NCBI RefSeq assembly: GCF_036488675.1
Contig: NZ_CP133148.1
Coordinates: forward strand, 620,001-684,000
DNA length: 64,000 nucleotides
Direction: 5' to 3'
Source of the DNA: Sinorhizobium chiapasense
GTDB taxonomy: Bacteria > Pseudomonadota > Alphaproteobacteria > Rhizobiales > Rhizobiaceae
Position numbers and translations under genes: made by a program. The first letter of the stretch is position 1. Each line of letters opens with the position of its first letter. The notes beneath the pieces are model-generated. The model was not told where the DNA came from, made no database searches, and was given only the letters and a program-made list of their open reading frames with translations. This document shows positions 1 to 64,000 of this stretch, piece after piece.

Positions 1-1
1 T

Positions 2-625
2 CTCTATCTGACCACGTCGCAGCGCGGGCTGATCCCGACGCGCCTGCAGTCGGTTTCGGAAGTGTCCTACGAGTTCATTGCGTCGATGCTTCGCGAAGGG
101 GCAGGCAGCCACGGGATGAAATTCTTCCCGATGGTGTTCTCGCTGTTCATGTTCATCCTGACGGCAAACCTGCTCGGCATGTTTCCCTACTTCTTCACGG
201 TAACGAGCCAGATCATCGTCACCTTCGCTCTGGCCGTGTTCGTCATCGGTACCGTCATTCTCTATGGTTTCTACAAGCACGGTCTGGGCTTTTTGAAGCT
301 TTTCGTGCCGCACGGCGTGCCGGGGGTTTTGCTGCCGCTGGTCGTTGCGATCGAAATCATTTCGTTCCTTTCCCGTCCCATCAGCCTCTCGGTCCGTCTG
401 TTCGCCAATATGCTGGCCGGCCACATCACGCTGAAGGTCTTCGCGGGCTTCGTCACCTCGTTGAGCGCCCTTGGCGCGCTCGGCATCGGCGGTGCGATCC
501 TGCCTCTCATCATGACCGTCGCCATTACCGGTCTTGAGTTCCTCGTTTGCTTCCTTCAGGCCTATGTCTTTGCGGTGCTGACCTGCATGTACCTCAACGA
601 CGCCGTCCATCCGGGAAGCCACTAA
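2..625 (+). CDS. atpB: F0F1 ATP synthase subunit a (5' end outside window)
   Basis: Membrane subunit a of the F0 sector, which forms the two proton half-channels against the c-ring. The reading frame is open from the left edge, so the true start lies outside; 207 residues are visible of about 250 usual for the family. Several hydrophobic segments are present. The family signature [12 protein letters not shown] carries the essential arginine, whose codon starts at 395. An in-frame GTG at 62 is internal, because the upstream codons continue the conserved sequence. It is followed by the genes for subunits c, b' and b, the standard alphaproteobacterial F0 order. Identification is secure. Confidence 0.96.
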
Positions 626-709
626 GGAATAACAGTCGCTGGCTTCCGCCCGGGTCCTCCGGCGGAAGCACAAATCCTAGCCGCAACACCATTTCGAAGG
701 AGTTCAATC

Positions 710-937
710 ATGGAAGCGGAAGCAGCAAAGTTCATCGGTGCAGGTCTTGCATGCCTCGGTATGGCCGGCACGGCTCTCGGCCTCGGCAACATCTTCGGCA
801 GCTACCTGTCCGGCGCGCTGCGCAACCCGTCGGCTGCTGACGGCCAGTTCGGCCGCCTCGTATTCGGCTTCGCCGTTACGGAAGCTCTGGGCATCTTCTC
901 GCTGCTCGTAGCCCTGCTCCTCCTCTTCGCCGTCTAA
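710..937 (+). CDS. atpE: F0F1 ATP synthase subunit c
   Basis: Proteolipid subunit of the rotating c-ring, 75 residues, the usual size. It has two hydrophobic helices joined by the polar loop with RNP at residues 38-40. The proton-carrying acidic residue is Glu58 in VTEALGIF. A strong ribosome binding site (aaggag) precedes the ATG. It lies 84 bases after atpB, in the same transcription unit. Confidence 0.97.
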
Positions 938-1014
938 TACCGACCGAAGTTTTGGCCGCGGCCTCGCTCAGAGGCCGCGGCCGCGCATATTCTTGAGTGC
1001 ACCTGGAGGTGAGC

Positions 1015-1626
1015 ATGTTTGTGACCGCGGCTTATGCCCAGTCAACCACCACTGAAGGCGAAGCACACGATCCCGCTGCGGCCGGCGAGGTGCACACCGA
1101 AACGGGTGTGGCCCCCGAAGGCGAACACGGCACGGGCGTGTTCCCGCCTTTCGATTCGACCCATTTCGCATCGCAGTTGCTCTGGCTCGCGATCACGTTC
1201 GGCCTCTTCTATCTGCTGATGTCGAAGGTCATCATTCCGCGCATTGGCGGCATTCTCGAAACCCGCCACGACCGGATCGCTCAGGATCTGGATGAAGCGT
1301 CGCGCCTTAAAGGCGAAGCTGACGCTGCCATCGCGTCCTACGAGCAGGAACTGGCAAGCGCCAGGGCCAAGGGGCATTCGATCGCCGACACGGCGCGCGA
1401 AGCTGCCAAGGCCAGGGCAACTGCCGACCGGACCGCGGTCGAGGGCGATCTTGCGAAGAAGATCACCGCCGCCGAAACGCGCATCGCCGATATCAAGTCC
1501 AAGGCGCTTGCCGATGTCGGCGCCATTGCCGAGGAAACGGCCACCGCCGTCGTCAAGCAACTGATCGGTGGAACCGTCACCAAGGCCGAGATCGCTGCCG
1601 CCGTCAAGGCATCGGCAGGCAACTGA
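1015..1626 (+). CDS. atpG: F0F1 ATP synthase subunit b'
   Basis: Peripheral stalk subunit b' (atpF2/atpG in rhizobia), about 203 residues. A polar N-terminal stretch precedes one membrane helix ([17 protein letters not shown]). A long alanine- and charge-rich coiled coil follows and reaches the F1 head. A GTG at 997 is in frame, but ggaggtg at 1005-1011 lies four bases before the ATG at 1015, which I take as the start. The presence of both b' and b, as in photosynthetic and other alphaproteobacteria, points to a heterodimeric stalk. Confidence 0.93.
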
Positions 1627-1639
1627 GGAGCAATGAACG

Positions 1640-2125
1640 ATGGCTCTTGATGCGACTTTCTATGCCCTTATCGGCCTGATCCTCTTCCTTGCTCTCATCG
1701 CCTATCTCAAGGTTCCGGGCATGATCGCCAGCGCGCTCGACGCACGCGCCGACAAGATCGGCAACGAACTGGCGGAAGCCAAGCGCCTGCGCGAAGAGGC
1801 CCAGAGCTTGGTCGCTGAATATCAGCGCAAGCGCAAGGACGCCGAGGCCGAGGCCGCCAGCATCGTTGCCGCTGCGCAGCGGGAAGCGGAAATGCTGACG
1901 GCGGAGGCCAAGCAGAAGACCGAGGAATATGTGGCGCGCCGCACGGCACTTTCCGAACAGAAGATCAAGCAGGCTGAAAGCGACGCGATCAATGCGGTCC
2001 GCTCGGCAGCCGTCGATCTGGCGATTAGCGCGGCAGAGAAGGTCTTGTCAGCCAAGACCGATGCCGGTGCGCAGGATACGCTGTTCAAGAAGGCGCTCGG
2101 CGAGGTCAAGTCTCGGCTCAACTGA
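1640..2125 (+). CDS. atpF: F0F1 ATP synthase subunit b
   Basis: Second peripheral stalk subunit, 161 residues. One N-terminal membrane helix (FYALIGLILFLALIAYLKV) is followed by a heptad-like helix rich in Ala, Glu and Lys. It starts 13 bases after the stop of the b' gene and is the last gene of the F0 operon, being followed by a rho-independent terminator. As in other alphaproteobacteria the F1 genes are not adjacent. Confidence 0.96.
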   Translation: MALDATFYALIGLILFLALIAYLKVPGMIASALDARADKIGNELAEAKRLREEAQSLVAEYQRKRKDAEAEAASIVAAAQREAEMLTAEAKQKTEEYVARRTALSEQKIKQAESDAINAVRSAAVDLAISAAEKVLSAKTDAGAQDTLFKKALGEVKSRLN

Positions 2126-2184
2126 GACGGCGACGGTCTGAAATCCGAAAGAAACCCGCCCCGCAGGCTGTGTGGAAACGAATG

Positions 2185-2213
2185 GAGGCTCCGGTTTAAC
2201 CGGGGCCTCTTTT
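2185..2213 (+). terminator. Rho-independent terminator of the F0 operon
   Basis: The sequence gaggctccgg, a loop of about five bases, and ccggggcctc form a GC-rich hairpin with one mismatch, followed directly by tttt. It lies 60 bases after the atpF stop codon. Confidence 0.85.
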
Positions 2214-2640
2214 GCATTTCGGCGTTGTCCATGCCGGCGTCGGTTTCATGTTGATGGTGCGCAGGATGTTGTACGCGAGCACCGACAGCGCCATTTCGGT
2301 CTTGGTGCCCTTGAGGTTTTTGGTGAGGAAGCGGCGCCTGCCATCGCTCCCTTGACGGTGCCGAAGGGATGCTCGGCGGCGCAACGTCGGTTGCGCATAT
2401 TCTCCGGCGTGGCCCGGTCATTCGTTCAGGTAAGTGCGCCTTCGTCGAAGTGCCTCTGGACGAACCGTCGGGCAGCCGTCGTGCATGGGGCTTGAGTGGG
2501 CAGATGACGCGGTCGCTCGGCTTTGCCACATGGAGCACGCAACGGTCCTTGTCCGTGACCTGAAGGCGCTCGAGAAACTGGTATTTCAGCGAGGGATAGG
2601 CTGCGCGTACAAGATGTCACGCGCGCCGTGACCGGCCGAC
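2196..2640 (-). pseudogene. Degenerate transposase remnant (IS5/IS1182-like C-terminal part)
   Basis: Read on the minus strand, this region gives pieces of a DDE transposase C-terminus in more than one frame. CTTAARRFVQRHFDEGAL comes from about 2430-2500. AAEHPFGTVKGAM, around the conserved glutamate, comes from about 2340-2390. FLTKNLKGTKTEMALSVLAY then follows in another frame, about 2265-2330. The frame changes and missing N-terminal half mean it cannot make an active enzyme. No inverted repeats were recognised, so the element boundaries are unknown. The family assignment rests on the HPFGT-K and EMALSVLAYN motifs. Confidence 0.72.
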
Positions 2641-2676
2641 GCGCCTGCCGTTCTCAGGCCGAATGCGCACGGGGCG

Positions 2677-3327
2677 TCAAACCTGGCGAAAGGGACGGAA
2701 ACTCATTCGGTGCAGCGAGCAGGGGCCATGGTTGCCGATCGCGTTTCGGTGCATTGCGGTGGCATAGCCGGCATGAATGGCGAAGCCATAGGCGGGGAAC
2801 GTGACGTCGGCGCGCGCCATCATGCGATCGCGGGTCACCTTGGCGACGATCGATGCGGCGGCGATCGACATCGATCGGGAATCGCCTTTGACGATCGCTT
2901 TGGCGTGGCAGGAGATGCCCGGCGGAACATCGCGGCCATCGACGAGTACGAAACGCGCGGTCGTGGAAAGACCATCGACGGCCCGCCGCATCGCGTCGAG
3001 ACTCGCCTTGAGGATATCGGTCGTGTCGATACGTGTCGCCGAAGACGAGGCGATCGACACCGTCGCCGTCGCGAGAATTTCCTCAAACAACGCTTCGCGC
3101 TGTTCCGCGCTCAGGAGCTTGCTGTCGTTGAGACCGTTCGGAATGGCGTCCGGATCGAGAATGACCGCGGCAGCAACGACCGGACCAGCCAACGGACCCC
3201 GCCCCGCCTCGTCCGCACCGGCAACAGGCCAAAAGCCATCCCGGCGAGCGGCAAGCTCGAAGCCGAAATCGGGGACTGGCAGTTCGATGGGAAAAAGCGG
3301 GGAATCGGGCGATTTGCGAGGTGACAT
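2677..3327 (-). CDS. rnhB: Ribonuclease HII
   Basis: Endonuclease that cuts the RNA strand of RNA-DNA hybrids and single ribonucleotides in DNA. It has 216 residues. The N-terminal active-site motif [15 protein letters not shown] supplies the first Asp-Glu pair. [10 protein letters not shown] follows, then LVDGRDVP with a further catalytic Asp and a conserved C-terminal [11 protein letters not shown] region. The ATG at 3327 is preceded on the minus strand by a short leader. It is read toward the transposase remnant. Confidence 0.93.
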
Positions 3328-3448
3328 GCAGGGGACACTTGCATATTCGCCCGATTCCCTTCAAGCCCCCCGGTACGAGTGCGGCGGTGACCGGGAGGAA
3401 AACCAGCGCCACCCTGAGGCGGGGAGGGCGCCGGAACCGAGGATTTGC

Positions 3449-3529
3449 ATGAACGATGCTATCGAACTCCTGTCACAGAGGAGATCGGCTTGTATTTGGC
3501 GGGAATTCTCAGGAGTGCGGAGATCCTAA
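3449..3529 (+). pseudogene. Possible 5' remnant of a nitroreductase-like gene
   Basis: A 26-codon frame begins with MNDAIELLSQRRS. This resembles the N-terminus of nitroreductase-family flavoproteins (an acidic helix ending in RRS), then loses similarity and stops at 3529. The stop overlaps the stop codon of the convergent radical SAM gene. The match covers only about 13 residues and could be chance. It could also be a genuine short peptide. No function can be claimed. Confidence 0.25.
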
Positions 3530-4683
3530 AGCAGTGACAGTTGCACCCCCATTCCGAGCGGCGGCACGAAGACATCATTCCTGAGTTGCCGGCGCGTCAG
3601 GTTTAGCCCCAGGCGCTTGGCAGCAAGTTCGAAGCGCCGGCCGATCTGCCAGGCATAAGGACCGGCCCCTTTCATGCGCTTGCCGAACTCGGCGTCATAG
3701 TCCTTGCCGCCCCGCATGGAGCGGATCAGCGACATGACGTGGCGGTAGCGGTCCGGATAATTGCGCAGCAGCCAGTCGCGAAAGAGGGGGCTTACTTCGA
3801 GCGGCAGCCGCAGCAGCACGTAGCTCGCTTCCGACGCGCCCGCCGTCTTCGCCGAATCGAGCACGCGTTCGATCTCATGGTCGTTCAGCGCCGGAATGAT
3901 CGGTGAAACCAGAACACCGGTGGGGATGCCCGCATCCGAGATGGCGCGGATCGCCTCGAGCCGCTTTGTCGGCGTCGATGCCCGCGGCTCCATCGTGCGC
4001 GCCAGTTTTCGATCGAGTGTGGTTACCGAAATGCCGACCCGCGCGAGACCCATTTCCGCCATCGGGGCAAGCAGATCGATGTCGCGGGTCACCATGGCCG
4101 ACTTGGTGACGATCATCACCGGGTGGTTTGCCGCCTTCAACACTTCGAGAACCTGGCGCATGATCCGCCATTCCTTCTCGATAGGCTGATAAGGATCGGT
4201 ATTGGTGCCGATGGCAATCGGGCGAACCTTGTAGTCTGGCCTTGCCAATTCGCGCTCCAGCAAACGCGGGGCGTCCGGCTTGGCGAAAAGCTTGGACTCG
4301 AAATCGAGGCCCGCCGAGAGGCCCATATAGGCATGGGTGGGGCGGGCAAAACAATAGATGCAGCCGTGCTCGCAGCCGCGATAGGGATTGATCGAACGGT
4401 CGAAACCAATGTCCGGAGACTCGTTGCGCGTGATAACCGCGCGGGGCTTCTCGACCTGGACCTCCGTCTTGAAGGGCGGCAGTTCCTCGATGCTCTCCCA
4501 ACCGTCGTCGAAGACCTCGCGTGTTTGCGGTTCGAAGCGACCCGACATGTTGAGGCCGGCGCCGCGGCCGCGCCGGCGATCGATGTCGATCCTCAGGCCC
4601 GTTCCCTTGATCCTTGCTTCGGCCATGTCCGCGGTGTTGGCGGGCGCAAGGGCGCCCTGCCTCAATTGAGACAGCTCGGTCAT
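3526..4683 (-). CDS. Radical SAM protein, PA0069/Rv2578c type
   Basis: Predicted radical S-adenosylmethionine enzyme of 385 residues, related in overall form to spore photoproduct lyase-like proteins. The [4Fe-4S] cluster motif is RGCEHGCIYCFARP, with cysteines at about residues 104, 108 and 111 (CX3CX2C). It is followed by the partial TIM barrel with TNTDPYQPIE and ARVGISVTTLD. Substrate and product are unknown for this subfamily. The ATG at 4683 follows ccgaggagat at good spacing. The gene stands alone on the minus strand. Confidence 0.85.
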   Translation of the reverse strand: MTELSQLRQGALAPANTADMAEARIKGTGLRIDIDRRRGRGAGLNMSGRFEPQTREVFDDGWESIEELPPFKTEVQVEKPRAVITRNESPDIGFDRSINPYRGCEHGCIYCFARPTHAYMGLSAGLDFESKLFAKPDAPRLLERELARPDYKVRPIAIGTNTDPYQPIEKEWRIMRQVLEVLKAANHPVMIVTKSAMVTRDIDLLAPMAEMGLARVGISVTTLDRKLARTMEPRASTPTKRLEAIRAISDAGIPTGVLVSPIIPALNDHEIERVLDSAKTAGASEASYVLLRLPLEVSPLFRDWLLRNYPDRYRHVMSLIRSMRGGKDYDAEFGKRMKGAGPYAWQIGRRFELAAKRLGLNLTRRQLRNDVFVPPLGMGVQLSLL

Positions 4684-4864
4684 CGATATCTCCTCGGAAA
4701 CAGACGGGCTCCGTTTCGTTGCTGATTATTTTCCTATCGCAGAAGGCGGAACAAAGCAAGAACAAACTTGAGCATCTGAGCGATAGGAGATCACCACCGA
4801 GCATGCCGAACCGGGCAAGCCCGGTGCCTGTAGCATTTGTGAGTGCAATGCGGTAGGAACGACT

Positions 4865-5395
4865 ATGCTGACGATCATCATGGAAACACGGGACAACGAG
4901 GCCGAACTCGCGCAGACGCTGTCGGTGCTTGTTGCCGGCGCCGTGGAGGGCCTCGTCAGTGACGTCATCATTCTCGATCACGGTTCGAAAGACGGTTCGC
5001 TGCGTGTCGCTGATGCTGCTGGCTGCCGTTTTTGCGTCGATTGGGACCTGGGCGACATTGTCCGTTCGGCACGCGGCCAATGGTTGATGTTCCTGGAGCC
5101 GGGCGCACGGCCTACAGGGCGCTGGGTGGACGAGCTTCTTGAATATGTGTCGCTCAACAGAAATCCGGCGCGGTTCTCTCCCTCACGAATGCATCGCCGC
5201 CCGCTGTTAAGTCGCCTCTCGCGCAGGGCGCGCCCACTTGAGACAGGCTTCCTGATGCAGAAGTGCGATGCGATCGCCGTCGCCCGCGCGAACATGCGGC
5301 TGAGCGACATGGTCAATATTCGTGCCGCGCGCAAACTGGTGACTGAGCTTGTTCCCGCCTGGGTAGCGGCCGGCAAGCGACCGGCAGCGGAGTAG
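4865..5395 (+). CDS. Short glycosyltransferase family 2-like protein
   Basis: A 176-residue protein with the N-terminal half of a GT-A fold. An initial beta strand (LTIIMETRDNEAEL) is followed by DVIILDHGSKDGSL, which occupies the place of the nucleotide-binding VDDGSTDGT motif. GQWLMFLEPGARP resembles the DxD-containing segment but lacks a clear DxD. At this length it may transfer a sugar poorly or not at all. Acceptor and donor are unknown. It is transcribed away from the radical SAM gene. Confidence 0.65.
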   Translation: MLTIIMETRDNEAELAQTLSVLVAGAVEGLVSDVIILDHGSKDGSLRVADAAGCRFCVDWDLGDIVRSARGQWLMFLEPGARPTGRWVDELLEYVSLNRNPARFSPSRMHRRPLLSRLSRRARPLETGFLMQKCDAIAVARANMRLSDMVNIRAARKLVTELVPAWVAAGKRPAAE

Positions 5396-5410
5396 TCGCT
5401 GGCTACTGGA

Positions 5411-5473
5411 TGTTTCCTTAAATCGTAGCCGATTTAGGGTTAAAGATATGCAGCAATGCAAAGGTCGCTGTAG
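5411..5473. repeat. Partial ABC-type palindromic mosaic element
   Basis: Contains ccttaaatcg-tagc-cgattta and atgcagcaatgcaaag followed by gtcgctgtag. This is the same module order as the complete copies at 6468, 20328 and 29825. The left arm is imperfect and the right module is cut short. It lies just after the glycosyltransferase gene. Confidence 0.7.
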
Positions 5474-5789
5474 GTATCGATCGCAAGAATGGGGTGCCTG
5501 TCTTGTTCGCGGCACCCCCCGAAGCGGCTCTCAAATGACCTTGCTAGCGAAAATGGCTTGCCATGCAATCCAAGGGACGGCATGTCGTATGCATCCTGCT
5601 CTTCCCCCGCCCGTGTCGTGGGATGATTTGTCTTCGCTGCGCTTGAGGATGGATGATCGGTCTTGCCTTCGGCCACCCCGCGCCGGCTGACGAGGTGGAA
5701 TTTAGCAAGTGACTGTGACGCCGGCTGTTTCGCGGGGAACAACCTGAAGCAGGATGCGGAATAATTTGCGGCCGCTGCCGAACGCGCCA
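5474..5789. other. Intergenic stretch without a recognisable gene
   Basis: About 315 bases between two repeat elements. A hairpin at 5491-5518 (ggggtgcc ... ggcacccc) could end the upstream gene but has no T tract. A minus-strand open frame across the stretch has no ribosome binding site and no family I recognise. It may hold a decayed gene. Confidence 0.4.
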
Positions 5790-5907
5790 GATCACGTTCA
5801 TGATTTTAGGTCGGATCGACCTAAAATCATGAACGTGATCGATTCTAACAAGTCGAGACGCGGGATGCGGGCGGAAAACCGCACACACCTTTCCTCATCC
5901 CGCTCTA
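5790..5907. repeat. RIME-like mosaic element with a 51-base perfect palindrome
   Basis: Bases 5790-5840 form a perfect inverted repeat: two 24-base arms around the loop gat. A second hairpin module follows, gcgggatgcgggcggaaaac ... tcctcatcccgc. The same two modules occur in reverse orientation at 44036-44147. The last bases, ctcta, contain the complement of the moaB stop codon. This architecture matches the rhizobial intergenic mosaic elements called RIME. Confidence 0.85.
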
Positions 5908-6447
5908 GCCGCGTTTGAGATGCTCGTCCAACCGCGGCATTATTTCAACGAAATTGCAGGGCATGTGCCGATAGTCGAGCTGCTGCTTCAGGATGCCGTC
6001 CCAGGCGTCCTTGCAGGCGCCCGGCGATCCGGGCAGGACGAAGATGAACGTGGCATTGGCGACACCGCCCGTGGCTCGCGACTGGATCGTCGACGTGCCG
6101 ATCTTCTCGTAGGAGATCCTGTGAAACACTTCGGAAAAGCCGTCCATGCGCTTTTCGAAAAGGGGCTCAAGCGCCTCCGGCGTCACGTCGCGGCCGGTGA
6201 AGCCGGTGCCTCCGGTGGTAATGACTACGTCGATCGCATCGTCCAGCGTCCAGGCCCTCACTTGATCGTAGATCTTCTGCCGGTCGTCCGGGACGATCGC
6301 CCTTGCTTCGAGCCGATGGCCGGCCTCACGGATGCGCGCCTCAAGCGTGTCGCCTGACCTGTCGTCAGCGCGCGTGCGCGTGTCGGATACCGTAAGAACG
6401 GCAATGCCGACGGGAATGAAGGAGCGGCCTTCGTCGATGCCAGGCAT
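5905..6447 (-). CDS. moaB: Molybdenum cofactor biosynthesis protein B
   Basis: A 180-residue MogA/MoaB-fold protein predicted to adenylylate molybdopterin during molybdenum cofactor synthesis. Seen are the N-terminal VLTVSDTRT, the pterin-binding VITTGGTGFTGRDVTPEAL and the C-terminal FVLPGSPGACKDAW. The start ATG at 6447 follows gagaggat. No other moa or moe gene is nearby. Its stop codon lies at the edge of the mosaic element at 5790-5907. Confidence 0.9.
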   Translation of the reverse strand: MPGIDEGRSFIPVGIAVLTVSDTRTRADDRSGDTLEARIREAGHRLEARAIVPDDRQKIYDQVRAWTLDDAIDVVITTGGTGFTGRDVTPEALEPLFEKRMDGFSEVFHRISYEKIGTSTIQSRATGGVANATFIFVLPGSPGACKDAWDGILKQQLDYRHMPCNFVEIMPRLDEHLKRG

Positions 6448-6467
6448 TGGGTGCTATCCTCTCCCTC

Positions 6468-6569
6468 TGCTGCATGATTCCTTAAATCGGAATCGATTTA
6501 AGGAATCATGCAGCAATTCAAAGTGCTACAGCGACCTTTGCGCGCCTGATCGGATGCGCGGCGCTGTGG
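6468..6569. repeat. Complete ABC-type palindromic mosaic element
   Basis: A perfect palindrome (6468-6489 and 6494-6515, arms of 22 bases, loop gaat) is followed by attcaaagtgctacagcg. A second hairpin, acagcgacctttgcgcgcct ... gcgcggcgctgt, completes it. Copies of this unit occur at 20328 and, reversed, at 29825, with fragments at 5411 and 30918. It overlaps the last codons of ispE. Confidence 0.88.
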
Positions 6570-7461
6570 TTCGCGCGGCGCAAACGTACCATTCCGGATG
6601 GCTGGCGGAAATACGCTCGGCGGCCCGATGCGCCCTTTCGTCGCTGTCGAACAGGCCGAAGCAGGTGGCGCCGGAGCCGGACATGCGTACAAGCGTGCCG
6701 CCCGCCGCCTTCAGGCAGCCTGATACCTCCTCGATCGCAGGAACGAGCCCCCGCACGGGGCCCTCCAGATCATTGCGCATATCGGCCATCGCCGACAACC
6801 ATTCCGCCGCTGTGTTCACACCTTTCGGCAGGACGAGCGGTGGATTCGTCTTGTTGACGAGCGACCGGAAGATCATCGGTGTCGAAACGGCGACCAGCGG
6901 ATTGACGAGGACGATCGCGAAAGACGGGAGATCGGGAAGGGCGGTGATCTTCTCGCCAATTCCCGCGGCCAGAAGCGGCCCGCCGTCGAGGCACATCGGC
7001 ACGTCCGCGCCGAGTTCGAGCGCGACGGCATCGAGCTTCGCCGGCTCCACGGACCCGCCCCACAGCATAAGGAGACCCCGAAGGGTTGCCGCCGCGTCCG
7101 CCGAGCCGCCGCCAATGCCGGAGGCCACGGGCAGGTTCTTTTCGAGATGGAGGTGGACGGGACCGGCGGCGATGCCTCGTGAGGTCAGTTCGCTCCGCAA
7201 CAGGTCGCGCGCGTGCAACACCAGATTGCCGCCCCTGCTTTCCGCTGAAAGCGGCAACTCGTCCGAGAAGCGTCCGGACACGGTGAAGCGGTCGCCATCA
7301 GCCAACGCAAGACCGATCCGGTCGCCGCAGTCCGCGAAAGTAACAAGGCTTTCCAGAAGATGGTGGCCGTCGGCGCGCTGGCCGACGACATGCAGCGCGA
7401 GATTGATCTTGGCGGGCGCCGCGCATGTCAGCGCGAAGCCCGGAATGCCGTCCTGATGCAT
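6526..7461 (-). CDS. ispE: 4-diphosphocytidyl-2-C-methyl-D-erythritol kinase
   Basis: GHMP kinase of the non-mevalonate isoprenoid pathway. It phosphorylates CDP-methylerythritol at the 2-hydroxyl. It has 311 residues. The N-terminal AKINLALHVVGQRADGHHLL and the ATP-binding loop PVASGIGGGSADAAATL are clear, and RMSGSGATCFGLF is the third GHMP motif. The ATG at 7461 lies four bases after the stop of the TPR gene, so the two are probably co-transcribed. The last dozen residues and the stop are encoded inside the mosaic element at 6468-6569. Another pathway gene, dxs, is in this window at 51.6 kb. Confidence 0.95.
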   Translation of the reverse strand: MHQDGIPGFALTCAAPAKINLALHVVGQRADGHHLLESLVTFADCGDRIGLALADGDRFTVSGRFSDELPLSAESRGGNLVLHARDLLRSELTSRGIAAGPVHLHLEKNLPVASGIGGGSADAAATLRGLLMLWGGSVEPAKLDAVALELGADVPMCLDGGPLLAAGIGEKITALPDLPSFAIVLVNPLVAVSTPMIFRSLVNKTNPPLVLPKGVNTAAEWLSAMADMRNDLEGPVRGLVPAIEEVSGCLKAAGGTLVRMSGSGATCFGLFDSDERAHRAAERISASHPEWYVCAARTTAPRIRSGAQRSL

Positions 7462-7465
7462 ATTC

Positions 7466-9289
7466 TCAGGATTTCTTGTCCGGCGTCGCGGGGCCTGTCT
7501 TCTTCGGCAACTCCTTGGCGTCGGCCGCGGCCGGAACTTGCGGCTTGATGGGCGGCAAGCCGTCTTCGATCTTCGCCTTGATCTTCGGAATTTCCGCTTC
7601 CTCGGGCTTCAACTCCAGTGCCTGATTCCACTGGAATACCGCCTCGAGCTTGCGTCCGACACGCCAGTAGGCATCGCCCAGGTGATCGTTGATCGTGGCG
7701 TCGCCCGCCATCAATTCGGCCGCGCGCTCGAGTTCAGTCACGGCCTCGTCGAACCGGTTCATGCGGAAATAGGCCCATCCGAGCGAATCGACGATGTAGC
7801 CGTCATCAGGCTTGAGCTCGACCGCCTTGCGGATCATGTCGAGGCCTTCGTCAAGGTTGATGTTCATGTCGACCCAGGAATAGCCGAGATAGTTCAGGAC
7901 CTGCGGCTGATCCGGATTGAGCTCCAGGGCCTTGCGGAAGTTCGGCTCGGCCTTCTCCCAGATCTTCTGTCGCTCGTAGGCGATGCCGCGCTGGAAGAAT
8001 ACTGTCCAGTCGCCGCGCTTCGGGACGGGACCGATGGCGGCAACGGCCCGGTCGTAGAGCTCGCCCATCTCCTTGTAGTCCTTCGCGTCCGACAGCACGC
8101 TGCCATAGGCGAGATAGTTGCGGATATTCTTGGGATCGACGTCGATCAACGCTCTCAGGTGCTTCTTGGCCTCTTCGACCTTGCCGATGCTGGCTAGGCT
8201 GAGGCCAAGCTGAAGCTCGGAGAGGCGGCGCATCGGCGAGTTTTCCGGCACGCTCTTGTAAAGCGCAATCGCCTCCTCTTCCTTTTTCAGGTTTTCGGCA
8301 ATCCCGCCGAGCATGACGAGGATGTCGGCACTTTCCGGATCGAGCTGGCGCGCGGTCTGCAGATAGAGCGAAACGACGTCTTCCGCGCCTTCGCGATTGA
8401 GCGCGCCTCCGACGGAAAAGAGTACCGCGGCGGCGCCCTGGACGGCGCTGCGAACCTGCTGCTCCTGGGGCTTGCCTTCCTCGATGCTCTTTCTCAGCGC
8501 TTCGAGCGGCGTGTAGTTGTTGACCATGCCTTCGCCGACGGCAATCGTGTCGAGCGCCTTTTGCTTGTTACCCTCACGGGCCTCGAAACGTGCCAGCGCC
8601 TCGACCGAGCGCATGAACGTGTCCGGAGCGGCGCTGCCGCCTTCGCGGTCGAGAATGGCGTCGTTGAGCCGTGCGCGTGCCGTTGCTTTGTCACCGGCGG
8701 CAAGCGCGATCGCGCCGGCGTGATAGTTCTTGAAGACGCGGAACCATTCTGGACCATCGAGCGCCTTGATCTGCGCCAGCGCTTCCTTCGGCCGCCCCTG
8801 GCCGAACTTCGCCCAGGCGGACAGAAGCGTATTCATCATCCGGTCTAGATCGTTCGGGCCGTCATAGGCGAGGAGCTTCTGGGCGCTGCGGTATTCACGT
8901 TTGCGGATCGCTTCGATTGCACGTACGACCGTCGTGATGCGTTCGACGGCCGGATCGGACTTAAGGTCCTCTGCGATCTTGACGCCCTCGTCAAGCTTGC
9001 CCGCCATGAGCAACGTGATCATCAGCCGCTGCTTGACGTCGTTGTTGTCCGGTTCGAATTGCAGGGCAATCTTGTAGAGCTCGGTTGCTGAGGCGAAGTC
9101 GCGGTCCACGTCGGCCGTGCGGGCGGCCAGAAAAGCGCCGGAAAAGGTGTCGACCGATCTGATGTCGAAAGGTTTCGCGTCATCGATCACCGCCTTTTCC
9201 TCGGCAAAGGCCTGATAGCTGCCGGTCACCGATGCGAGGGCCAGCAGTGCCGCGCCGCTAAGAAGGCGAAGGAATGTATTTTGCCGCAT
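7466..9289 (-). CDS. Exported tetratricopeptide repeat protein
   Basis: A 607-residue protein with an N-terminal signal-like segment (FLRLLSGAALLALASV, cleavage near QAFAEE) and helix pairs of TPR type through most of its length. Examples are ALELNPDQPQVLNYLGYSWV and AVELKPDDGYIVDSLGWAYF. The C-terminus is Lys/Pro rich. Such proteins act as scaffolds in the periplasm or at the outer membrane; no partner is evident. It immediately precedes ispE, an arrangement I believe is common in rhizobia. Confidence 0.85.
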   Translation of the reverse strand: MRQNTFLRLLSGAALLALASVTGSYQAFAEEKAVIDDAKPFDIRSVDTFSGAFLAARTADVDRDFASATELYKIALQFEPDNNDVKQRLMITLLMAGKLDEGVKIAEDLKSDPAVERITTVVRAIEAIRKREYRSAQKLLAYDGPNDLDRMMNTLLSAWAKFGQGRPKEALAQIKALDGPEWFRVFKNYHAGAIALAAGDKATARARLNDAILDREGGSAAPDTFMRSVEALARFEAREGNKQKALDTIAVGEGMVNNYTPLEALRKSIEEGKPQEQQVRSAVQGAAAVLFSVGGALNREGAEDVVSLYLQTARQLDPESADILVMLGGIAENLKKEEEAIALYKSVPENSPMRRLSELQLGLSLASIGKVEEAKKHLRALIDVDPKNIRNYLAYGSVLSDAKDYKEMGELYDRAVAAIGPVPKRGDWTVFFQRGIAYERQKIWEKAEPNFRKALELNPDQPQVLNYLGYSWVDMNINLDEGLDMIRKAVELKPDDGYIVDSLGWAYFRMNRFDEAVTELERAAELMAGDATINDHLGDAYWRVGRKLEAVFQWNQALELKPEEAEIPKIKAKIEDGLPPIKPQVPAAADAKELPKKTGPATPDKKS

Positions 9290-9439
9290 ATCAAACCTTT
9301 CATTGCCGACGGTGCGTTTGCCGCACCGTCGCTGGTTTTTCCGGATCGATCGGAGATTGCCGGAAGCAAGTCTTGAGGAACAGAATGGCTTTTTTGGCGC
9401 AACGCGGCAAGAAATTCCTAAAATGGAACGTCCGCCGGT

Positions 9440-10456
9440 CTAGCTCACTCGATCGATGCAGAAATCGATCACCTCTGTCAGCGCTGATTTCCAGGGGGTA
9501 ACCGGCAACGGCGCCAAGGCGTCACGCGCGATCGTGCCATAATGTTGCGCGCGCGCAATTGTGTCGGTAAGCCCGCCATAGCGCCGGATGAGGCCAAGCG
9601 CTTTATCGAGATTGGCACCGTCATTGTTTCCGCCTTCGATGGCTTCGCGCCAGAAGGTGCGGTCCTCCGGCGTGCCGCGGCGATAAGAGAGGATGACCGG
9701 AAGCGTGATCTTGCCTTCACGGAAATCATCGCCGACGTTCTTGCCGAGGTCGCTCGAAGAGCCTCCGTAGTCGAGGACGTCGTCGACCAATTGAAAGGCC
9801 AATCCGAGGTTCATGCCGTACGACTTCAGGGCGTTGCGGTTCGCCTTGCTGGTTGCCGCAACGATCGGTCCGACCTCCGCCGCAGCGGCAAAGAGTGCCG
9901 CCGTCTTGGCGCGGATGACCTGCAGGTATTCGTCTTCGGTCGTCTCCATGTTCTTGGCGACCGAAAGCTGCAGGACTTCGCCTTCGGCGATGACCGAGGC
10001 TGCCGTCGAAAGCACGTCGAGTGCCTCGAGCGAGCCGACATCGACCATCATGCGGAAGGCTTGACCGAGCAGGAAGTCGCCAACGAGCACGCTTGCCTGG
10101 TTGCCCCAGATCGTGCGTGCCGTCGATTTCCCACGCCTGAGATCGCTTTCGTCTACGACGTCGTCGTGCAGCAGCGTCGCCGTATGCATGAATTCGACGC
10201 TGGTCGCGAGCTTGACATGGGCGTCGCCCTCGTAACCGAACATCGAGGAGGCGGCGAGCGTCAGCATGGGGCGCAGGCGTTTTCCGCCGGACGAAATCAG
10301 GTGGTTGGCGACCTCCGGGATCATCTGGACATCGGAGCCGGCCTTGGAGAGGATGAGCTGGTTGACCCGTTCCATGTCGGACATGGTCAGGTCGACGAGC
10401 GGCTTCACAGACGCCTGTTTGTTTTTATTGTCTTCCAGCGGTATCACTACGCCCAA
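9440..10456 (-). CDS. ispB: Octaprenyl/polyprenyl diphosphate synthase
   Basis: Trans-prenyl transferase that builds the long isoprenoid side chain of ubiquinone from farnesyl diphosphate and isopentenyl diphosphate. It has 338 residues from the TTG at 10456, which follows caggag with eight bases between. A longer upstream frame would overlap the divergent DUF2007 gene and is rejected. The first aspartate-rich motif is HDDVVDESD (DDxxD at residues 98-102) and the second is LVDDVLDY. The product's chain feeds ubiA at 31 kb in the same window. Confidence 0.93.
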   Translation of the reverse strand: MGVVIPLEDNKNKQASVKPLVDLTMSDMERVNQLILSKAGSDVQMIPEVANHLISSGGKRLRPMLTLAASSMFGYEGDAHVKLATSVEFMHTATLLHDDVVDESDLRRGKSTARTIWGNQASVLVGDFLLGQAFRMMVDVGSLEALDVLSTAASVIAEGEVLQLSVAKNMETTEDEYLQVIRAKTAALFAAAAEVGPIVAATSKANRNALKSYGMNLGLAFQLVDDVLDYGGSSSDLGKNVGDDFREGKITLPVILSYRRGTPEDRTFWREAIEGGNNDGANLDKALGLIRRYGGLTDTIARAQHYGTIARDALAPLPVTPWKSALTEVIDFCIDRVS

Positions 10457-10565
10457 CGCCCGGACTCCTGTTTCATTGTCGATTTCGACAATAGAAAGAG
10501 GGCTTTCAGGCGGCAAGAGGCGAATTGCCTCGCTTGCTTGAAATAAGACAGGAAAACCGAGCCGA

Positions 10566-10787
10566 ATGAAGGAACTGATCCGCACCAATGACGCCGTACT
10601 TCTCTCCTTCGCCGAAAGCCTGATGAAGGATGCCGGCATTGGCTGCCTTATTGCCGATCAGGGCATGAGCATCCTGGAGGGTTCGCTCGGCCTTTTGCCG
10701 CGTCGTTTCCTGGTCGCGGAGGATGATGCCGAGAGGGCGCGGCGGATCCTGATCGATGCGGGTCTGGAAAGGGAATTGCGGCAGTGA
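10566..10787 (+). CDS. DUF2007 domain protein
   Basis: A 73-residue soluble protein. DUF2007 proteins are small alpha-beta proteins often annotated as putative signal-transducing proteins; the function is unknown. MKELIRTNDAVLLSFAESLM and VAEDDAERARRIL match the family pattern. It is read divergently from ispB and is followed by a methyltransferase gene in the same direction, with 52 bases between. Confidence 0.82.
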   Translation: MKELIRTNDAVLLSFAESLMKDAGIGCLIADQGMSILEGSLGLLPRRFLVAEDDAERARRILIDAGLERELRQ

Positions 10788-10839
10788 CTTCGGCTTTTCC
10801 GCGAACCACTTGCGACCTTCCTTTCGGAGGCGCGGCGCA

Positions 10840-11613
10840 ATGACGACGATGCCGGAAACCGTGGACGCCTTCCACCGGGGCCGATTTCACTTGATTCAGC
10901 CGCTGGGCCAGGGGCATCGCTCCGGCATGGATGCGATGCTGCTTGCCTCGCTCGTTTCGTGTCGCGATCGCTGCCGCGTGGCGGATCTCGGCGCCGGTGC
11001 GGGTGCGGCCGGCATGGCGGTCGCCTCCAGGATCGAGGAGGCTGACGTGCTGCTGGTGGAGCGTTCGGCCATTATGGCCGGCTTCGCTCGCCGCAGCCTC
11101 GCATTGCCGCAGAATTCATACTTCGTTTCGCGGGTCTCGGTGCTCGAGGCGGACGTGTCGCTGAATGGCAAGGCACGCGCCGCCGCGGGCCTGCCGGACG
11201 ACGTCTTCGATCATGTGATCATGAACCCGCCGTTCAACGACGCTTCGGACCGGACGACGCCGGACGGCCTCAAGGCCGAGGCTCACGCGATGACCGACGA
11301 TCTTTTCGAGGCCTGGATCAAGACTGCGGGGGCGATCATGAAGCCAGGTGGGCAGCTCTCTCTCATTGCCCGGCCGGAGTCGATCGCCGAGATCATCGCG
11401 GCATGCGGTCGCCGTTTCGGCGGTATCGAGATCACGCCGCTTCTTCCACGCGCGGGCGAGAATGCCGTGCGCATCCTGGTGACGGCGATCAAGCAGAGCC
11501 GCAAGCGCTTGGCTCTGCGCGCGCCGCTCATCATGCACGACGAGGGAACGCACCGGTTTTCTTCGGAAGTGGATGACCTCAACAATGGGCGGGCCGCCTA
11601 CCGCCGCCGGTGA
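10840..11613 (+). CDS. tRNA1(Val) (adenine-N6)-methyltransferase-like protein
   Basis: Class I SAM-dependent methyltransferase of the TrmN6 type, 257 residues from the ATG at 10840 (ggagg nine bases upstream). The glycine-rich SAM loop is VADLGAGAGAAGM and the catalytic N6-adenine motif is NPPF at residues 129-132. The family modifies adenine 37 of tRNA-Val1 in enterobacteria; that target is an inference here. The preceding in-frame codons from 10756 overlap DUF2007 and are not needed. Confidence 0.85.
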   Translation: MTTMPETVDAFHRGRFHLIQPLGQGHRSGMDAMLLASLVSCRDRCRVADLGAGAGAAGMAVASRIEEADVLLVERSAIMAGFARRSLALPQNSYFVSRVSVLEADVSLNGKARAAAGLPDDVFDHVIMNPPFNDASDRTTPDGLKAEAHAMTDDLFEAWIKTAGAIMKPGGQLSLIARPESIAEIIAACGRRFGGIEITPLLPRAGENAVRILVTAIKQSRKRLALRAPLIMHDEGTHRFSSEVDDLNNGRAAYRRR

Positions 11614-11698
11614 TAAAGCGTGAGAGATAAAAAAGGGCATTGCGTTTGCGACGGCAGTGCATACATCGAGAGCAGGTTTGTGACGGGCAGGAGTTGAA

Positions 11699-12565
11699 AT
11701 GGCCGGATTCTTCAAAAGGCTGATGCCGAGACGGTTCCGTAGGGACGGGTTGACGATTCCGGCAATAAGGCTTCACGGTGCGATCATGGCCGGCGGGGGC
11801 CAATTCCGCCCGATTCTCAACCTCGCGACCGTGGCCCCGCTTCTGGACAAGGCCTTCTCGATCAAAGATGCGCCGGCGGTTGCCATCTCCATCAATTCGC
11901 CGGGCGGCTCGCCGGTGCAGTCGCGCCTGATTTACCAGCGCATCCGCGACCTCGCGGAAGAGAAGAAGAAGCGCGTCCTCATCTTCGTCGAGGACGTGGC
12001 TGCCTCCGGCGGTTACATGATCGCGCTTGCCGGCGACGAGATCATCGCCGATCCGACCTCGATCGTCGGCTCGATCGGCGTTGTTTCCGGTGGCTTCGGC
12101 TTCCCGGAACTCCTGAAGAAAATCGGTGTCGAACGGCGCGTCTATACGGCCGGCGAAAACAAGGTGGTGCTTGATCCGTTCCAGCCGGAAAAAGAGCGCG
12201 ACGTAGAGTTCCTCAAGAGCTTGCAACTCGAGATCCACGACACATTCATCCAGATGGTCAAGACCCGCCGGGGATCTCTTCTGGCCGACCATCCCGATAT
12301 TTTCTCCGGCCTTTTCTGGACCGGCCGGCGCGGGCAGGAACTTGGCCTTGTCGACGCTCTCGGCGACATGCGTGGAGAGGTGAAGAGACGCTATGGCGCA
12401 AAAACACGGCTCGAACTGATCCAGCCGGCACGCAGCCTCTTCGGTCGCCGCCAGCCGGGAGCGGCTGTTTCCGCAGCGATCGCGGCGCCCTTGGCTGCGT
12501 CCGCGGCCGCGGGGCTTGCCGAAGCGCTCGAGGAAAGGGCACTGTGGGCGCGATACGGGCTCTGA
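11699..12565 (+). CDS. S49 family serine peptidase (SppA/SohB type)
   Basis: Membrane-associated peptidase expected to degrade signal peptides or membrane protein fragments. It has 288 residues, the short single-domain form. The nucleophile is probably Ser103 in VEDVAASGGYMIAL. Lys155 in TAGENK is a good candidate for the general base, since its 52-residue spacing is that of the short bacterial SppA. The start follows ggcaggag. The stop codon directly abuts the mosaic element at 12566. Confidence 0.9.
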   Translation: MAGFFKRLMPRRFRRDGLTIPAIRLHGAIMAGGGQFRPILNLATVAPLLDKAFSIKDAPAVAISINSPGGSPVQSRLIYQRIRDLAEEKKKRVLIFVEDVAASGGYMIALAGDEIIADPTSIVGSIGVVSGGFGFPELLKKIGVERRVYTAGENKVVLDPFQPEKERDVEFLKSLQLEIHDTFIQMVKTRRGSLLADHPDIFSGLFWTGRRGQELGLVDALGDMRGEVKRRYGAKTRLELIQPARSLFGRRQPGAAVSAAIAAPLAASAAAGLAEALEERALWARYGL

Positions 12566-12668
12566 TGCATGTCGCCCAAGAGTGTGCAGCGGTTTTGGGG
12601 CAACGACATGCATAAAAACAAAGACCTAAGGGCGTCGTATAATTCGATTGAATGCGACACGCTTTAGG
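12566..12668. repeat. RIME-type mosaic element, second subtype
   Basis: First module: gcatgtcgcccaagagtgtgc then a short loop, followed by ggttttggggcaacgacatgc (imperfect hairpin). Second module: aaagacctaagggcgtcgta ... aatgcgacacgctttaggt (imperfect hairpin). Its sequence differs from the other elements in the window but has the same two-hairpin plan. It begins with the first base after the stop codon of the S49 peptidase gene. Confidence 0.75.
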
Positions 12669-12774
12669 TGAGACTCCTCCACCCGCGTCTGGCCAGGCGC
12701 ATGAGGTCGCTGTTACACTTTGAAATGCTGCATCGCTTCGGGTTCGATTGGAGGGAGCGTGCAGAGGAGGAACA

Positions 12775-12966
12775 ATGCCGCAGCTTATCCTGCTCGTGAT
12801 CATCGCTGTCGTCGCCTGGATCGGCTATCGGAAATTCATTGCCGACGCCGAGAAGCTGGCGCGGCAGCGCGAGCGTCTGCGCCGCGAACAACAAACCGGC
12901 GCCAATGGAACGCTCGTAAAGGATCCGAAGACCGGAGAATACCGCCTGAAGCGCGACGACGAGTGA
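12775..12966 (+). CDS. Small single-helix membrane protein
   Basis: A 63-residue protein with an N-terminal membrane helix (LILLVIIAVVAWIGYRKFI), then a charged helix rich in Arg and Glu and a short tail (VKDPKTGEYRLKRDDE). gaggagg at 12764-12770 lies four bases before the ATG, so translation is well supported. The tail is typical of a widespread family of small alphaproteobacterial proteins of unknown role. Confidence 0.75.
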   Translation: MPQLILLVIIAVVAWIGYRKFIADAEKLARQRERLRREQQTGANGTLVKDPKTGEYRLKRDDE

Positions 12967-13068
12967 AGGCTTGCGCCTCATCCCGACGGGGATCGGGCAA
13001 GACGCTTGACCCTTGCCGTGCGGCGTGGCACCTGTCCGGCAAATCTTGAAGAATTCGGACGTGATCCC

Positions 13069-14031
13069 ATGACCACCGCCTCTCTCCCGGACCATATGAA
13101 CCCGAAGCGCTCCTTTCAGGCCCTGATCCTGACGCTGCACCACTATTGGGCCGACAAGGGCTGCGCGGTGCTCCAGCCCTATGACATGGAGGTTGGCGCC
13201 GGCACGTTTCATCCGGCGACAACGCTGCGCGCGCTCGGGCCGAAGCCATGGCGTGCGGCTTACGTCCAGCCGTCACGCCGCCCGACCGACGGGCGTTACG
13301 GCGAGAACCCGAACCGGCTTCAGCACTACTACCAGTACCAGGTGCTCCTGAAGCCGAACCCGTCCAACCTGCAGGAACTCTATCTCGGTTCGCTGAGCGC
13401 GATCGGCCTCGACCCACTGCTGCACGACATCCGCTTCGTCGAAGATGACTGGGAGAGCCCGACGCTCGGCGCCTGGGGTCTCGGCTGGGAGTGTTGGTGC
13501 GACGGCATGGAAGTGTCGCAGTTCACCTATTTCCAGCAGGTCTGCGGCATCGAGTGCTCGCCGGTGTCGGGCGAATTGACCTATGGTCTCGAACGCCTCG
13601 CCATGTATGTCCAGGGCGTCGACAATGTTTACGACCTGAACTTCAACGGCCGCGAGGGCGCCGAGAAGATCAGCTATGGCGACGTTTTCCTGCAGGCCGA
13701 GCAGGAATATTCGCGGCACAATTTCGAATATGCCAACACGGCGATGCTCCATCAGCATTTCATCGACGCGGAAAAGGAGTGCCTGGCACTGCTGGCGGCT
13801 GGCGCGCCCGGCGACAGCAGCAACAATCGCCTGCATAAATGCGTCTTCCCCGCCTACGACCAGTGCATCAAGGCGAGCCACGTCTTTAACCTGCTGGACG
13901 CGCGAGGCGTGATTTCAGTGACAGAGCGCCAGAGCTACATCCTGCGCGTCCGTACGCTGGCAAAGGCTTGCGGCGAGGCGTTCCTGCTGACCGATGCAGG
14001 CGGTGCGAACTGGAACAAGGAAGCGGCATAA
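13069..14031 (+). CDS. glyQ: Glycyl-tRNA synthetase alpha subunit
   Basis: Catalytic subunit of the bacterial heterotetrameric (alpha2beta2) glycyl-tRNA synthetase, 320 residues. Class II features include [19 protein letters not shown] and [18 protein letters not shown] near the N-terminus, and [19 protein letters not shown], the motif 3 region. The ATG at 13069 gives the conserved [16 protein letters not shown] start. glyS does not follow directly as in most bacteria but lies 3.1 kb downstream on the same strand. Confidence 0.95.
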
Positions 14032-14070
14032 TCGACGGGCTTGTCACCCTCCGTTTCGATCAAAAGATCG

Positions 14071-14274
14071 TCAGCGGCAGGGGCCGCGCGCGCATCGGCG
14101 GGTATCCGTCAGCAGAAGTCCGGCGATCGGAAATGCCTCCAGAGACAGCTGGCCGCCATAGGTCTGCAATGCCCGGCGCACGCCGTTCGGCCTGTCGGCC
14201 TGGGCTCCGCTCGCATAGGCAAAGAAGAGGGCCAGGAAGGCGATTACGTTGATGGGAGTTGCGAGCGTTTTCAT
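14071..14274 (-). CDS. Small putative exported protein
   Basis: A 67-residue frame with a convincing signal peptide (MKTLATPINVIAFLALFFAY, cleavage likely after SGAQA) followed by only about 40 residues. There is no recognised domain and no clear Shine-Dalgarno. Its ATG overlaps the stop of another minus-strand frame (14271-14474), as in coupled genes. It could be a remnant. Confidence 0.4.
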   Translation of the reverse strand: MKTLATPINVIAFLALFFAYASGAQADRPNGVRRALQTYGGQLSLEAFPIAGLLLTDTRRCARGPCR

Positions 14275-14474
14275 GTTCGTGGGCTTTGCGTCTTGGGTTG
14301 TTCTACAAGACGACTTTCGCCGATCCTGAGTTTCAGCGCCGTTCCCGGCGGAACAGCCTTGTAGTTGCAGCCGGTCGTCGATTCCGATTCAAGGAAATCG
14401 AGCTCGCGCGGCCAGGCGAGCCGCTCGCAACTTTGCGGTGGCCCGTTGCTTTGATTGCAAAAAATGCCTTTCAA
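14271..14474 (-). CDS. Doubtful small open frame, possibly a decayed gene
   Basis: 67 codons beginning at a TTG with no ribosome binding site and no in-frame ATG. The second half (CNYKAVPPGTALKLRIGESR) looks like real protein sequence. It overlaps the next minus-strand frame by four bases (ATGA). I do not recognise a family. It may be the 3' part of a truncated gene. Confidence 0.22.
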   Translation of the reverse strand: MKGIFCNQSNGPPQSCERLAWPRELDFLESESTTGCNYKAVPPGTALKLRIGESRLVEQPKTQSPRT

Positions 14475-14523
14475 GCTGGAACGCCGGTGCTAATGTCTGG
14501 CGGGTTCTCAAGGAGGGGTTTTC

Positions 14524-15072
14524 ATGATCGGACTGGCAATTGGCGTCGCGGTGATCCTTTATCTGGTTTTTGTCTACAACGGCCTCGTCAAGGCGCGACA
14601 GGTCACCGAAGAGGCGTGGTCCGGCATCGATGTGCAATTGAAGCGGCGCGCCGATCTGATCCCCAACCTGATCGAAACGGTGAAGGGCTATGCGGCGCAC
14701 GAAAAGTCGACGCTTGAAGAAGTCGTCGCATTGCGCAATCGAGCACAAGCCGTGCCGGAGGGCGACGTCGCCGGCAGGGCGGCCGTTGAAGGAGCGCTTT
14801 CACAGGCGCTCGGCAAGCTCTTCGCGCTCGCCGAAGCCTATCCGGATCTCAAGGCCAACGAGAATTTTGCGGAGCTCCAGCGCACGCTGGAGACGATCGA
14901 AGGCGAGATCCAGATGTCGCGGCGCTATTACAATGGCGCTGCCCGCGACCTTAACGTCAAGGTCGAAAGCTTCCCGTCCAATCTGATCGCCAATGCCTTC
15001 CGTTTCGCCAAGGCCGGCTATTTCGAGATTGCCAATGAGGCGGACCGGGCGGTGCCATCGGTTAAGTTCTGA
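14524..15072 (+). CDS. lemA: LemA family protein
   Basis: A 182-residue protein with one N-terminal membrane helix ([21 protein letters not shown]) and a helical cytoplasmic or periplasmic bundle, as in Lem[21 protein letters not shown] and [20 protein letters not shown] are the family signatures. caaggagggg precedes the ATG. It is followed by a DUF2207 membrane protein gene, the usual partner of lemA. The pair's function is unknown. Confidence 0.92.
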
Positions 15073-15094
15073 CGATGCGGAGAAGGGAATTGCG

Positions 15095-17038
15095 ATGAAG
15101 CGGCTTTCCGCAGCGCTTGCGCTTGTTCTTCTCGTTCTTGTCTGGCCACCCACAGCAGCCGCGCAAGAGATAATCTCGTCTTTCCACTCGGTCATCGAGG
15201 TTGCGAAGGACGGTACGCTCACCGTTACCGAGACGATCACCGCCAATGTCGAAGGCAACCAGATCAGGCGTGGTATCTACCGCGATTTCCCGCTGACCTT
15301 CATCGATGCAAACGGCCGCCGCAGCAAGGTGGACTTCAATCTCGTTTCGGTCGAACGCGACGGCGAGGAGGAAAGCTATCGCACCGAATCGATCAACGGC
15401 GGTATCCGCATCTATACCGGCAAGGCCGACGTGTTTCTGCCGCGCGGCGAGCACACGTTCCAGATCACCTATGAGACAAGCCGGCAGATACGTTTCTTCG
15501 ATGATCACGACGAACTCTATTGGAACGTGACCGGGACCGAATGGACCTTCCCGATCGAGGAGGCGACCGCCACCGTCACCTTGCCCGAAGGCGTGAAATC
15601 CGAAGCGCTCGACGTGTTTACCGGCAGCTACGGCGCGACGGGCAAGGATGCACGGGCGGTCGAGGAGGGCGACGAGATCTTCTTCGCCACCACGCGGCGA
15701 CTTCACCCGCAGGAAGGCCTGACGATCGCGATCAAACTGCCGAAGGGCAGTATCGATCGGCCAAGCGCATCCCAGGAAAACATCTGGTGGCTGCGTGACC
15801 ATCTGGCTCTCGTCATTGCCGGTGCGGGCCTGGTTCTTGTCACGCTCTACTACGGACGCGCCTGGGTGCGCGTCGGTCGTGATCCGGCGCGCGGGGTGAT
15901 GGTACCGCGCTGGGATGCGCCGGATGGCATATCGCCGGCGCTCGTGAATTACATCGACAACAAGGGCTTTTCCGGCGAGGGATGGACGGCGCTGTCGGCT
16001 GCCGCGCTCAATCTCGCGGTAAAGGGTCACGTCGTTCTCGAAGACCTGAAGAAGGCGATCGTCATCACAGCGACGGGCAAGGGGGGAACAGAGAAGCTGC
16101 CAATCGGCGAGGCGACGCTGATGAAGGCGATCGGAACGGCCGGCGGCAAACTCACGATCGATCGGGCGAACGGCAAGAAAGTCGAGGCGGCGGGCTCTGC
16201 CTTCCGCAGTTCGATGGAACGGGAGCATCGCGACAAGTACTACAGCGCCAATACGGCCTATATCGTCGGCGGCGTCTTGCTTTCGCTGCTTGCCCTGGCG
16301 GCGCTCTTCATCTTCGGCGATCTCAGCGAGGAAAGCATTCCGCTGGTCATCGTGCCGGTCTTCATCGCCTTTTTTGTCTCGATTTTCGCCGTCTCGTTCG
16401 GCAAGTCGTTGCGGCGCGGATCGAGCCTCGCGCGCCGCATCATGTCGATCGTGGTCGTGGCCTTTTTCGCATTCGTGTTCCTCACGATTTTTTCTGGGGT
16501 CCTAGCTGCCATCGTCTTCGCCGCGACTGGCGCGGACGACCTGCCGCTGCTCTTCGCGGTTGGCGGCATCGTGCTCGTCAATGTGCTTTTCTTCTTCCTG
16601 ATGGGAGCTCCAACGCCACTCGGCACACGGATGATGGACGGCATAGACGGGCTGCGGCAATACATGACGCTCGCCGAGCAGGATCGGATGAACCTCCAGG
16701 GCGCGCCGGAAATGTCGCCCCGGCATTTCGAGACGCTGCTGCCCTATGCGGTGGCGCTCGGCGTCGAAAAGCCATGGACGGAGACGTTCGACCGTTGGCT
16801 GCTTGCCGCGGCTGCGGGCGCCGCCGCTGCTGCCGCTGGCTATCAACCGAGCTGGTATCACGGCGAGACCTTTGGTCCAGGTTCCTTCGGAGACAGGATC
16901 GGCGGGTTTGCCGGCTCAATGGCGGATACCATGACATCATCCCTGCCGCCTCCTCCCAAAAGCTCGTCCTCGGGCTTTTCCTCCGGTGGCGGCTTTTCCG
17001 GCGGCGGTGGTGGCGGCGGCGGCGGTGGCGGCTGGTAG
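15095..17038 (+). CDS. DUF2207 membrane protein with glycine-rich C-terminus
   Basis: A 647-residue protein: a signal peptide ([20 protein letters not shown]), an extracytoplasmic DUF2207 beta domain ([32 protein letters not shown]), a membrane helix near residue 240, a cytoplasmic region, and further helices around 390-510. The end is a low-complexity tail, [15 protein letters not shown] to GGW, typical of the family. The start at 15095 follows agaaggga. It lies 22 bases after lemA, so the two are co-transcribed, and it separates glyQ from glyS. Confidence 0.9.
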
Positions 17039-17137
17039 CGCCGCCAGGCCAATTTCCTTGCCGGGCTTGGTGACTTTTTCATCGGAGCTTGCTAAGTCCG
17101 CCGCAACCGTCCGGAACAGAACAAAGTCCAGAGTCCC

Positions 17138-19303
17138 ATGCCTGATCTTCTTATCGAACTGCGCTCCGAAGAAATCCCCGCCCGCATGCAGCGCAAGGCG
17201 GCCGGCGACCTGAAGAAGCTCGTGACGGATGCGCTGGTCGAAGCAGGTCTGACCTATGAGGGCGCGCGCGAATACTGGACGCCGCGCCGGCTGACGCTCG
17301 ATATCCGCGGCCTGAATGCGCGCTCTGCCGATATTCGCGAGGAGCGCAAGGGACCGCGCACCGACGCCAACGAAAAGGCGATCGAAGGCTTCCTGCGCGG
17401 CGCGGGCCTCTCCTCGATCAGCGAGGCCCACGTCCACAGCGATCCGAAGAAGGGGGATTTTTACGTCGCCCATATCCTCAAGTCCGGCCGGGCCGCCGAG
17501 GACATCATCGCCGAGGTGATGCCGGGGATCATCCGCAATTTCCCCTGGCCGAAATCCATGCGCTCCGGTGCCGCCTCCGCGAGGCCCGGAAGCCTGCGCT
17601 GGGTGCGCCCGCTCCAGTCGATCGTCTGCACTTTCGGTTCGGAGACGGAGGAAACCAAGGTCATTCCGTTCGAGGTCGACGGCATCGTCGCCTCCAACGT
17701 GACCTTTGGCCACCGTTTCCATGCACCCGAGGCGATCATCGTTCGCCGGTTTGCCGATTATGCCGAAAAGCTCGAGAGGGCGAAGGTCGTGATCGATGCC
17801 GAGCGCCGCAAGCAAATCATCTCCGCCGATGCTCACAACGTCGCCTTCGCCAGTGGCCTCGAACTTGTCGAGGACGAGGGACTGCTCGAGGAGGTGTCAG
17901 ACCTCGTCGAGTGGCCGCAGGTGTTGATGGGAAGTTTTGAGGAGAGCTATCTCGAAATCCCGTCGGAAATCATCCGGTTGACGATCAAGACCAACCAGAA
18001 GTGCTTCGTCACCCGCGAGCCGGGCGCCGAGACGCTGTCGAACAAATTCATCCTCGTGTCGAACATCGAGGCAAGGGACGGCGGCAAGGAAATCGTCCAT
18101 GGCAACGGCAAGGTCGTGCGCGCGCGCCTCTCGGACGCGGCGCATTTCTGGAAGCGGGACCAGGGCAACCTCCCGGATCTCGAAACGCTCGTGCCGTCCG
18201 CGAAGAAATTCGGGCTCGACCTCAAGAAGCCGCTCGACCAGCGCATGGCAAAGCTCGATGCCTTGAACGTGACGTTCCACGCCAAGCTCGGAACGCAGGG
18301 CGAACGCGTCGCCCGCATCCGCGCGCTGGCTGCAGAACTCGCCAAGGTCACGCGCGCGGACGTTGCCGAGGTCGATCGCGCCGCTGTACTGGCCAAGGCC
18401 GATTTGCGGACCGAGGCTGTCGGGGAGTTCCCCGAACTTCAGGGCATCATGGGGCACAAATACGCAGTGCTGCAGGGCGAAACATCCGCCGTCGCCAATG
18501 CGATCGAGGATCACTACAAGCCCCAGGGGCCTTCCGACCGCGTGCCGGCCGATCCCGTTGCCGTGACCGTTGCGCTTGCCGACAAGCTCGACACCCTCGT
18601 TGGCTTCTGGGCGATCGACGAAAAGCCGACGGGTTCGAAGGATCCCTATGCGCTGCGCCGCGCCGCGCTCGGCGTCATCCGGCTCATCCTGGAAGGCAAG
18701 GCGCGCCTGCCGCTCCGGCCGTTTTTCGAAATCGCGCTCGCGGGGCTCAAGGAGCAGAGGCCCAAGGTCGCTGGCGACATTTCTGCCGATCTTCTCGCCT
18801 TTTTCCATGACCGGCTGAAGGTATATCTCCGTGACCTCGGAGCACGCTACGATCTGATCGACGCAGTGTTGGCACCGGACGCCGACGATCTGCTGCTGAT
18901 CGCGCGGCGTGTCGAGGCGCTGACGGCCTTTATCACTGCGGAGGAGGGCAAGAACCTTTTGGCGGGCACCAAGCGCGCGACGCAGATTCTGGCAGCGGAG
19001 GAGAAAAAGGGCACGGAAGTCGCCGCTTCCGTCGATGAGCGGCTCTTTAAACTGGACGCCGAAAGAACGCTTCACGCATCCATCAAGGTCGCGACCGGTG
19101 ATGCGCGCGATGCCATCGTCAACGAGGACTTCCGCTCGGCAATGGCGGCGTTGTCGAAGCTGCGCGACCCGGTCGATGAATTCTTCAACGATGTTCTCGT
19201 GAATGACGAGGATGCCGCGATCCGTGCCAACCGCCTGGCATTGCTTGGGCTCATCCGCTCCGCCACGGGGGCCGTCGCGGATTTCTCGAAGATTGCGGGA
19301 TAA
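17138..19303 (+). CDS. glyS: Glycyl-tRNA synthetase beta subunit
   Basis: Beta subunit of the heterotetrameric glycyl-tRNA synthetase, 721 residues. It contributes tRNA recognition and carries an HD-like domain and a C-terminal anticodon-binding (DALR-like) domain. [20 protein letters not shown] is the conserved N-terminus; [10 protein letters not shown] and [11 protein letters not shown] are internal signatures. The start is the ATG in MPDLLIELR. It lies 99 bases after the DUF2207 gene. Confidence 0.95.
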
Positions 19304-19402
19304 CGATCGCCGTTCTGGTGCGGTTGCTGGCATTTGTTCCGACACGCTGCGTCGAGCCGCCTTGCATCGACAACCGGGGGCAATTGCCCTATCTCGTAGG
19401 GC

Positions 19403-20269
19403 ATGACGAGCGACCATACGAGTGCGGGTGAAGGCATCATCGAACCGCTGGCCCGTGGGCGTCGCGGCGACTGGATAGCGGTTGCCGAGGACGATGTGCC
19501 GTTCGAACGCATCGAGGCCTTCTTCGCCGGGCCAGCCTACGAGCCGCACCGGCACGATACCTACGCCATCGGGCAGACGCTTTCCGGCGTCCAGAGCTTC
19601 CGCTATCGCGGCGCCGATCGCTTCAGCCTTCCCGGCAGGACGATGGTGCTTCATCCCGACGAACTGCATGACGGCCATGCGGGCAGCGATGACGGTTTCC
19701 GCTATCGCATGATCTACATCGAACCAGCCGCCATTCAAGGCGTCCTAGGTGGCCGTCCGCTGCCCTTCATCCTCGGCGGCATTTCACCCGATCCGCGGCT
19801 TCTTGCAGCGGTTCGCGCGTTGCTGCCCGCGACGGACGCCCGGATCGAAGCGCTGGAGTTCGAGGACGGCCTTTTCGAGCTTGCCCATGCGCTCGAGGCC
19901 GCGGCCGGCGGTCCTTCGCCGCCTGGTCGGGCGCTGGACTACCGCGCGGCGGAACGCGCGCGGCTCTACCTGCACGATTTGCCGGAAGGTACGGTTACGC
20001 TTGAGACGCTTGAGGCGATCAGCGGTCGGGACCGTTGGGGGCTTAGCCGCGACTTCCGGCGGCTGTTCGGCACAAGTCCCTATCGCTATCTCGTTCAACG
20101 TCGCTTGGAGGCGGTGAAAGCCGATCTGCGCCGGGGAGTATCGCCCGCGGAGGCCGCGCTAGATGCCGGTTTTGCCGACCAGGCGCATATGAACCGCCAT
20201 TTCAAGAGGGCCTTCGGTCTTTCGCCGGGACGCTGGCTGCGTATGGCGGGCACGCCAGCCTCCCGTTAA
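19403..20269 (+). CDS. AraC family regulator with N-terminal cupin
   Basis: A 288-residue transcription factor. The N-terminal cupin-like sensor has EPHRHDTYAIGQTLSGVQSF; the C-terminal double helix-turn-helix has LEAISGRDRWGLSRDFRRLFG and GFADQAHMNRHFKRAFGLSP. The signal molecule is unknown. A LysE-type exporter gene lies just downstream on the same strand, and AraC factors often control such exporters, but the link is only positional. The ATG at 19403 follows ctcgtaggg. Confidence 0.88.
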   Translation: MTSDHTSAGEGIIEPLARGRRGDWIAVAEDDVPFERIEAFFAGPAYEPHRHDTYAIGQTLSGVQSFRYRGADRFSLPGRTMVLHPDELHDGHAGSDDGFRYRMIYIEPAAIQGVLGGRPLPFILGGISPDPRLLAAVRALLPATDARIEALEFEDGLFELAHALEAAAGGPSPPGRALDYRAAERARLYLHDLPEGTVTLETLEAISGRDRWGLSRDFRRLFGTSPYRYLVQRRLEAVKADLRRGVSPAEAALDAGFADQAHMNRHFKRAFGLSPGRWLRMAGTPASR

Positions 20270-20327
20270 GCGCTCCGCCGCGCACGATTGTTCAATACTG
20301 CCTGCGACGATCGCCTTAACCTCGGCC

Positions 20328-20432
20328 TACTGCATGGGTCCTTAAATCGTAGCCGATTCAAGGACAAAAACATGCAGCAATTCAAAGTGTTACAGCGTAC
20401 TTGCGCGTCTTAAAGGACGCGCGACGCTGTAG
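20328..20432. repeat. Complete ABC-type palindromic mosaic element
   Basis: ctgcatgggtccttaaatcg-tagc-cgattcaaggac with catgcagcaattcaaagtgt, then cagcgtacttgcgcgtct ... gacgcgcgacgctgtag. Same orientation as the copy at 6468. It fills the gap between the AraC gene and the cupin gene; any promoter of the cupin gene would have to lie in or beside it. Confidence 0.85.
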
Positions 20433-20451
20433 TTGGCAGGAGGAAGAGGCA

Positions 20452-20832
20452 ATGGATGCGTCGAAGCGAAGCTATGCGCCGGTCAATTTTCAGGACAAGC
20501 TCTCGCGGTTTTCCGATCAGTGGCAGCCGCGGGTGATCGCGGAAATCAACGAGTATCAGGTCAAGATCGTCCGCATCGAGGGCGATTTCGTCTGGCATGA
20601 CCATCCGGAAACGGACGAGGCCTTCATCGTGCTGGACGGCACGCTTCGGATCGATTTCCGCGACGGTTCGGTCACCGTCGGACCGGGCGAGATGTACGTC
20701 GTGCCGAAGGGAGTCGAGCACAAGCCCTTTGCTCAAGGTGAAGTGAAGATGCTGCTCATCGAACCGCGCGGCATCCTGAACACCGGCCACGAAGGTGGCG
20801 AGCGCACGGCTGAAAACGATATCTGGGTCTGA
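20452..20832 (+). CDS. Small cupin domain protein
   Basis: A 126-residue single-domain cupin. The metal-binding set is complete: His49 and His51 in FVWHDHPETDEAFIV, Glu55, and His90 in PKGVEHKPF. The start at 20452 follows ggaggaagaggca. An upstream in-frame extension would be encoded by the mosaic element and is rejected. The substrate is unknown. The gene precedes the LysE-type exporter by 17 bases and is likely in one operon with it. Confidence 0.88.
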   Translation: MDASKRSYAPVNFQDKLSRFSDQWQPRVIAEINEYQVKIVRIEGDFVWHDHPETDEAFIVLDGTLRIDFRDGSVTVGPGEMYVVPKGVEHKPFAQGEVKMLLIEPRGILNTGHEGGERTAENDIWV

Positions 20833-20849
20833 CGCCGGGGGATGCGACC

Positions 20850-21437
20850 ATGGTCGGCGATCTCGCTCTCCTGGTTCTCGCGGCGCTGCCGCTGATGGGC
20901 AGTCCAGGCCCGGCGACGCTCAGCCTCGCCGGCATGGGCGCGGCCCACGGCATGCGCCTGAGCGTGCACTACGCCGCCGGTGTCAATATCGGCACGATTG
21001 CCGTCGTGCTGGCGATCGCCGCGGGCGTAACCGCTATCATTCTTGAATTGCCGGGTATGAAGCCGGCGCTCATGATTTTCGCCGGCGTGTATATGATCTA
21101 TCTCGCATGGCATATCGCCACTGCGCCGCCGGTTGCCGCTCAAGAACAGGGCTCGGGCGCTCCCTCCTTCCTCAGCGGCTTGGTGCTCGCTATCGCCAAC
21201 CCCAAAGCCTATGCCGCGATCGGCGCCGTTTATGCGGGTAGTACTACCGGTGCGGACGAAAGCGCCATTGCGAAGGTTATCGCTCTCAGCATCCTCGCAA
21301 TCGCCGTCAATACGATCTGGCTCTGGTTCGGTGCCGCTATCGCGGCGATCCTCCGTGACCCGCAAAAGGCGCGTGTCGCCAACTTGATCTTCGCTTTTCT
21401 TTTGCTGGGCTCCGTCGCGTTGCCTTTGCTTCGGTAG
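20850..21437 (+). CDS. LysE/RhtB family exporter
   Basis: A 195-residue inner membrane protein with about six hydrophobic segments and the family start LLVLAALPLMGSPGPATLSL, corresponding to the conserved GPG region of LysE transporters. Family members export amino acids or related small molecules. The neighbouring cupin and AraC genes suggest a small stress or metabolite-export unit; the substrate is unknown. Confidence 0.87.
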   Translation: MVGDLALLVLAALPLMGSPGPATLSLAGMGAAHGMRLSVHYAAGVNIGTIAVVLAIAAGVTAIILELPGMKPALMIFAGVYMIYLAWHIATAPPVAAQEQGSGAPSFLSGLVLAIANPKAYAAIGAVYAGSTTGADESAIAKVIALSILAIAVNTIWLWFGAAIAAILRDPQKARVANLIFAFLLLGSVALPLLR

Positions 21438-21481
21438 ATTCGCCCCTTGAAGAGATGTGCGGCGACCGTCTATGAAGCGGC

Positions 21482-21967
21482 ATGACCGCCAAAATCCTCG
21501 TCAGTGCCTGTCTCATGGGCCATGCGGTGCGCTATGACGGCGCGTCGAAGCCGCTTTCTCATCCGGCGATCGATCGCTGGCGCAACGAGGGCCGGCTTGT
21601 GACGATCTGTCCCGAGATGTCGGCCGGCATGCCGGTTCCACGCCCGCCGGCGGAGATCGCGAGCGGGCAGGCGGGATCCGACGTGCTCGCAGGAAGGGCT
21701 CGTGTGGTTGAAAAGAGCGGCCGCGACGTGACCGACGAATTTGTTCGAGCGGCCGAAAATACCTTGTCGCTTGCGCTCGAAACCGGCTGTCGCTTCGCGT
21801 TGCTGATCGACGGCAGTCCGTCCTGCGGTTCAGGCTTCATCTACGACGGCAGCTTCAGCGGAGCGCGGCAGTCGGGCATGGGCGTGACCGCCGCATTGCT
21901 GCGGCAGAACGGCATCGAGATTTATTCCGACGGGGAAATAGATCGTCTGGTCGCCAGGGCAGGGTGA
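21482..21967 (+). CDS. DUF523 domain protein
   Basis: A 161-residue protein matching DUF523: LVSACLMGHAVRYDG at the N-terminus, CPEMSAGMPVPRPPAEI, and LLIDGSPSCGSGFIYDG. The conserved cysteines (ACL, CPE, SCGS) suggest metal or Fe-S binding. No biochemical role is established that I can name. It starts 44 bases after the exporter gene and may be the last gene of that unit. Confidence 0.88.
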   Translation: MTAKILVSACLMGHAVRYDGASKPLSHPAIDRWRNEGRLVTICPEMSAGMPVPRPPAEIASGQAGSDVLAGRARVVEKSGRDVTDEFVRAAENTLSLALETGCRFALLIDGSPSCGSGFIYDGSFSGARQSGMGVTAALLRQNGIEIYSDGEIDRLVARAG

Positions 21968-22108
21968 GGAATGCGACTGTCCGGTATCCCGCAAAAGATT
22001 ACGCCCCTGCTTCTCTCAGGGGCGCAATCTCTCGCCATTGCAGCGAATACCCGTCAGCCGTGAATCAGGGGTCAGCTGGACGGGGCAGGGAACTGTATTT
22101 ATATGGTT

Positions 22109-22627
22109 TTAATCTAGCCGAAGTTCGAATCCAGCCGGATCAAATTCCTGTGAGTTGCCCACCATCGAGGCTGCAACCGGTTCCGCGCGCGAGACCGCGT
22201 GAACAGCGGCGGTTTTGGCCGTCTCATCGATCTCCGAGGAAACGACTTCATTCGTGCCGGGGTGGCTGAGATCGGCGCTTGCGGAGGCATTCGCCGTTGC
22301 CGGTTCGACTTTCATTGCCGCGGCTCTCACCACTTCCTCGGGTGCCTTGCTGACGAAGACGACCGGTGATCCACCGAGCCAGGCTTCCGTGCGCACCAGC
22401 TTCACCTCGCCGTCGATTTCCTTGAGTTCGACCTTGTCGGTGCCGGGAGCGATCTCGGGAACGACATAGGAGGACTTCTTCTTCGGCTGCAGCGGCGGGC
22501 AGTCCGCGCAGGAAACCGCAGCGACACTGGAGTTGACCGCCTTGCCGGAGACGACGTCCTCGATCGAGGACGCAGCGGCTGTGCCGGCGAGAAGCGCGAA
22601 AGCGGCGGAGATAAGCAGGGAACGCAT
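22109..22627 (-). CDS. Exported hypothetical protein
   Basis: 172 residues with a clear signal peptide (LLISAAFALLAGTAAASS). The mature part carries VSCADCPPLQPKKKSSYVVP, a CxxCPP motif that may bind metal or form a disulfide, then VRTEAWLGGSPVVFVSKAPEE. The C-terminus is Ala/Val/Glu rich and of low complexity. I do not recognise a named family, though the sequence has the look of a rhizobial conserved exported protein. It stands alone, facing away from purD's 3' end. Confidence 0.7.
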   Translation of the reverse strand: MRSLLISAAFALLAGTAAASSIEDVVSGKAVNSSVAAVSCADCPPLQPKKKSSYVVPEIAPGTDKVELKEIDGEVKLVRTEAWLGGSPVVFVSKAPEEVVRAAAMKVEPATANASASADLSHPGTNEVVSSEIDETAKTAAVHAVSRAEPVAASMVGNSQEFDPAGFELRLD

Positions 22628-22738
22628 TGGATTCTCCTCGAAACTATCGAGACCGACAATATGCGTTTTCCCTTACCTTCCCGTCAGGGGGATTGGTAAA
22701 AATTGAATGATGCCGCCTTTCTCGCTTACAAATCGCGT

Positions 22739-22781
22739 TTATGACTTTGGGTCGATTCGACCCAAAATCATCGTGATCTAG
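22739..22781. repeat. Partial RIME-like palindrome
   Basis: tttatgactttgggtcga-tt-cgacccaaaatcat followed by cgtgatctag. It matches the first module of the elements at 5790 and 44036. Its last bases contain the complement of the purD stop codon (22778-22780). Confidence 0.7.
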
Positions 22782-24049
22782 GCGGTTTCCCGGGCGACGG
22801 CGCGCCAGCCGATGTCGCGGCGATAGAATCCGTTTTCCCATGATATGCCGCGCAGGGCCGCGTAAGCCGCGTCTTTGGCCTCGCCGACGCTTTCGCCCAT
22901 CGCCGTGACGTTCAGTACGCGGCCGCCGGTCGCCACCAACTGATCGCCATTCATCGCCGTTCCGGCATGAAACACCTTGGTCGTCGCGGATTCACCGGGT
23001 AGAGCCGTGATCGGCGTGTTCTTCTCGTAGGCGCCCGGATATCCCCGCGAGGCCATGACGACCGTCAGCGCCGCCTCGTCCCGCCAGTCAACGCTCATCT
23101 CGCCAAGCGTCCCGGTGGCTGCGGCGTAGAGCAGCGGCAACAGATCGCTCTGCATGCGCATCATCAGCACCTGGCATTCGGGGTCGCCGAAGCGGACGTT
23201 GTATTCGATGAGTTCCGGGCCCTTTCCGGTGATCATCAGCCCGGCGAAAAAGACGCCGGTGAACGGATAGCCGCTTTCGGCCATGCCGCGCATCGTCGGC
23301 TCGATGATCTCCTTCATCGTGCGCTCGACCATTTCGGCCGTCATCACCGGTGCAGGCGAATAGGCGCCCATGCCGCCGGTGTTTGGCCCGGTGTCGCCGT
23401 CGCCGACGCGCTTGTGATCCTGTGCCGAAGCGAGCGGCAGGGCGTTCTTGCCGTCGCAGAGACAGAAGAAGCTCGCTTCCTCGCCGTCGAGATAGGCCTC
23501 GACGACGACTTCGGCGCCGGCGGACCCGAACGCACCGGCAAAGCACTCGTCGACGGCGGCCAGCGCCTCGTCAAGCGTCATCGCGACGGTGACGCCCTTG
23601 CCGGCGGCGAGTCCGTCGGCCTTGATCACGATCGGAGCACCTTGCTCCCGCACATAGGCTTTTGCTGGCTCCGCCTCGGTGAACCGTCTGTAGGCGCCGG
23701 TCGGAATGCCATATTTCGCACAGAGATCCTTGGTGAAGCCCTTGGAGCCTTCGAGCTGCGCAGCGGCGGCAGACGGACCGAAGACCGCAATGCCTGCGGC
23801 GCGGAGTGTGTCCGCAAGCCCCGCGACGAGTGGCGCCTCGGGGCCGACGACGACGAAATCGATCGCCGCCCGCCGGCAGAAATCGACCACAGCCTGTTGG
23901 TTGTCGACATCGAGGGCTACGATCGTTGCTTCTTCGGCGATGCCGGGATTTCCCGGTGCGGCATAAAGCGCGGTCAGTTTCGGCGATTGTGCGATTTTCC
24001 ACGCAAGCGCATGTTCGCGTCCGCCCGATCCGATCAGAAGAACCTTCAT
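22778..24049 (-). CDS. purD: Phosphoribosylamine-glycine ligase
   Basis: ATP-grasp enzyme that joins glycine to 5-phosphoribosylamine in purine synthesis, 423 residues. [19 protein letters not shown] is the family N-terminus. The ATP-grasp core includes [13 protein letters not shown], and [10 protein letters not shown] and [10 protein letters not shown] are catalytic signatures. The second ATG, at 24049, is preferred because gagggtgg lies just upstream. The stop codon sits at the end of a partial palindromic repeat. Confidence 0.95.
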
Positions 24050-24137
24050 TGCCACCCTCGCCATCAGGTAATTGCTGCGCTGCGGTTAGGACGGCAGGCG
24101 GGGTAAGGTCAAGGAAAAAGCGGTGTTCGCGATGGAT

Positions 24138-26528
24138 TCAAATGGACACCGGGGTCGAGCGGGCGGCTGTCCGCCATTCCTCGGCATTGCCTTCAACCGC
24201 TTCGGCCGTGGCGCGCGCCGTTCGGGTCAGCGCCCAGATTCCGAGATCGTCGAGCGAAAGCGGCTTGCTGATCAGATAGCCTTGGAAGCGGTCGCAGCCG
24301 GCCGCGGTCAGCATCGCGAGCTTTTCCGGCGTATCCACGCCTTCGCCAACCACGGCCATATCCTTCGCGTGGCAGAGCGCGACGACGGCTTTGAGGACCG
24401 GCAGGGACTGTGACGCGGTCAGGTTGGAGACGAGCGCCCTGTCGAGTTTGATCGTGTCCGCGGCATAGTCGATGATTTGCTGAACCGAGGTGTAGCCTGC
24501 GCCAAAATCGTCGATGGAGAGGCGGAAGCCCTTTTGGCGCAGTTCCTCGATATTCCGCCGCAACTGATCGCTCACTTTGACCGCGAAGGTCTCCGTCAGT
24601 TCGATATCGATCGACTGCGGCTGAAGTCCATGGCGTTCGACACAATCGGAAAAATAGTCGCTGATCGAGCGTGAGTGCAGTTCGGCGGAGGAGATGTTGA
24701 TCGCCAGCACGGTGTCGGGTCCGAAAAGCGCTTTCAGTTGGGCGCAATCGGACATCGCCTTGTTGATGACCCACCAATCGATCTTGGAAAACAGGCCGGA
24801 GCTTTCCGCGATCGGCACGAACTCGTCCGGAGTGACGTTGCCGAGAATGGGGGAGTGCCAGCGCAGCAGGGCCTCGCAGCCGGTGACGCGGCCTTTCGTG
24901 TCGACGATCGGCATGTAGACAAGGCGAAACTGCTCGTCTGGATCGAGAGAGCGCAGTTCCTCCTGAATCTGGCGCAACCGCGTGCGTCTGTCATGAAGGG
25001 CGCGCGAGAAACGGCTGGAGCGGTTCTTGCCGGCGCTCTTGGCCTGATACATGGCGGCGTCGGCATTGGAGATCAGTTCGGCGACATTGCTGGCGTCGTC
25101 CGGACAGATTGCCGCGCCGATGCTCGCCGTCACCGGGAAGCGCTTGCCGGAAACCTCGAAGCCGTCCTCGAACAGAGCAAGAATTGCTGCGGCGATTTCC
25201 CTGACGGTGCCGTCACCCGGTATCGAGCGCACCAGGACGGCGAATTCGTCGCCGGACAGGCGGGCGAAGATCGCTGGTTTCTGTCCCCGTCTTCGGGTGA
25301 TGGCGTCGACGTGGTCTGCTAGTCGGGCGGCAAGCGTCTTGAGGAGTTCGTCGCCGACTTCGTGGCCATGCTTGTCGTTGACAAATTTGAAATTGTCGAT
25401 GTCGATGAACAGCAAGCTGCATTTTTCGCCGGACGAAATGGCGTCCTGAACGACACCGGCAGCAAGCGTGTTGAAATGCGCGCGATTGCTGATGCCGGTA
25501 AGCGTGTCCGTCCAGGAGCTTCGCTGAACGAGCTCCAGGGCATGGACCGACTGGCGATGCAATTCACGGATGTTTTGGGTCAGGCGGCCGATTTCGCCCG
25601 CTTCGTCGCGATCGACGATTTCATCGCGCGCTCCTACCATGACCGCCATGACATTGGCATCGAGCGTGGCGATCGGCCCGGTAATGAAGCGTCGGATCAG
25701 GAAGACGATCAGCCAGATTGAAAAAAGGCTCATCGCCACTGCACCAAGCGCAAGTAACGTCTTCTGGCGCATCATCTGGCTGTCGAAATGCGCGTCCGAA
25801 ATCGTCAGCGTCGCATAGAGCGCCGGTCCGAGGGGTGTGCTTGCCGAAAGGTCATCGGTAACGGCGAGCGGCCAGGGCTGGAGAACGATGTCGGACTCAT
25901 ATTCCTTCTTCAGCCTCGTCTGCATCTCAAGGAACCGATCGGGCTGCACGGCCACCTGCATCAGGAGCGCGTTCGCCTTGTTGCTGGGCAGGGGGCGGCC
26001 CAAGGTGATCGGATCGATGAACTGGGAGTAGACGATTCTGGGCCGTCCGCCGACGTCGTGAAGATAGGTCCAATCCGTAAGTTTGCTGCCCTTGACGAGT
26101 TGCCTGGCGAGTTCGACCTGTGCCTGGTCGACCTCCGCAAACGGATCCCAGCTGTTTTCGAAATAATATTCCGGTTCGAGCTTGGAGGTCAGGATGACGA
26201 GCGAGACGAAACCCATTGGGTCGTCCGAGAGCGACTTTACGCTCTCTTGCAGACGCACGCCGAGCGCATTGGCGCGATAGGTCCTGTCCGTTTCGGATAC
26301 GAACTGGCGCAACGCATTGCTGTTCAGCAGCGCATTGAGGAAGCTTTTGCTCCGTCGGACCTCGTTCTGAAAGACTGCGGCCGCATGCTCGAGCCTTTGC
26401 GAGAGCTTGGCGTGTTCCAGCGCCCGGATCGAGCGGCTCTGGGCGACGTGAACCGAAAAGGCAGCGAGGAGGTAGCCCGCAAGCACCACAGGGAAGATGA
26501 GGATGAGTGCGCGCTTACCGAGTGTCAC
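24138..26528 (-). CDS. Membrane GGDEF-EAL cyclic-di-GMP protein (MbaA-like)
   Basis: About 796 residues from the GTG at 26528. Order: membrane helix near residues 5-27, a periplasmic sensor of about 230 residues, a second helix near 255-280, a HAMP-like linker, a GGDEF domain (RLSGDEFAVLVR near 420) and an EAL domain (GCEALLRW near 550). The GGDEF motif reads SGDEF. The EAL residues look complete (EALLRW, NISS, ELTETF, DDFGAGY, KLDRAL), so diguanylate breakdown is expected and synthesis is possible. The start overlaps the stop of the PotD-like gene (GTGA), indicating translational coupling. This matches the NspS-MbaA polyamine system of Vibrio cholerae. Confidence 0.88.
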   Translation of the reverse strand: MTLGKRALILIFPVVLAGYLLAAFSVHVAQSRSIRALEHAKLSQRLEHAAAVFQNEVRRSKSFLNALLNSNALRQFVSETDRTYRANALGVRLQESVKSLSDDPMGFVSLVILTSKLEPEYYFENSWDPFAEVDQAQVELARQLVKGSKLTDWTYLHDVGGRPRIVYSQFIDPITLGRPLPSNKANALLMQVAVQPDRFLEMQTRLKKEYESDIVLQPWPLAVTDDLSASTPLGPALYATLTISDAHFDSQMMRQKTLLALGAVAMSLFSIWLIVFLIRRFITGPIATLDANVMAVMVGARDEIVDRDEAGEIGRLTQNIRELHRQSVHALELVQRSSWTDTLTGISNRAHFNTLAAGVVQDAISSGEKCSLLFIDIDNFKFVNDKHGHEVGDELLKTLAARLADHVDAITRRRGQKPAIFARLSGDEFAVLVRSIPGDGTVREIAAAILALFEDGFEVSGKRFPVTASIGAAICPDDASNVAELISNADAAMYQAKSAGKNRSSRFSRALHDRRTRLRQIQEELRSLDPDEQFRLVYMPIVDTKGRVTGCEALLRWHSPILGNVTPDEFVPIAESSGLFSKIDWWVINKAMSDCAQLKALFGPDTVLAINISSAELHSRSISDYFSDCVERHGLQPQSIDIELTETFAVKVSDQLRRNIEELRQKGFRLSIDDFGAGYTSVQQIIDYAADTIKLDRALVSNLTASQSLPVLKAVVALCHAKDMAVVGEGVDTPEKLAMLTAAGCDRFQGYLISKPLSLDDLGIWALTRTARATAEAVEGNAEEWRTAARSTPVSI

Positions 26529-27565
26529 TGGAAATTCGCCAACGTACTGATGATGCGTCGGCGTGCCTGGACCGACTGGACAGAGAGTTCTTGCTGATAT
26601 TGGCTTTTCGCCAGTATTTCCGCAGGGGGATAGACCGCCGGGTCCGAGCGCATCGCTTCGGGCAGGAGCTTGAGCGCGGCGCTGCTTGCTGTAGGCATGG
26701 TCAATGCCATTGCGTTTGCGGCAGCGCTGTCCGCGGAACCAATGAAGTCGAGGAATTCCAGCGCCCGCCGCTTGTTCGGCGAGCCCGCCGTCGCCGCCAT
26801 GCAATCCAGCCAGGAAAGCGTGCCTTCGTTCGGGACCGAATAGCGCCAGAGACCGGGAACGCCAACTTTGTCGTTGAGCACATGCTGGTCACCGCTGTAG
26901 CCGAGCGCCATGTGAAGGTTTCTGCCGGTCGACGGGTTCTGGACTGAGGTGATCACATAATCGTAGGTCAGCACGGACGGTGCCTGTTCCTTCATGAGGT
27001 CGAAGGCGGCCTTCAGCGTCTCGTTGTCGTTGGCGTTGATGGACGCGCCGAGCAGTATCAATGGGGCTACGAACGCCTCGTTGTGGTCGTCGAACATGGC
27101 GATGTGCTTCTTCAACGCCGGCGCCGGGCGCATCAGATCCTGCCAGGAGGTCGGGCGATCCTTCACGACGTCGGAGCGATAGAGAATACCCATGGTGCCC
27201 CAAAGATAGGGCAGGCCGTGTCCGGCGCAGCGCTTGCGCCATTCGGCGGCATAGTCCTTGAGTGAGGGAACGTTGGCTTCGGAAAGCGGTTCGAGAACAC
27301 CCTTCCTGCCGAAAAGCGCCGCACCGTTTTCTCCGACGACAACTATATCTATGTTGCTGCCCGGATCCGCCAGGATCTCGTCGCGGGCATCGCCGCTGTC
27401 ATAGTTGACCTGATGGATTGTGACGCCGGTCTTTTCCGTCCAGCGGTCGACGATTTCCTGGTCGATGTAGGATTCCCAGATGAGCAGGTTGAGCGTTTCG
27501 GCGCGAGCAGCGGACGCGTATGCCAGCGTCGCCAGGAAGACGGAAAAGACCGCGCGCCCTCTCAT
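26525..27565 (-). CDS. PotD-like periplasmic polyamine-binding protein (NspS-like)
   Basis: 346 residues from the ATG at 27565 (agaggc upstream). The signal peptide is FSVFLATLAYASAARA. The mature protein has the spermidine/putrescine-binding fold signatures NLLIWESYIDQEIVDRW, LPYLWGTMGILYRSDV and DDHNEAFVAPLILLGASIN. No ABC permease or ATPase gene is adjacent. Its stop overlaps the start of the GGDEF-EAL gene, so it probably works as a ligand-bound partner of that sensor and not in uptake. Specificity for a particular polyamine is an inference from the V. cholerae pair. Confidence 0.85.
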   Translation of the reverse strand: MRGRAVFSVFLATLAYASAARAETLNLLIWESYIDQEIVDRWTEKTGVTIHQVNYDSGDARDEILADPGSNIDIVVVGENGAALFGRKGVLEPLSEANVPSLKDYAAEWRKRCAGHGLPYLWGTMGILYRSDVVKDRPTSWQDLMRPAPALKKHIAMFDDHNEAFVAPLILLGASINANDNETLKAAFDLMKEQAPSVLTYDYVITSVQNPSTGRNLHMALGYSGDQHVLNDKVGVPGLWRYSVPNEGTLSWLDCMAATAGSPNKRRALEFLDFIGSADSAAANAMALTMPTASSAALKLLPEAMRSDPAVYPPAEILAKSQYQQELSVQSVQARRRIISTLANFQ

Positions 27566-27716
27566 TTCATGCCTCTGCCCAAGCCCCCATCCGATAACGG
27601 TACCGCGCAATAATTTATGAATGATTACAGGGGGTCGCGTCGGCGGATACCGATGTCTACGGGTAACCGGACCGCATGTCCGCCCGGGCGATCCGACGGT
27701 ACCGCATGGAAGGCGT

Positions 27717-28913
27717 CTACCTTGCTGGAAGCTTTGGCAGCAGGACCGTCAAGATGCCTAGCAGCGGCAGGTAGGAGCAGATCTCGTAGACGAACGCGAT
27801 GCCCTGCCGGTCGGCGAAGATGCCGAGCACCGCCGCGCCCATGCCGCCGAAGCCGAAGGCAAAGCCGAAGAAGACACCCGCAATCAGGCCCACGCGACCC
27901 GGAACGAGTTCCTGCGCGAAGACGACGATGGCGGAGAAGGCGGACGAGAAGATGAGGCCGATCAGAACGCTAAGCACGCACGTCCAAAACAGGTTTGCAT
28001 AGGGCAGCATGAGCGCGAACGGAATGACGCCGAGGATCGAGAACCAGATGACGAAGCGGGCGCCATAGCGGTCGCCGATCGGGCCGCCGAGGAAGGTTCC
28101 GGCGGCTGCCGAGCCGAGGAACAGGAACAGCATCAGTTGGGCCTGCTGCACGCTCGTACCGAACTTCTCGATCACGAAGAAGGTAAAGTAGCTGGATATG
28201 GAGGCGAGGTAGACGTTCTTCGTCGCGGTCAGCAGGACGAGGATAGCGATAGCCCAGAGAACCCGGCCTTTCGGTAGGGGAAGAGCGCGGTTCGGAGCGG
28301 GCCGGTTCATGGTCATGCGGCGGTGCCGTACGTACCACGTGCTGACCCAGGAAAGCACCAAGAAGCCGGTGATCGCCACGATCGAGAACCAGGCGAGACT
28401 GCCCTGGCCGAACGGAATGACGATGAAGGCGGCGAGCAGCGGTCCCAGCGCGCTGCCGGCATTGCCGCCGACCTGGAACAGCGATTGCGCCAGCCCGTGG
28501 CGGCCGCCGGACGCGAGCCGGGCCACGCGCGAAGATTCGGGGTGAAAGATCGCGGAACCGACACCGATCAGGCTCGCCGCCAAGAGAAGAATCCAGAAGT
28601 GATCGGCGTTTGCGAGGAGAATGAGCCCCGAGCAGGTTGAAAGCATGGCCACAGGCAGGGAGTAGGGCAGGCCCCATCGATCTGTGACAATGCCGACTGC
28701 CGGCTGCAGCATCGATGCGGTCAATTGAAACGTGAAGGTCAAGAGACCGATCTGGACGAAGTCGAGCGCGTAATTTGCCTTCAGCAACGGATACAGTGCG
28801 GTTAGCAGCGACTGCATGATGTCGTTCAGCATGTGGCAGAAGCTGACGGCAAGAATGACGGAGAAGGCGGTCTTTTCGGGACTGATGCTGCCCGTCGACG
28901 TTACTGAGGCCAT
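27717..28913 (-). CDS. MFS exporter of the fosmidomycin-resistance (Fsr) type
   Basis: A 398-residue major facilitator protein with about 12 hydrophobic segments. FCHMLNDIMQSLLTALYPLL, GIVTDRWGLPYSLPVA and GSAIFHPESSRVARLASGG are signatures of the Fsr group, which exports fosmidomycin and probably other small anionic molecules. An AraC regulator is read divergently from the shared upstream region and is its likely regulator. Confidence 0.87.
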   Translation of the reverse strand: MASVTSTGSISPEKTAFSVILAVSFCHMLNDIMQSLLTALYPLLKANYALDFVQIGLLTFTFQLTASMLQPAVGIVTDRWGLPYSLPVAMLSTCSGLILLANADHFWILLLAASLIGVGSAIFHPESSRVARLASGGRHGLAQSLFQVGGNAGSALGPLLAAFIVIPFGQGSLAWFSIVAITGFLVLSWVSTWYVRHRRMTMNRPAPNRALPLPKGRVLWAIAILVLLTATKNVYLASISSYFTFFVIEKFGTSVQQAQLMLFLFLGSAAAGTFLGGPIGDRYGARFVIWFSILGVIPFALMLPYANLFWTCVLSVLIGLIFSSAFSAIVVFAQELVPGRVGLIAGVFFGFAFGFGGMGAAVLGIFADRQGIAFVYEICSYLPLLGILTVLLPKLPAR

Positions 28914-29021
28914 GAGATGTTCCCTGCGAACGGCTCACCTATTGAGCCGCCGGTCATCTCTAGACGGCTTGTTGCTGGCCTGCTTTTGTGATTTGGTCCA
29001 ATTCTTTCGCGAGTGGGCCAA

Positions 29022-29876
29022 ATGCCGAAATCGAGAGGAAATTACCTGTCGCAACTGGCGGATGCGGATCATTTCAGAAGCCTGGAGTGGATCGAGAGCG
29101 CGAACGCTTCCGTCCTGGCGATTGGCAAAGACTACGCCTCTGGCTTGAGGATCCCTCCACACAGCCATAGCCGCACACAGTTGTGGTGGGCGCGCTGCGG
29201 AGTCGTCCTGGTACACACGCCGGGCGGGCGCTGGATGATCCCTCCCGGGCACGCCTTGCTCATTCCCGCCGGCACGGAACACTCGGCGGAGATGGTGAGC
29301 GATGTCAGGATGCATTCGATCTACATTTTTGCGGCCGCCAGCCGCGCGGATCGTCCGCTCGTGGTCGAGATCACCGCGCTCGCCGGAAGCCTTATTGACT
29401 CTTTGATCGCCGCTCGGGACGAAGCGTCGTCGGAGCGACGGGAGCAATTGATCATGGATCTGTTGCTGGCGGAGATCCCGCGGCTTGCGGAGCGACCGCT
29501 GGGCTTGCCTTTCCCGCAGAACCAAAGGCTTGCCTCCCTGTGCCGACAGTTCCTGAAAGCACCTTCGGCGACCGCAACGATAGATCAATGGGCCGATCGC
29601 ATGGGCATCAGCCGCCGTTCCTTTACGCGCCTTTTTCGGCACGAGACCGGCATCAGTTTCGTCACCTGGCGGCAGCAGGCTTGCATCTTCGGCTCGCTGC
29701 CGCGCCTTGCCGACGGTGAACCGATCACCACCGTGGCGCTCGATGCGGGCTACGAGAATGTCGCGGCTTTCACGACCATGTTCCGCCGCATGCTTGGTGC
29801 GCCGCCAAGCCTCTATCTGCGCGACTACAGCGCCGCGCGTCTTATCAGACGCGCAAAGGACGCTGTAGCACTTTGA
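29022..29876 (+). CDS. AraC family regulator, divergent from the Fsr-type exporter
   Basis: About 284 residues. The N-terminal cupin sensor has PPHSHSRTQLWWARCGVV and LIPAGTEHSAEM; the C-terminal helix-turn-helix pair has WADRMGISRRSFTRLFRHET and LDAGYENVAAFTTMFRRMLG. The start is either GTG 29013 or ATG 29022; neither has a strong ribosome site. It likely controls the divergent MFS gene. The final residues (RLIRRAKDAVAL) and the stop are encoded by a mosaic element, so the native C-terminus was probably replaced. Confidence 0.86.
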   Translation: MPKSRGNYLSQLADADHFRSLEWIESANASVLAIGKDYASGLRIPPHSHSRTQLWWARCGVVLVHTPGGRWMIPPGHALLIPAGTEHSAEMVSDVRMHSIYIFAAASRADRPLVVEITALAGSLIDSLIAARDEASSERREQLIMDLLLAEIPRLAERPLGLPFPQNQRLASLCRQFLKAPSATATIDQWADRMGISRRSFTRLFRHETGISFVTWRQQACIFGSLPRLADGEPITTVALDAGYENVAAFTTMFRRMLGAPPSLYLRDYSAARLIRRAKDAVAL

Positions 29877-29932
29877 ATTGCTGCATGTTTTTATCCTTAA
29901 ATCGGCTACGATTTAAGGAAACATGCAGTAGT
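29825..29932. repeat. Complete ABC-type mosaic element, reversed
   Basis: In reverse order relative to the copy at 6468: ctacagcgccgcgcgtct-tatc-agacgcgcaaaggacgctgtag, then cactttgaattgctgcatg, then ccttaaatcggctacgatttaagg and catgcag. The left module forms the last codons and stop of the AraC gene. Confidence 0.86.
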
Positions 29933-30104
29933 CAGGCTGACCGGATAAAATGCCATGGGAAACGAAAGCTGAATTGACCTGGTTAACGGAATCGTAGGAA
30001 CACGCCACGGATAAAGCGGCGGTTGTATCACATCTGAGCTCTCTCCCTCGCTCGTGCCCGGCGCGATCCACCCGCCTGGCGAATGATTCACCCGGAGTTG
30101 TTCA

Positions 30105-30908
30105 TTGCGTATCCGTATTGCTCTTCTTTCTGGAAGTTTTTTCCTGCTGGCCGGCGCAGCTTCCGCCGAAGACGGCCGTTTTATGTGGTCGGGCGATTGG
30201 TATCTGAAAGTCGGCGCCACGGGTTTCATCGGCCCGAAATATGAAGGCGCATCGGATCGGATGTTCCAGGCGGCGCCGCTGGTCTCGCTTGGCAAAGCCG
30301 GCAGCAGCGTGCGTTTCTCCTCGCGCAATGACAATATGTCCTACGCGTTCCTCGATCAGGGCGGGTTCCGGACAGGCGTCGTGGGCAAGCTGCTCTTCGA
30401 GCGTGACGAGGATAGGTCGAGCGATCTGAAGGGCCTCGATCCCGTCAAGTTCGGCGGCGAAGTCGGCGGCTTCGCCGAGGTTTATCCGACCGATTGGATG
30501 CGTCTGCGCGCTGAGGTTCGCCAGGGTATCCGCAGCCATCACGGTGTCGTCGCGGACGTCGCGGCGGACGCCTTCGTCGATGTCAGCGAGACGGTACGGG
30601 TATCCGGCGGCCCGCGGCTGACGGCTGCGACGAGTGATTATTTCGACACCTATTACGGTGTGAACAATCGGGAATCGGCTGCGTCCGGCCTGAGCGCCTA
30701 CGACCCGGGCGGCGGCATCCACTCCGCCGGCCTCGGCGCTGCGGTTACCTGGCAGGCGACCGAGAAGCTGGAGACCAGCGCCTATGCCGAATACCGGCGA
30801 TTGATGGGTCCCGCCGCCGATTCGAGCCTGGTACGTGAGCGCGGCAGCCGCAATCAGCTTCTGGTCGGGGTTTCCGCGACCTACCGCTTCGACTTCACGC
30901 TTCCTTGA
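30105..30908 (+). CDS. MipA/OmpV family outer membrane protein
   Basis: 267 residues from a TTG start at 30105, supported by cggag nine bases upstream and by the signal peptide it begins (RIALLSGSFFLLAGAASA). The mature protein has the beta-strand pattern and the family opening WYLKVGATGFIGPKYEGASD, and ends in an aromatic residue pattern (TYRFDFTLP). MipA/OmpV proteins are outer membrane barrels; MipA scaffolds peptidoglycan enzymes in E. coli. The role here is not known. Confidence 0.87.
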   Translation: MRIRIALLSGSFFLLAGAASAEDGRFMWSGDWYLKVGATGFIGPKYEGASDRMFQAAPLVSLGKAGSSVRFSSRNDNMSYAFLDQGGFRTGVVGKLLFERDEDRSSDLKGLDPVKFGGEVGGFAEVYPTDWMRLRAEVRQGIRSHHGVVADVAADAFVDVSETVRVSGGPRLTAATSDYFDTYYGVNNRESAASGLSAYDPGGGIHSAGLGAAVTWQATEKLETSAYAEYRRLMGPAADSSLVRERGSRNQLLVGVSATYRFDFTLP

Positions 30909-30917
30909 CGGCCTGCA

Positions 30918-30958
30918 GGGCCGCGCGTCTCACCAGACGCACAAGAGACGCAGCGCCG
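30918..30958. repeat. Fragment of an ABC-type mosaic element
   Basis: ccgcgcgtct-cacc-agacgcacaagagacgcagcg, the second hairpin module only, slightly degraded. It lies between the MipA/OmpV gene and ubiA. Confidence 0.55.
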
Positions 30959-31016
30959 ACTGGGGAACAGAGCGCTGCCGCTTGACCGCCCGCCCTTGGG
31001 GAGCCAAACAGGAGCG

Positions 31017-31976
31017 ATGAACACTTCTTCTCTAGATTCCGGCCGCGTTCACGACGCGCCGTCCAACAACTGGGTTTATCGCGTCCTGCCGCGCGCGTTC
31101 TGGCCCTATGCGCAGCTTGCCCGCTGGGACAGGCCGATCGGCTGGCAGCTTTTGTTGTGGCCTTGCCTCTGGTCGGCCGCGCTGGCTTCGGCGACGGCGG
31201 CCAGCCTCGGCAGCTTCTCGGCCGGCCGTTTCCTGTTCCACGTTGTTCTGTTCACGGTCGGTGCGATCGCCATGCGCGGCGCAGGCTGCACCTACAACGA
31301 CATCGTCGACCACGATATTGATATGGAAGTGGCGCGCACGCGGTCGCGTCCCCTGCCTTCCGGGCGCGTCACGCGCTTTCAGGCCAAGGCGTTCATGGTG
31401 CTGCAGGCCCTTGTGGGTCTTCTCGTCCTGCTGCAGTTCAACGGCTTCACTGTTTTCCTCGGCATTGTGTCGCTGGCGCTGGTGGCGATCTATCCCTTTG
31501 CCAAGCGGTTCACGGACTGGCCGCAGTTCTTCCTCGGCCTTGCGTTTTCGTGGGGCGCCGTAATGGGCTGGTCGGCGGAGTTCGGCGAACTCTCCCTTGC
31601 CTCCATTTTGCTCTACGCAGCCGCGATCGCCTGGACCATCGGCTACGACACCATCTACGCCTATCAGGACAGGGAGGATGACGCACTGATCGGCGTCCGT
31701 TCGACCGCGCGCCGGTTCGGTGACAATCCCCGGCCGTGGCTGATCGGGCTCTACGGGCTAGCCGTCTTGCTGATGTTGCTGGCCTTTGCGGCGGCGGGAG
31801 TGGGCTTCTTCGCTTATGCGGCTCTTCTGGTGGCAGCGGTGATGCTTGGCTATCAGATCCTGGTGCTGAATATCCATGACCCGCTGCAATGCCTTGCATT
31901 GTTCAAGTTCAACAGCGTCGTCGGTTTCATTGTCTTTGCCGGCCTTGTCCTGACGCTTCTCATACGCCTCATATGA
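31017..31976 (+). CDS. ubiA: 4-hydroxybenzoate octaprenyltransferase
   Basis: Integral membrane prenyltransferase that attaches the polyprenyl chain to 4-hydroxybenzoate in ubiquinone synthesis, 319 residues. The first aspartate motif is NDIVDHDIDMEVART and the second is YQDREDDALIGVRST; nine or so hydrophobic helices surround them. caggag lies four bases before the ATG at 31017. Its polyprenyl diphosphate substrate is made by the ispB product encoded at 9.4 kb. Confidence 0.94.
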   Translation: MNTSSLDSGRVHDAPSNNWVYRVLPRAFWPYAQLARWDRPIGWQLLLWPCLWSAALASATAASLGSFSAGRFLFHVVLFTVGAIAMRGAGCTYNDIVDHDIDMEVARTRSRPLPSGRVTRFQAKAFMVLQALVGLLVLLQFNGFTVFLGIVSLALVAIYPFAKRFTDWPQFFLGLAFSWGAVMGWSAEFGELSLASILLYAAAIAWTIGYDTIYAYQDREDDALIGVRSTARRFGDNPRPWLIGLYGLAVLLMLLAFAAAGVGFFAYAALLVAAVMLGYQILVLNIHDPLQCLALFKFNSVVGFIVFAGLVLTLLIRLI

Positions 31977-32002
31977 AAAATCCTCCGGCTGGGTCCGGAG
32001 GA
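31975..32002 (-). terminator. Minus-strand rho-independent terminator
   Basis: Read on the minus strand: tcctccgg, loop acccag, ccggagga, then ttttt. It has no T tract in the plus direction, so it serves a minus-strand transcript ending just inside the ubiA stop region. The only candidate is the small gene at 32060-32164. Confidence 0.8.
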
Positions 32003-32059
32003 CGTGTGGGCTTTGGTTCGACCGACATTTCGGTCAAGTCAATCCATTGGTAGGGCCTC

Positions 32060-32164
32060 TTACGCCCAGCTTGGTCCGCTATCGGGCTTGCGCGGCTTGA
32101 CGGCAGCACGTGCGCGGAAAGCGGCCCGGATGGCGATGAGGACGGCGAGCAGATGCTTGCGCAT
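32060..32164 (-). CDS. Very small basic protein
   Basis: 34 residues: MRKHLLAVLIAIRAAFRARA followed by a Lys/Pro/Ser-rich tail. aagggag lies seven bases before the ATG. A terminator on the same strand follows 58 bases downstream, so this unit has both a ribosome site and an end signal. The hydrophobic-basic start could be a membrane-surface helix. No family is recognised. The transcript could instead be a small regulatory RNA. Confidence 0.45.
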   Translation of the reverse strand: MRKHLLAVLIAIRAAFRARAAVKPRKPDSGPSWA

Positions 32165-32310
32165 GCGATATCTCCCTTCATTCGTGCCTTTGGCTATGGA
32201 GCGCATATGGCATGAAGAAGGCGAACCCACTGTTTCTGCGGTAATATTTGCCCGCAAGATGTGGAAAACCTCCACGGCAAATTTAACCAGCATACGCGGG
32301 GGCGGCATCG

Positions 32311-32350
32311 CAAAAGACGACGACCGGCCGCAGGGTTCGGCCGGTCGTCG
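32311..32350 (-). terminator. Rho-independent terminator of the DUF6101-like gene
   Basis: Perfect 13-base arms at 32318-32330 and 32338-32350 (cgacgaccggccg) with a seven-base loop. On the minus strand the hairpin is followed by tctttt. It lies 25 bases after the stop of the gene at 32375-32941. Confidence 0.88.
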
Positions 32351-32374
32351 CACTGGAGTCGATGGGAGAGGAAA

Positions 32375-32941
32375 TCAGGTCCGGGCGATAATCTCGCGCC
32401 CGTCGATTTTCATGTGAACGCCGAGCGTCCCGGTCGAGCGGCGCACGAGGAAGCGCGGGCGGCGCTCGGCGAAAAAGGCGTGGCGGCGACGCGGTTTCGC
32501 CGGAGCGGTGCGGACATCGCCGAGGTGCTCTTCCAGCGGGCGAGCGACACCGTCAGCTTCGACCATCAGCATCGGGATACGATAGGCTTCCGCCCAGGCC
32601 CGCCAGTCGGCTGCGATGTCGGAAAGGTCGTGGGCGACGAGCAGCGGGATGCAAAGATCCGGATCGTCGTGATGGAGTTCGAGCGTCACTGTAACCTCCC
32701 CGTCGCCATGGTCGATGGCCCGCGCTGCTACACCCTTGAACGCTCGCGCAGGCAGGGCGATCGAAAGCGGCAAGCCGCTCGATGGTAGCACCTTGCGCAA
32801 AACAGCGCCACGTTCGTCGAGGCTGATGGTGACATTGCCGGCATGGCCGCGCAAGGCGTAGGTTGCATGCTGCGGAAAACGCTTCGGATCGAGCCTCAGT
32901 TTGTTTTCAACCCAAGCCGGTTGAGAAAGTGTGTTGCGCAT
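32375..32941 (-). CDS. DUF6101-like rhizobial protein
   Basis: 188 residues from the ATG at 32941. An upstream open extension is Arg/Pro-rich shadow sequence and would run into the promoter region of the DUF1217 gene. Visible features are RLDPKRFPQHATYAL, SIALPARAFKGVAARAI and an acidic patch (LELHHDDPDLCIPLLVAHDL). I believe this is the family named DUF6101, found in Rhizobiales, but the assignment is from memory. No function is known. A strong terminator follows. Confidence 0.7.
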   Translation of the reverse strand: MRNTLSQPAWVENKLRLDPKRFPQHATYALRGHAGNVTISLDERGAVLRKVLPSSGLPLSIALPARAFKGVAARAIDHGDGEVTVTLELHHDDPDLCIPLLVAHDLSDIAADWRAWAEAYRIPMLMVEADGVARPLEEHLGDVRTAPAKPRRRHAFFAERRPRFLVRRSTGTLGVHMKIDGREIIART

Positions 32942-33254
32942 TTCAATCGCCCTTGTTTTTCCTTGAGAGCCGGTTCCCGGTCTTCTCGTCGGGACTTTTC
33001 GTCCTCTATGGGCAGGAGGATAGGCAGCCGCTCTTCCGGACGGCTTAAAAATTGCGGTTAAAAAAACTTTGCGTCGCCCGATGGTTAGCAAAAGCCGACC
33101 CGTCAAGGTTTCTTCTTCGTCAACGAAATTGCCGGGTTTTTTTGAACCGCGAACGAACGCCGGAAAAGCCACACACAAGTCTCCCGTGAGATGATGCGGC
33201 GTCAGAATTCTGTTTTGGCGGGCGCATCCTGCAGGCAATCGACAAGGCGACGGC
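32942..33254. other. Divergent intergenic region
   Basis: About 310 bases between the starts of two divergent genes. Contains an A/T-rich patch (aattgcggttaaaaaaactt near 33050-33070) that may hold promoter elements; I could not assign defined -35/-10 boxes. No repeat element is present. Confidence 0.4.
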
Positions 33255-35432
33255 ATGGTTTCGACCTATATCGACTACAATCTCATCACCCGCGACATGA
33301 GGGCCAGTCTCAATCGCGTGTCGATCCAGCCGCTGGTTGCGCGCGAGGCCGAATACTACAAAGCGAATATCGGCAAGGTGACTTCGGTCGAAGAGTTTCT
33401 CGACGATTACCGGCTCTATTCCTACGCCATGAAGGCCCACGGCCTTGAGGACATGACCTATGCGGTCGCTTTCATGCGAAAGGTCCTCGAGAGCGATCTC
33501 AAGGACGACAACAGCTTTGCCAATCGCCTGACGGACGAGCGATATCGCAACTTCGCCGAGGCTTTCAGTTTCGGTTCGTCGACCGCTGTTGCCCAGACCG
33601 ATGCCCAGACCGATGCGCTGATCGGGCTCTACAGCGAGACGATCGCCAACGAGTCGAATGTGCTCAATGCCGAGACGAGCTACTACAATGCGGTGATCGA
33701 TACCGTGACGAATGTCGACCAGTTCCTGGGCAACGAACGCCTCAGAACCTATGCGATGAAGGCGTTCGGATTCGATCCCAAATACACGTCCTATTCCCAT
33801 TTGAGACAGGTTCTGACCAGCGACGTCAACGATCCGAACAGCTACGTCAACAAACTCGGCAGCAGCACGGCGCTGAACTTCGCGATGGCGTTCAATTTCC
33901 AGACGGACGGGAGCCTGCCCGCCAACACGCTGCCGCAGAGCGCAACACAAAAGAGTGCCATCAACGAGAGCTACATCCTGAACGCCAGCGACCGCGTTAC
34001 CTCGGCCGAGGCTCTGCTCAACAAGAGTTATTATGAGGCGAAGATCGGCAGCATCACGACGGTCGCCGCATTGAAGGCCGATACCCGCCTGTTCAACTAC
34101 GTGGTGACCGCCTTCGGATTGCCGCCAAGCACGTTGACGACAACCGTCGAGAACATCCTGACCAGTGACCTCGACGATCCCAACAGCTACGCCAACACGA
34201 TGGGCGGCGAGTACAATAAGGCCTACAAGGCCATGGCAGCCGCCTTCAATTTCCAGACCGACGGCACGCTTGCCAGCGGCGACGACGCGCAGACGGCGGC
34301 GCAGATCGCCACCACGTCGGACGGCTACCTGATCCATTACAACGACAAGGACGATGCTGCGGACGAGGCTTTGATCTCTCGGTTCAAGATGCTGGTCAAC
34401 ACGCTGACAAGTGTCGACAATCTGCTCAACGACTCCAGTATGATGACGCTCACGCTGCGCGCCTTCGGCCTTGAGGAAGAAGGGGACAGCCTGCGCAAGC
34501 TGAGGAAGGTTCTGACGAGCGATCTGAGCGATCCCGACAGCTATGCCAATTCCCTCGAGGACGAGCGCTACGTAAAGCTTGCCAAGGCGTTCAACTTCGA
34601 GCCCGACGGCTCGCTCGGCGCGCCGAAGCTTGCACAGTCCGAGGCCGAAATCCTCAATACATCCAAGGTCTACGTCATCGAAAAGAGCCGTTTTGGCACT
34701 GACGAAGACAAGACCAAGGCACAGGAAGAGGCGAAATATTACAGTGCCGAGATCCAGAAGATCGAAACGCTCGATGACTTTCTCGGTAACCGGCGCCTTG
34801 TCGATTTCGTCCTTGTCGCAGCCGGCATCGATCCCGAGACCGTCGAGACCGGCTACCTGAGGGAGATGTTTCTCTCCGATCTCGATGATCCGGAAAGCTT
34901 TATCAACACGGAGAGCGATACCCGCTATCGCGAGATCGTGGCTTCTTTCAACTTTGACATCGAAGGAAAGCTTGCTCGCGGGGCCGCGGGCGAGATCCAG
35001 ACCCGGCGCGGCATCATTGCCACGATGGACCTTTACCTCAACCAGACGCTGGAAGAAAACGCCGGCGAGGACAATGCCGGTGTCCGCCTGGCACTCTATT
35101 TCAAGCGCATCGCTTCGGACGTCAACACGGTTTACGACCTTCTTGCCGACAGCGCCTTGATGCAGGTCGTCAGAACCGCCTTCAGCATCCCGCAGGAGAT
35201 GGCAAGCAGCGACATCGATATTCAAGCCGAATACATCAAGCGCGTGATGAATATCGAGGATCTCCACGACCCCGAGAAGCTCGAGAAACTTCTGCAGCGT
35301 TTCACCGCGCTTTATGACGTCGAGAACAACACCGATGTCTCTCCCGCCGCCACCATCCTGTCAGGCAGCAGTGGTTTCGGCATCAGCGCCGATACGCTGA
35401 TGCAGCTGACTCAACTCAGGATGGGCGGTTAG
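33255..35432 (+). CDS. DUF1217 protein with six tandem repeats
   Basis: A 725-residue, acidic, Asn/Asp-rich protein with no signal peptide or membrane segment. I count six copies of a unit of about 75-80 residues with inter-unit linkers. The unit runs YY-A-I--VTSV---L---RL--Y-M-AFG, then LR-VLTSDL-DPNSY-N, then A-AFNF--DG-L. Copies begin near residues 35, 145, 260, 375, 495 and 610; the last is the most diverged. I recall shorter DUF1217 proteins in rhizobial flagellar clusters, but no flagellar gene lies in this window. Function unknown. Confidence 0.85.
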   Translation: MVSTYIDYNLITRDMRASLNRVSIQPLVAREAEYYKANIGKVTSVEEFLDDYRLYSYAMKAHGLEDMTYAVAFMRKVLESDLKDDNSFANRLTDERYRNFAEAFSFGSSTAVAQTDAQTDALIGLYSETIANESNVLNAETSYYNAVIDTVTNVDQFLGNERLRTYAMKAFGFDPKYTSYSHLRQVLTSDVNDPNSYVNKLGSSTALNFAMAFNFQTDGSLPANTLPQSATQKSAINESYILNASDRVTSAEALLNKSYYEAKIGSITTVAALKADTRLFNYVVTAFGLPPSTLTTTVENILTSDLDDPNSYANTMGGEYNKAYKAMAAAFNFQTDGTLASGDDAQTAAQIATTSDGYLIHYNDKDDAADEALISRFKMLVNTLTSVDNLLNDSSMMTLTLRAFGLEEEGDSLRKLRKVLTSDLSDPDSYANSLEDERYVKLAKAFNFEPDGSLGAPKLAQSEAEILNTSKVYVIEKSRFGTDEDKTKAQEEAKYYSAEIQKIETLDDFLGNRRLVDFVLVAAGIDPETVETGYLREMFLSDLDDPESFINTESDTRYREIVASFNFDIEGKLARGAAGEIQTRRGIIATMDLYLNQTLEENAGEDNAGVRLALYFKRIASDVNTVYDLLADSALMQVVRTAFSIPQEMASSDIDIQAEYIKRVMNIEDLHDPEKLEKLLQRFTALYDVENNTDVSPAATILSGSSGFGISADTLMQLTQLRMGG

Positions 35433-35489
35433 AACTGATGAGGTGTGGACGGTTTGCGCCCGCGCCCCGCTCGATCGCTCTGGAATTGA

Positions 35490-36926
35490 TCACGTAGAGC
35501 TTGAGCGCAGCACCTTGTCGGGATTCATGATGCCTGCGGGGTCGAAGGCATGCTTGATCCGCTGCATCAGATCGATCTCGATCGCGGGGCGGATCTCCGC
35601 AAGCTCATCGCGCTTCAATTGACCGATGCCGTGTTCGGCCGAGATGGATCCTCCATGCTTCAGCACGATGCCGTGGACGATGGCGTTTATCTCGCGCCAA
35701 CGGTCGATAAAGGCCTGTTTGTCGGCGCCGACTGGCTGTGAAATGTTGTAATGGATGTTGCCGTCGCCCATGTGGCCGAAGGCGCATATGCGAGCCCCGG
35801 GTATCGCTTTCATGACGGCGGCATCGGCCTCAGCCATGAAGGCAGGGATGCTCGATACGGGTACTGACACATCGTGCTTGATCGAGCCACCTTCCGGTTT
35901 CTGTGCCGGCGACATGCTTTCGCGCATGTGCCACAGCGCCTTGCGCTGCGTCTCGTTCGTCGCGATGACCGCGTTTTCGACGAGACCATCGCCGACGCCC
36001 GTTTCGAGCACACCCTCTATCATGCGTTCTGCGCCCTCCTCGGAATCCGGGGTCGAAATGTCGATCAGCGCGTACCAGGGATGGATGGATGGCATCGGGT
36101 CGCGGACGCCTGGAATATGCCGGGAGGTGAACTCTATGCCGATCCTCGGCATCAGCTCGAAGCCCGTCAGCGCCGGTCCGCAGAGGCTCGAAGCCCGATC
36201 GAAAAGAGCAAGCGCATCCTCGACGCTCTTAAGGCCCGCGAATGCGACCTGATGGCCAAGCGGCTTCGGGAACAGCTTCAGGACCGCGCCGGTGATGACG
36301 CCGAGCGTTCCTTCTGCACCGATGAAGAGGTCGCGAAGATCGTAGCCCGTGTTGTCCTTCTTCAATCGCCGCAAACCGTTCCAGATTTCGCCGGTCGGCA
36401 GCACGACCTCCAGCCCCAGGCAGAGCTGGCGCATGTTGCCGTAGGCGAGCACGGCTGTGCCGCCGGCATTGGTCGAGAGATTGCCGCCGATCCGGGCGGA
36501 ACCTTCGGAGCCGAGCGACAGCGGGAAGAGGCGTCCGTTGTCGTCCGCAGCCTTCTGGATATCTGCAAGGATGCAGCCGGCATCGGCCACGATGACATTG
36601 CCGACGGGATCGACGTCGCGGATGCGGTTCAACCGCTCGAGCGAAAGAACCATGTCGGCTTTTCCCTCGCGCGGAATCTGGCCGGCCACATGCCCGGTAT
36701 TGCCGCCCTGCGGGACGATCGCGGTGCGGGTCTGGCTTGCCAGGCGCATGATGCGAGAGACTTCCTCAACGGAGCCTGGCCTGAGGACGAGCGGGGTGGT
36801 GCCGTGATAGAGCCCGCGTGACTCGACGAGATAAGGCGCGGTATCCGCCGGGCTGCTGAGCGCATTGCCGCTGCCGACGATATCGATGAAAGAGGCGATC
36901 AGTTCGGGAGAAACTATGGTCGTCAT
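35490..36926 (-). CDS. FAD-linked 2-hydroxyacid dehydrogenase (GlcD/D-lactate type)
   Basis: 478 residues from the ATG at 36926 (gagggaacgatc upstream). The PCMH-type FAD domain has VPQGGNTGHVAGQIP and NLSTNAGGTAVLAYGNM; the C-terminal oxidase domain has GHMGDGNIHYNI and SAEHGIGQLKRDEL. Members oxidise glycolate, D-lactate or D-2-hydroxyglutarate and pass electrons to quinone or ETF. The single-subunit layout (no GlcE or GlcF genes) favours a D-lactate or D-2-hydroxyglutarate role; this is inference. It follows the Sua5-type gene by 29 bases in the same direction. Confidence 0.88.
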   Translation of the reverse strand: MTTIVSPELIASFIDIVGSGNALSSPADTAPYLVESRGLYHGTTPLVLRPGSVEEVSRIMRLASQTRTAIVPQGGNTGHVAGQIPREGKADMVLSLERLNRIRDVDPVGNVIVADAGCILADIQKAADDNGRLFPLSLGSEGSARIGGNLSTNAGGTAVLAYGNMRQLCLGLEVVLPTGEIWNGLRRLKKDNTGYDLRDLFIGAEGTLGVITGAVLKLFPKPLGHQVAFAGLKSVEDALALFDRASSLCGPALTGFELMPRIGIEFTSRHIPGVRDPMPSIHPWYALIDISTPDSEEGAERMIEGVLETGVGDGLVENAVIATNETQRKALWHMRESMSPAQKPEGGSIKHDVSVPVSSIPAFMAEADAAVMKAIPGARICAFGHMGDGNIHYNISQPVGADKQAFIDRWREINAIVHGIVLKHGGSISAEHGIGQLKRDELAEIRPAIEIDLMQRIKHAFDPAGIMNPDKVLRSSST

Positions 36927-36955
36927 GATCGTTCCCTCGGTTTCCGGCGAATTGT

Positions 36956-37930
36956 TCATCCACGGGGAGCTGCTGCCCGCTGGAGCCGGTCGATAATCGC
37001 CTCCCCGAGGCCTTCTTCCGGAACGCGGCCGAAGGCTATCGTCCGAGCGCCGCTCGCATCCGCTTGCTTCATGTAGTCGAAAAGGTTGGCGGCCGCCTCG
37101 CGGAGGTTGCCCTCGGGGCTCAAGTCCAGCACGATCGTCGCTTCGCCCTCGCCGGGAAGCGGCCTGCCGCCGAAGCGGATCAACGCCTCTCCCGCTCGCA
37201 CATCTCCGGCATTCAACCTTACGGCTGCGCCCGGAGCGTAGTGCGACGCAAGCATGCCGGGCGCCTCGATCGTCGCGCCGGCGCTTTCGGGCCGCATGAC
37301 CACGCACCCGGTGAGGCTCTCGATCGCTCCGACGTCCAGCCCGCCGGGTCTGAGGAGCCGCAGCGTCCCGTCTTCGACCTTGATGATCGTCGACTCGAGG
37401 CCGATTTCGGCCGGGCCGGCGTCGAGGATGAGATTCAGCTTGGAGCCGAGGTCGGCTTGCACATGGGCGGCGCTGGTCGGACTGATCTTGCCGGACGTGT
37501 TGGCGCTCGGGGCCGCAAGCGGCCGTCCGAAGCGAGCGATCACCTGCCGTGAAAAGCCATCAGGCATGCGGATGCCGAGCGTATCGAGCCCGGCGGAGGC
37601 GAGCGTATGCACGGTGCTCTCCGGGCGCTGCGGCAGGATAAGGGTTAGAGGGCCTGGCCAGAAAGCCTCCGCAAGGCGGCGCGATAGTGGATCGAACGTC
37701 ACGTGCGCCTCCGCCATCGCCATATCCGAGACATGGCAGATCAGCGGGTTGAAGCGGGGTCGGCCTTTCATCTCGTAAATGCGGCTGATCGCGTCGGGAT
37801 TTGTCGCGTCCGCCGCAAGGCCGTAGACCGTCTCCGTCGGGATCGCGACCGGCTCGCCCTCGGAAAGAACGGCGCAGGCTTTCTCGATCGCCCGGTCCGG
37901 CTCTGTGCGTGTATCGATGATTTCGGCCAT
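36956..37930 (-). CDS. L-threonylcarbamoyladenylate synthase (Sua5 type)
   Basis: 324 residues: an N-terminal YrdC domain (AIPTETVYGLAADATNPDAI, MKGRPRFNPLICHV, STIIKVEDGTLRLLRPG) plus the C-terminal Sua5 domain, so it is the long two-domain form. It makes threonylcarbamoyl-AMP, the precursor of the t6A base at position 37 of ANN-decoding tRNAs. The minus-strand upstream region carries a short RIME-like fragment only. The downstream flavoprotein is probably co-transcribed. Confidence 0.92.
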   Translation of the reverse strand: MAEIIDTRTEPDRAIEKACAVLSEGEPVAIPTETVYGLAADATNPDAISRIYEMKGRPRFNPLICHVSDMAMAEAHVTFDPLSRRLAEAFWPGPLTLILPQRPESTVHTLASAGLDTLGIRMPDGFSRQVIARFGRPLAAPSANTSGKISPTSAAHVQADLGSKLNLILDAGPAEIGLESTIIKVEDGTLRLLRPGGLDVGAIESLTGCVVMRPESAGATIEAPGMLASHYAPGAAVRLNAGDVRAGEALIRFGGRPLPGEGEATIVLDLSPEGNLREAAANLFDYMKQADASGARTIAFGRVPEEGLGEAIIDRLQRAAAPRG

Positions 37931-38041
37931 GGCGGTTCCGTTTGCCTTTCCGTCGCTTCCTTAACGGACGCACCGGAAAAACAGAACGATTTTCTTCGTC
38001 AAAGCATGTCGCCCATAAAGACGATGCGGACGGCTATCGGG

Positions 38042-38656
38042 TCAAAGGCTGCGAATGATCTTGCGCAGTGCGTCGTCGCGCGCGCCGAGCATCAGGACGT
38101 TCTTCAGTGCTACCTTCGGGTCCTGCGTCCGGAAGATCAGGCCGTTGCCCCGCACATTGCGGTTGATGACCATCTGCCCTTCGTGTTCGCTGGGCTCGAT
38201 GGCCACGGCGAAGTACATGCGCGAATAGCCCTTCTGTATTCGATCGAAGAAATGCGTCTCGTCACCGAGATCGGAGAAGAAGTTCGCGAAATAGAAGGCC
38301 CAGGTGATGTCATGCGAACGCTCAAGGTGCGTTTTTGCGGCAGTCACATGGCAGTAGCCAAGATGCGGACTGTTCGGGAGGGTGCGGTGAAAGATCATCC
38401 TCGGGAAGTGGATCGAAGAATGAAACGCGTTGATCCGCTTATGGGTCGTTTCGCCGGCCGCCGAAAGTTTCCGCCCCGTTTGCTCCGCGACCTCCTCATG
38501 CGTGAGGTAGCGCCGCTGCTCGGCTGTCCAGTGCCGCCGGCGGTCGATCCGTCCGGTCCGGAGGAATTCCGCGTGGGGCGTGGCCTTTGACGCGGGGACC
38601 GCGGCTCTCGTGGCGGTGTCATAGTATCTGAGTCTTGCCATCGGCGACGGCGCCAT
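38042..38656 (-). CDS. Conserved hypothetical rhizobial protein
   Basis: 204 residues (199 if the ATG at 38641 is used; neither start has an ideal ribosome site). Soluble, His/Arg-rich. Distinct stretches are FHRTLPNSPHLGYCHVTAAK, DITWAFYFANFFSDLGDETH and KVALKNVLMLGARDDALRKI. I have a weak memory of a DUF (DUF6656) with this profile in Rhizobiales. Function is unknown. It is read away from the riboswitch region. Confidence 0.65.
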   Translation of the reverse strand: MAPSPMARLRYYDTATRAAVPASKATPHAEFLRTGRIDRRRHWTAEQRRYLTHEEVAEQTGRKLSAAGETTHKRINAFHSSIHFPRMIFHRTLPNSPHLGYCHVTAAKTHLERSHDITWAFYFANFFSDLGDETHFFDRIQKGYSRMYFAVAIEPSEHEGQMVINRNVRGNGLIFRTQDPKVALKNVLMLGARDDALRKIIRSL

Positions 38657-38878
38657 CCTTGTCCGCGAAATGAATTGATCTGTCCTCGGAATGCTAGCCC
38701 TTCGGGGTTAACAGATGATTTTTTATTACATTTATCGATGGCAGAATTCCTGAGGCGTGTCGCAAAATGACCAATCGGTTTCGTGCCGGGAATGACGCTG
38801 CCGAAAAAATCGCCAGTTGCTCAGATTTTCTCCTATCACATTGTTTATAATAAATAATATCAATCGTCGCGTCTGGCT

Positions 38879-38908
38879 TTGACAAGCGAATATCGTGTCG
38901 TCTTTCTA
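38879..38908 (+). promoter_or_regulatory. Candidate promoter of the riboswitch-gbcAB transcript
   Basis: A perfect -35 box ttgaca at 38879-38884, then an 18-base spacer and tttcta as a weak -10. The region just upstream is unusually A/T-rich (tttataataaataatatc near 38843-38860). Transcription would begin about 50 bases before the riboswitch aptamer. Confidence 0.4.
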
Positions 38909-38965
38909 GGAGCGGATGTCGCCAATCAGCAAATGCAAAGGCGCCGTGCGCGCTTAGATATGGAC

Positions 38966-39140
38966 ACTCAAGGTGCCGCTCGAGGGAGGGCGGAGAATTG
39001 GGAAGCCGGTCAGATTCCGGCGCTGCCCCCGCAACGGTGGTGGAGCGAAAGCCACGGCAAAAGGCCACTGGACGGTGTGTCCGGGAAGGCGCCGGGCGGG
39101 TCCCTCTCGGGGCCGCTCCAGAGCCCGGAAACCAGCCTTG
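38966..39140 (+). promoter_or_regulatory. Cobalamin riboswitch
   Basis: All main conserved blocks of the B12 aptamer occur in order: ggtgccgctcgagggagg, then ggaagccggt and ccggcgctgcccccgcaacggt (to 39038), the B12 box gccactg at 39064-39070, ccgggaaggcgccgg, and gagcccggaaaccagcc at 39121-39137. It is on the plus strand, 122 bases before the ATG of the Rieske oxygenase gene, and no other gene is between. Binding of adenosylcobalamin normally shuts off the downstream gene. Confidence 0.93.
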
Positions 39141-39224
39141 GGACGAAAATCGACCGTAACTGGTTGCGGCGGGCAGCCGGATCGGAGCCTTTGACGCGCC
39201 GGCATCATTGTCGGCGTTGGTTCC

Positions 39225-39261
39225 TGTCCTGCCTCTCCGAACTGCTGAACGAGGACAGGAC
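39225..39261 (+). promoter_or_regulatory. Hairpin hiding the ribosome binding site of the Rieske gene
   Basis: tgtcctgcctc at 39225-39235 is complementary to gaggacaggac at 39251-39261 with one bulged A. The second strand is the Shine-Dalgarno region directly before the ATG at 39262. Such a stem would block translation start and fits a riboswitch acting on translation. The pairing is seen in the sequence; its use is inferred. Confidence 0.6.
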
Positions 39262-40506
39262 ATGGACATTCAGAACGACATGCTGCGCCGGCTCACGAAC
39301 CGCCGCGAGGGCTATAGCCTCGACCGCGCCTTCTACATCAACCCGGATTATTACCGGCAAGACCTCGAGCACATCTGGTACAAGGACTGGCTCTTTATCG
39401 GTCACGACTGCGAAATTCCACGGGCAGGCAACTATTTCACTGTTCAGGTCGGCGACTATCCGATCGTCGTCGTCCGCGACCGGCAGGGAGCGATCCGCGC
39501 GCTTCACAATTCCTGCCGCCATCGCGGCTCGCGCGTCTGCACGCAGCACAAGGGCTCCTCGGCCAAGCTTGTCTGTCCCTACCACCAGTGGACCTACGAA
39601 CTGGACGGCAAGCTGCTGTTCGCGCGTCAGATGCCGGAAGGCTTCGATCCGGCTGAGCACAGCCTGAAGCCGGTGCATTGCGAAACGGTCGGCGGCTATA
39701 TCTTCATCAGCCTCGCCGAGAAGCCGATGGACTTCCAGGCGTTCCGTGAGACGGTCGCGGCCTATCTTGCGCCGCATCGTCTTGGCGAAACTAAGGTCGC
39801 CTTTGAGAGCACGATCGTCGAGAAGGGCAACTGGAAGCTCGTCTGGGAAAACAACCGCGAGTGCTACCATTGCGCCGCCAACCACCCGGAGCTTTGCCGC
39901 ACCTATCCGGAGGCCCCGACGGTAACCGGCGTGCAGGGCTCGATGGACGATCCGGAGATTTCCGAGCATTGGGCGAGATGCGAGGCGGCCGGGTTGCCGA
40001 GCGCCTTCAAGATCGCTCCGACCGGCCAGTTCCGCATGACGAGAATGCCGCTCATCAACGACGCGGAGAGCTACACCATGTCCGGCGTCAAGGCCGTCCG
40101 CAAGCAGCTTTCGGCCGGGGTGAACGAGAGCCGCATCGGCACACTGCTGCTCTTCCACTATCCGACGACCTGGAACCATATACTCGGCGATCACGCCATT
40201 ACCTTCCGTGTGCTGCCGCTCGGGCCGGAGCTGACGCAGGTCACGACCAAATGGCTGGTCAACAAGGATGCGGTCGAAGGCGTCGACTACACGCTCGAGG
40301 ATCTTACCCACGTCTGGACGGAGACCAACGACCAGGATCGCCAGATCGTCGAAGAAAACGCCTTCGGCATCCGCTCGCCAGCCTATGAGCCGGGTCCCTA
40401 TTCGGCCGAGCACGAAGGTGGCGTGATGCAGTTCGTCGAGTGGTACTGCAATTTCATGCAGAACCGCCTCCAAGGCGACGCCGCTCCTCTCTCGCGGGTG
40501 GCCTGA
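39262..40506 (+). CDS. Rieske oxygenase subunit, glycine betaine monooxygenase (GbcA) type
   Basis: 414 residues. The Rieske [2Fe-2S] ligands are Cys85, His87, Cys105 and His108 (CRH ... CPYH). The mononuclear iron site has Glu200, His203 and His208 (ECYHCAANH) and a later Asp near residue 360. The closest family I recognise is GbcA, which removes one methyl from glycine betaine, giving dimethylglycine and formaldehyde. Stachydrine or carnitine demethylases are close alternatives. The ATG at 39262 is preferred over an in-frame TTG at 39208. The reductase gene follows after two bases, and a cobalamin riboswitch precedes it. Confidence 0.86.
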   Translation: MDIQNDMLRRLTNRREGYSLDRAFYINPDYYRQDLEHIWYKDWLFIGHDCEIPRAGNYFTVQVGDYPIVVVRDRQGAIRALHNSCRHRGSRVCTQHKGSSAKLVCPYHQWTYELDGKLLFARQMPEGFDPAEHSLKPVHCETVGGYIFISLAEKPMDFQAFRETVAAYLAPHRLGETKVAFESTIVEKGNWKLVWENNRECYHCAANHPELCRTYPEAPTVTGVQGSMDDPEISEHWARCEAAGLPSAFKIAPTGQFRMTRMPLINDAESYTMSGVKAVRKQLSAGVNESRIGTLLLFHYPTTWNHILGDHAITFRVLPLGPELTQVTTKWLVNKDAVEGVDYTLEDLTHVWTETNDQDRQIVEENAFGIRSPAYEPGPYSAEHEGGVMQFVEWYCNFMQNRLQGDAAPLSRVA

Positions 40507-40508
40507 CC

Positions 40509-41603
40509 ATGGAAATGGGTTCCTCTTTTCGCCATTTCGACGAGTTGCATCCGTGGATCGACCGGCAGCATCTGCTCGAATGCATATCGGCCGTGGTCGA
40601 GACTGCGGACGTGATGACCTTCACCTTCCGTTCGGACAAGCCGGCTTGGTTCCGTTATCTGCCGGGGCAGTTCGTGACGCTCGAGCTGCCCGTCGGCGAG
40701 GAACCGGTGATGCGCACCTACACGCTGTCATCTTCGCCATCACGCCCGCTCTCGGTCGCCGTCACAGTCAAGGCGCAACCGGACAGCATTGGCACGCGCT
40801 GGATGTTCGACAAACTGAAGCCGGGCATGAAGCTGAAGGCGCTCGGGCCGCTCGGGGATTTCAGCTTCGTTCGCCATCCCGGTGAGAAATACCTGTTTAT
40901 CTCGGCCGGCTCCGGTGTCACGCCGATGATGTCGATGACGCGGTGGATAGCGGACTGCGCACCCGACACGGACGTCACCTTCATTTCCTGCGCGCGCAGG
41001 CCGGAGGACCTCCTGTTCCGCTCCGAACTGGAGGTTCTCGCCCGCCAGATGCGGCGGCTCAATCTCGGCTTTCTGGTCGAAGGTCACGAGGCGCGCCACG
41101 GCTGGCATGGGCTGCGCGGTCGCATTGACGCGACGAAATTGCCGCTGCTCGCGCCGGACTTCCTGGAGCGGACGGTCTTTTGCTGCGGGCCTGAACCCTT
41201 CATGCGCGGCATCAGGGAGATGCTGAAAGGCGCCGGCTTCGATATGGCGCGCTATCACGAGGAGAGCTTCCAGCCGGCAGCCGCGCCGGCGGCCGAGGAG
41301 CTCGCGGTGCGCGCCGGCCCGGGGCCGGGCGCTGCGGCCGAGGCGGCGCGTGTCACCTTCACCATGAGCGGCAAGGACGTGACAGTGGTGCCGGGCCAGA
41401 CGATCCTGCAGGCCGCCCGCGCCAACGGTGTCAGGATCGGTGCCGCCTGCGAGGGCGGCATCTGCGGCACCTGCCGGGTGATGAAGGTCGCCGGCGAAGT
41501 CGAGATGAACCACAATGGCGGCATTCTCGATGACGAGATCGAGGAAGGCTACATCCTTGCCTGCTGCTCGCGGCCGCTCGGCGACGTGCAGATCGAGGCG
41601 TGA
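40509..41603 (+). CDS. Ferredoxin reductase of the Rieske system (GbcB type)
   Basis: 364 residues. N-terminal FNR-like half: FAD-binding RTYTLSSSPSRPL and NAD-binding SAGSGVTPMMSMTRW. C-terminal plant-type [2Fe-2S] domain: CEGGICGTCRV plus a fourth Cys in LACCSRP. A Pro/Ala-rich linker of about 30 residues joins them. It would pass electrons from NAD(P)H to the Rieske oxygenase encoded two bases upstream, and the two form one riboswitch-controlled operon. Confidence 0.88.
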   Translation: MEMGSSFRHFDELHPWIDRQHLLECISAVVETADVMTFTFRSDKPAWFRYLPGQFVTLELPVGEEPVMRTYTLSSSPSRPLSVAVTVKAQPDSIGTRWMFDKLKPGMKLKALGPLGDFSFVRHPGEKYLFISAGSGVTPMMSMTRWIADCAPDTDVTFISCARRPEDLLFRSELEVLARQMRRLNLGFLVEGHEARHGWHGLRGRIDATKLPLLAPDFLERTVFCCGPEPFMRGIREMLKGAGFDMARYHEESFQPAAAPAAEELAVRAGPGPGAAAEAARVTFTMSGKDVTVVPGQTILQAARANGVRIGAACEGGICGTCRVMKVAGEVEMNHNGGILDDEIEEGYILACCSRPLGDVQIEA

Positions 41604-41636
41604 CGGGCGGGCCTACGCAATCCCGGCGGCTGTTGC

Positions 41637-42701
41637 TCAGCGTCGCTCGGCTTGGTGGGGCAGCTGTACTTCCGCCGCTCTGACGCCGATCGAGCCGGTA
41701 ACGGTCATGTCGACCCCACTGCCAGACTTGCTCGCGGCCGTCGCGCGGCTGACGAGCAATTGAGGCCGCTCGAGGGAGGCAACCGCCTTGGCGCTTGCTG
41801 CCGGCGCCGGGCCACGCCTCGCCGCGGCGACAACGGTCAGCACGGGCGGTTTCTCGGGCAGCAAGGCCCCTTGCGCCCAGCCGGCTTTCAGCGCGGACGC
41901 CGACATCGCCGCGACGTTCACGTCGATATCGTCAAGCGTGCCGGGTACCCGGTAGGGGCAGCGCCGCTTGCCGCAATTGTGTGACGAGGAGAATTGCCAG
42001 AGGGCGTAGCTGTCCCAGTTGCCCATCGGAAACACCTTGCGGATGTCCGGCTTGTAGCGGGCGTACCAGAGCGGAAGACGCGACAGCAGGCGGTGTTTGT
42101 AGCGGTTTGCGGCAATGTATTTTGCGGTGATGTGGTTGGTGTAAAGGATCGGGTAGCGGCCGGTACGAGTCTTGATATGCCCGGCAAAGATGGCGGCGTC
42201 TTCCAGCGACATGTATTTTTCCGGATCGATGCCCTCGATGTCGAGGACCATCACCTCGTCGTCGCGGGGATCGGCATAGTCGAGGAAATGGTTGGCCTGA
42301 TCGACAGGATTGCCGGGCCGGGCCAGGTGATAGGCGCCCCAGAGCAGGCCATGCGAGCGGGCGATCATTCGGCGCGTCTGGTAGAGTTCGCGGCTGACGG
42401 CGTATTTGCGCCACATCGTCTTGCAATGGGCGACCGTGTCGCCGCCATGGTCCCCGGTGCAGGAGAAGCTTTCGGGCAGGCCGTCGGAGGCCTTTGCGAT
42501 GAAGCCCGCTATGCGCTTGTCCTTCAGCATCACTTCCCAGTCGATGCTGTTCATCTCATAGGCATCGACGATGATGGCGTTCTGCCGCTGTTTCCAGGGT
42601 TCGAGATCACGCGCGTGAAGATTCGCCGCCGCGAAGGTCAGACCCAGGAGGGCCACCAGGCGCAAGATCGTCCCCGAGATCGAGAGTCCCCGCTTTTCCA
42701 T
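41637..42701 (-). CDS. Glycoside hydrolase family 25 lysozyme-like protein
   Basis: 354 residues with an N-terminal signal peptide or anchor (LRLVALLGLTFAAANLHA). The GH25 barrel shows NAIIVDAYEMNSIDWEVM, WGAYHLARPGNPVDQANHFL, the catalytic VLDIEGIDP and WQFSSSH. The last 90 residues are Ala/Pro-rich and of low complexity. It probably cuts peptidoglycan in the periplasm, for remodelling rather than attack. It converges on the Rieske operon with 33 bases between stops. Confidence 0.86.
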   Translation of the reverse strand: MEKRGLSISGTILRLVALLGLTFAAANLHARDLEPWKQRQNAIIVDAYEMNSIDWEVMLKDKRIAGFIAKASDGLPESFSCTGDHGGDTVAHCKTMWRKYAVSRELYQTRRMIARSHGLLWGAYHLARPGNPVDQANHFLDYADPRDDEVMVLDIEGIDPEKYMSLEDAAIFAGHIKTRTGRYPILYTNHITAKYIAANRYKHRLLSRLPLWYARYKPDIRKVFPMGNWDSYALWQFSSSHNCGKRRCPYRVPGTLDDIDVNVAAMSASALKAGWAQGALLPEKPPVLTVVAAARRGPAPAASAKAVASLERPQLLVSRATAASKSGSGVDMTVTGSIGVRAAEVQLPHQAERR

Positions 42702-43029
42702 TCACTGAGATTGCCGACATTAGCGTTAAAAGGTCGTAAATCTCAGCCCCGTCCCGATCCTGCGCGAGACGATCGCTCCTGTACACAGACCTCCAGCAGA
42801 AGCGTCATGGGCAATTTCGGCTCTGGATTGTGGTATTACCGGCGGTTCGATCGGGAAAATCCTCAAGTGACAATATCTACCAGCCCTACGGTGGCCCACG
42901 CCGGCAACGCTATTCGCCCTTTAGCTGAGGCGACCTGACTCTACAACTATAACCAATGGTCGCAGAATTGCCGCCTTTCCGCATCTGTGGACGTGGCCGT
43001 GTCCACTAGTTTGATTGATCCGCGCTGAA
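42702..43029. other. Intergenic region with no recognised gene
   Basis: 328 bases between the GH25 start and the 3' end of the CorA-type gene. A 43-codon plus-strand frame at 42808-42938 has no convincing ribosome site. No repeat element or terminator with a T tract was found. It should contain the GH25 promoter. Confidence 0.45.
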
Positions 43030-44019
43030 CTACAGAATGCCGATCCGGCGGAGAATGAGCCAGGCAAGGCCCATGGAGAAGGCAATGATCAAAGCCGCAT
43101 AGAGCGTGCCGCTTCCATCGGCGAAGGGCAGGGCTCCCGTGTTCATGCCGAAGAAACCCGTCACCAGCGTCGGCGGCAAAAGAAAAGCTGTCATCAATGA
43201 CAGGATATAGAGATGCCGGTTTGTCTCCGAGGAAATCTTGCTGTCGATTTCCTCATGCAGAAGCCTCGCACGTTCCTGGAGTGCGAAGACATCCCGGTCT
43301 ACCGCCTCCAGTCGATCGGAGAGCCGCTCTGCCGCGTCGATGAAACCCGGCGGCACCTCGTCCTCCTCCGATGCCCCGGCCCGCCGTAACAGGGCGAGAA
43401 TGGTTCTGAGGTGGCGATGCAACCGCACTACGGTCCTGCGCAGCGGTGCCAGGCCTGGCTGCTGCCTATGGCCAGCCTCTCCGTAGACATGATCCTCGAT
43501 GACGTTCAGTTCTTCGGTCAGTTCCAGGACGAGTGAGATCAACGTACGCTGGAACTCGACCACGAGCATTTCGAAGAGGTCGATTGGCCGGCTGCATTTG
43601 GCGCTTTTTTCGACGGCCGCCTTCACGCGGTCGAGGCTGCGCAGTGGATGCAGCCGCGTCGTGATGATGATCTTGTCGCTGACTGCAAAATGCAGCCAGC
43701 CGATCGTCTTCGTGACCGCGTCGAACGTGCGCTCGAAATCCACCAGCGTTCCGTGGACGACGTCCTCGGAAACGGTGATCGCCGCCTGTGTATCATGGCT
43801 AGTCAGCGTACCGATCGCCGCTTGCGGAAGCTTGCTGATGCGTTCGATCAGCGCGGGTGTGCGCGCATCGCTGAGCGCCAGATGCAGCCAGACCCAGCCG
43901 TCGCCCGCAGAAAGGTTGTCGATCGAAGAGTCGGCCGCGATGCGCTGGCATCGGCTCTCCCCCGGTATAAAGCGGTAGGCCCAGACAAGGCCCGGTATCT
44001 CGGGAGAAATCAGGTTCAT
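43030..44019 (-). CDS. CorA-family divalent cation transporter, ZntB-like
   Basis: 329 residues from the ATG at 44019 (aaggcgctgcg upstream). A long soluble N-terminal domain with coiled helices is followed by two C-terminal membrane helices. Between them lies the pore signature FFGMNTGALPF. The GMNTG form and the preceding LLPPTLVTG place it with ZntB-like zinc or magnesium transporters, not with CorA having GMNF. It stands alone on the minus strand. Confidence 0.88.
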   Translation of the reverse strand: MNLISPEIPGLVWAYRFIPGESRCQRIAADSSIDNLSAGDGWVWLHLALSDARTPALIERISKLPQAAIGTLTSHDTQAAITVSEDVVHGTLVDFERTFDAVTKTIGWLHFAVSDKIIITTRLHPLRSLDRVKAAVEKSAKCSRPIDLFEMLVVEFQRTLISLVLELTEELNVIEDHVYGEAGHRQQPGLAPLRRTVVRLHRHLRTILALLRRAGASEEDEVPPGFIDAAERLSDRLEAVDRDVFALQERARLLHEEIDSKISSETNRHLYILSLMTAFLLPPTLVTGFFGMNTGALPFADGSGTLYAALIIAFSMGLAWLILRRIGIL

Positions 44020-44035
44020 CGCAGCGCCTTGGCTA

Positions 44036-44147
44036 GAGGGGGATGAGGAAAAGTGTGCGCGGTTTTCCGCCCGCATCCCGCTCTAACTTACTAGAATCGA
44101 TCACGTTAATGAATTTGGGTCGATTCGGCCCAAAATCACGTGATCCA
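44036..44147. repeat. RIME-like mosaic element, reversed
   Basis: gggggatgaggaaaagtgtgc-gcggttttccgcccgcatcccg, then ctctaacttactagaatcgatcacgtta, then the palindrome atttgggtcgattcggcccaaaat and cacgtgatcc. It is the reverse complement of the two-module element at 5790-5907, with some base changes. It fills the divergent region between the CorA-type and acyl-CoA dehydrogenase genes. Confidence 0.85.
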
Positions 44148-44322
44148 TGGCAATCCGGACTCGGCTTCTAATCCCCCGCTATGACAGTTTTGCTACAGTC
44201 CCTCGCAGTTCTATGCCGCCGCGAATGACGTTGACGTTTACGTAAAAATCAATAGTCTTCGGTTCGAAAAGAAGGACGCGCGGCGTGGTCGACAATGCTG
44301 CAGCTGCACGGGGAGGATGATC

Positions 44323-46104
44323 ATGTACAAAGCTCCGGTCGACGAGATCGCATTCACACTGAAGCACATGGCCGGCATGGCCGAGGCCTTGAACGCCGGT
44401 GTTTTCGGTGAACTCGGTGAGGATGTGATCGATGCAATCCTCGCGGAAGCGGGGCGCTTTGCGACGGAAGAGGTGGCTCCCCTCGGCGAGGTCGGTGACC
44501 GGCAGGGCGCGCGGCTCGTCGACGGTGCGGTCAAGACGCCGGAAGGGTGGCGCGATCTCTATCACAACTGGATCGGCGGCGGCTGGAACGGCCTGACGGC
44601 GCCCGAGGCCTTCGGCGGGCAAAATCTGCCGCACATGCTGCACGTCGCCGCAATGGAAATGTGGAACGCCGGTTCGATGGCTTTCGCGCTCGGGCCTACG
44701 CTGACGATGGGCGCCATTGAGGCCCTGGAGAAGCATGGCTCCGAGGCGCTAAAGACAACGTATCTCGCCAAAATGGTCTCGGGAGAGTGGACCGCCACGA
44801 TGAACCTGACGGAGCCGCATGCCGGTTCCGACCTTGGCGTGCTCAAGACCCGGGCCGAGCGTCGTGACGACGGCAGCTATCGCATCTTCGGTCAGAAGAT
44901 CTTCATCACCTGGGGCGAGCACGACTTTACCGACAACATCATCCATCTCGTGCTCGCGCGGCTGCCGGACGCCCCCCAGGGCACGAAAGGCATTTCACTG
45001 TTTCTCGTGCCGAAGTTCCTTGTCAACGCCGACGGCTCGCTCGGGGCGCGCAACGATGTTTTCTGCCACTCGCTCGAGCACAAGCTTGGCATTCACGGCT
45101 CGCCCACCTGCACAATGATCTATGGTGACGGCAAGTTCGGCGATGAAAAGGGTGCGATCGGCTATCTGGTTGGCGAGGAGAACCGCGGTCTCGCCTGCAT
45201 GTTCACGATGATGAACAATGCCCGGCTCGCCGTCGGCATGCAGGGTGTTGCGATTGCCGACGCCGCCACCCAGAAGGCGATCGCCTATGCGAAGGAGCGC
45301 ACGCAGGGCAGGGCGCCGGGATGGAGCGGCGAGGGAATGAGCCCGATCATCGAGCATCCGGATGTCGCCAGGATGCTTTTGACGATGAAAGCGCTGACGC
45401 AAGGATCGCGGGCGATCGCCTATGCCTGCGCCCACGCGGTCGACATGGCGCACGCCAGCAAGGGCGACCAAGCCCGGCATTGGCAGGAGCGTTCGAGCCT
45501 GCTGACGCCGATTGCAAAATCATTTGCCACCGATGCCGGCGTCGATGTCGCCTCCCTGGGCGTACAGGTGCATGGCGGCATGGGCTTCATCGAGGAGACG
45601 GGGGCCGCCCGCTACCTGCGCGATGCGCGTATCGCGCCGATCTACGAAGGCACGAACGGCATTCAGGCGATCGATCTCGTAACTCGCAAACTGCCGCTGT
45701 CCGATGGCGCCCATGTGCGCGGCTTCATTGGCGAACTGAGTGAGATCGCCGCCGCTGTCAGGGCCGCGAACAGGACGGGCTTCGGCGAGACGGCAGCGCG
45801 TCTCGACGCTGCGATCGCCGATCTCTCCGACGCGACCGAATGGCTGCTGGCTGCTCTGGGCGGCGGAAAGGTTACCGATGCGCTATCGGGTGCAACCGCT
45901 TATCAGCGCCTCTTCGGGCTGGTGCTGACAGGCGTTTACCTGGCCAAGGGCGGTGTGGCGGAGGCCGGCGACGGTAAGGAAGATGCTCGCATCGCTCTTT
46001 GCCGGTTCACGGCGGAGAACCTGCTCGCGGAAACTGGCGCACTCAAGGATCGCGTCGTCAGTGGCGCCGAAAGCCTTGCGGCTGCGCGCGCAGTTCTGGT
46101 TTGA
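44323..46104 (+). CDS. Acyl-CoA dehydrogenase, long form
   Basis: 593 residues from the ATG at 44323, which follows ggggagg at six bases. Flavin-dependent dehydrogenase of fatty-acyl-CoA oxidation with an extra N-terminal helix region and a C-terminal extension, as in the group of about 600 residues. MNLTEPHAGSDLGVLKTRA is the FAD/substrate loop, and QVHGGMGFIEETGAARY with APIYEGTNGIQAIDLV is the C-terminal signature. Chain-length preference is unknown. It is followed after ten bases by an enoyl-CoA hydratase gene. Confidence 0.93.
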   Translation: MYKAPVDEIAFTLKHMAGMAEALNAGVFGELGEDVIDAILAEAGRFATEEVAPLGEVGDRQGARLVDGAVKTPEGWRDLYHNWIGGGWNGLTAPEAFGGQNLPHMLHVAAMEMWNAGSMAFALGPTLTMGAIEALEKHGSEALKTTYLAKMVSGEWTATMNLTEPHAGSDLGVLKTRAERRDDGSYRIFGQKIFITWGEHDFTDNIIHLVLARLPDAPQGTKGISLFLVPKFLVNADGSLGARNDVFCHSLEHKLGIHGSPTCTMIYGDGKFGDEKGAIGYLVGEENRGLACMFTMMNNARLAVGMQGVAIADAATQKAIAYAKERTQGRAPGWSGEGMSPIIEHPDVARMLLTMKALTQGSRAIAYACAHAVDMAHASKGDQARHWQERSSLLTPIAKSFATDAGVDVASLGVQVHGGMGFIEETGAARYLRDARIAPIYEGTNGIQAIDLVTRKLPLSDGAHVRGFIGELSEIAAAVRAANRTGFGETAARLDAAIADLSDATEWLLAALGGGKVTDALSGATAYQRLFGLVLTGVYLAKGGVAEAGDGKEDARIALCRFTAENLLAETGALKDRVVSGAESLAAARAVLV

Positions 46105-46114
46105 GGGGGAAGCT

Positions 46115-46867
46115 ATGACCGATCATGTGCTTGTAGAACGCCCGGAGGCCTTCCCCGGCGTCCAGGTCATCCGCTTCAACCGGCCTGAAAAGAAGAACGC
46201 CATCACGCGCGAAATGTACGCGAAGATGACGAACGCGTTGACGGTGGCCGGAACCGATCCAGCCGTGCGAGTCACCGCGTTCCTCGGCACCGAAGGATGC
46301 TTCTCGGCCGGAAACGACATGGCCGATTTTCTCGCCTTTGCCATGGGCGGGACAATGGGGACCGAGGTGCTCGATTTTCTGCGGGCGCTTGCGGCAGCGA
46401 AAAAGCCGGTTGTATCGGGTGTCGACGGCTTGGCGATCGGCATAGGCACGACCATCCATCTCCATTGCGATCTGACGGTTTCTTCGCCACGCTCGGTCTT
46501 CAAGACACCCTTCGTCGACCTCGCCCTAGTGCCTGAGGCGGCGTCCAGCCTGGTCGCGCCGCGCATCATGGGGCACCAGCGAGCCTTCGCGCTTCTCGCC
46601 GCTGGAGAACCGCTGGCGGCCGCCGATGCCCTGCAGGCGGGGCTGATCTGGAAGGTCGTCGGCCAGGAAGCGGTGGAGGAAGAGACGCTTTCGCTTGCGG
46701 CACGCCTCGCCTGGAAACCGCCAGAAGCCCTGAGGATCGCGCGAGACCTCATTCGTGGGGATCGAAGTGACGTGCTCTCCCGCATCGACGAGGAGGCCCG
46801 GCACTTTGCCGCGCAGTTGAAGAGCGCCGAAGCGCGGGCGGCTTTCGAAGCCTTCATGCGTCGCTAG
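46115..46867 (+). CDS. Enoyl-CoA hydratase/isomerase family protein
   Basis: 250 residues of the crotonase fold, from the ATG at 46115 (gaggggga upstream). FLGTEGCFSAGNDMADFL forms the first oxyanion-hole strand; VDGLAIGIGTTIHLHCDLTV and LALVPEAASSLVAPRIMG hold the second strand and a conserved Glu. It would hydrate or isomerise enoyl-CoA made by the dehydrogenase encoded ten bases upstream. The stop codon abuts a palindromic element. Confidence 0.9.
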   Translation: MTDHVLVERPEAFPGVQVIRFNRPEKKNAITREMYAKMTNALTVAGTDPAVRVTAFLGTEGCFSAGNDMADFLAFAMGGTMGTEVLDFLRALAAAKKPVVSGVDGLAIGIGTTIHLHCDLTVSSPRSVFKTPFVDLALVPEAASSLVAPRIMGHQRAFALLAAGEPLAAADALQAGLIWKVVGQEAVEEETLSLAARLAWKPPEALRIARDLIRGDRSDVLSRIDEEARHFAAQLKSAEARAAFEAFMRR

Positions 46868-46972
46868 ATCATTTCATTGTTTCTTTAAAGCAGTGAAATG
46901 ATCTAACCATTTGAAATTACGCAATTCCGGACGGAAAACCGTTACACACTTTTCCTGGAATTGCTCTAGTTT
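46865..46972. repeat. Mosaic element with RIME architecture
   Basis: agatcatttcattg ... cagtgaaatgatct is an imperfect hairpin. It is followed by gcaattccggacggaaaacc ... acttttcctggaattgc, a second hairpin containing the same ggacggaaaaccg core as the elements at 5790 and 44036. It starts inside the stop codon of the enoyl-CoA hydratase gene. Confidence 0.8.
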
Positions 46973-47393
46973 CGCGGTGATGGCGAGATGGCGGGCGAGG
47001 CGCCCGCGTGTGCGTTCCGGATGTGGTGCGCGTTGCCGCAGAAATCCTGAACTTGCATATGTCAATTTTAATCGCTTCTTAAATAGCGATCGATAGCGTG
47101 CGGTCGCAGTAGGCCTTCTCCGGAACATCCGCGTCCAAAGTGGAAACACAAAAAGCGGATCGGATGCTCTGGAACCATAGCGCCGAGCGTCCTTTTGCGC
47201 GTTCATCAGAACAGGCGGGCGCTTGTCGTGCGGGCGGCCCCGGCCGCATGAGGCAGCCGGTCTTGCCTTCGCGGCATGTCAAATCATCTCCCGCAATTTC
47301 GTATGTCGCTCGCCGCGACCGATCCGCTCTGCGCGGGAAATCTCGCAATCTCATGTCCGGCGAGGATGCCGGCCACTCCAGAGGAGCCCTTCC
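46973..47393. other. Leader region of the chemoreceptor gene
   Basis: About 420 bases with no gene I can support. An A/T-rich patch at 47055-47095 (tcaattttaatcgcttcttaaatag) is a candidate promoter region. At 47188-47228, gcgtccttttgcgcgttcat ... ggcgggcgct resembles a decayed second module of the ABC element. agaggag at 47390 begins the ribosome site of the chemoreceptor. Confidence 0.45.
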
Positions 47394-49493
47394 TTGTCCA
47401 AACGATCGAATCTCATGACGCGCATTCTTGTTGCTGCGTCCTGCGTTGTCGTCGGCGCCTTTGCAGGCTTTTCCGTCTACATCGATACGCTCCAGAACAG
47501 CGCGACGACAAAAGCCGTCGAGGAGAATATCGCCTCGTCCGGCAACCAGGCGGCGACAAGCGTCGCCAACTGGCTGAACGGCCGCGTGACGCTGACGGCC
47601 ATGGTCGCCGACGCCGTCGGTCGCGTCGGGGACGACGCCGGTGTCCAGCCGGTTTTGAAGAACGATGTTCTCACCGCCGAATTCATCTCCACCTATGTCG
47701 GCAACGAAAGCGGCAAGTTCATCACCTGGCCTGAGATGCCGATGCCGGAAGGCTACGATCCGCGCCAGCGCCCATGGTATCAGCAGGCCGTCAAGGCCGA
47801 CGCTCGCGTCCTGACCGAGCCCTACGTCGACGCCTCCAGCGGCGATCTGATCATCAGCGCGGCGGTGCCGGTCAAGCATGATGGCAAGCTCTATGGTGTC
47901 GCCGGCAGCGACTTCTCGCTGAAGACGCTCGTCTCCATGGTCAAGGCGATCGACGTCGGCGGCGAGGGTTTCGCGTTTCTTGCCAACAAGGACGGCCAGA
48001 TTCTTGTTCATCCGGATGCAAAGCTGGTGACGAAGACGCTCGCCGACGCCTTTCCGGTCGGTACGCCGAAGATCGGTAGCGGCATCGTCAACACCGAACT
48101 CGACGGCAAGCCGATGCTGGTCAGCTTTGTGCCGGTCAAGGGGCTTCCCTCGGTCGAGTGGTATGTCGGCTTTGTTGTGGACGCGGACGTCGCCTATTCG
48201 GCGATCAGCCAGTTCCGCGTCGCCGCTACAGTTGCGACGATCCTCGCCGTCGGTGTCATGATCGCTTTCCTCGCGACACTGCTCAGCCGTTTGGTCATCC
48301 GGCCGATCACCGAAATGACCAGCACGATGGAAAAGCTCGCTGCCGGCAATATCGAGGTCGAAATTCCCTGTGAGGCGCGTCGCGACCAAATCGGATCGAT
48401 GGCCGCGGCTGTTGCCGTCTTCCGCGCCAATGCTGTCGAGCGCGCGCGGCTCGAGGACGAGGCGGACGCGAACCGGTCGCTCTCCGAGCGCGAGCGCCTG
48501 GATCGCGAGGCCCAGAAGGCGCGCGATGCAGCGGAAGTGCAGCACGCCGTCGACGCGCTTGCGACCGGCCTCGGCCGGCTGGCGAACGGCGATCTTGCCT
48601 TCCGCATCGACAGCCCCTTTGCCGATCGCCTCGATCGCCTGAGGGCCGACTTCAACAATTCGGTGGCCAAGCTTCACGACACGCTCCGTGCGGTCGGCGT
48701 CAACGCCCGTGCGATCGATGCCGGCGCCAGCGAGATCCGTTCAGCCGCCGACGACCTTGCCCGCCGCACCGAACAACAGGCAGCTTCGGTCGAGGAAACG
48801 GCCGCAGCGCTCGAGGAGATCACCACGACGGTGAAGGACTCTGCTCATCGGGCGGAAGAGGTTGGAGCTCTCGTCGCCCGCACCCGCACCGGCGCCGAGA
48901 AGTCCGGTGAAGTCGTCCAGAACGCCGTCCAGGCGATGCATGCGATCGAGAAGTCGTCCGGCGAGATATCCAATATCATCGGCGTGATCGACGACATCGC
49001 CTTCCAGACCAACCTCCTGGCGCTGAACGCAGGCGTCGAGGCGGCCCGTGCGGGCGAAGCCGGCAAGGGATTTGCCGTCGTGGCCCAGGAAGTGCGCGAA
49101 CTGGCCCAGCGCTCGGCCAATGCCGCCAAGGAAATCAAGGCGCTGATCACGACCTCCGGCGACCAGGTGCGCTCCGGCGTGACGCTCGTCGGCGATACCG
49201 GCCGCGCACTGGAAGCGATCGTCGCCGAGGTGCAGGAGATCAACAAGCATGTGAGCGCGATCGTGACCGCGACGCGCGAGCAGTCGACCGGTCTTCAGGA
49301 GATCAATACCGCCGTCAACACCATGGACCAGGGCACGCAGCAGAACGCGGCGATGGTCGAGGAGCAGACGGCGGCAAGCCACGGCCTCGCCCAGGAGGCG
49401 GCAGCACTCAACGCGCTGCTCGCCCAGTTCAATCTCGGCGAGACGCATGTCGCCCATCCGAGTGCGACAAGCTATCGGCGGCGCGCGGCCTGA
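47394..49493 (+). CDS. mcpU: Methyl-accepting chemoreceptor with dCache sensor (McpU-like)
   Basis: 699 residues from a TTG at 47394, supported by gaggag at seven bases. Membrane helix near residues 10-28; periplasmic dCache domain ([20 protein letters not shown] and [10 protein letters not shown]); second helix near 280-300; HAMP; then the signalling hairpin with [20 protein letters not shown]. Asp146 and Asp173 have the 27-residue spacing I recall for the amino-acid-binding aspartates of S. meliloti McpU, a proline and amino acid sensor. There is no C-terminal CheR/CheB pentapeptide. The gene follows two fatty-acid oxidation genes. The ortholog name rests on memory. Confidence 0.85.
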
Positions 49494-49516
49494 TCAGGCC
49501 TTACACGAAATAGATG

Positions 49517-49542
49517 GAAGGCCCGGTATCTGCCGGGCCTTC
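49517..49542. terminator. Bidirectional terminator between convergent genes
   Basis: gaaggcccgg, loop tatctg, ccgggccttc: perfect ten-base arms, followed by gtcattt on the plus strand. It lies between the stops of the chemoreceptor and the RNA methyltransferase genes, only about 50 bases apart. Confidence 0.78.
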
Positions 49543-49543
49543 G

Positions 49544-50800
49544 TCATTTCTGGGGCTTTTCGAGGGTCGCGACGGCTTCCACATGCGCCGACCAGAGAAA
49601 CTGGTCGATCGGGGTCACCGATGTGATCCGATAGCCCGCAGCGGTGAGGATCGCGAGATCGCGGGCAAGCGTCACCGGGTTGCACGAAACGGCTGCAATC
49701 TTCTTCACGCCCGAGCGGGCGAGTTCGTGGCATTGAGCCTCGGCGCCGGCGCGCGGCGGATCGAAGACGACCGCATCGTAGGCCTTCAACTCCTGCGCCA
49801 TCAGCGGCCGGCGGAAAAGGTCGCGCTTCTCGATCGTCACCGGCTTCAGGCCTTGGCTGTTGCGCGCGGCAAAATCCAGCGCTTTCAGTGCTTTGTCGTC
49901 GCCTTCGACGGCATGCACGCGCGCCCTTTGCGCTATCCTGAGAGCGAAGGTGCCGATGCCGGAGAAGAGGTCGGCGACATGTTTGGCCTTGCCGACATGT
50001 TCAAGCACGAGCTTTGCCATCGCCTCTTCGGCGGGCCGCGTCGCTTGGGTGAAACCTCCCGGTGGCGGTGACACTGTTACGCTGCCGAAATCTATCGCCG
50101 GCTTTACGGGTTCGACGATGATCTCGCCGTTGAGGCTGACGCGGGCAATGCCGCGTTCCCCCAATACTGCTTCGACAGTGAGGCGACGCTGCCGGTCGGC
50201 GAGCTTGATGCCTTCGAAAGCAAGATCGAGACCGGAGTTGGTTTCAAGCACCGTGATGCGGAACGGCTCGGCGCTCGATGCCATCGCGGCGGCGATCTTG
50301 CGGATGGTCGCGAGCCGGGAGACGATGCCCGGGCTCGCGATGGGACATTCGCTGATCGCCACGATGTGGTGACTTTCCGCCTGGTTGAAGCCGAGCAGCA
50401 ATTCCTTCTCGGTGCGCCGCGCGGTGAAGACGGCGCGCCGCCGCTCGCCCGGATGGGCAATCACCAGCGGCGCCACGTCCGGCGTCAAGCCTTTCGACTT
50501 CAAGGCATCGATGACGAGACTGCGCTTGAAGGCGTGATAGAGGTCGTCGGATGCGTGTTGGAGGGCGCAGCCGCCGCAGGCACCGTTGACGCCGTCGGGG
50601 CCGAAGTGACGACATTTCGGCTCGACGCGGTCGGGGGAGGGCTCCTTCACCGAGATCAGCGTGCCGTGTGCCTTGTTGACGGCAAGCGCGACGGTTTCCC
50701 CGGGAAGCGTGAACGGCGCATAGACCGGGCCCGCCTCGGTTTGCGCGATTCCGTCGCCCTGTGCGCCAAGACGGGCGATCGTGACAGTTTGCGTGCTCAT
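49544..50800 (-). CDS. 23S rRNA/tRNA uracil-5-methyltransferase family protein (RumA/TrmA type)
   Basis: 418 residues from the ATG at 50800. N-terminal TRAM-like region; a [4Fe-4S] cysteine set CRHF ... GACGGCALQH plus Cys in AISECPIAS; SAM-binding VADLFSGIGTFALRIAQ; catalytic Cys in AAVSCNPVTLARDL; FDPPRAGAE. It methylates uracil in rRNA; the exact position is not predictable. Its start overlaps the tlyA stop by four bases (ATGA), so the pair is translationally coupled. Confidence 0.9.
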   Translation of the reverse strand: MSTQTVTIARLGAQGDGIAQTEAGPVYAPFTLPGETVALAVNKAHGTLISVKEPSPDRVEPKCRHFGPDGVNGACGGCALQHASDDLYHAFKRSLVIDALKSKGLTPDVAPLVIAHPGERRRAVFTARRTEKELLLGFNQAESHHIVAISECPIASPGIVSRLATIRKIAAAMASSAEPFRITVLETNSGLDLAFEGIKLADRQRRLTVEAVLGERGIARVSLNGEIIVEPVKPAIDFGSVTVSPPPGGFTQATRPAEEAMAKLVLEHVGKAKHVADLFSGIGTFALRIAQRARVHAVEGDDKALKALDFAARNSQGLKPVTIEKRDLFRRPLMAQELKAYDAVVFDPPRAGAEAQCHELARSGVKKIAAVSCNPVTLARDLAILTAAGYRITSVTPIDQFLWSAHVEAVATLEKPQK

Positions 50801-51552
50801 CGCTTTACGCCGGCAAGGAGGAATTCGGTATTGCCGTCGCCACCGGCGATCGGGGATGGAATGAGACCGAGGCTCTGCCAGCCTATGTCCTCCACGAGCC
50901 AGCGCTCGAGTTCGGCGGCAACGGCAGGGGCGCTCTCGGGATCCTTGAGCAGCCCCGCCTTGCTGATCGCCTCGCGCCCGGCCTCGAATTGCGGTTTGAC
51001 GAGCAGAACGCAATGCGCGCCGGGTTCGGCCATGCCGAGCGCGGGTGGAAGCGCCAGTTTCAACGAGATGAAGGAGACATCGGAGACGACGAAGCTGATC
51101 GCGCGGTTGCCGACGTCCTCCGCTGTCATGGCCCGGGCGTTCAGTCCTTCGAAATTGGTGACGCGCGGATCTTCCGCAATCCGCGGATGCATCTGTCCAT
51201 GGCCGACGTCGACAGCCACGACATGGCGGGCACCGCGTGTGAGCAGTACCTCCGTGAAGCCGCCGGTCGAGGCGCCGATATCGATGCAGGTCTGCCCGGA
51301 TGGGTCGAAACCGAAATGGTCGAGGGCGGCGACGAGTTTCAGCGCCGCACGCGAAACATAGGCCCGCGCCGGATCGTCGATGGTGATCGCGACCCCTTCG
51401 ACGAAGGTGGCGGCGGGCTTGGTTACAGTGCGGCCGTCGACCTTGACGGTTCCGCGCTGGATCGCATCGCGGGCGCGAGCGCGGCTGGCAACGAGACCAC
51501 TGTTCAGCAGCAACTGGTCAAGGCGGAGGGATATCTTGGCTTGTTCGGACAT
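50797..51552 (-). CDS. tlyA: TlyA family rRNA methyltransferase
   Basis: 251 residues: an N-terminal S4 RNA-binding domain (LRLDQLLLNSGLVASRARAR) and a FtsJ-like methyltransferase domain (CIDIGASTGGFTEVLLTRGA, SFVVSDVSFISL). TlyA enzymes add 2'-O-methyl groups to cytidines in rRNA and in some species affect capreomycin sensitivity. It sits between dxs (56 bases upstream) and the RumA-type gene, an order that is common in alphaproteobacteria. Confidence 0.92.
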   Translation of the reverse strand: MSEQAKISLRLDQLLLNSGLVASRARARDAIQRGTVKVDGRTVTKPAATFVEGVAITIDDPARAYVSRAALKLVAALDHFGFDPSGQTCIDIGASTGGFTEVLLTRGARHVVAVDVGHGQMHPRIAEDPRVTNFEGLNARAMTAEDVGNRAISFVVSDVSFISLKLALPPALGMAEPGAHCVLLVKPQFEAGREAISKAGLLKDPESAPAVAAELERWLVEDIGWQSLGLIPSPIAGGDGNTEFLLAGVKR

Positions 51553-51608
51553 GCTGTCTTATCGCGCCTTGGCGTCGTCTATTCGTTGAAGCGTGTGACC
51601 GAAAAGGT

Positions 51609-53546
51609 TCAGCCTGCCGCCCCGAGGCCGACCGCGTGCTTCTGGCCAAGCGCCTTGAAGACGGTCGAGACGATGCCGGCCCGGTCGAGCCCGGCCGCGG
51701 CATACATGGCTTCGGGCTTTGCCTGCTCCATCCAGATGTCCGGCATCACCATCGGCCGCACCTTGAGCCCGCCATCGAGCAGGCCGTTCTGCGCAAGGAA
51801 CTGCAGCACATGGCTCGCAAAGCCGCCGACAGCGCCTTCCTCGATCGTGATCAGCACTTCATGATGCCGTGCAAGCTGGCGAATGAGATCGTGGTCGAGT
51901 GGCTTTGCAAAGCGGGCGTCGGCAACCGTCGTCGAGAGGCCGGCAGCATCCAGATCCTCAGCCGCCATCAGACAGTCGGCAAGCCGCGTGCCGAACGAAA
52001 GCAGCGCGATCTTCGAGCCTTCCTTGACGATGCGTCCCTTGCCGATTTGCAGGATCTGCCCACGTTCCGGCAGGTCGACGCCGACGCCCTCGCCGCGGGG
52101 ATAGCGGAAGGAAATCGGGCCTTCGTCATAGGCGGCTGCGGTGCGCACCATGTGTTTCAGTTCCGCCTCATCCGCGGCGGCCATCACCACGAAGCCGGGC
52201 AGCGTGGCGAGATAGGTCGTATCGAACGAACCGGCATGCGTCGGCCCGTCGGCGCCGACGAAGCCGGCGCGGTCGATCGGGAAGCGGACCGGTAGCCCCT
52301 GGATCGCCACGTCATGGACGACTTGGTCGTAGGCGCGCTGCAGGAACGTGGAATAGAGCGCGGCGAAGGGCTTGTAGCCTTCCGCCGCAAGGCCCGCGGC
52401 GAAGGTGACGGCATGCTGCTCGGCAATGCCGACATCGAAGCAACGCGACGGGTGGACCATCGCGAACCTGTCGAGTCCGGTACCGGAGGGCATCGCGGCG
52501 GTGATCGCGACGATCTTGTCGTCGAGGCTTGCTTCCTGGACGAGCGCCTCCGCAAACACCGACGTATAGGCCGGCGCATTCGGCTTCGCCTTCGCCTGAG
52601 CACCCGTGATCACGTCGAACTTGTTGACGCCGTGATACTTGTCTGCCGCGGCTTCCGCCGGCGGGTAACCCTTGCCCTTCTGCGTCACCACATGGATCAG
52701 CACCGGTCCCTTGGCGTTGTCCCGGACATTGCGCAGCACGGGCAGCAGGTGGTCGAAGGAATGCCCGTCGATCGGCCCGATATGATAAAAGCCCATTTCC
52801 TCGAAGAGCGTGCCGCCGGTGACATAGCCGCGGGCATGCTCCACGGCGCGCGTGATCGCCCGGTCGACGCTCTTTCCGAGATAGGCCGTCAGCTTCTTGC
52901 CGACCTCGCGGATGCCCATATAGGTGCGCCCCGAAGCAAGCCGCGCGAGATAGGCGCTCATCGCGCCGGTCGGCGGCGCGATCGACATGTCGTTGTCGTT
53001 GAGGATGACGATGAGGCGGGCATCGAGCGCCCCGGCATTGTTCAATGCCTCATAGGCCATGCCGGCCGAGAGCGCGCCGTCGCCGATCACGGCAATCACG
53101 TTGCGGGACGTGCCGTCGAGATCGGCGGCGACCGCCATGCCGAGCCCGGCGGAGATCGACGTCGAGGAATGCGCCGCGCCGAAGGGGTCGTATTCGCTTT
53201 CGGCGCGCCGGGTGAAACCGGAAAGGCCGCCTTCCTGGCGCAGGGTACGGATGCGGTCACGCCGCCCCGTGAGGATCTTGTGCGGGTAGCACTGATGGCC
53301 GACGTCGAAGATCAGCCGATCATGCGGCGTATCGAAGATCTTGTGAATCGCGATCGTCAGTTCGACGACGCCCAGTCCGGCGCCGAGATGGCCCCCGGTG
53401 CGAGACACCGCATCGATCATTTCCGCGCGCAATTCACTTGCCAGCTGCGGCAGATCCTTGTCGTCGATCTTCTTGAGATCGTCGGGGAACTCAACCTGAT
53501 CAAGCAAGGGCGTCGCCGGCATAGGATTGGTTGGCAGTTGTGTCAC
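51609..53546 (-). CDS. dxs: 1-deoxy-D-xylulose-5-phosphate synthase
   Basis: 645 residues from a GTG at 53546. Thiamine diphosphate enzyme that condenses pyruvate with glyceraldehyde 3-phosphate, the first step of the MEP isoprenoid pathway. TPP/Mg motif: [20 protein letters not shown]. Transketolase central domain: [16 protein letters not shown] with [12 protein letters not shown]-terminal domain: [12 protein letters not shown]. Co-directional with tlyA. It feeds the same pathway as ispE and ispB elsewhere in the window. Confidence 0.96.
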
Positions 53547-53680
53547 GCTGCATGCCTCATGCGCGCCGAGGACGGCGCGCGAACTGTTGATGGTGTTCGT
53601 CGGAACGGATCTTTAGACGCAATCGCCGTTGAATGCAAAATTAGGCTTTCCTGCGACTTCAACCAAGAGCTTAACGAAAT

Positions 53681-54604
53681 TTAGCTTTCGGGCAAAGGTA
53701 TGAACTCTTCCTCGTCCCCCGGCACGATATCGAAGCGCCCGCTGCGCCATTCTTCCTTTGCCTTGTCGATCCGTTCCTTGGACGAGGAAACGAAGTTCCA
53801 CCAGATGTGGCGCGGCGAGCCGAGGGCTGCGCCGCCGAACAGCATGACGTGACAGCCAGCGGGACCGGCGGTCACCGTGATTTGATCGCCGGGGCGGAAG
53901 ACGAGCAACTGGTTGTCGGCAAAGTGATCGCCGGCGATGATCGCTTCGCCGGAGAGGATGTAGAGCGCCCGTTCTTCCCAGTTGGCGGCAAAGGGAGCGC
54001 TCTTGCCCGGTTCGATCATCAGGTCGACATAGATCGTATCGGTGAAAGTGGAGACCGGCGAGGTGGCGCCCTCGAAGCCGCCGATGACGACGCGCGCCTG
54101 AACGCCGCCATCGGAAAGGACCGGCAGCATGTGCTTTTCGGTGTGATCGAAGAGCGGTTCGATTTCTTCCTTGTGGTCTGGAAGCGCCAGCCAGGTTTGC
54201 AGGCCCGACAGCGAGCGTTCCTCGTTGCGCTGGTTTTCCGGCGAGCGCTCGGAATGCACGATGCCGCGGCCGGCGGTCATCAGGTTCACGTCCCCGGGGC
54301 GGATCACCATTTCGGTGCCGAGGCTGTCGCGGTGCTTGATCTCGCCGTCGAAGAGATAGGTGACGGTCGAAAGGCCGATATGCGGATGCGGGCGAACGTC
54401 GATCGCCTGGCCAGCCCGAAGCAGCGCCGGCCCCATCCGATCGAAGAAAATGAAGGGACCGACGAGGCGGCGCCTTGCGGTCGGTAGCGCCCGGCGAACC
54501 TCGAGGCCGCCGATGTCACTGGTGCGCGGAATGATGAGATGTTCGATGGCGTCGCAGGCCGGCTTGTCGCCGGCGAGCGGATCTGGACCAGGAAAGAACG
54601 ACAT
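53681..54604 (-). CDS. Pirin family protein
   Basis: 307 residues from the ATG at 54604, a bicupin. The first cupin has VRPHPHIGLSTVTYLFDGEI and the metal-site region NLMTAGRGIVHSERSPE; the C-terminal pirin domain has ALYILSGEAIIAGDHF. Bacterial pirins include quercetinases and regulators; the activity here is unknown. It lies upstream of dxs in the same direction with 134 bases between, so co-transcription is possible but not certain. Confidence 0.9.
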   Translation of the reverse strand: MSFFPGPDPLAGDKPACDAIEHLIIPRTSDIGGLEVRRALPTARRRLVGPFIFFDRMGPALLRAGQAIDVRPHPHIGLSTVTYLFDGEIKHRDSLGTEMVIRPGDVNLMTAGRGIVHSERSPENQRNEERSLSGLQTWLALPDHKEEIEPLFDHTEKHMLPVLSDGGVQARVVIGGFEGATSPVSTFTDTIYVDLMIEPGKSAPFAANWEERALYILSGEAIIAGDHFADNQLLVFRPGDQITVTAGPAGCHVMLFGGAALGSPRHIWWNFVSSSKERIDKAKEEWRSGRFDIVPGDEEEFIPLPES

Positions 54605-54879
54605 GGCAATCACTCCGGTTCGTGAGCATCCAGCGTCGAGACTATCCTCAACGCTGCCGGTCCGGTAGCGATAATCGGTATACGTTGTGTTTCTCGTTCT
54701 GCAGTCGCCTTCTCGCAGGTCGAGACGTACCGTTGGAGTGCTTACCTCTGGTCCTACCCGCAACCGGGGCGGCGGGCTAGGTAGTGCGCCGCGAGTTTCT
54801 TTCAGCCGGCCTTCGGGCAGGAGGTGGACGGCAGGCCGGCTGGGGCAAAGTTAGGGCAAACGGCCCTTCAGTCAGATCA

Positions 54880-55131
54880 CTATTCTGCGTCGAGCGGTTC
54901 TACGCCCTGCGGCTTGCCGGCGCGGTCGAGGCGGATCTTTTCGATACGGTCCTCGGCGGCCTTCAAAAGCGTCTCGCAATGCTTCTTCAGCGCCTCGCCA
55001 CGCTCGTAGATCTCGATCGACTTGTCGAGCGCGACGTCGCCGCGTTCCAGTGCCGAGACGATGCGCTCCAATTCTTCGACGGCCTGCTCGAAGGAGAGGG
55101 CGGAAACATCCTGTTGCGTGGTGGTGGTCAT
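54880..55131 (-). CDS. xseB: Exodeoxyribonuclease VII small subunit
   Basis: 83 residues from the ATG at 55131; an adjacent in-frame TTG at 55134 would add one residue. Helical protein with the family core [20 protein letters not shown] and [19 protein letters not shown]. It binds the large subunit XseA, which degrades single-stranded DNA and is not encoded here. The gene begins just after the stop of the deacetylase gene, so the two are coupled. Confidence 0.93.
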
Positions 55132-55134
55132 CAA

Positions 55135-56064
55135 TTACCCTCTCATCAATCTCAGAATATGCATGCCCGCCGATTCGGCGAGCCCCTGAAGGTCATAGCC
55201 GCCCTCGAGCAGGCTGACGATACGGTTGCCCGCTGTCCTGCCAGCGACCTCCATGAGGCGGCCCGTTGCCCAGTCGAAATCCTCTGCCACGAGGTTGATC
55301 TGGGCCAGCGGATCGCGGTGATGGGCGTCGAAGCCGGCGGAGATCAGCACGAAGTCGGGACGGAAATCATCAAGTGCGCTGAGCACCCGTGTCCGGAAAG
55401 CGTCGCGGAAATGCTCACTGCCGCTGTTCGGCGAGAGTGGCGCATTGACAATGTTGCCATCGACACCCGTCTCGTCCTTGGCGCCCGTGCCGGGATAGAG
55501 CGGCATCTGGTGCGTCGAGCAGAAGAGCACCGACAGGTCGTCCCAGAAAATGTCCTGCGTGCCGTTGCCGTGATGAACGTCCCAGTCGACGATCGCGACG
55601 CGCTCGGCCCCGTGCGCTTTTTGCGCATGGCGCGCGGCGATCGCAATCGTATTGAAGAAGCAGAAACCCATCGCCTTCATCTTTTCGGCATGGTGTCCCG
55701 GCGGGCGTGCGGCGACGAAGGCGTTGTTCGCCTCGCCGCTGAAGACGGCGTCGACCGCCGCGACGGCGCCGCCAATAGCCGTCAGCGCCGCAACAAGGCT
55801 CTGCGGGCTCGCACAGGTATCCGCCTCGAACTGGTTTATGTCTTCCTCGGGAATCTCCCGGACGATAGACCTCAGATGATCTTCCGGATGAGCGAGCAGA
55901 ACCAGCTCCTCGCTGCCCCTTGGCGCCTTGATCCGCTTGAGCTCGGCAAAATTCGGATGCTCCAGTGCCAGGTTCAGCGCCCTCAGCCGGTCCGGCCGCT
56001 CAGGGTGCCCCTCGGGAACCTTGTGCTCCAGGAAGACCGGATTTTCGTAGAGGAACGTAGCCAT
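55135..56064 (-). CDS. Histone deacetylase-like amidohydrolase
   Basis: 309 residues of the arginase/deacetylase fold. Zinc and active-site motifs are RPPGHHAEKMKAMGFCFFN, VAIVDWDVHHGNGTQDIFW, and VLISAGFDAHHRDPLAQINL. Bacterial members act on acetylated polyamines or other small amides. The set deacetylase-xseB-(pirin)-dxs-tlyA is a familiar alphaproteobacterial order, as I recall it. Substrate unknown. Confidence 0.92.
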   Translation of the reverse strand: MATFLYENPVFLEHKVPEGHPERPDRLRALNLALEHPNFAELKRIKAPRGSEELVLLAHPEDHLRSIVREIPEEDINQFEADTCASPQSLVAALTAIGGAVAAVDAVFSGEANNAFVAARPPGHHAEKMKAMGFCFFNTIAIAARHAQKAHGAERVAIVDWDVHHGNGTQDIFWDDLSVLFCSTHQMPLYPGTGAKDETGVDGNIVNAPLSPNSGSEHFRDAFRTRVLSALDDFRPDFVLISAGFDAHHRDPLAQINLVAEDFDWATGRLMEVAGRTAGNRIVSLLEGGYDLQGLAESAGMHILRLMRG

Positions 56065-56126
56065 GGCGCAAAACTAGTGCGCGGACTGCCCGAGGTCCAT
56101 GGTTCAGGCGGTGAAAGTGCCGATTT

Positions 56127-57095
56127 TCAACAGCGGGGATCGAGCAGGATCTTGCCGTCGCGAAGCGGGTCCGCCTGATGCGCGAGGGCTTCGGCGAGAC
56201 GGCTCAATGGATAGGTAGCTGCGATCGGACTTGCAAACAGCCCGTTGCTGAGACCCGCGAAGCTTCGCTCAAAGGCGGCTTCGAGCGCATCGCGGCCCGC
56301 TGAGTGAACCCAGGTCCTAAGCCAAAGGAAGGCGAAACGGACGTCGGGTCGGCCGCTGATTGCCGTCTGCGGCACCGGCACGCCGCTCAAGGCTCCGTAT
56401 TGCACGAAGGTTCCGCCGGATTGGACCGACCGCGTAATCAACGCGCCCGCCAAGGTCCCGCCGACGGCATCGAGCACGGCGTCGAATGCGAGCCGTGGCG
56501 GAAGGTTATCCCCGTCTGCGACGATGATCCGGTCCGCATCGCCAAGATGGTTCACGCTCTTTTCGCTTCGAACGATGGCGGTCGTCGCCACGTCCTCCAG
56601 AGCGAGCAGGCGCAGGAGCATGCCGCCGATAGCGGAGCCTGCCGCGGTCACGCCGATGCTGCGGCCCTTGAGCGAGCCGAAATGCTCTCGCAACTGCTCG
56701 ACGAGTCTCAAGGCCGTCAGCGGGTTGACGTAACTCAAGGCAGCCGGTGCGTTGTCGATATCGTCCGGTACCGGAAAACACCATTGGGCCGGGCGCACGA
56801 GAAACTGCTGCCACAGGCCACTTGCGCCGATCGGGATCACCCGATCTCCAGGCTTCAGATCCTGAACGCTCGCCCCGATCCGGGTGACGACCCCGACGCC
56901 CTCGAAACCGGGAACGAAGGGCAGCACCGTACGCGCGCTGTAGGCGCCGGTGACGGGGATCAGGTCCGATGGGTTGATGGCCGAAAGCGAGACGGCGATT
57001 TCGACTTCCCCGGCCCCCGGCGCGGCGCGGTCGATATCGACAAGTTCGATCACTTGTCCGGGATCGCCAAACTGTCTAACCAGAGAAGAGCGCAT
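56127..57095 (-). CDS. Medium-chain reductase, quinone/enoyl-thioester reductase type
   Basis: 322 residues of the zinc-independent MDR superfamily. GroES-like N-terminal part (VSLSAINPSDLIPVTGAYSA, VPGFEGVGVVTRIG) and a Rossmann NADP domain (GRSIGVTAAGSAIGGMLLRL). The sequence pattern LIPVTGAY resembles 2-enoyl thioester reductases and NADPH:quinone oxidoreductases. The start codon is only 14 bases from that of the divergent thioesterase gene. A lipid-metabolic role is suggested by the neighbours. Confidence 0.85.
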   Translation of the reverse strand: MRSSLVRQFGDPGQVIELVDIDRAAPGAGEVEIAVSLSAINPSDLIPVTGAYSARTVLPFVPGFEGVGVVTRIGASVQDLKPGDRVIPIGASGLWQQFLVRPAQWCFPVPDDIDNAPAALSYVNPLTALRLVEQLREHFGSLKGRSIGVTAAGSAIGGMLLRLLALEDVATTAIVRSEKSVNHLGDADRIIVADGDNLPPRLAFDAVLDAVGGTLAGALITRSVQSGGTFVQYGALSGVPVPQTAISGRPDVRFAFLWLRTWVHSAGRDALEAAFERSFAGLSNGLFASPIAATYPLSRLAEALAHQADPLRDGKILLDPRC

Positions 57096-57109
57096 CGTGA
57101 GGGCCTCGC
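57096..57109. promoter_or_regulatory. Shared 14-base divergent leader with a two-way Shine-Dalgarno
   Basis: The 14 bases between two divergent start codons contain gagggcctc. Its complement reads gaggccctc, so gagg is available as a ribosome site at seven or eight bases from the start on both strands. Any promoters must lie within the opposite genes. Confidence 0.6.
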
Positions 57110-57511
57110 ATGGACGGCACGCAACGGGAAAACGTTACGGAAATCCGGATTCCGTTTCGCGATATAGACATGCACGGGCATATGCACAATGCGGCCTACT
57201 ACGCGCATGCCGAGGCCGCCCTGTCCGGCCTCTGGCGCCACCGGCCGACGGTCAGGAACGAGCCCAGCTATCTCGTGCGCCGATCGGCCTGCGTCTTTCA
57301 TCGCGGTCTGCGCTACGACGAGCCGGCCCGCTTCATCGTCAACGTCTCGAAGATCGGCGGCAGTTCGGTGAGCTTTGCGGTGCGCGTGGAGGCTGGCGGC
57401 CAGCTTGTCGCCGAGGTCGAGATCGTCTGGGTGGCGGTCGATCCCGCCCGTCATGCCCCGGTACCGCTGCCTGTCGCCACGCGGGAGTGGCTGACCGCCT
57501 ATCTTGAGTGA
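57110..57511 (+). CDS. Acyl-CoA thioesterase (4HBT hotdog fold)
   Basis: 133 residues of single hotdog type. IPFRDIDMHGHMHNAAYYAH contains the catalytic Asp and the HMHN turn typical of 4-hydroxybenzoyl-CoA thioesterase-like enzymes, followed by FHRGLRYDEPARFIV. It hydrolyses an acyl-CoA of unknown chain. Its 3' end overlaps the convergent thiolase gene by 13 bases. Neighbouring genes for a reductase, thiolase and ligase all act on CoA thioesters. Confidence 0.88.
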   Translation: MDGTQRENVTEIRIPFRDIDMHGHMHNAAYYAHAEAALSGLWRHRPTVRNEPSYLVRRSACVFHRGLRYDEPARFIVNVSKIGGSSVSFAVRVEAGGQLVAEVEIVWVAVDPARHAPVPLPVATREWLTAYLE

Positions 57512-58698
57512 TCGGGCCGAAGGCTGCGGAAGTGAGTGATCGCGCCCATGCCGCCGCCGATCCCCATCATCGCCAGCCCCTCGGTGTCGGATGGGACCGC
57601 AAGCATCTGTGAAAACAGCCTGACGACGAGAATTGTCCCCGACGCGCCGTAGGGGTGGCCGAGCGCGATCGCCCCGCCGTCGAGATTGACGCGTTCCGGC
57701 GCGATCTCGAGCTGGTCGAGGCTGCCGAGAACCTGTGACGCGAAAGCCTCGTTGAATTCGATGAAATCAACCTCGGCGAGGTCGAGTACCGGATTTCGCG
57801 CGCGAAGCCTCGCCATCGCGGGAACCGGACCGAGCCCGAGCAGGTTCGGATCAACGCCCGCCGTCGCCGCGTCGACGAATTCCAGGGCAAAGGGAACGCC
57901 AAGCCGGCGCGCTTCGACGAGGTTCGTCACCAGCACCATCGCGGCTCCATCATTGATCGGACAGGCATTGCCGGCGGTCACGGTGCCGTCTTTGACAAAA
58001 ACCGGTTTGAGCCGAGCAAGCGTCTCGGCGGCCGCGTTCGCTCGCGGGCATTCATCGCTGGCGACAGGACCCGTCGGCGTCGCGACCGCGACGATCTCGC
58101 GCTGGAACCTGCCGGCCGCCGCGGCGGCGACGGCGCGCCGGTGGCTTTCCAACGCAAACCGGTCTTGTCTTTCCCGGGAAATGCCGCAGGCAATGGCGAC
58201 GTTCTCGGCGGCAACGCCCATATCCGGGTCGCCGATGGAATCGGGTGCCATCCGTGCGCGCCTCACTGGCTGAAGTTCCTCGTCGCGTTCAAGCGGCGGG
58301 CGAAGCCGGATGTGGGCGCGGCTAGCGCTTTCGCTGCCGCCGGCAAGGTAGAACCGTCCCGCGCCAGCCTGAATCTGCCGTGCCGCAAGGGTGATGGCCT
58401 CGAGGCCCGAGCCGCATTGCCGGTCGATCGTGACGCCGGGGATCGCAACGGGCAGGCCGGCTTCGAGCGCTGCAAGCCGCGCGACGTTGCCGGCGCTGTT
58501 GGCGGCATTGCCGATGAGCACGTCATCGATTTCATCGCCGTCGATGCCGATGTCGGCAATGATCCGCGCAATCAGCGGGGCGGCGAGCGTCGCCGGTTCA
58601 ATCTTGGCCAGGCTGCCGTTCACGCGACCGATCGGCGTGCGCAATGCGGCGATGATAACGGGCGTGCGAGCCGGGTCAGACGAGGCGTTCAAGGGCAC
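57499..58698 (-). CDS. Thiolase-like protein lacking the second catalytic Cys
   Basis: 399 residues from a GTG at 58698, supported by ggaggg and overlapping the ligase stop by 23 bases. The nucleophile is Cys95 (DRQCGSGLEAI). FIEFNEAFASQ and the catalytic His348 in ALGHPYGASG are present. The C-terminal motif normally has Cys before IGGGMG; here it reads MMGIGGGMG, with Gly379 in that place. The general acid/base is therefore missing and the activity may be altered. It is the last gene of the bioMNY operon. It resembles YhfS of the Bacillus bioY-yhfT-yhfS operon in context. Confidence 0.88.
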   Translation of the reverse strand: MPLNASSDPARTPVIIAALRTPIGRVNGSLAKIEPATLAAPLIARIIADIGIDGDEIDDVLIGNAANSAGNVARLAALEAGLPVAIPGVTIDRQCGSGLEAITLAARQIQAGAGRFYLAGGSESASRAHIRLRPPLERDEELQPVRRARMAPDSIGDPDMGVAAENVAIACGISRERQDRFALESHRRAVAAAAAGRFQREIVAVATPTGPVASDECPRANAAAETLARLKPVFVKDGTVTAGNACPINDGAAMVLVTNLVEARRLGVPFALEFVDAATAGVDPNLLGLGPVPAMARLRARNPVLDLAEVDFIEFNEAFASQVLGSLDQLEIAPERVNLDGGAIALGHPYGASGTILVVRLFSQMLAVPSDTEGLAMMGIGGGMGAITHFRSLRPDHSR

Positions 58699-60178
58699 CG
58701 TTTCCCTCCGCGATCCATTGCCGGAGCTCCTTGGTGGCGATCTTGCCGGAGGCCGTCATCGGCATTTCACGGCAGAGCCAGGTCTTGCGCGGATGCTTGT
58801 AGCGGGGCAGAGCGGCAGCAAGATGACGTTCGAGTGCAGAATGGTCGAAAGCCTCGCCGCGCGGCTCGATGATGGCTGCGAGCTCGCAGCCGAGGTCGGG
58901 GTGGTCGAGACCCAGGACCTGGACGGCGCTCACATTGTCGGCGGCCATGATCACGGCTTCGACCTCGGACGGATAAATGTTGTTGCCGCCCGAGAGCACC
59001 ATCCCTCCGGCACGGCCGATCAGATGCAGTGTGCCGTCAGCGTCCAGGAAGCCGAGATCGCCGACCGTTGCGAGATCGCCGTACCGGTGAAAACCTGCGC
59101 CATCGGCGCTTGCAACATAGCCATCGGATATGAGCGCGCTTTTGACGAAGATCGTACCGGTCTCGCCTGCGGGGAGGCGGTTTCCCGCCTCGTCAAGGAT
59201 CTGGAGTCGGACGCCTGGGAACGCCTTGCCCACGGCCGTTGGACTGTGATTGTCCGACGCCCCGGCGACGGTAATGAAGCCGAGCTCGGACGCACCGTAG
59301 TACTCGATGACGCGCGCCTCGGGGAAGGCAAGACGCGCGGCCTTCCGGTCCGCGGGCGTGAGCTTGGCCCCGGCGACGGTGATTGCTTCGACAGAGGGCA
59401 GGCCGGTCGAGCCTCGCACCTGTTCGCAGAGCCGCCGCAGCATCGTCGGCACCAGGACGAGCCGCTTGACTTTTCTGGCCGTGATCGTCTCCACGGCTTG
59501 CCGGGGATCGAAATGCCGGGCACCGATGAATTCGGCGCCTGCCTTCAAGCTTTCGGCGAGCGCGTAGAGCGTCAGGCCGTGAGCAAGCGGCCCCGGCGCA
59601 TAGGTTGTCGTTTCCGCTCCGATGCCGAAAAAGCTCTGGCCGGTTTCGAGGCTAAGACGCCAGGACCGGCGATCGCGGACGATTGCTTTCGGTTCTCCCG
59701 TCGTACCGGACGTGAAGACGATGAGGAAAGGTTCGCCGCCGTCGCCGACAGGGATCGAGTGCGGACCTTCAGCCGCGGTGTCGATGATAGCGGTTTCGCC
59801 CGCCGCCGGCTGTTCGAGCCGCAGCGCGTCGCCCTCCGGGTGGACGACGATGTCGGGCCGCAGTTGCTCGATCATCCGCCTGCGCGTCGGCTCCGGCAGA
59901 TGCGGATCGATGAGCGCAGCGCAATTGCTGCCGGCGGTCGCGGCGATGAAGGCAGCCAGAAAGAGCGGGTGATTGCCGGTTTGGAGCGCGATCAGCCGCA
60001 CGCGGCCCGAAAGAACACTGTCACCCGTCACGGCTGGCACCCATTGTTCGATCGTGCGCAGGATGCGGCCCGCGTCGGCGGCAATTTGTCCGAAAAAGAA
60101 GACCCGGTCCTCGACGCGGAAGGCAGGGCCATGCGGGTATTCACCCGCATGGCGCATGATTGCTTCGGCGAGCGGCAT
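58676..60178 (-). CDS. Acyl-CoA ligase (AMP-binding), linked to bioMNY
   Basis: 500 residues from the ATG at 60178, five bases after the bioY stop; a TTG at 60235 lies inside bioY and is rejected. ATP motif LIVFTSGTTGEPKAIV, adenylation motif YYGASELGFI, hinge YGDLATVGDLGFLD, and the C-terminal catalytic Lys in MTASGKIATKEL. The substrate is an unknown carboxylic acid. Position in a biotin-transport operon suggests pimelate, biotin or another biotin-related acid. YhfT of Bacillus has the same context. Confidence 0.87.
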   Translation of the reverse strand: MPLAEAIMRHAGEYPHGPAFRVEDRVFFFGQIAADAGRILRTIEQWVPAVTGDSVLSGRVRLIALQTGNHPLFLAAFIAATAGSNCAALIDPHLPEPTRRRMIEQLRPDIVVHPEGDALRLEQPAAGETAIIDTAAEGPHSIPVGDGGEPFLIVFTSGTTGEPKAIVRDRRSWRLSLETGQSFFGIGAETTTYAPGPLAHGLTLYALAESLKAGAEFIGARHFDPRQAVETITARKVKRLVLVPTMLRRLCEQVRGSTGLPSVEAITVAGAKLTPADRKAARLAFPEARVIEYYGASELGFITVAGASDNHSPTAVGKAFPGVRLQILDEAGNRLPAGETGTIFVKSALISDGYVASADGAGFHRYGDLATVGDLGFLDADGTLHLIGRAGGMVLSGGNNIYPSEVEAVIMAADNVSAVQVLGLDHPDLGCELAAIIEPRGEAFDHSALERHLAAALPRYKHPRKTWLCREMPMTASGKIATKELRQWIAEGNGALERLV

Positions 60179-60182
60179 TGGT

Positions 60183-60746
60183 TCAGGCCCGAACCGGCAG
60201 CAGCGGATAGCCGGCGTAGACGGCGCGGGCGGCAAGTGTTGCGATCGCCGCCTTCAGAAGATCGCCGGGGATGAAGGCGAGTGAACCGGTTGCGGCCGCG
60301 AGCAGCGGCGTGCCGGTGACGGCGGACAGCCATGGCACGCCGATCCCGTAGAGCACGACGATGCCGCCGACGACCGAGGCCAGGAAGAACCCGCCGAACT
60401 GGCGGCTCTCCGACTGGCCCTCATGAATGAAGCGTTCGGCGATGATGCCCGTGACGTAGGCTGCGACGGCCCAGCCAAGGATGAAGCCGCCCGAAGGGCC
60501 AGCCAGAACGGCGAGACCGCCGCGTCCGCCGGAAAGCACCGGCAGGCCGATGGCGACCAGCAGGACAAACAGCAGGAAGGCGAGCGCCCCGCGTTTTGCG
60601 CCGATGATGCAGCCGGCAAGCATCACGCCCATCGATTGCGCCGTGATCGGAACGGGGATGAACCCGAGCGTGATCGGCGGGATGAGGCCAAGTACGACGA
60701 CGATCGCGGCAAAAAGCGCGATGAGGACGAGATCTCTGGTGTTCAT
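60183..60746 (-). CDS. bioY: Biotin transporter substrate-binding subunit BioY
   Basis: 187 residues, about six membrane helices. The S component of the biotin ECF transporter, which binds biotin in the membrane. VPITAQSMGVMLAGCIIGAK and AGPSGGFILGWAVAAYVTG are family signatures. It follows bioN by 32 bases. I looked for a BioR-type operator (ttat-atag-ataa pattern) before it and found none that is convincing. Confidence 0.94.
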   Translation of the reverse strand: MNTRDLVLIALFAAIVVVLGLIPPITLGFIPVPITAQSMGVMLAGCIIGAKRGALAFLLFVLLVAIGLPVLSGGRGGLAVLAGPSGGFILGWAVAAYVTGIIAERFIHEGQSESRQFGGFFLASVVGGIVVLYGIGVPWLSAVTGTPLLAAATGSLAFIPGDLLKAAIATLAARAVYAGYPLLPVRA

Positions 60747-60778
60747 GTGGTCCTACCCTTTTATTAGAAAGCGCGAAT

Positions 60779-61384
60779 TTATTGCCGCCGAAATCCGCGA
60801 GCGTCAATGGCCGCGGCAATCGTATCCGCATCTTTGAGCGTCAGGATGATAAGCGGCCCGATGATCGTCAGCGGCCGTATCGGCAGGCCCCGCGCGCGAT
60901 GCGCCTCGCGGATAGCCTCGTAGCGGGCGAAAATATCCGGAACGAAACGCAGCACGAGGCCGAGGGCCAGGCTGACATCGGCGGCGTTGAGCAGGCCCAT
61001 GCGTTCGAGCGGCTTCAGCAGGACCGTGATCTCGTCCATGAAGGCGCTGATTGTCGTCGTCGCGGTAACCGCGGCGGCGAAGAACACCAGCGCCATCAGC
61101 CGCAGCGCCAGCGCGGCGACTTCGGGGAAGGGGAGAAGAAACAGGTTGACGGCAGCAAGGACGAGGATGGTGAAAAAAACGAAACCGATGCGCGCGAGCG
61201 CCTGGCGCAACGTCATCCCAAGGGAGAAGTAGAGCCATCCGCAGAACAGGAAGGCGGGTGCAAGCAGGTAGAGCGATTGCGTCGCGAAGAGCGAGAGGCT
61301 GAGAAGCAGAAGGGCAATGAGTTTCGCGCGCACCGGCAGGCGGTGAAACCAGCTACTGCCCTCCACATAGAGGCTCGTCAGCAT
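60779..61384 (-). CDS. bioN: ECF transporter transmembrane subunit BioN
   Basis: 201 residues, EcfT-type membrane protein that couples the ATPase to BioY. It ends with the two Ala-Arg-Gly coupling motifs, AHRARGLPI and AAIDARGFRR. It overlaps the 3' end of bioM by seven bases (ATGCTGA), indicating translational coupling. Confidence 0.93.
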   Translation of the reverse strand: MLTSLYVEGSSWFHRLPVRAKLIALLLLSLSLFATQSLYLLAPAFLFCGWLYFSLGMTLRQALARIGFVFFTILVLAAVNLFLLPFPEVAALALRLMALVFFAAAVTATTTISAFMDEITVLLKPLERMGLLNAADVSLALGLVLRFVPDIFARYEAIREAHRARGLPIRPLTIIGPLIILTLKDADTIAAAIDARGFRRQ

Positions 61385-62058
61385 CCGGCGACCTCGTGAT
61401 AGCGCTGGATTGTTTCCGTGGGTCGGCCATCGGCAAGCAGCCGGCCCTCATGGAACAGCAACAGCCTTTCGACGCCTTCGACAAGCGCAAGGTCGTGGGT
61501 GATGACGATGGTATCTTCGTCGAGCGCATCGATCGTGTTGGCGACCATGCGGCGGTTGCGGAGGTCGAGTTGGTTGGTCGGCTCGTCGAGAATCAGGATC
61601 TTCGGCCCGGTGACGACGACGCTCGCCATGGCGACGAGTTGCGTTTCGCCACCCGAAAGCTCATGCACACGGCGCCGGGCAAGGTGGGTCACGCCGAAGC
61701 GCTTCAGCGCGGCCTCGGTGCGTGCGGCAATTTCGTGCGCAGGCAGGCCGCGATTCTTGAGCCCGAATGCGATATCGTCGGAGACGATCGGCATGATCAA
61801 CTGGTGCTGCGGGTTCTGGAAGATGAAGCCTGCCTCCGCAAGGACAGCTCGGTCGTCCTTGACCGTATCGAGCCCATTGACCATCACGCGGCCCTTGGTC
61901 GGCTTCACGAGCCCATTGATCAGTCGCGCGAAGGTCGTCTTGCCGGAGCCGTTGAGGCCAATGATGCCGATGCGGCGTTCGTCAAGGGCGAGTGTCAGGG
62001 GATGGAGCGCGACTCGTTCGCCGAAGCTGACCGAACAATCGGTAAAGCGAATATCCAA
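61378..62058 (-). CDS. bioM: ECF transporter ATPase subunit BioM
   Basis: 226 residues from a TTG at 62058 with gaggga eight bases upstream. Walker A GIIGLNGSGKTTFARL, signature VHELSGGETQLVAM, Walker B KILILDEPTNQLDLRN, and a final switch His in IVITHDLALVEG. A single ATPase per system, as in rhizobial BioMNY. First gene of a five-gene minus-strand operon. Confidence 0.94.
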   Translation of the reverse strand: MDIRFTDCSVSFGERVALHPLTLALDERRIGIIGLNGSGKTTFARLINGLVKPTKGRVMVNGLDTVKDDRAVLAEAGFIFQNPQHQLIMPIVSDDIAFGLKNRGLPAHEIAARTEAALKRFGVTHLARRRVHELSGGETQLVAMASVVVTGPKILILDEPTNQLDLRNRRMVANTIDALDEDTIVITHDLALVEGVERLLLFHEGRLLADGRPTETIQRYHEVAGC

Positions 62059-62179
62059 GCCTTGTCCCTCGCAGTTTGCGTGGTGGCTCTATAGGGCAAG
62101 TCGATCGGGAAGGGCAATGCGGCCAGACCTTCCAATGCGGCATTTCAATAATGGGAATAAAAGCCTACTCTTTCGGACC

Positions 62180-63379
62180 ATGACGATTCGCCTCTCCAAT
62201 CGCGATGCCCGGCGCATCTTCCTCGCAAAACAAGGCCTCATGGCCGCGCCGCAGCGCGCGCTCGGCAAGGACGGGCTCTTGAAACTCATCCGCGACCTCG
62301 GTTTCGTTCAGGTCGACAGCATCGCAACGGTCGAGCGGGCTCATCACCAGATCCTTTTTTCCCGCAATCAGACCTATCGCCGCGAACACCTGACTGAATT
62401 GCTGGAGAAGGACGGCGACCTCTTCGAACATTGGACCCATGACGCCTCGATCATTCCGAGCGCTTTTTTCATCTATTGGAAACATCGCTTCAAATGGGAA
62501 AGTGAGACGCTGCGCGAGCGCTGGGTCAAATGGCGGGGCGAGGGGTTCGACGACGGTTGCGAGGAGACCTACGAACGCATCGTCAGCGACGGCGCGGTGA
62601 TGGCCCGCGATCTCAAGGTGGACGGCCACGCATCCGGCGGCTGGTGGAACTGGCATCCGTCGAAGACTGCGCTCGAAGTGCTATGGCGCCAGGGCAGGCT
62701 GGCGATCGCGCGCCGGGAGAACTTCCAGAAGGTCTACGATCTTACCGAGCGCGTCATTCCTCCGCAGCACTACGAAGGCGAGGTAAGCCACACGGAGTTC
62801 ATCGACTGGGCCTGCCGCAGCGCTCTCGATCGACTGGGTTTTGCGACCCATGGAGAGATCGCCGCCTTCTGGGATCTGGTGTCGCCGGATGAGGCGAAAG
62901 CCTGGGTCGCCGCGCATCGGGACGAACTTTCAGACGTGCTGATCGAATCCGCCAATGGCGGCAAGCCGCGCGCCTCCCATGCGTTTTCCGGGTTCCCCGA
63001 TAACCTCGGCGATATTGCCGAGCCGCCGGGACGTATCCGCGTGCTCAGCCCGTTCGACCCCTTGCTGCGCGATCGCAATCGAACGGAGCGGCTTTTCGGC
63101 TTCTTCTATCGTATCGAGGTTTTTGTGCCGGAAGCAAAACGCGAATACGGCTACTACGTCTTTCCGTTGATCGAGGGCGACCGTTTGATCGGCCGCATCG
63201 ACATGAAAGCAGACCGAAAGCTCGGACGCCTCGATGTTCGACGCCTCTGGCTGGAGCCGGGCGTCCGGGCGTCGTCCGGCCGCATGGAAAAGCTTAGCTC
63301 CGAACTCGACCGCATCGCCCGTTTCACCGGCGTCGAAGAGGTCAACCTTCTCGACGGCTGGAACGCGTCCTTTTCCTGA
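62180..63379 (+). CDS. YcaQ/AlkZ-family DNA glycosylase-like protein
   Basis: 399 residues with tandem winged-helix domains. The QxD motif of the family appears as FVQVDSIATVERAHHQILFS; DGWNASFS ends the protein. E. coli YcaQ removes bases from DNA interstrand cross-links. Internal signatures are EHWTHDASIIP, GWWNWHPSKTALEVLW and VLSPFDPLLRDRNRTERLFG, the latter strongly conserved. The ATG at 62180 is taken as the start; the frame upstream is shadow sequence antisense to bioM. Confidence 0.9.
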   Translation: MTIRLSNRDARRIFLAKQGLMAAPQRALGKDGLLKLIRDLGFVQVDSIATVERAHHQILFSRNQTYRREHLTELLEKDGDLFEHWTHDASIIPSAFFIYWKHRFKWESETLRERWVKWRGEGFDDGCEETYERIVSDGAVMARDLKVDGHASGGWWNWHPSKTALEVLWRQGRLAIARRENFQKVYDLTERVIPPQHYEGEVSHTEFIDWACRSALDRLGFATHGEIAAFWDLVSPDEAKAWVAAHRDELSDVLIESANGGKPRASHAFSGFPDNLGDIAEPPGRIRVLSPFDPLLRDRNRTERLFGFFYRIEVFVPEAKREYGYYVFPLIEGDRLIGRIDMKADRKLGRLDVRRLWLEPGVRASSGRMEKLSSELDRIARFTGVEEVNLLDGWNASFS

Positions 63380-63454
63380 GATTTTTCTTGGCTTGCGTTC
63401 CCCTGCTTCCTAAATGAGGGGCTCAGGACATTGAACCAGCGGGAGCGGACGAGC

Positions 63455-64000
63455 ATGAACACCGATCTGATAAGCCTCTTCGATGCGGACGAGGCTACGG
63501 TCCGCAAGGTTCTGTCCGAGACGCTTTCCGGCGCAGATGACGGCGAGCTCTTTCTGGAGCACGCGCAAGCCGAGGTTCTGTCCTTCGACAACGGACGCCT
63601 CAAGGGCGGCAGCTTCAACACCGACCAGGGTTTCGGCCTGCGCGCTGTCGCCGGCGAATCGGTCGGTTACGCGCATGCCGGCGAATTGTCGCTTGCCGCC
63701 TTGCGCAGGGCGGCGGATGCCGTTGGCCAGGTGACGCGCGGCTATGCCGGTTCCTATGCCGCGGCCCCGCAGCGCACCAACAAGAAGCTCTATGGCGACG
63801 AAAATCCGATCGGCGAACCGAGCTTCGAGGCAAAGGTCGCCTTGCTTCAGGAGGTTGACGCCTATTTGCGCGCCAAGGATCCGAAGGTCAGGCAGGTGAC
63901 GGCTTCGATTTCCGCCAGCTGGCAGGTAGTCGATATTCTCCGGGCCGACGGTCACCGCGTTCACGATGTGAGGCCGATGACCCGCATCAACTTCTCGGTC
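63455..64000 (+). CDS. tldD: Metalloprotease TldD, N-terminal part (runs off the window)
   Basis: 182 residues are visible of about 470. The frame stays open to the right edge. SGADDGELFLEHAQAEVLSF, GGSFNTDQGFGLRAV and YAHAGELSLAALRRAADAV match TldD, which with TldE/PmbA forms a zinc protease that matures microcins and degrades antitoxins. The zinc motif lies beyond the window. gggagcggac precedes the ATG. Confidence 0.92.
   Translation, partial: MNTDLISLFDADEATVRKVLSETLSGADDGELFLEHAQAEVLSFDNGRLKGGSFNTDQGFGLRAVAGESVGYAHAGELSLAALRRAADAVGQVTRGYAGSYAAAPQRTNKKLYGDENPIGEPSFEAKVALLQEVDAYLRAKDPKVRQVTASISASWQVVDILRADGHRVHDVRPMTRINFSV

Follow-up and report, generated by a model that had tools for sequence, protein, structure and literature searches.

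In Sinorhizobium chiapasense, a cobalamin riboswitch stands directly before a gene pair encoding a Rieske oxygenase and its reductase, and across soil- and plant-associated species related to Ensifer this riboswitch is kept almost only where the genome also carries a B12-dependent system for a similar job. The riboswitch and the MttB/MtgC genes of that system are lost together, which suggests that the oxygenase serves as a backup for times of B12 scarcity. It is quite likely that the operon encodes an O2-dependent enzyme that needs no B12 and acts as an isozyme of the cell's MtgBCD-like demethylase, being repressed by B12 and induced by its substrate. All positions refer to the whole stretch of 64 kb analyzed here (the window; Table 1).

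Table 1. Features of the riboswitch-controlled locus in the window.
Feature	Position	Strand	Basis
TGTCG-N16-TGTCG direct repeat with a 21 bp period; putative operator for a GbdR/CdhR-type AraC-family activator	38896..38921	+	ortholog comparison
TTAGAT, -10-like hexamer (predicted)	38954..38959	+	start of aptamer match, from sequence
Cobalamin riboswitch aptamer, RF00174	38954..39154	+	cmscan, 110.9 bits, whole model
Probable expression platform: linker, conserved block GCGGnGGGC, hairpin over Shine-Dalgarno region	39155..39261	+	leader comparison
Hairpin over Shine-Dalgarno region	39222-39230 with 39252-39260	+	predicted pairing
Rieske non-haem iron oxygenase, GbcA/Stc2 quaternary-amine demethylase group, 414 aa	39262..40506	+	Pfam, PDB, NCBIfam
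Flavin/ferredoxin reductase partner of the oxygenase, 364 aa	40509..41603	+	Pfam, NCBIfam

A cmscan search of the window against Rfam 15 gave a single match above the gathering score, the Cobalamin model (E 6.3e-27; gathering score 31.5), which is covered in full from model position 1 to 189 and receives the same score in a whole-genome search. The initial annotation, which had described a complete cobalamin aptamer directly before a Rieske oxygenase/reductase pair and had proposed an Infernal search with the Rfam model, is thereby borne out. The match begins 12 bases upstream of position 38966, where that annotation had started; because of the TTAGAT hexamer at the beginning of the match, 38966 may lie near the transcript start. 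Of the 27 ortholog rows displayed, 24 have a TTA[GTA]AT-type hexamer upstream.

The leader between the aptamer and the oxygenase gene contains the block GCGGnGGGC in 53 of 54 cases, i.e., in the riboswitch-bearing leaders (55 in total) with the exception of L103, which was dropped when its aptamer end was not found. In the stretches displayed after four other riboswitches of the genome this block is absent, save for a partial match in L004. Pairing of the Shine-Dalgarno region is predicted with a probability above 0.6 in 45 of 55 riboswitch-bearing leaders, compared to 4 of 25 riboswitch-less orthologs. A local duplex test, a weak one, gives no more than a hint that the conserved block may pair alternatively with the core of the aptamer: among 54 leaders, the best window coincides with the block in 38 and its partner is the core in 31, and the observed energy of the alternative pairing was reached by 55 of 324 shuffles. 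This local test was used instead of a global duplex test of the linker against the aptamer, which returned meaningless energies (mean z 0.08).

With a Rieske domain (PF00355, 66.7 bits) and a ring-hydroxylating catalytic domain (PF00848 Ring_hydroxyl_A, 120.1 bits) above the Pfam cut-offs, the first protein is a Rieske non-haem iron oxygenase, and the second, its reductase partner, combines FAD_binding_6, NAD_binding_1 and Fer2 domains. The pair resembles GbcAB of Pseudomonas, the glycine betaine monooxygenase, in being composed of an oxygenase and a reductase with clear NCBIfam similarity, but both proteins score below the curated equivalog cut-offs (GbcA, NF058607: 515.9 bits, cut-off 670; GbcB, NF058606: 397.5 bits, cut-off 500), and we have therefore not filed the oxygenase as GbcA. 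It also matches the PDB entries 3n0q, 3vca and 4qup over its full length (517.9 to 534.7 bits), the latter two of which we take to be the stachydrine demethylase Stc2. The earlier label "GbcA/GbcB type" consequently stands as a group name and not at the level of the NCBI equivalogs, while the more specific "glycine betaine demethylase" is a plausible but putative assignment. The oxygenase is probably a demethylase of compounds similar to betaine. Among 20 loci found with GbcA above its cut-off, four were scanned over the available flanking stretch, and none of the four showed a cobalamin riboswitch. The gene neighborhood was tried as a clue to the substrate and discarded. Neighbors keep fixed positions across 80 loci, but the ORFs picked for this comparison are partly shadow frames, and those identified in the window (threonylcarbamoyl-AMP synthase, DUF6656, GH25, CorA, an acyl-CoA-dehydrogenase-like protein and enoyl-CoA hydratase) are uninformative on betaine.

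The same genome encodes four proteins of the MttB family (PF06253). None of their genes lies in the window and the nearest is found ca. 18 kb to its left, so that the earlier statement that no corrinoid gene is nearby holds for this family. One of the four adjoins MtgC-like, DUF1638, MetF-like, pterin-binding (MtgD-like) and RACo genes at a locus ca. 1.25 Mb from the riboswitch, where PF06253, B12-binding, Pterin_bind and RACo domains all exceed the Pfam cut-offs and together form an MtgBCD-type set. By family, the genome thus holds MtgB-, MtgC- and MtgD-like and RACo genes as a B12-dependent counterpart of the oxygenase. This set resembles the one for aerobic B12-dependent betaine demethylation (MtgB, MtgC, MtgD, MetF2, RACo, and DUF1638), a route reported in 2025 for marine bacteria, and matches the parts list given for glycine betaine in Ruegeria pomeroyi (PMC12478193). 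The corrinoid protein is called MtgC-like only because it reaches 209.6 bits against the NCBIfam MtgC cut-off of 370. With 1154.7 bits against PDB 4yyc and 415.9 bits against the glycine betaine methyltransferase 9yce, the MttB-family protein of the locus is related to the latter, though not closely enough to fix its substrate. Unlike the marine bacteria with GbcAB and without MtgBCDE noted in that report (PMC12478193), S. chiapasense has a GbcAB-like pair and Mtg-like genes in one genome.

Across genomes, riboswitch and methyltransferase go together. In a draw of 151 genomes from the family, 54 of which have the oxygenase, the riboswitch is present together with an MttB-family gene in 36 and both are missing in 15, with one case of the riboswitch alone (decayed) and two of the methyltransferase alone (Fisher p 2e-10, without tree correction). 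A named set of 79, which partly overlaps with this draw in its genomes, contains 53 with both, 24 with neither and one discordant entry of each kind. With few exceptions, the riboswitch is kept with the B12-dependent counterpart and dropped without it in either sample. Of 50 named genomes, the 29 that are MttB-positive, and no others, have an MtgC ortholog (89-98%), and MetH-sized frames give matches of ca. 34% also in genomes without an MtgC ortholog. Together, the two samples hold five discordant entries: the two riboswitches in MttB-less genomes (L033 and L175) are decayed, lack the B12 box and score 57.9 and 61.3 bits, while three loci lack the riboswitch in the presence of MttB (L046, G917, and G906). 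In a further genome (L183), MttB is kept although the aptamer is worn and scores 68.8 bits. At the level of the class, 6 of 16 riboswitch-less homologs are found in MttB-bearing genomes, and these six are confined to two other tree branches. In one distant genome (G459), two head-to-head B12 riboswitches face the Rieske operon and nrdAB, the B12-independent ribonucleotide reductase that is repressed by B12.

Both demethylase systems are preceded by repeats that resemble GbdR/CdhR sites and may be operators. NGTCG-N16/17-NGTCG is present in 77 of 80 orthologous Rieske upstream regions and in all 21 mtgB-mtgC intergenic regions, compared to 5% of shuffles of these intergenic regions, and each of the 25 regions that have lost the riboswitch contains at least two TGTCG. 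The period varies between 21 and 22 bp. A looser version of the pattern is common, with 11 matches in the window (including the site at 38896) and 6 in 16 kb around the Mtg-like locus; no operator repeat precedes the genome's second MttB gene (L014) or its second Rieske gene (L018). Sites of the GbdR/CdhR/SouR/ArgR type are described as GGTCGC half-sites with a 15 bp spacer (PMC5806209), and the half-sites in the window read TGTCGT and TGTCGC.

The joint distribution could simply be inherited, if unconnected causes removed riboswitch and Mtg genes from the same lineages. Taken alone, the named set would allow this reading, since its tree has only three MttB changes and three pairs without significance, and the largest riboswitch-less block is a single clade of 22 rows. 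However, the family rows comprise nine changes of each trait, and among seven supported independent pairs the riboswitch differs the same way as MttB in 6.0, the opposite way in 0 and not at all in 0.9 (median p 0.03); for all 74 rows and nine pairs these values are 7.4, 0 and 1.6 (median p 0.008). The basis of these statistics is 7-9 independent pairs on a quickly built tree that carries long-branch warnings. Furthermore, the promoter repeats remain where the aptamer is gone, and other cobalamin riboswitches remain in the genomes that lost it, so that we find shared ancestry as the sole cause very unlikely. The main idea of the initial annotation had been that the riboswitch couples the operon to corrin synthesis by stopping the demethylation of betaine as soon as B12 is abundant and glycine and one-carbon units are not needed for corrin. 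Betaine is indeed used to stimulate industrial B12 output (PMC8123684), but such coupling predicts the riboswitch wherever B12 is sensed, and a cobalamin riboswitch exists somewhere in all 50 named genomes, including the 21 that are Rfam-negative over the oxygenase locus. We have set this idea aside as highly improbable because loss of the riboswitch follows loss of the Mtg genes while other B12 riboswitches persist, a link that corrin demand leaves unexplained. The other option raised there, replacement of a B12-dependent methyltransferase by the oxygenase, is favored by the co-occurrence in two partly overlapping samples and by the tree.

Both the Shine-Dalgarno hairpin of riboswitch-bearing leaders and the head-to-head arrangement with B12-repressed nrdAB speak against a riboswitch that is turned on by B12, in which case the Rieske enzyme would work alongside the Mtg system and not as its replacement. 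Activating corrinoid riboswitches have been reported (PMC10653944), but one at this locus seems hardly credible. A variant of the isozyme reading, with odds that overlap with those of our best explanation, is that the shared substrate is another quaternary amine such as proline betaine, carnitine or a choline-like compound, and that a different MttB paralog is replaced. The GbcA score below cut-off, the full-length match to Stc2-type structures and the several MttB paralogs of many genomes leave this as a tentative possibility. Against it, the riboswitch-bearing genomes G014, G018 and G036 have a single MttB gene, which adjoins mtgC, and the ortholog of this gene in S. chiapasense is the relative of glycine betaine methyltransferase described above.

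For the isozyme reading, the directly observed elements are the aptamer, the gene pair, the Mtg-like set of the same genome, co-occurrence and co-loss, and the pairing potential of the Shine-Dalgarno region, from which we infer the following scheme. A GbdR-type substrate-responsive activator, suggested by the operator-like repeats, probably switches on both systems, whose common substrate would most likely be glycine betaine if its identity is assumed to be shared. When B12 is plentiful, it would bind the leader aptamer and turn the switch off, with the Shine-Dalgarno hairpin blocking translation of the Rieske oxygenase; methyl groups would therefore be channeled by MtgBCD to tetrahydrofolate and methionine. 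Under B12 scarcity, translation would be released and the Rieske enzyme would remove the methyl group as formaldehyde. As a generalization that we hold to be moderately probable, this would be a two-input catabolic switch across Alphaproteobacteria in which betaine and a GbdR-type activator induce both MtgBCD and the Rieske operon, the riboswitch picks between the methionine/folate pool and formaldehyde, and the riboswitch is discarded once the B12 route is lost.

The isozyme logic of B12 riboswitches is exemplified by metE/metH and nrdAB/nrdJ. As in these systems, RF00174 immediately precedes the gene of a B12-independent enzyme, and the same genome encodes a B12-dependent one whose function is presumably the same. 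In one case the Rieske operon and nrdAB are even arranged head to head. Different from MetE/MetH and NrdAB/NrdJ, the pair described here consists of a catabolic Rieske demethylase and MtgBCD-like enzymes, and the riboswitch is dropped where the B12-dependent partner is absent. "Isozymes of B12-dependent enzymes" are a recognized category of cobalamin riboswitch control (PMC3766115). In a literature search that lay outside most subscription papers and all supplementary regulon tables (e.g., those of PMC3766115), we found no paper that connects betaine demethylases with B12 riboswitches, and the only riboswitch mentioned in the accessible text of the report on the aerobic MtgBCD route is a glycine riboswitch, named in the title of a cited reference (PMC12478193). 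A backup of this route may have been overlooked because the route itself was reported so recently.

Our results suggest how the choice is made in bacteria that possess the two known types of betaine-demethylation route. If true, the B12 riboswitch logic of metE/metH and nrdAB/nrdJ would extend to a further isozyme pair, which is catabolic, and the turnover of betaine in soil and rhizosphere would be tied to the supply of B12.

The initial annotation had placed a complete cobalamin aptamer directly before a Rieske oxygenase and reductase, and this was borne out by an Rfam scan of the 64 kb window, in which the riboswitch is the sole RNA-family match above cut-off. The genome itself (6.87 Mb, 5 contigs) holds five cobalamin riboswitches above cut-off including this one; downstream of the others we find genes for a nitroreductase-family protein (BluB-like in our reading) and for a periplasmic binding protein and, judged by open reading frames alone, for B12- or cobalt-type transport. 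One further cobalamin match is weak, staying below cut-off at 27.8 bits (L006, G000:C1:1898025-1898189); it precedes a cluster with a CobW protein.

Features of the Rieske operon and its leader, in window positions
Feature	Position	Strand	Basis or remark
Cobalamin riboswitch, complete	38954-39154	+	Rfam, 110.9 bits
Predicted hairpin over Shine-Dalgarno region	39222-39230 with 39252-39260	+	pairing computation, window
Rieske oxygenase gene	39262-40506	+	starts 107 bases after riboswitch
Reductase gene	40509-41603	+	two bases past oxygenase gene

Among the matches listed, the closest named relative of the oxygenase is from Ensifer sp. IC4062 (93%), and its best solved relatives are 3n0q (534.7 bits), 3vca (518.2 bits) and 4qup (517.9 bits), the latter two of which we take to be Stc2. 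The proposed GbcA/GbcB type held as group similarity but not by the family models, with 515.9 bits for the oxygenase against NCBIfam GbcA (cut-off 670) and 397.5 bits for the reductase against GbcB (cut-off 500). Given these scores and the Stc2-type structure matches, the oxygenase is, by similarity, a predicted quaternary-amine demethylase of the GbcA/Stc2 group and no certified GbcA. Rfam scans of four loci with above-cut-off GbcA (L145, L148, L152 and L164, of 20 found) showed no riboswitch. A second, more distant oxygenase/reductase pair of the own genome (409 bits; L018, C1:3992000-4010000) lies near FMN oxidoreductase and ETF-like genes (our reading), the former presumably DgcA-like, and the whole-genome search for cobalamin riboswitches gave none above cut-off there.

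Four genes of the MttB superfamily (PF06253) are present in the same genome, one of them adjoining a divergently oriented corrinoid-protein gene. The best NCBIfam match of this corrinoid protein is MtgC at 209.6 bits, below the cut-off of 370, while its B12-binding domains score above cut-off; farther on along its strand follow DUF1638, MetF-like, pterin-binding (MtgD-like) and RACo genes. A study on Ruegeria pomeroyi reports that aerobic growth on glycine betaine requires MtgC and MtgD, and names MtgB-type proteins, MetF2, RamA and DUF1638 alongside them (PMC12478193). Against PDB entries, the MttB-family protein of the Mtg-like locus scores 1154.7 bits with 4yyc and 415.9 bits with the glycine betaine methyltransferase 9yce. 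Because a second MttB protein (L014) scores nearly the same against 9yce (413.9 bits; a third is lower at 325.7 bits), these scores do not fix the substrate of each paralog. This second gene (L014:5087-9769, ca. 18 kb left of the window) sits between a divergent LysR-type gene and an FMN oxidoreductase of the L018 kind, the same partner thus accompanying a B12-dependent demethylase at L014 and an oxygen-dependent one at L018.

Among the best 80 of more than 80 named oxygenase matches, a sequence pattern located the riboswitch core upstream in 55, and the 25 pattern-negative loci are Rfam-negative as well; Rfam confirmed the positives L033, L038, L042, L053, L060, L078, L096, L101 and L103 and, by coordinates, at least 14 others. 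In 79 genomes of this sample searched for MttB, 53 have both riboswitch and MttB and 24 neither, leaving one with the riboswitch only (L033) and one with MttB only (L046; Fisher p 5e-18, uncorrected for descent). The exceptional L046 leader (Ciceribacter lividus) has lost the riboswitch, with MttB, MtgC and TGTCG repeats kept. An MtgC ortholog (89-98% identity) occurs in 29 of 50 genomes searched, identical to the MttB-bearing ones; genomes that lack it, too, give matches of ca. 34% in frames the size of MetH.

In an even draw of 151 genomes from the window's family, some also in the named set, the oxygenase was present at E 1e-150 or better in 54. With Rfam giving the riboswitch state of each of the 53 other than the window, 36 have both, 15 neither, one the riboswitch only (G909, locus L175) and two MttB only (G917 and G906, the latter at 59% identity on another branch; Fisher p 2e-10, uncorrected for descent). 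The other 97 genomes have no oxygenase at this threshold and many of them carry MttB, so the Rieske partner is an optional one. In the riboswitch-only loci L033 and L175, the riboswitch is decayed (57.9 and 61.3 bits) and retains neither the GCCACTG box nor an intact CTGCCCCCGC core. Neither genome has MttB, and such decay is the expected outcome once this partner is lost, perhaps as a recent loss of function. The L183 leader also carries a worn riboswitch (68.8 bits, core altered), yet its genome has two MttB genes.

Correction for descent left too few events for a test in the named tree (3 MttB and 4 riboswitch changes; of 3 pairs, 2.4 same and 0 opposite). The tree with the family draw, a quick one with long-branch warnings, has 9 changes of each. 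Its supported branches yield 7 independent pairs: in 6.0 of them the riboswitch differed the same way as MttB, in 0 the opposite way, and 0.9 showed no difference (median p 0.03, range 0.016-0.125). Adding nine nearer class-level rows gave 6.4, 0 and 0.6 across 7 pairs (median p 0.016), and all 74 rows gave 7.4, 0 and 1.6 across 9 pairs (median p 0.008, range 0.008-0.06).

In a sample of 385 alphaproteobacterial genomes, 41 have an oxygenase match at 1e-60. Rfam found an upstream riboswitch in 7 of 23 loci scanned (L106, L107, L108, L111, L113, L114 and L115, out of L105-L127), all seven in MttB-bearing genomes; of the 16 riboswitch-less loci, ten are in genomes without MttB and six in genomes with it; in the oxygenase tree, these six fall on two other branches. 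One class-level relative (G459, L134:6155-9464) has head-to-head cobalamin riboswitches, the first before its Rieske operon. The second, in opposite direction (L107/L134), precedes nrdA (1017 bits) and nrdB (504 bits). Genes for B12-independent ribonucleotide reductase belong to the established targets of B12 riboswitches, so that the Rieske operon stands here beside an isozyme of recognised type.

Predicted pairing of the Shine-Dalgarno site tends to be higher in leaders that carry the riboswitch: it averages 0.80 and exceeds 0.6 in 45 of 55, against 0.45 and 4 of 25 in riboswitch-less leaders (related sequences, uncorrected). Of 54 leaders examined, 53 share a block GCGGnGGGC. Base pairing of this block with the core of the aptamer is possible, at an energy not clearly distinct from shuffles. 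The Mesorhizobium loci L092, L093 and L096 have the core at -344 to -347, a distance from the gene that exceeds the usual one by ca. 100 bases, with extra palindrome-rich sequence between aptamer and start codon in L092 and L096. A direct repeat TGTCG-N16-TGTCG lies upstream of a -10-like box in the window; NGTCG-N16/17-NGTCG recurs in 77 of 80 orthologous upstream regions, and all 25 riboswitch-less loci have two or more TGTCG. In mtgC direction, such a repeat is present in 21/21 mtgB-mtgC intergenic regions, from the own genome and from 20 further ones out of the 29 that have MtgC (shuffles, 5%). The looser pattern has 11 matches over the whole 64 kb window and 6 within the 16 kb around the Mtg-like locus (L015), one of the latter (13114) preceding MetF-like and MtgD-like genes; at this frequency, single matches carry little weight. 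For CdhR, sites made of GGTCGC half-sites set apart by a 15 bp spacer are described, and GbdR, SouR and ArgR sites are called very similar (PMC5806209). These operator-like repeats suggest that one class of quaternary-amine-sensing activators may serve both Rieske and Mtg systems.

The initial annotation had favored a coupling of betaine demethylation to corrin synthesis. This reading is not well supported: 21 of 50 loci lack the riboswitch though every one of the 50 genomes has at least one cobalamin riboswitch above cut-off, so the absence is local and not genome-wide. Its alternative, an oxygenase that replaces a B12-dependent methyltransferase for the same methylamine, is well supported by riboswitch/MttB co-occurrence in two partly overlapping samples and on the tree with the family draw. 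The isozyme principle is already known, while the pairing of Rieske and Mtg enzymes appears to be new within the literature searched. On this genomic evidence, the Rieske pair is probably a B12-independent isozyme of a B12-dependent quaternary-amine demethylase, and glycine betaine would be a reasonably likely common substrate of the Rieske and Mtg-like systems.
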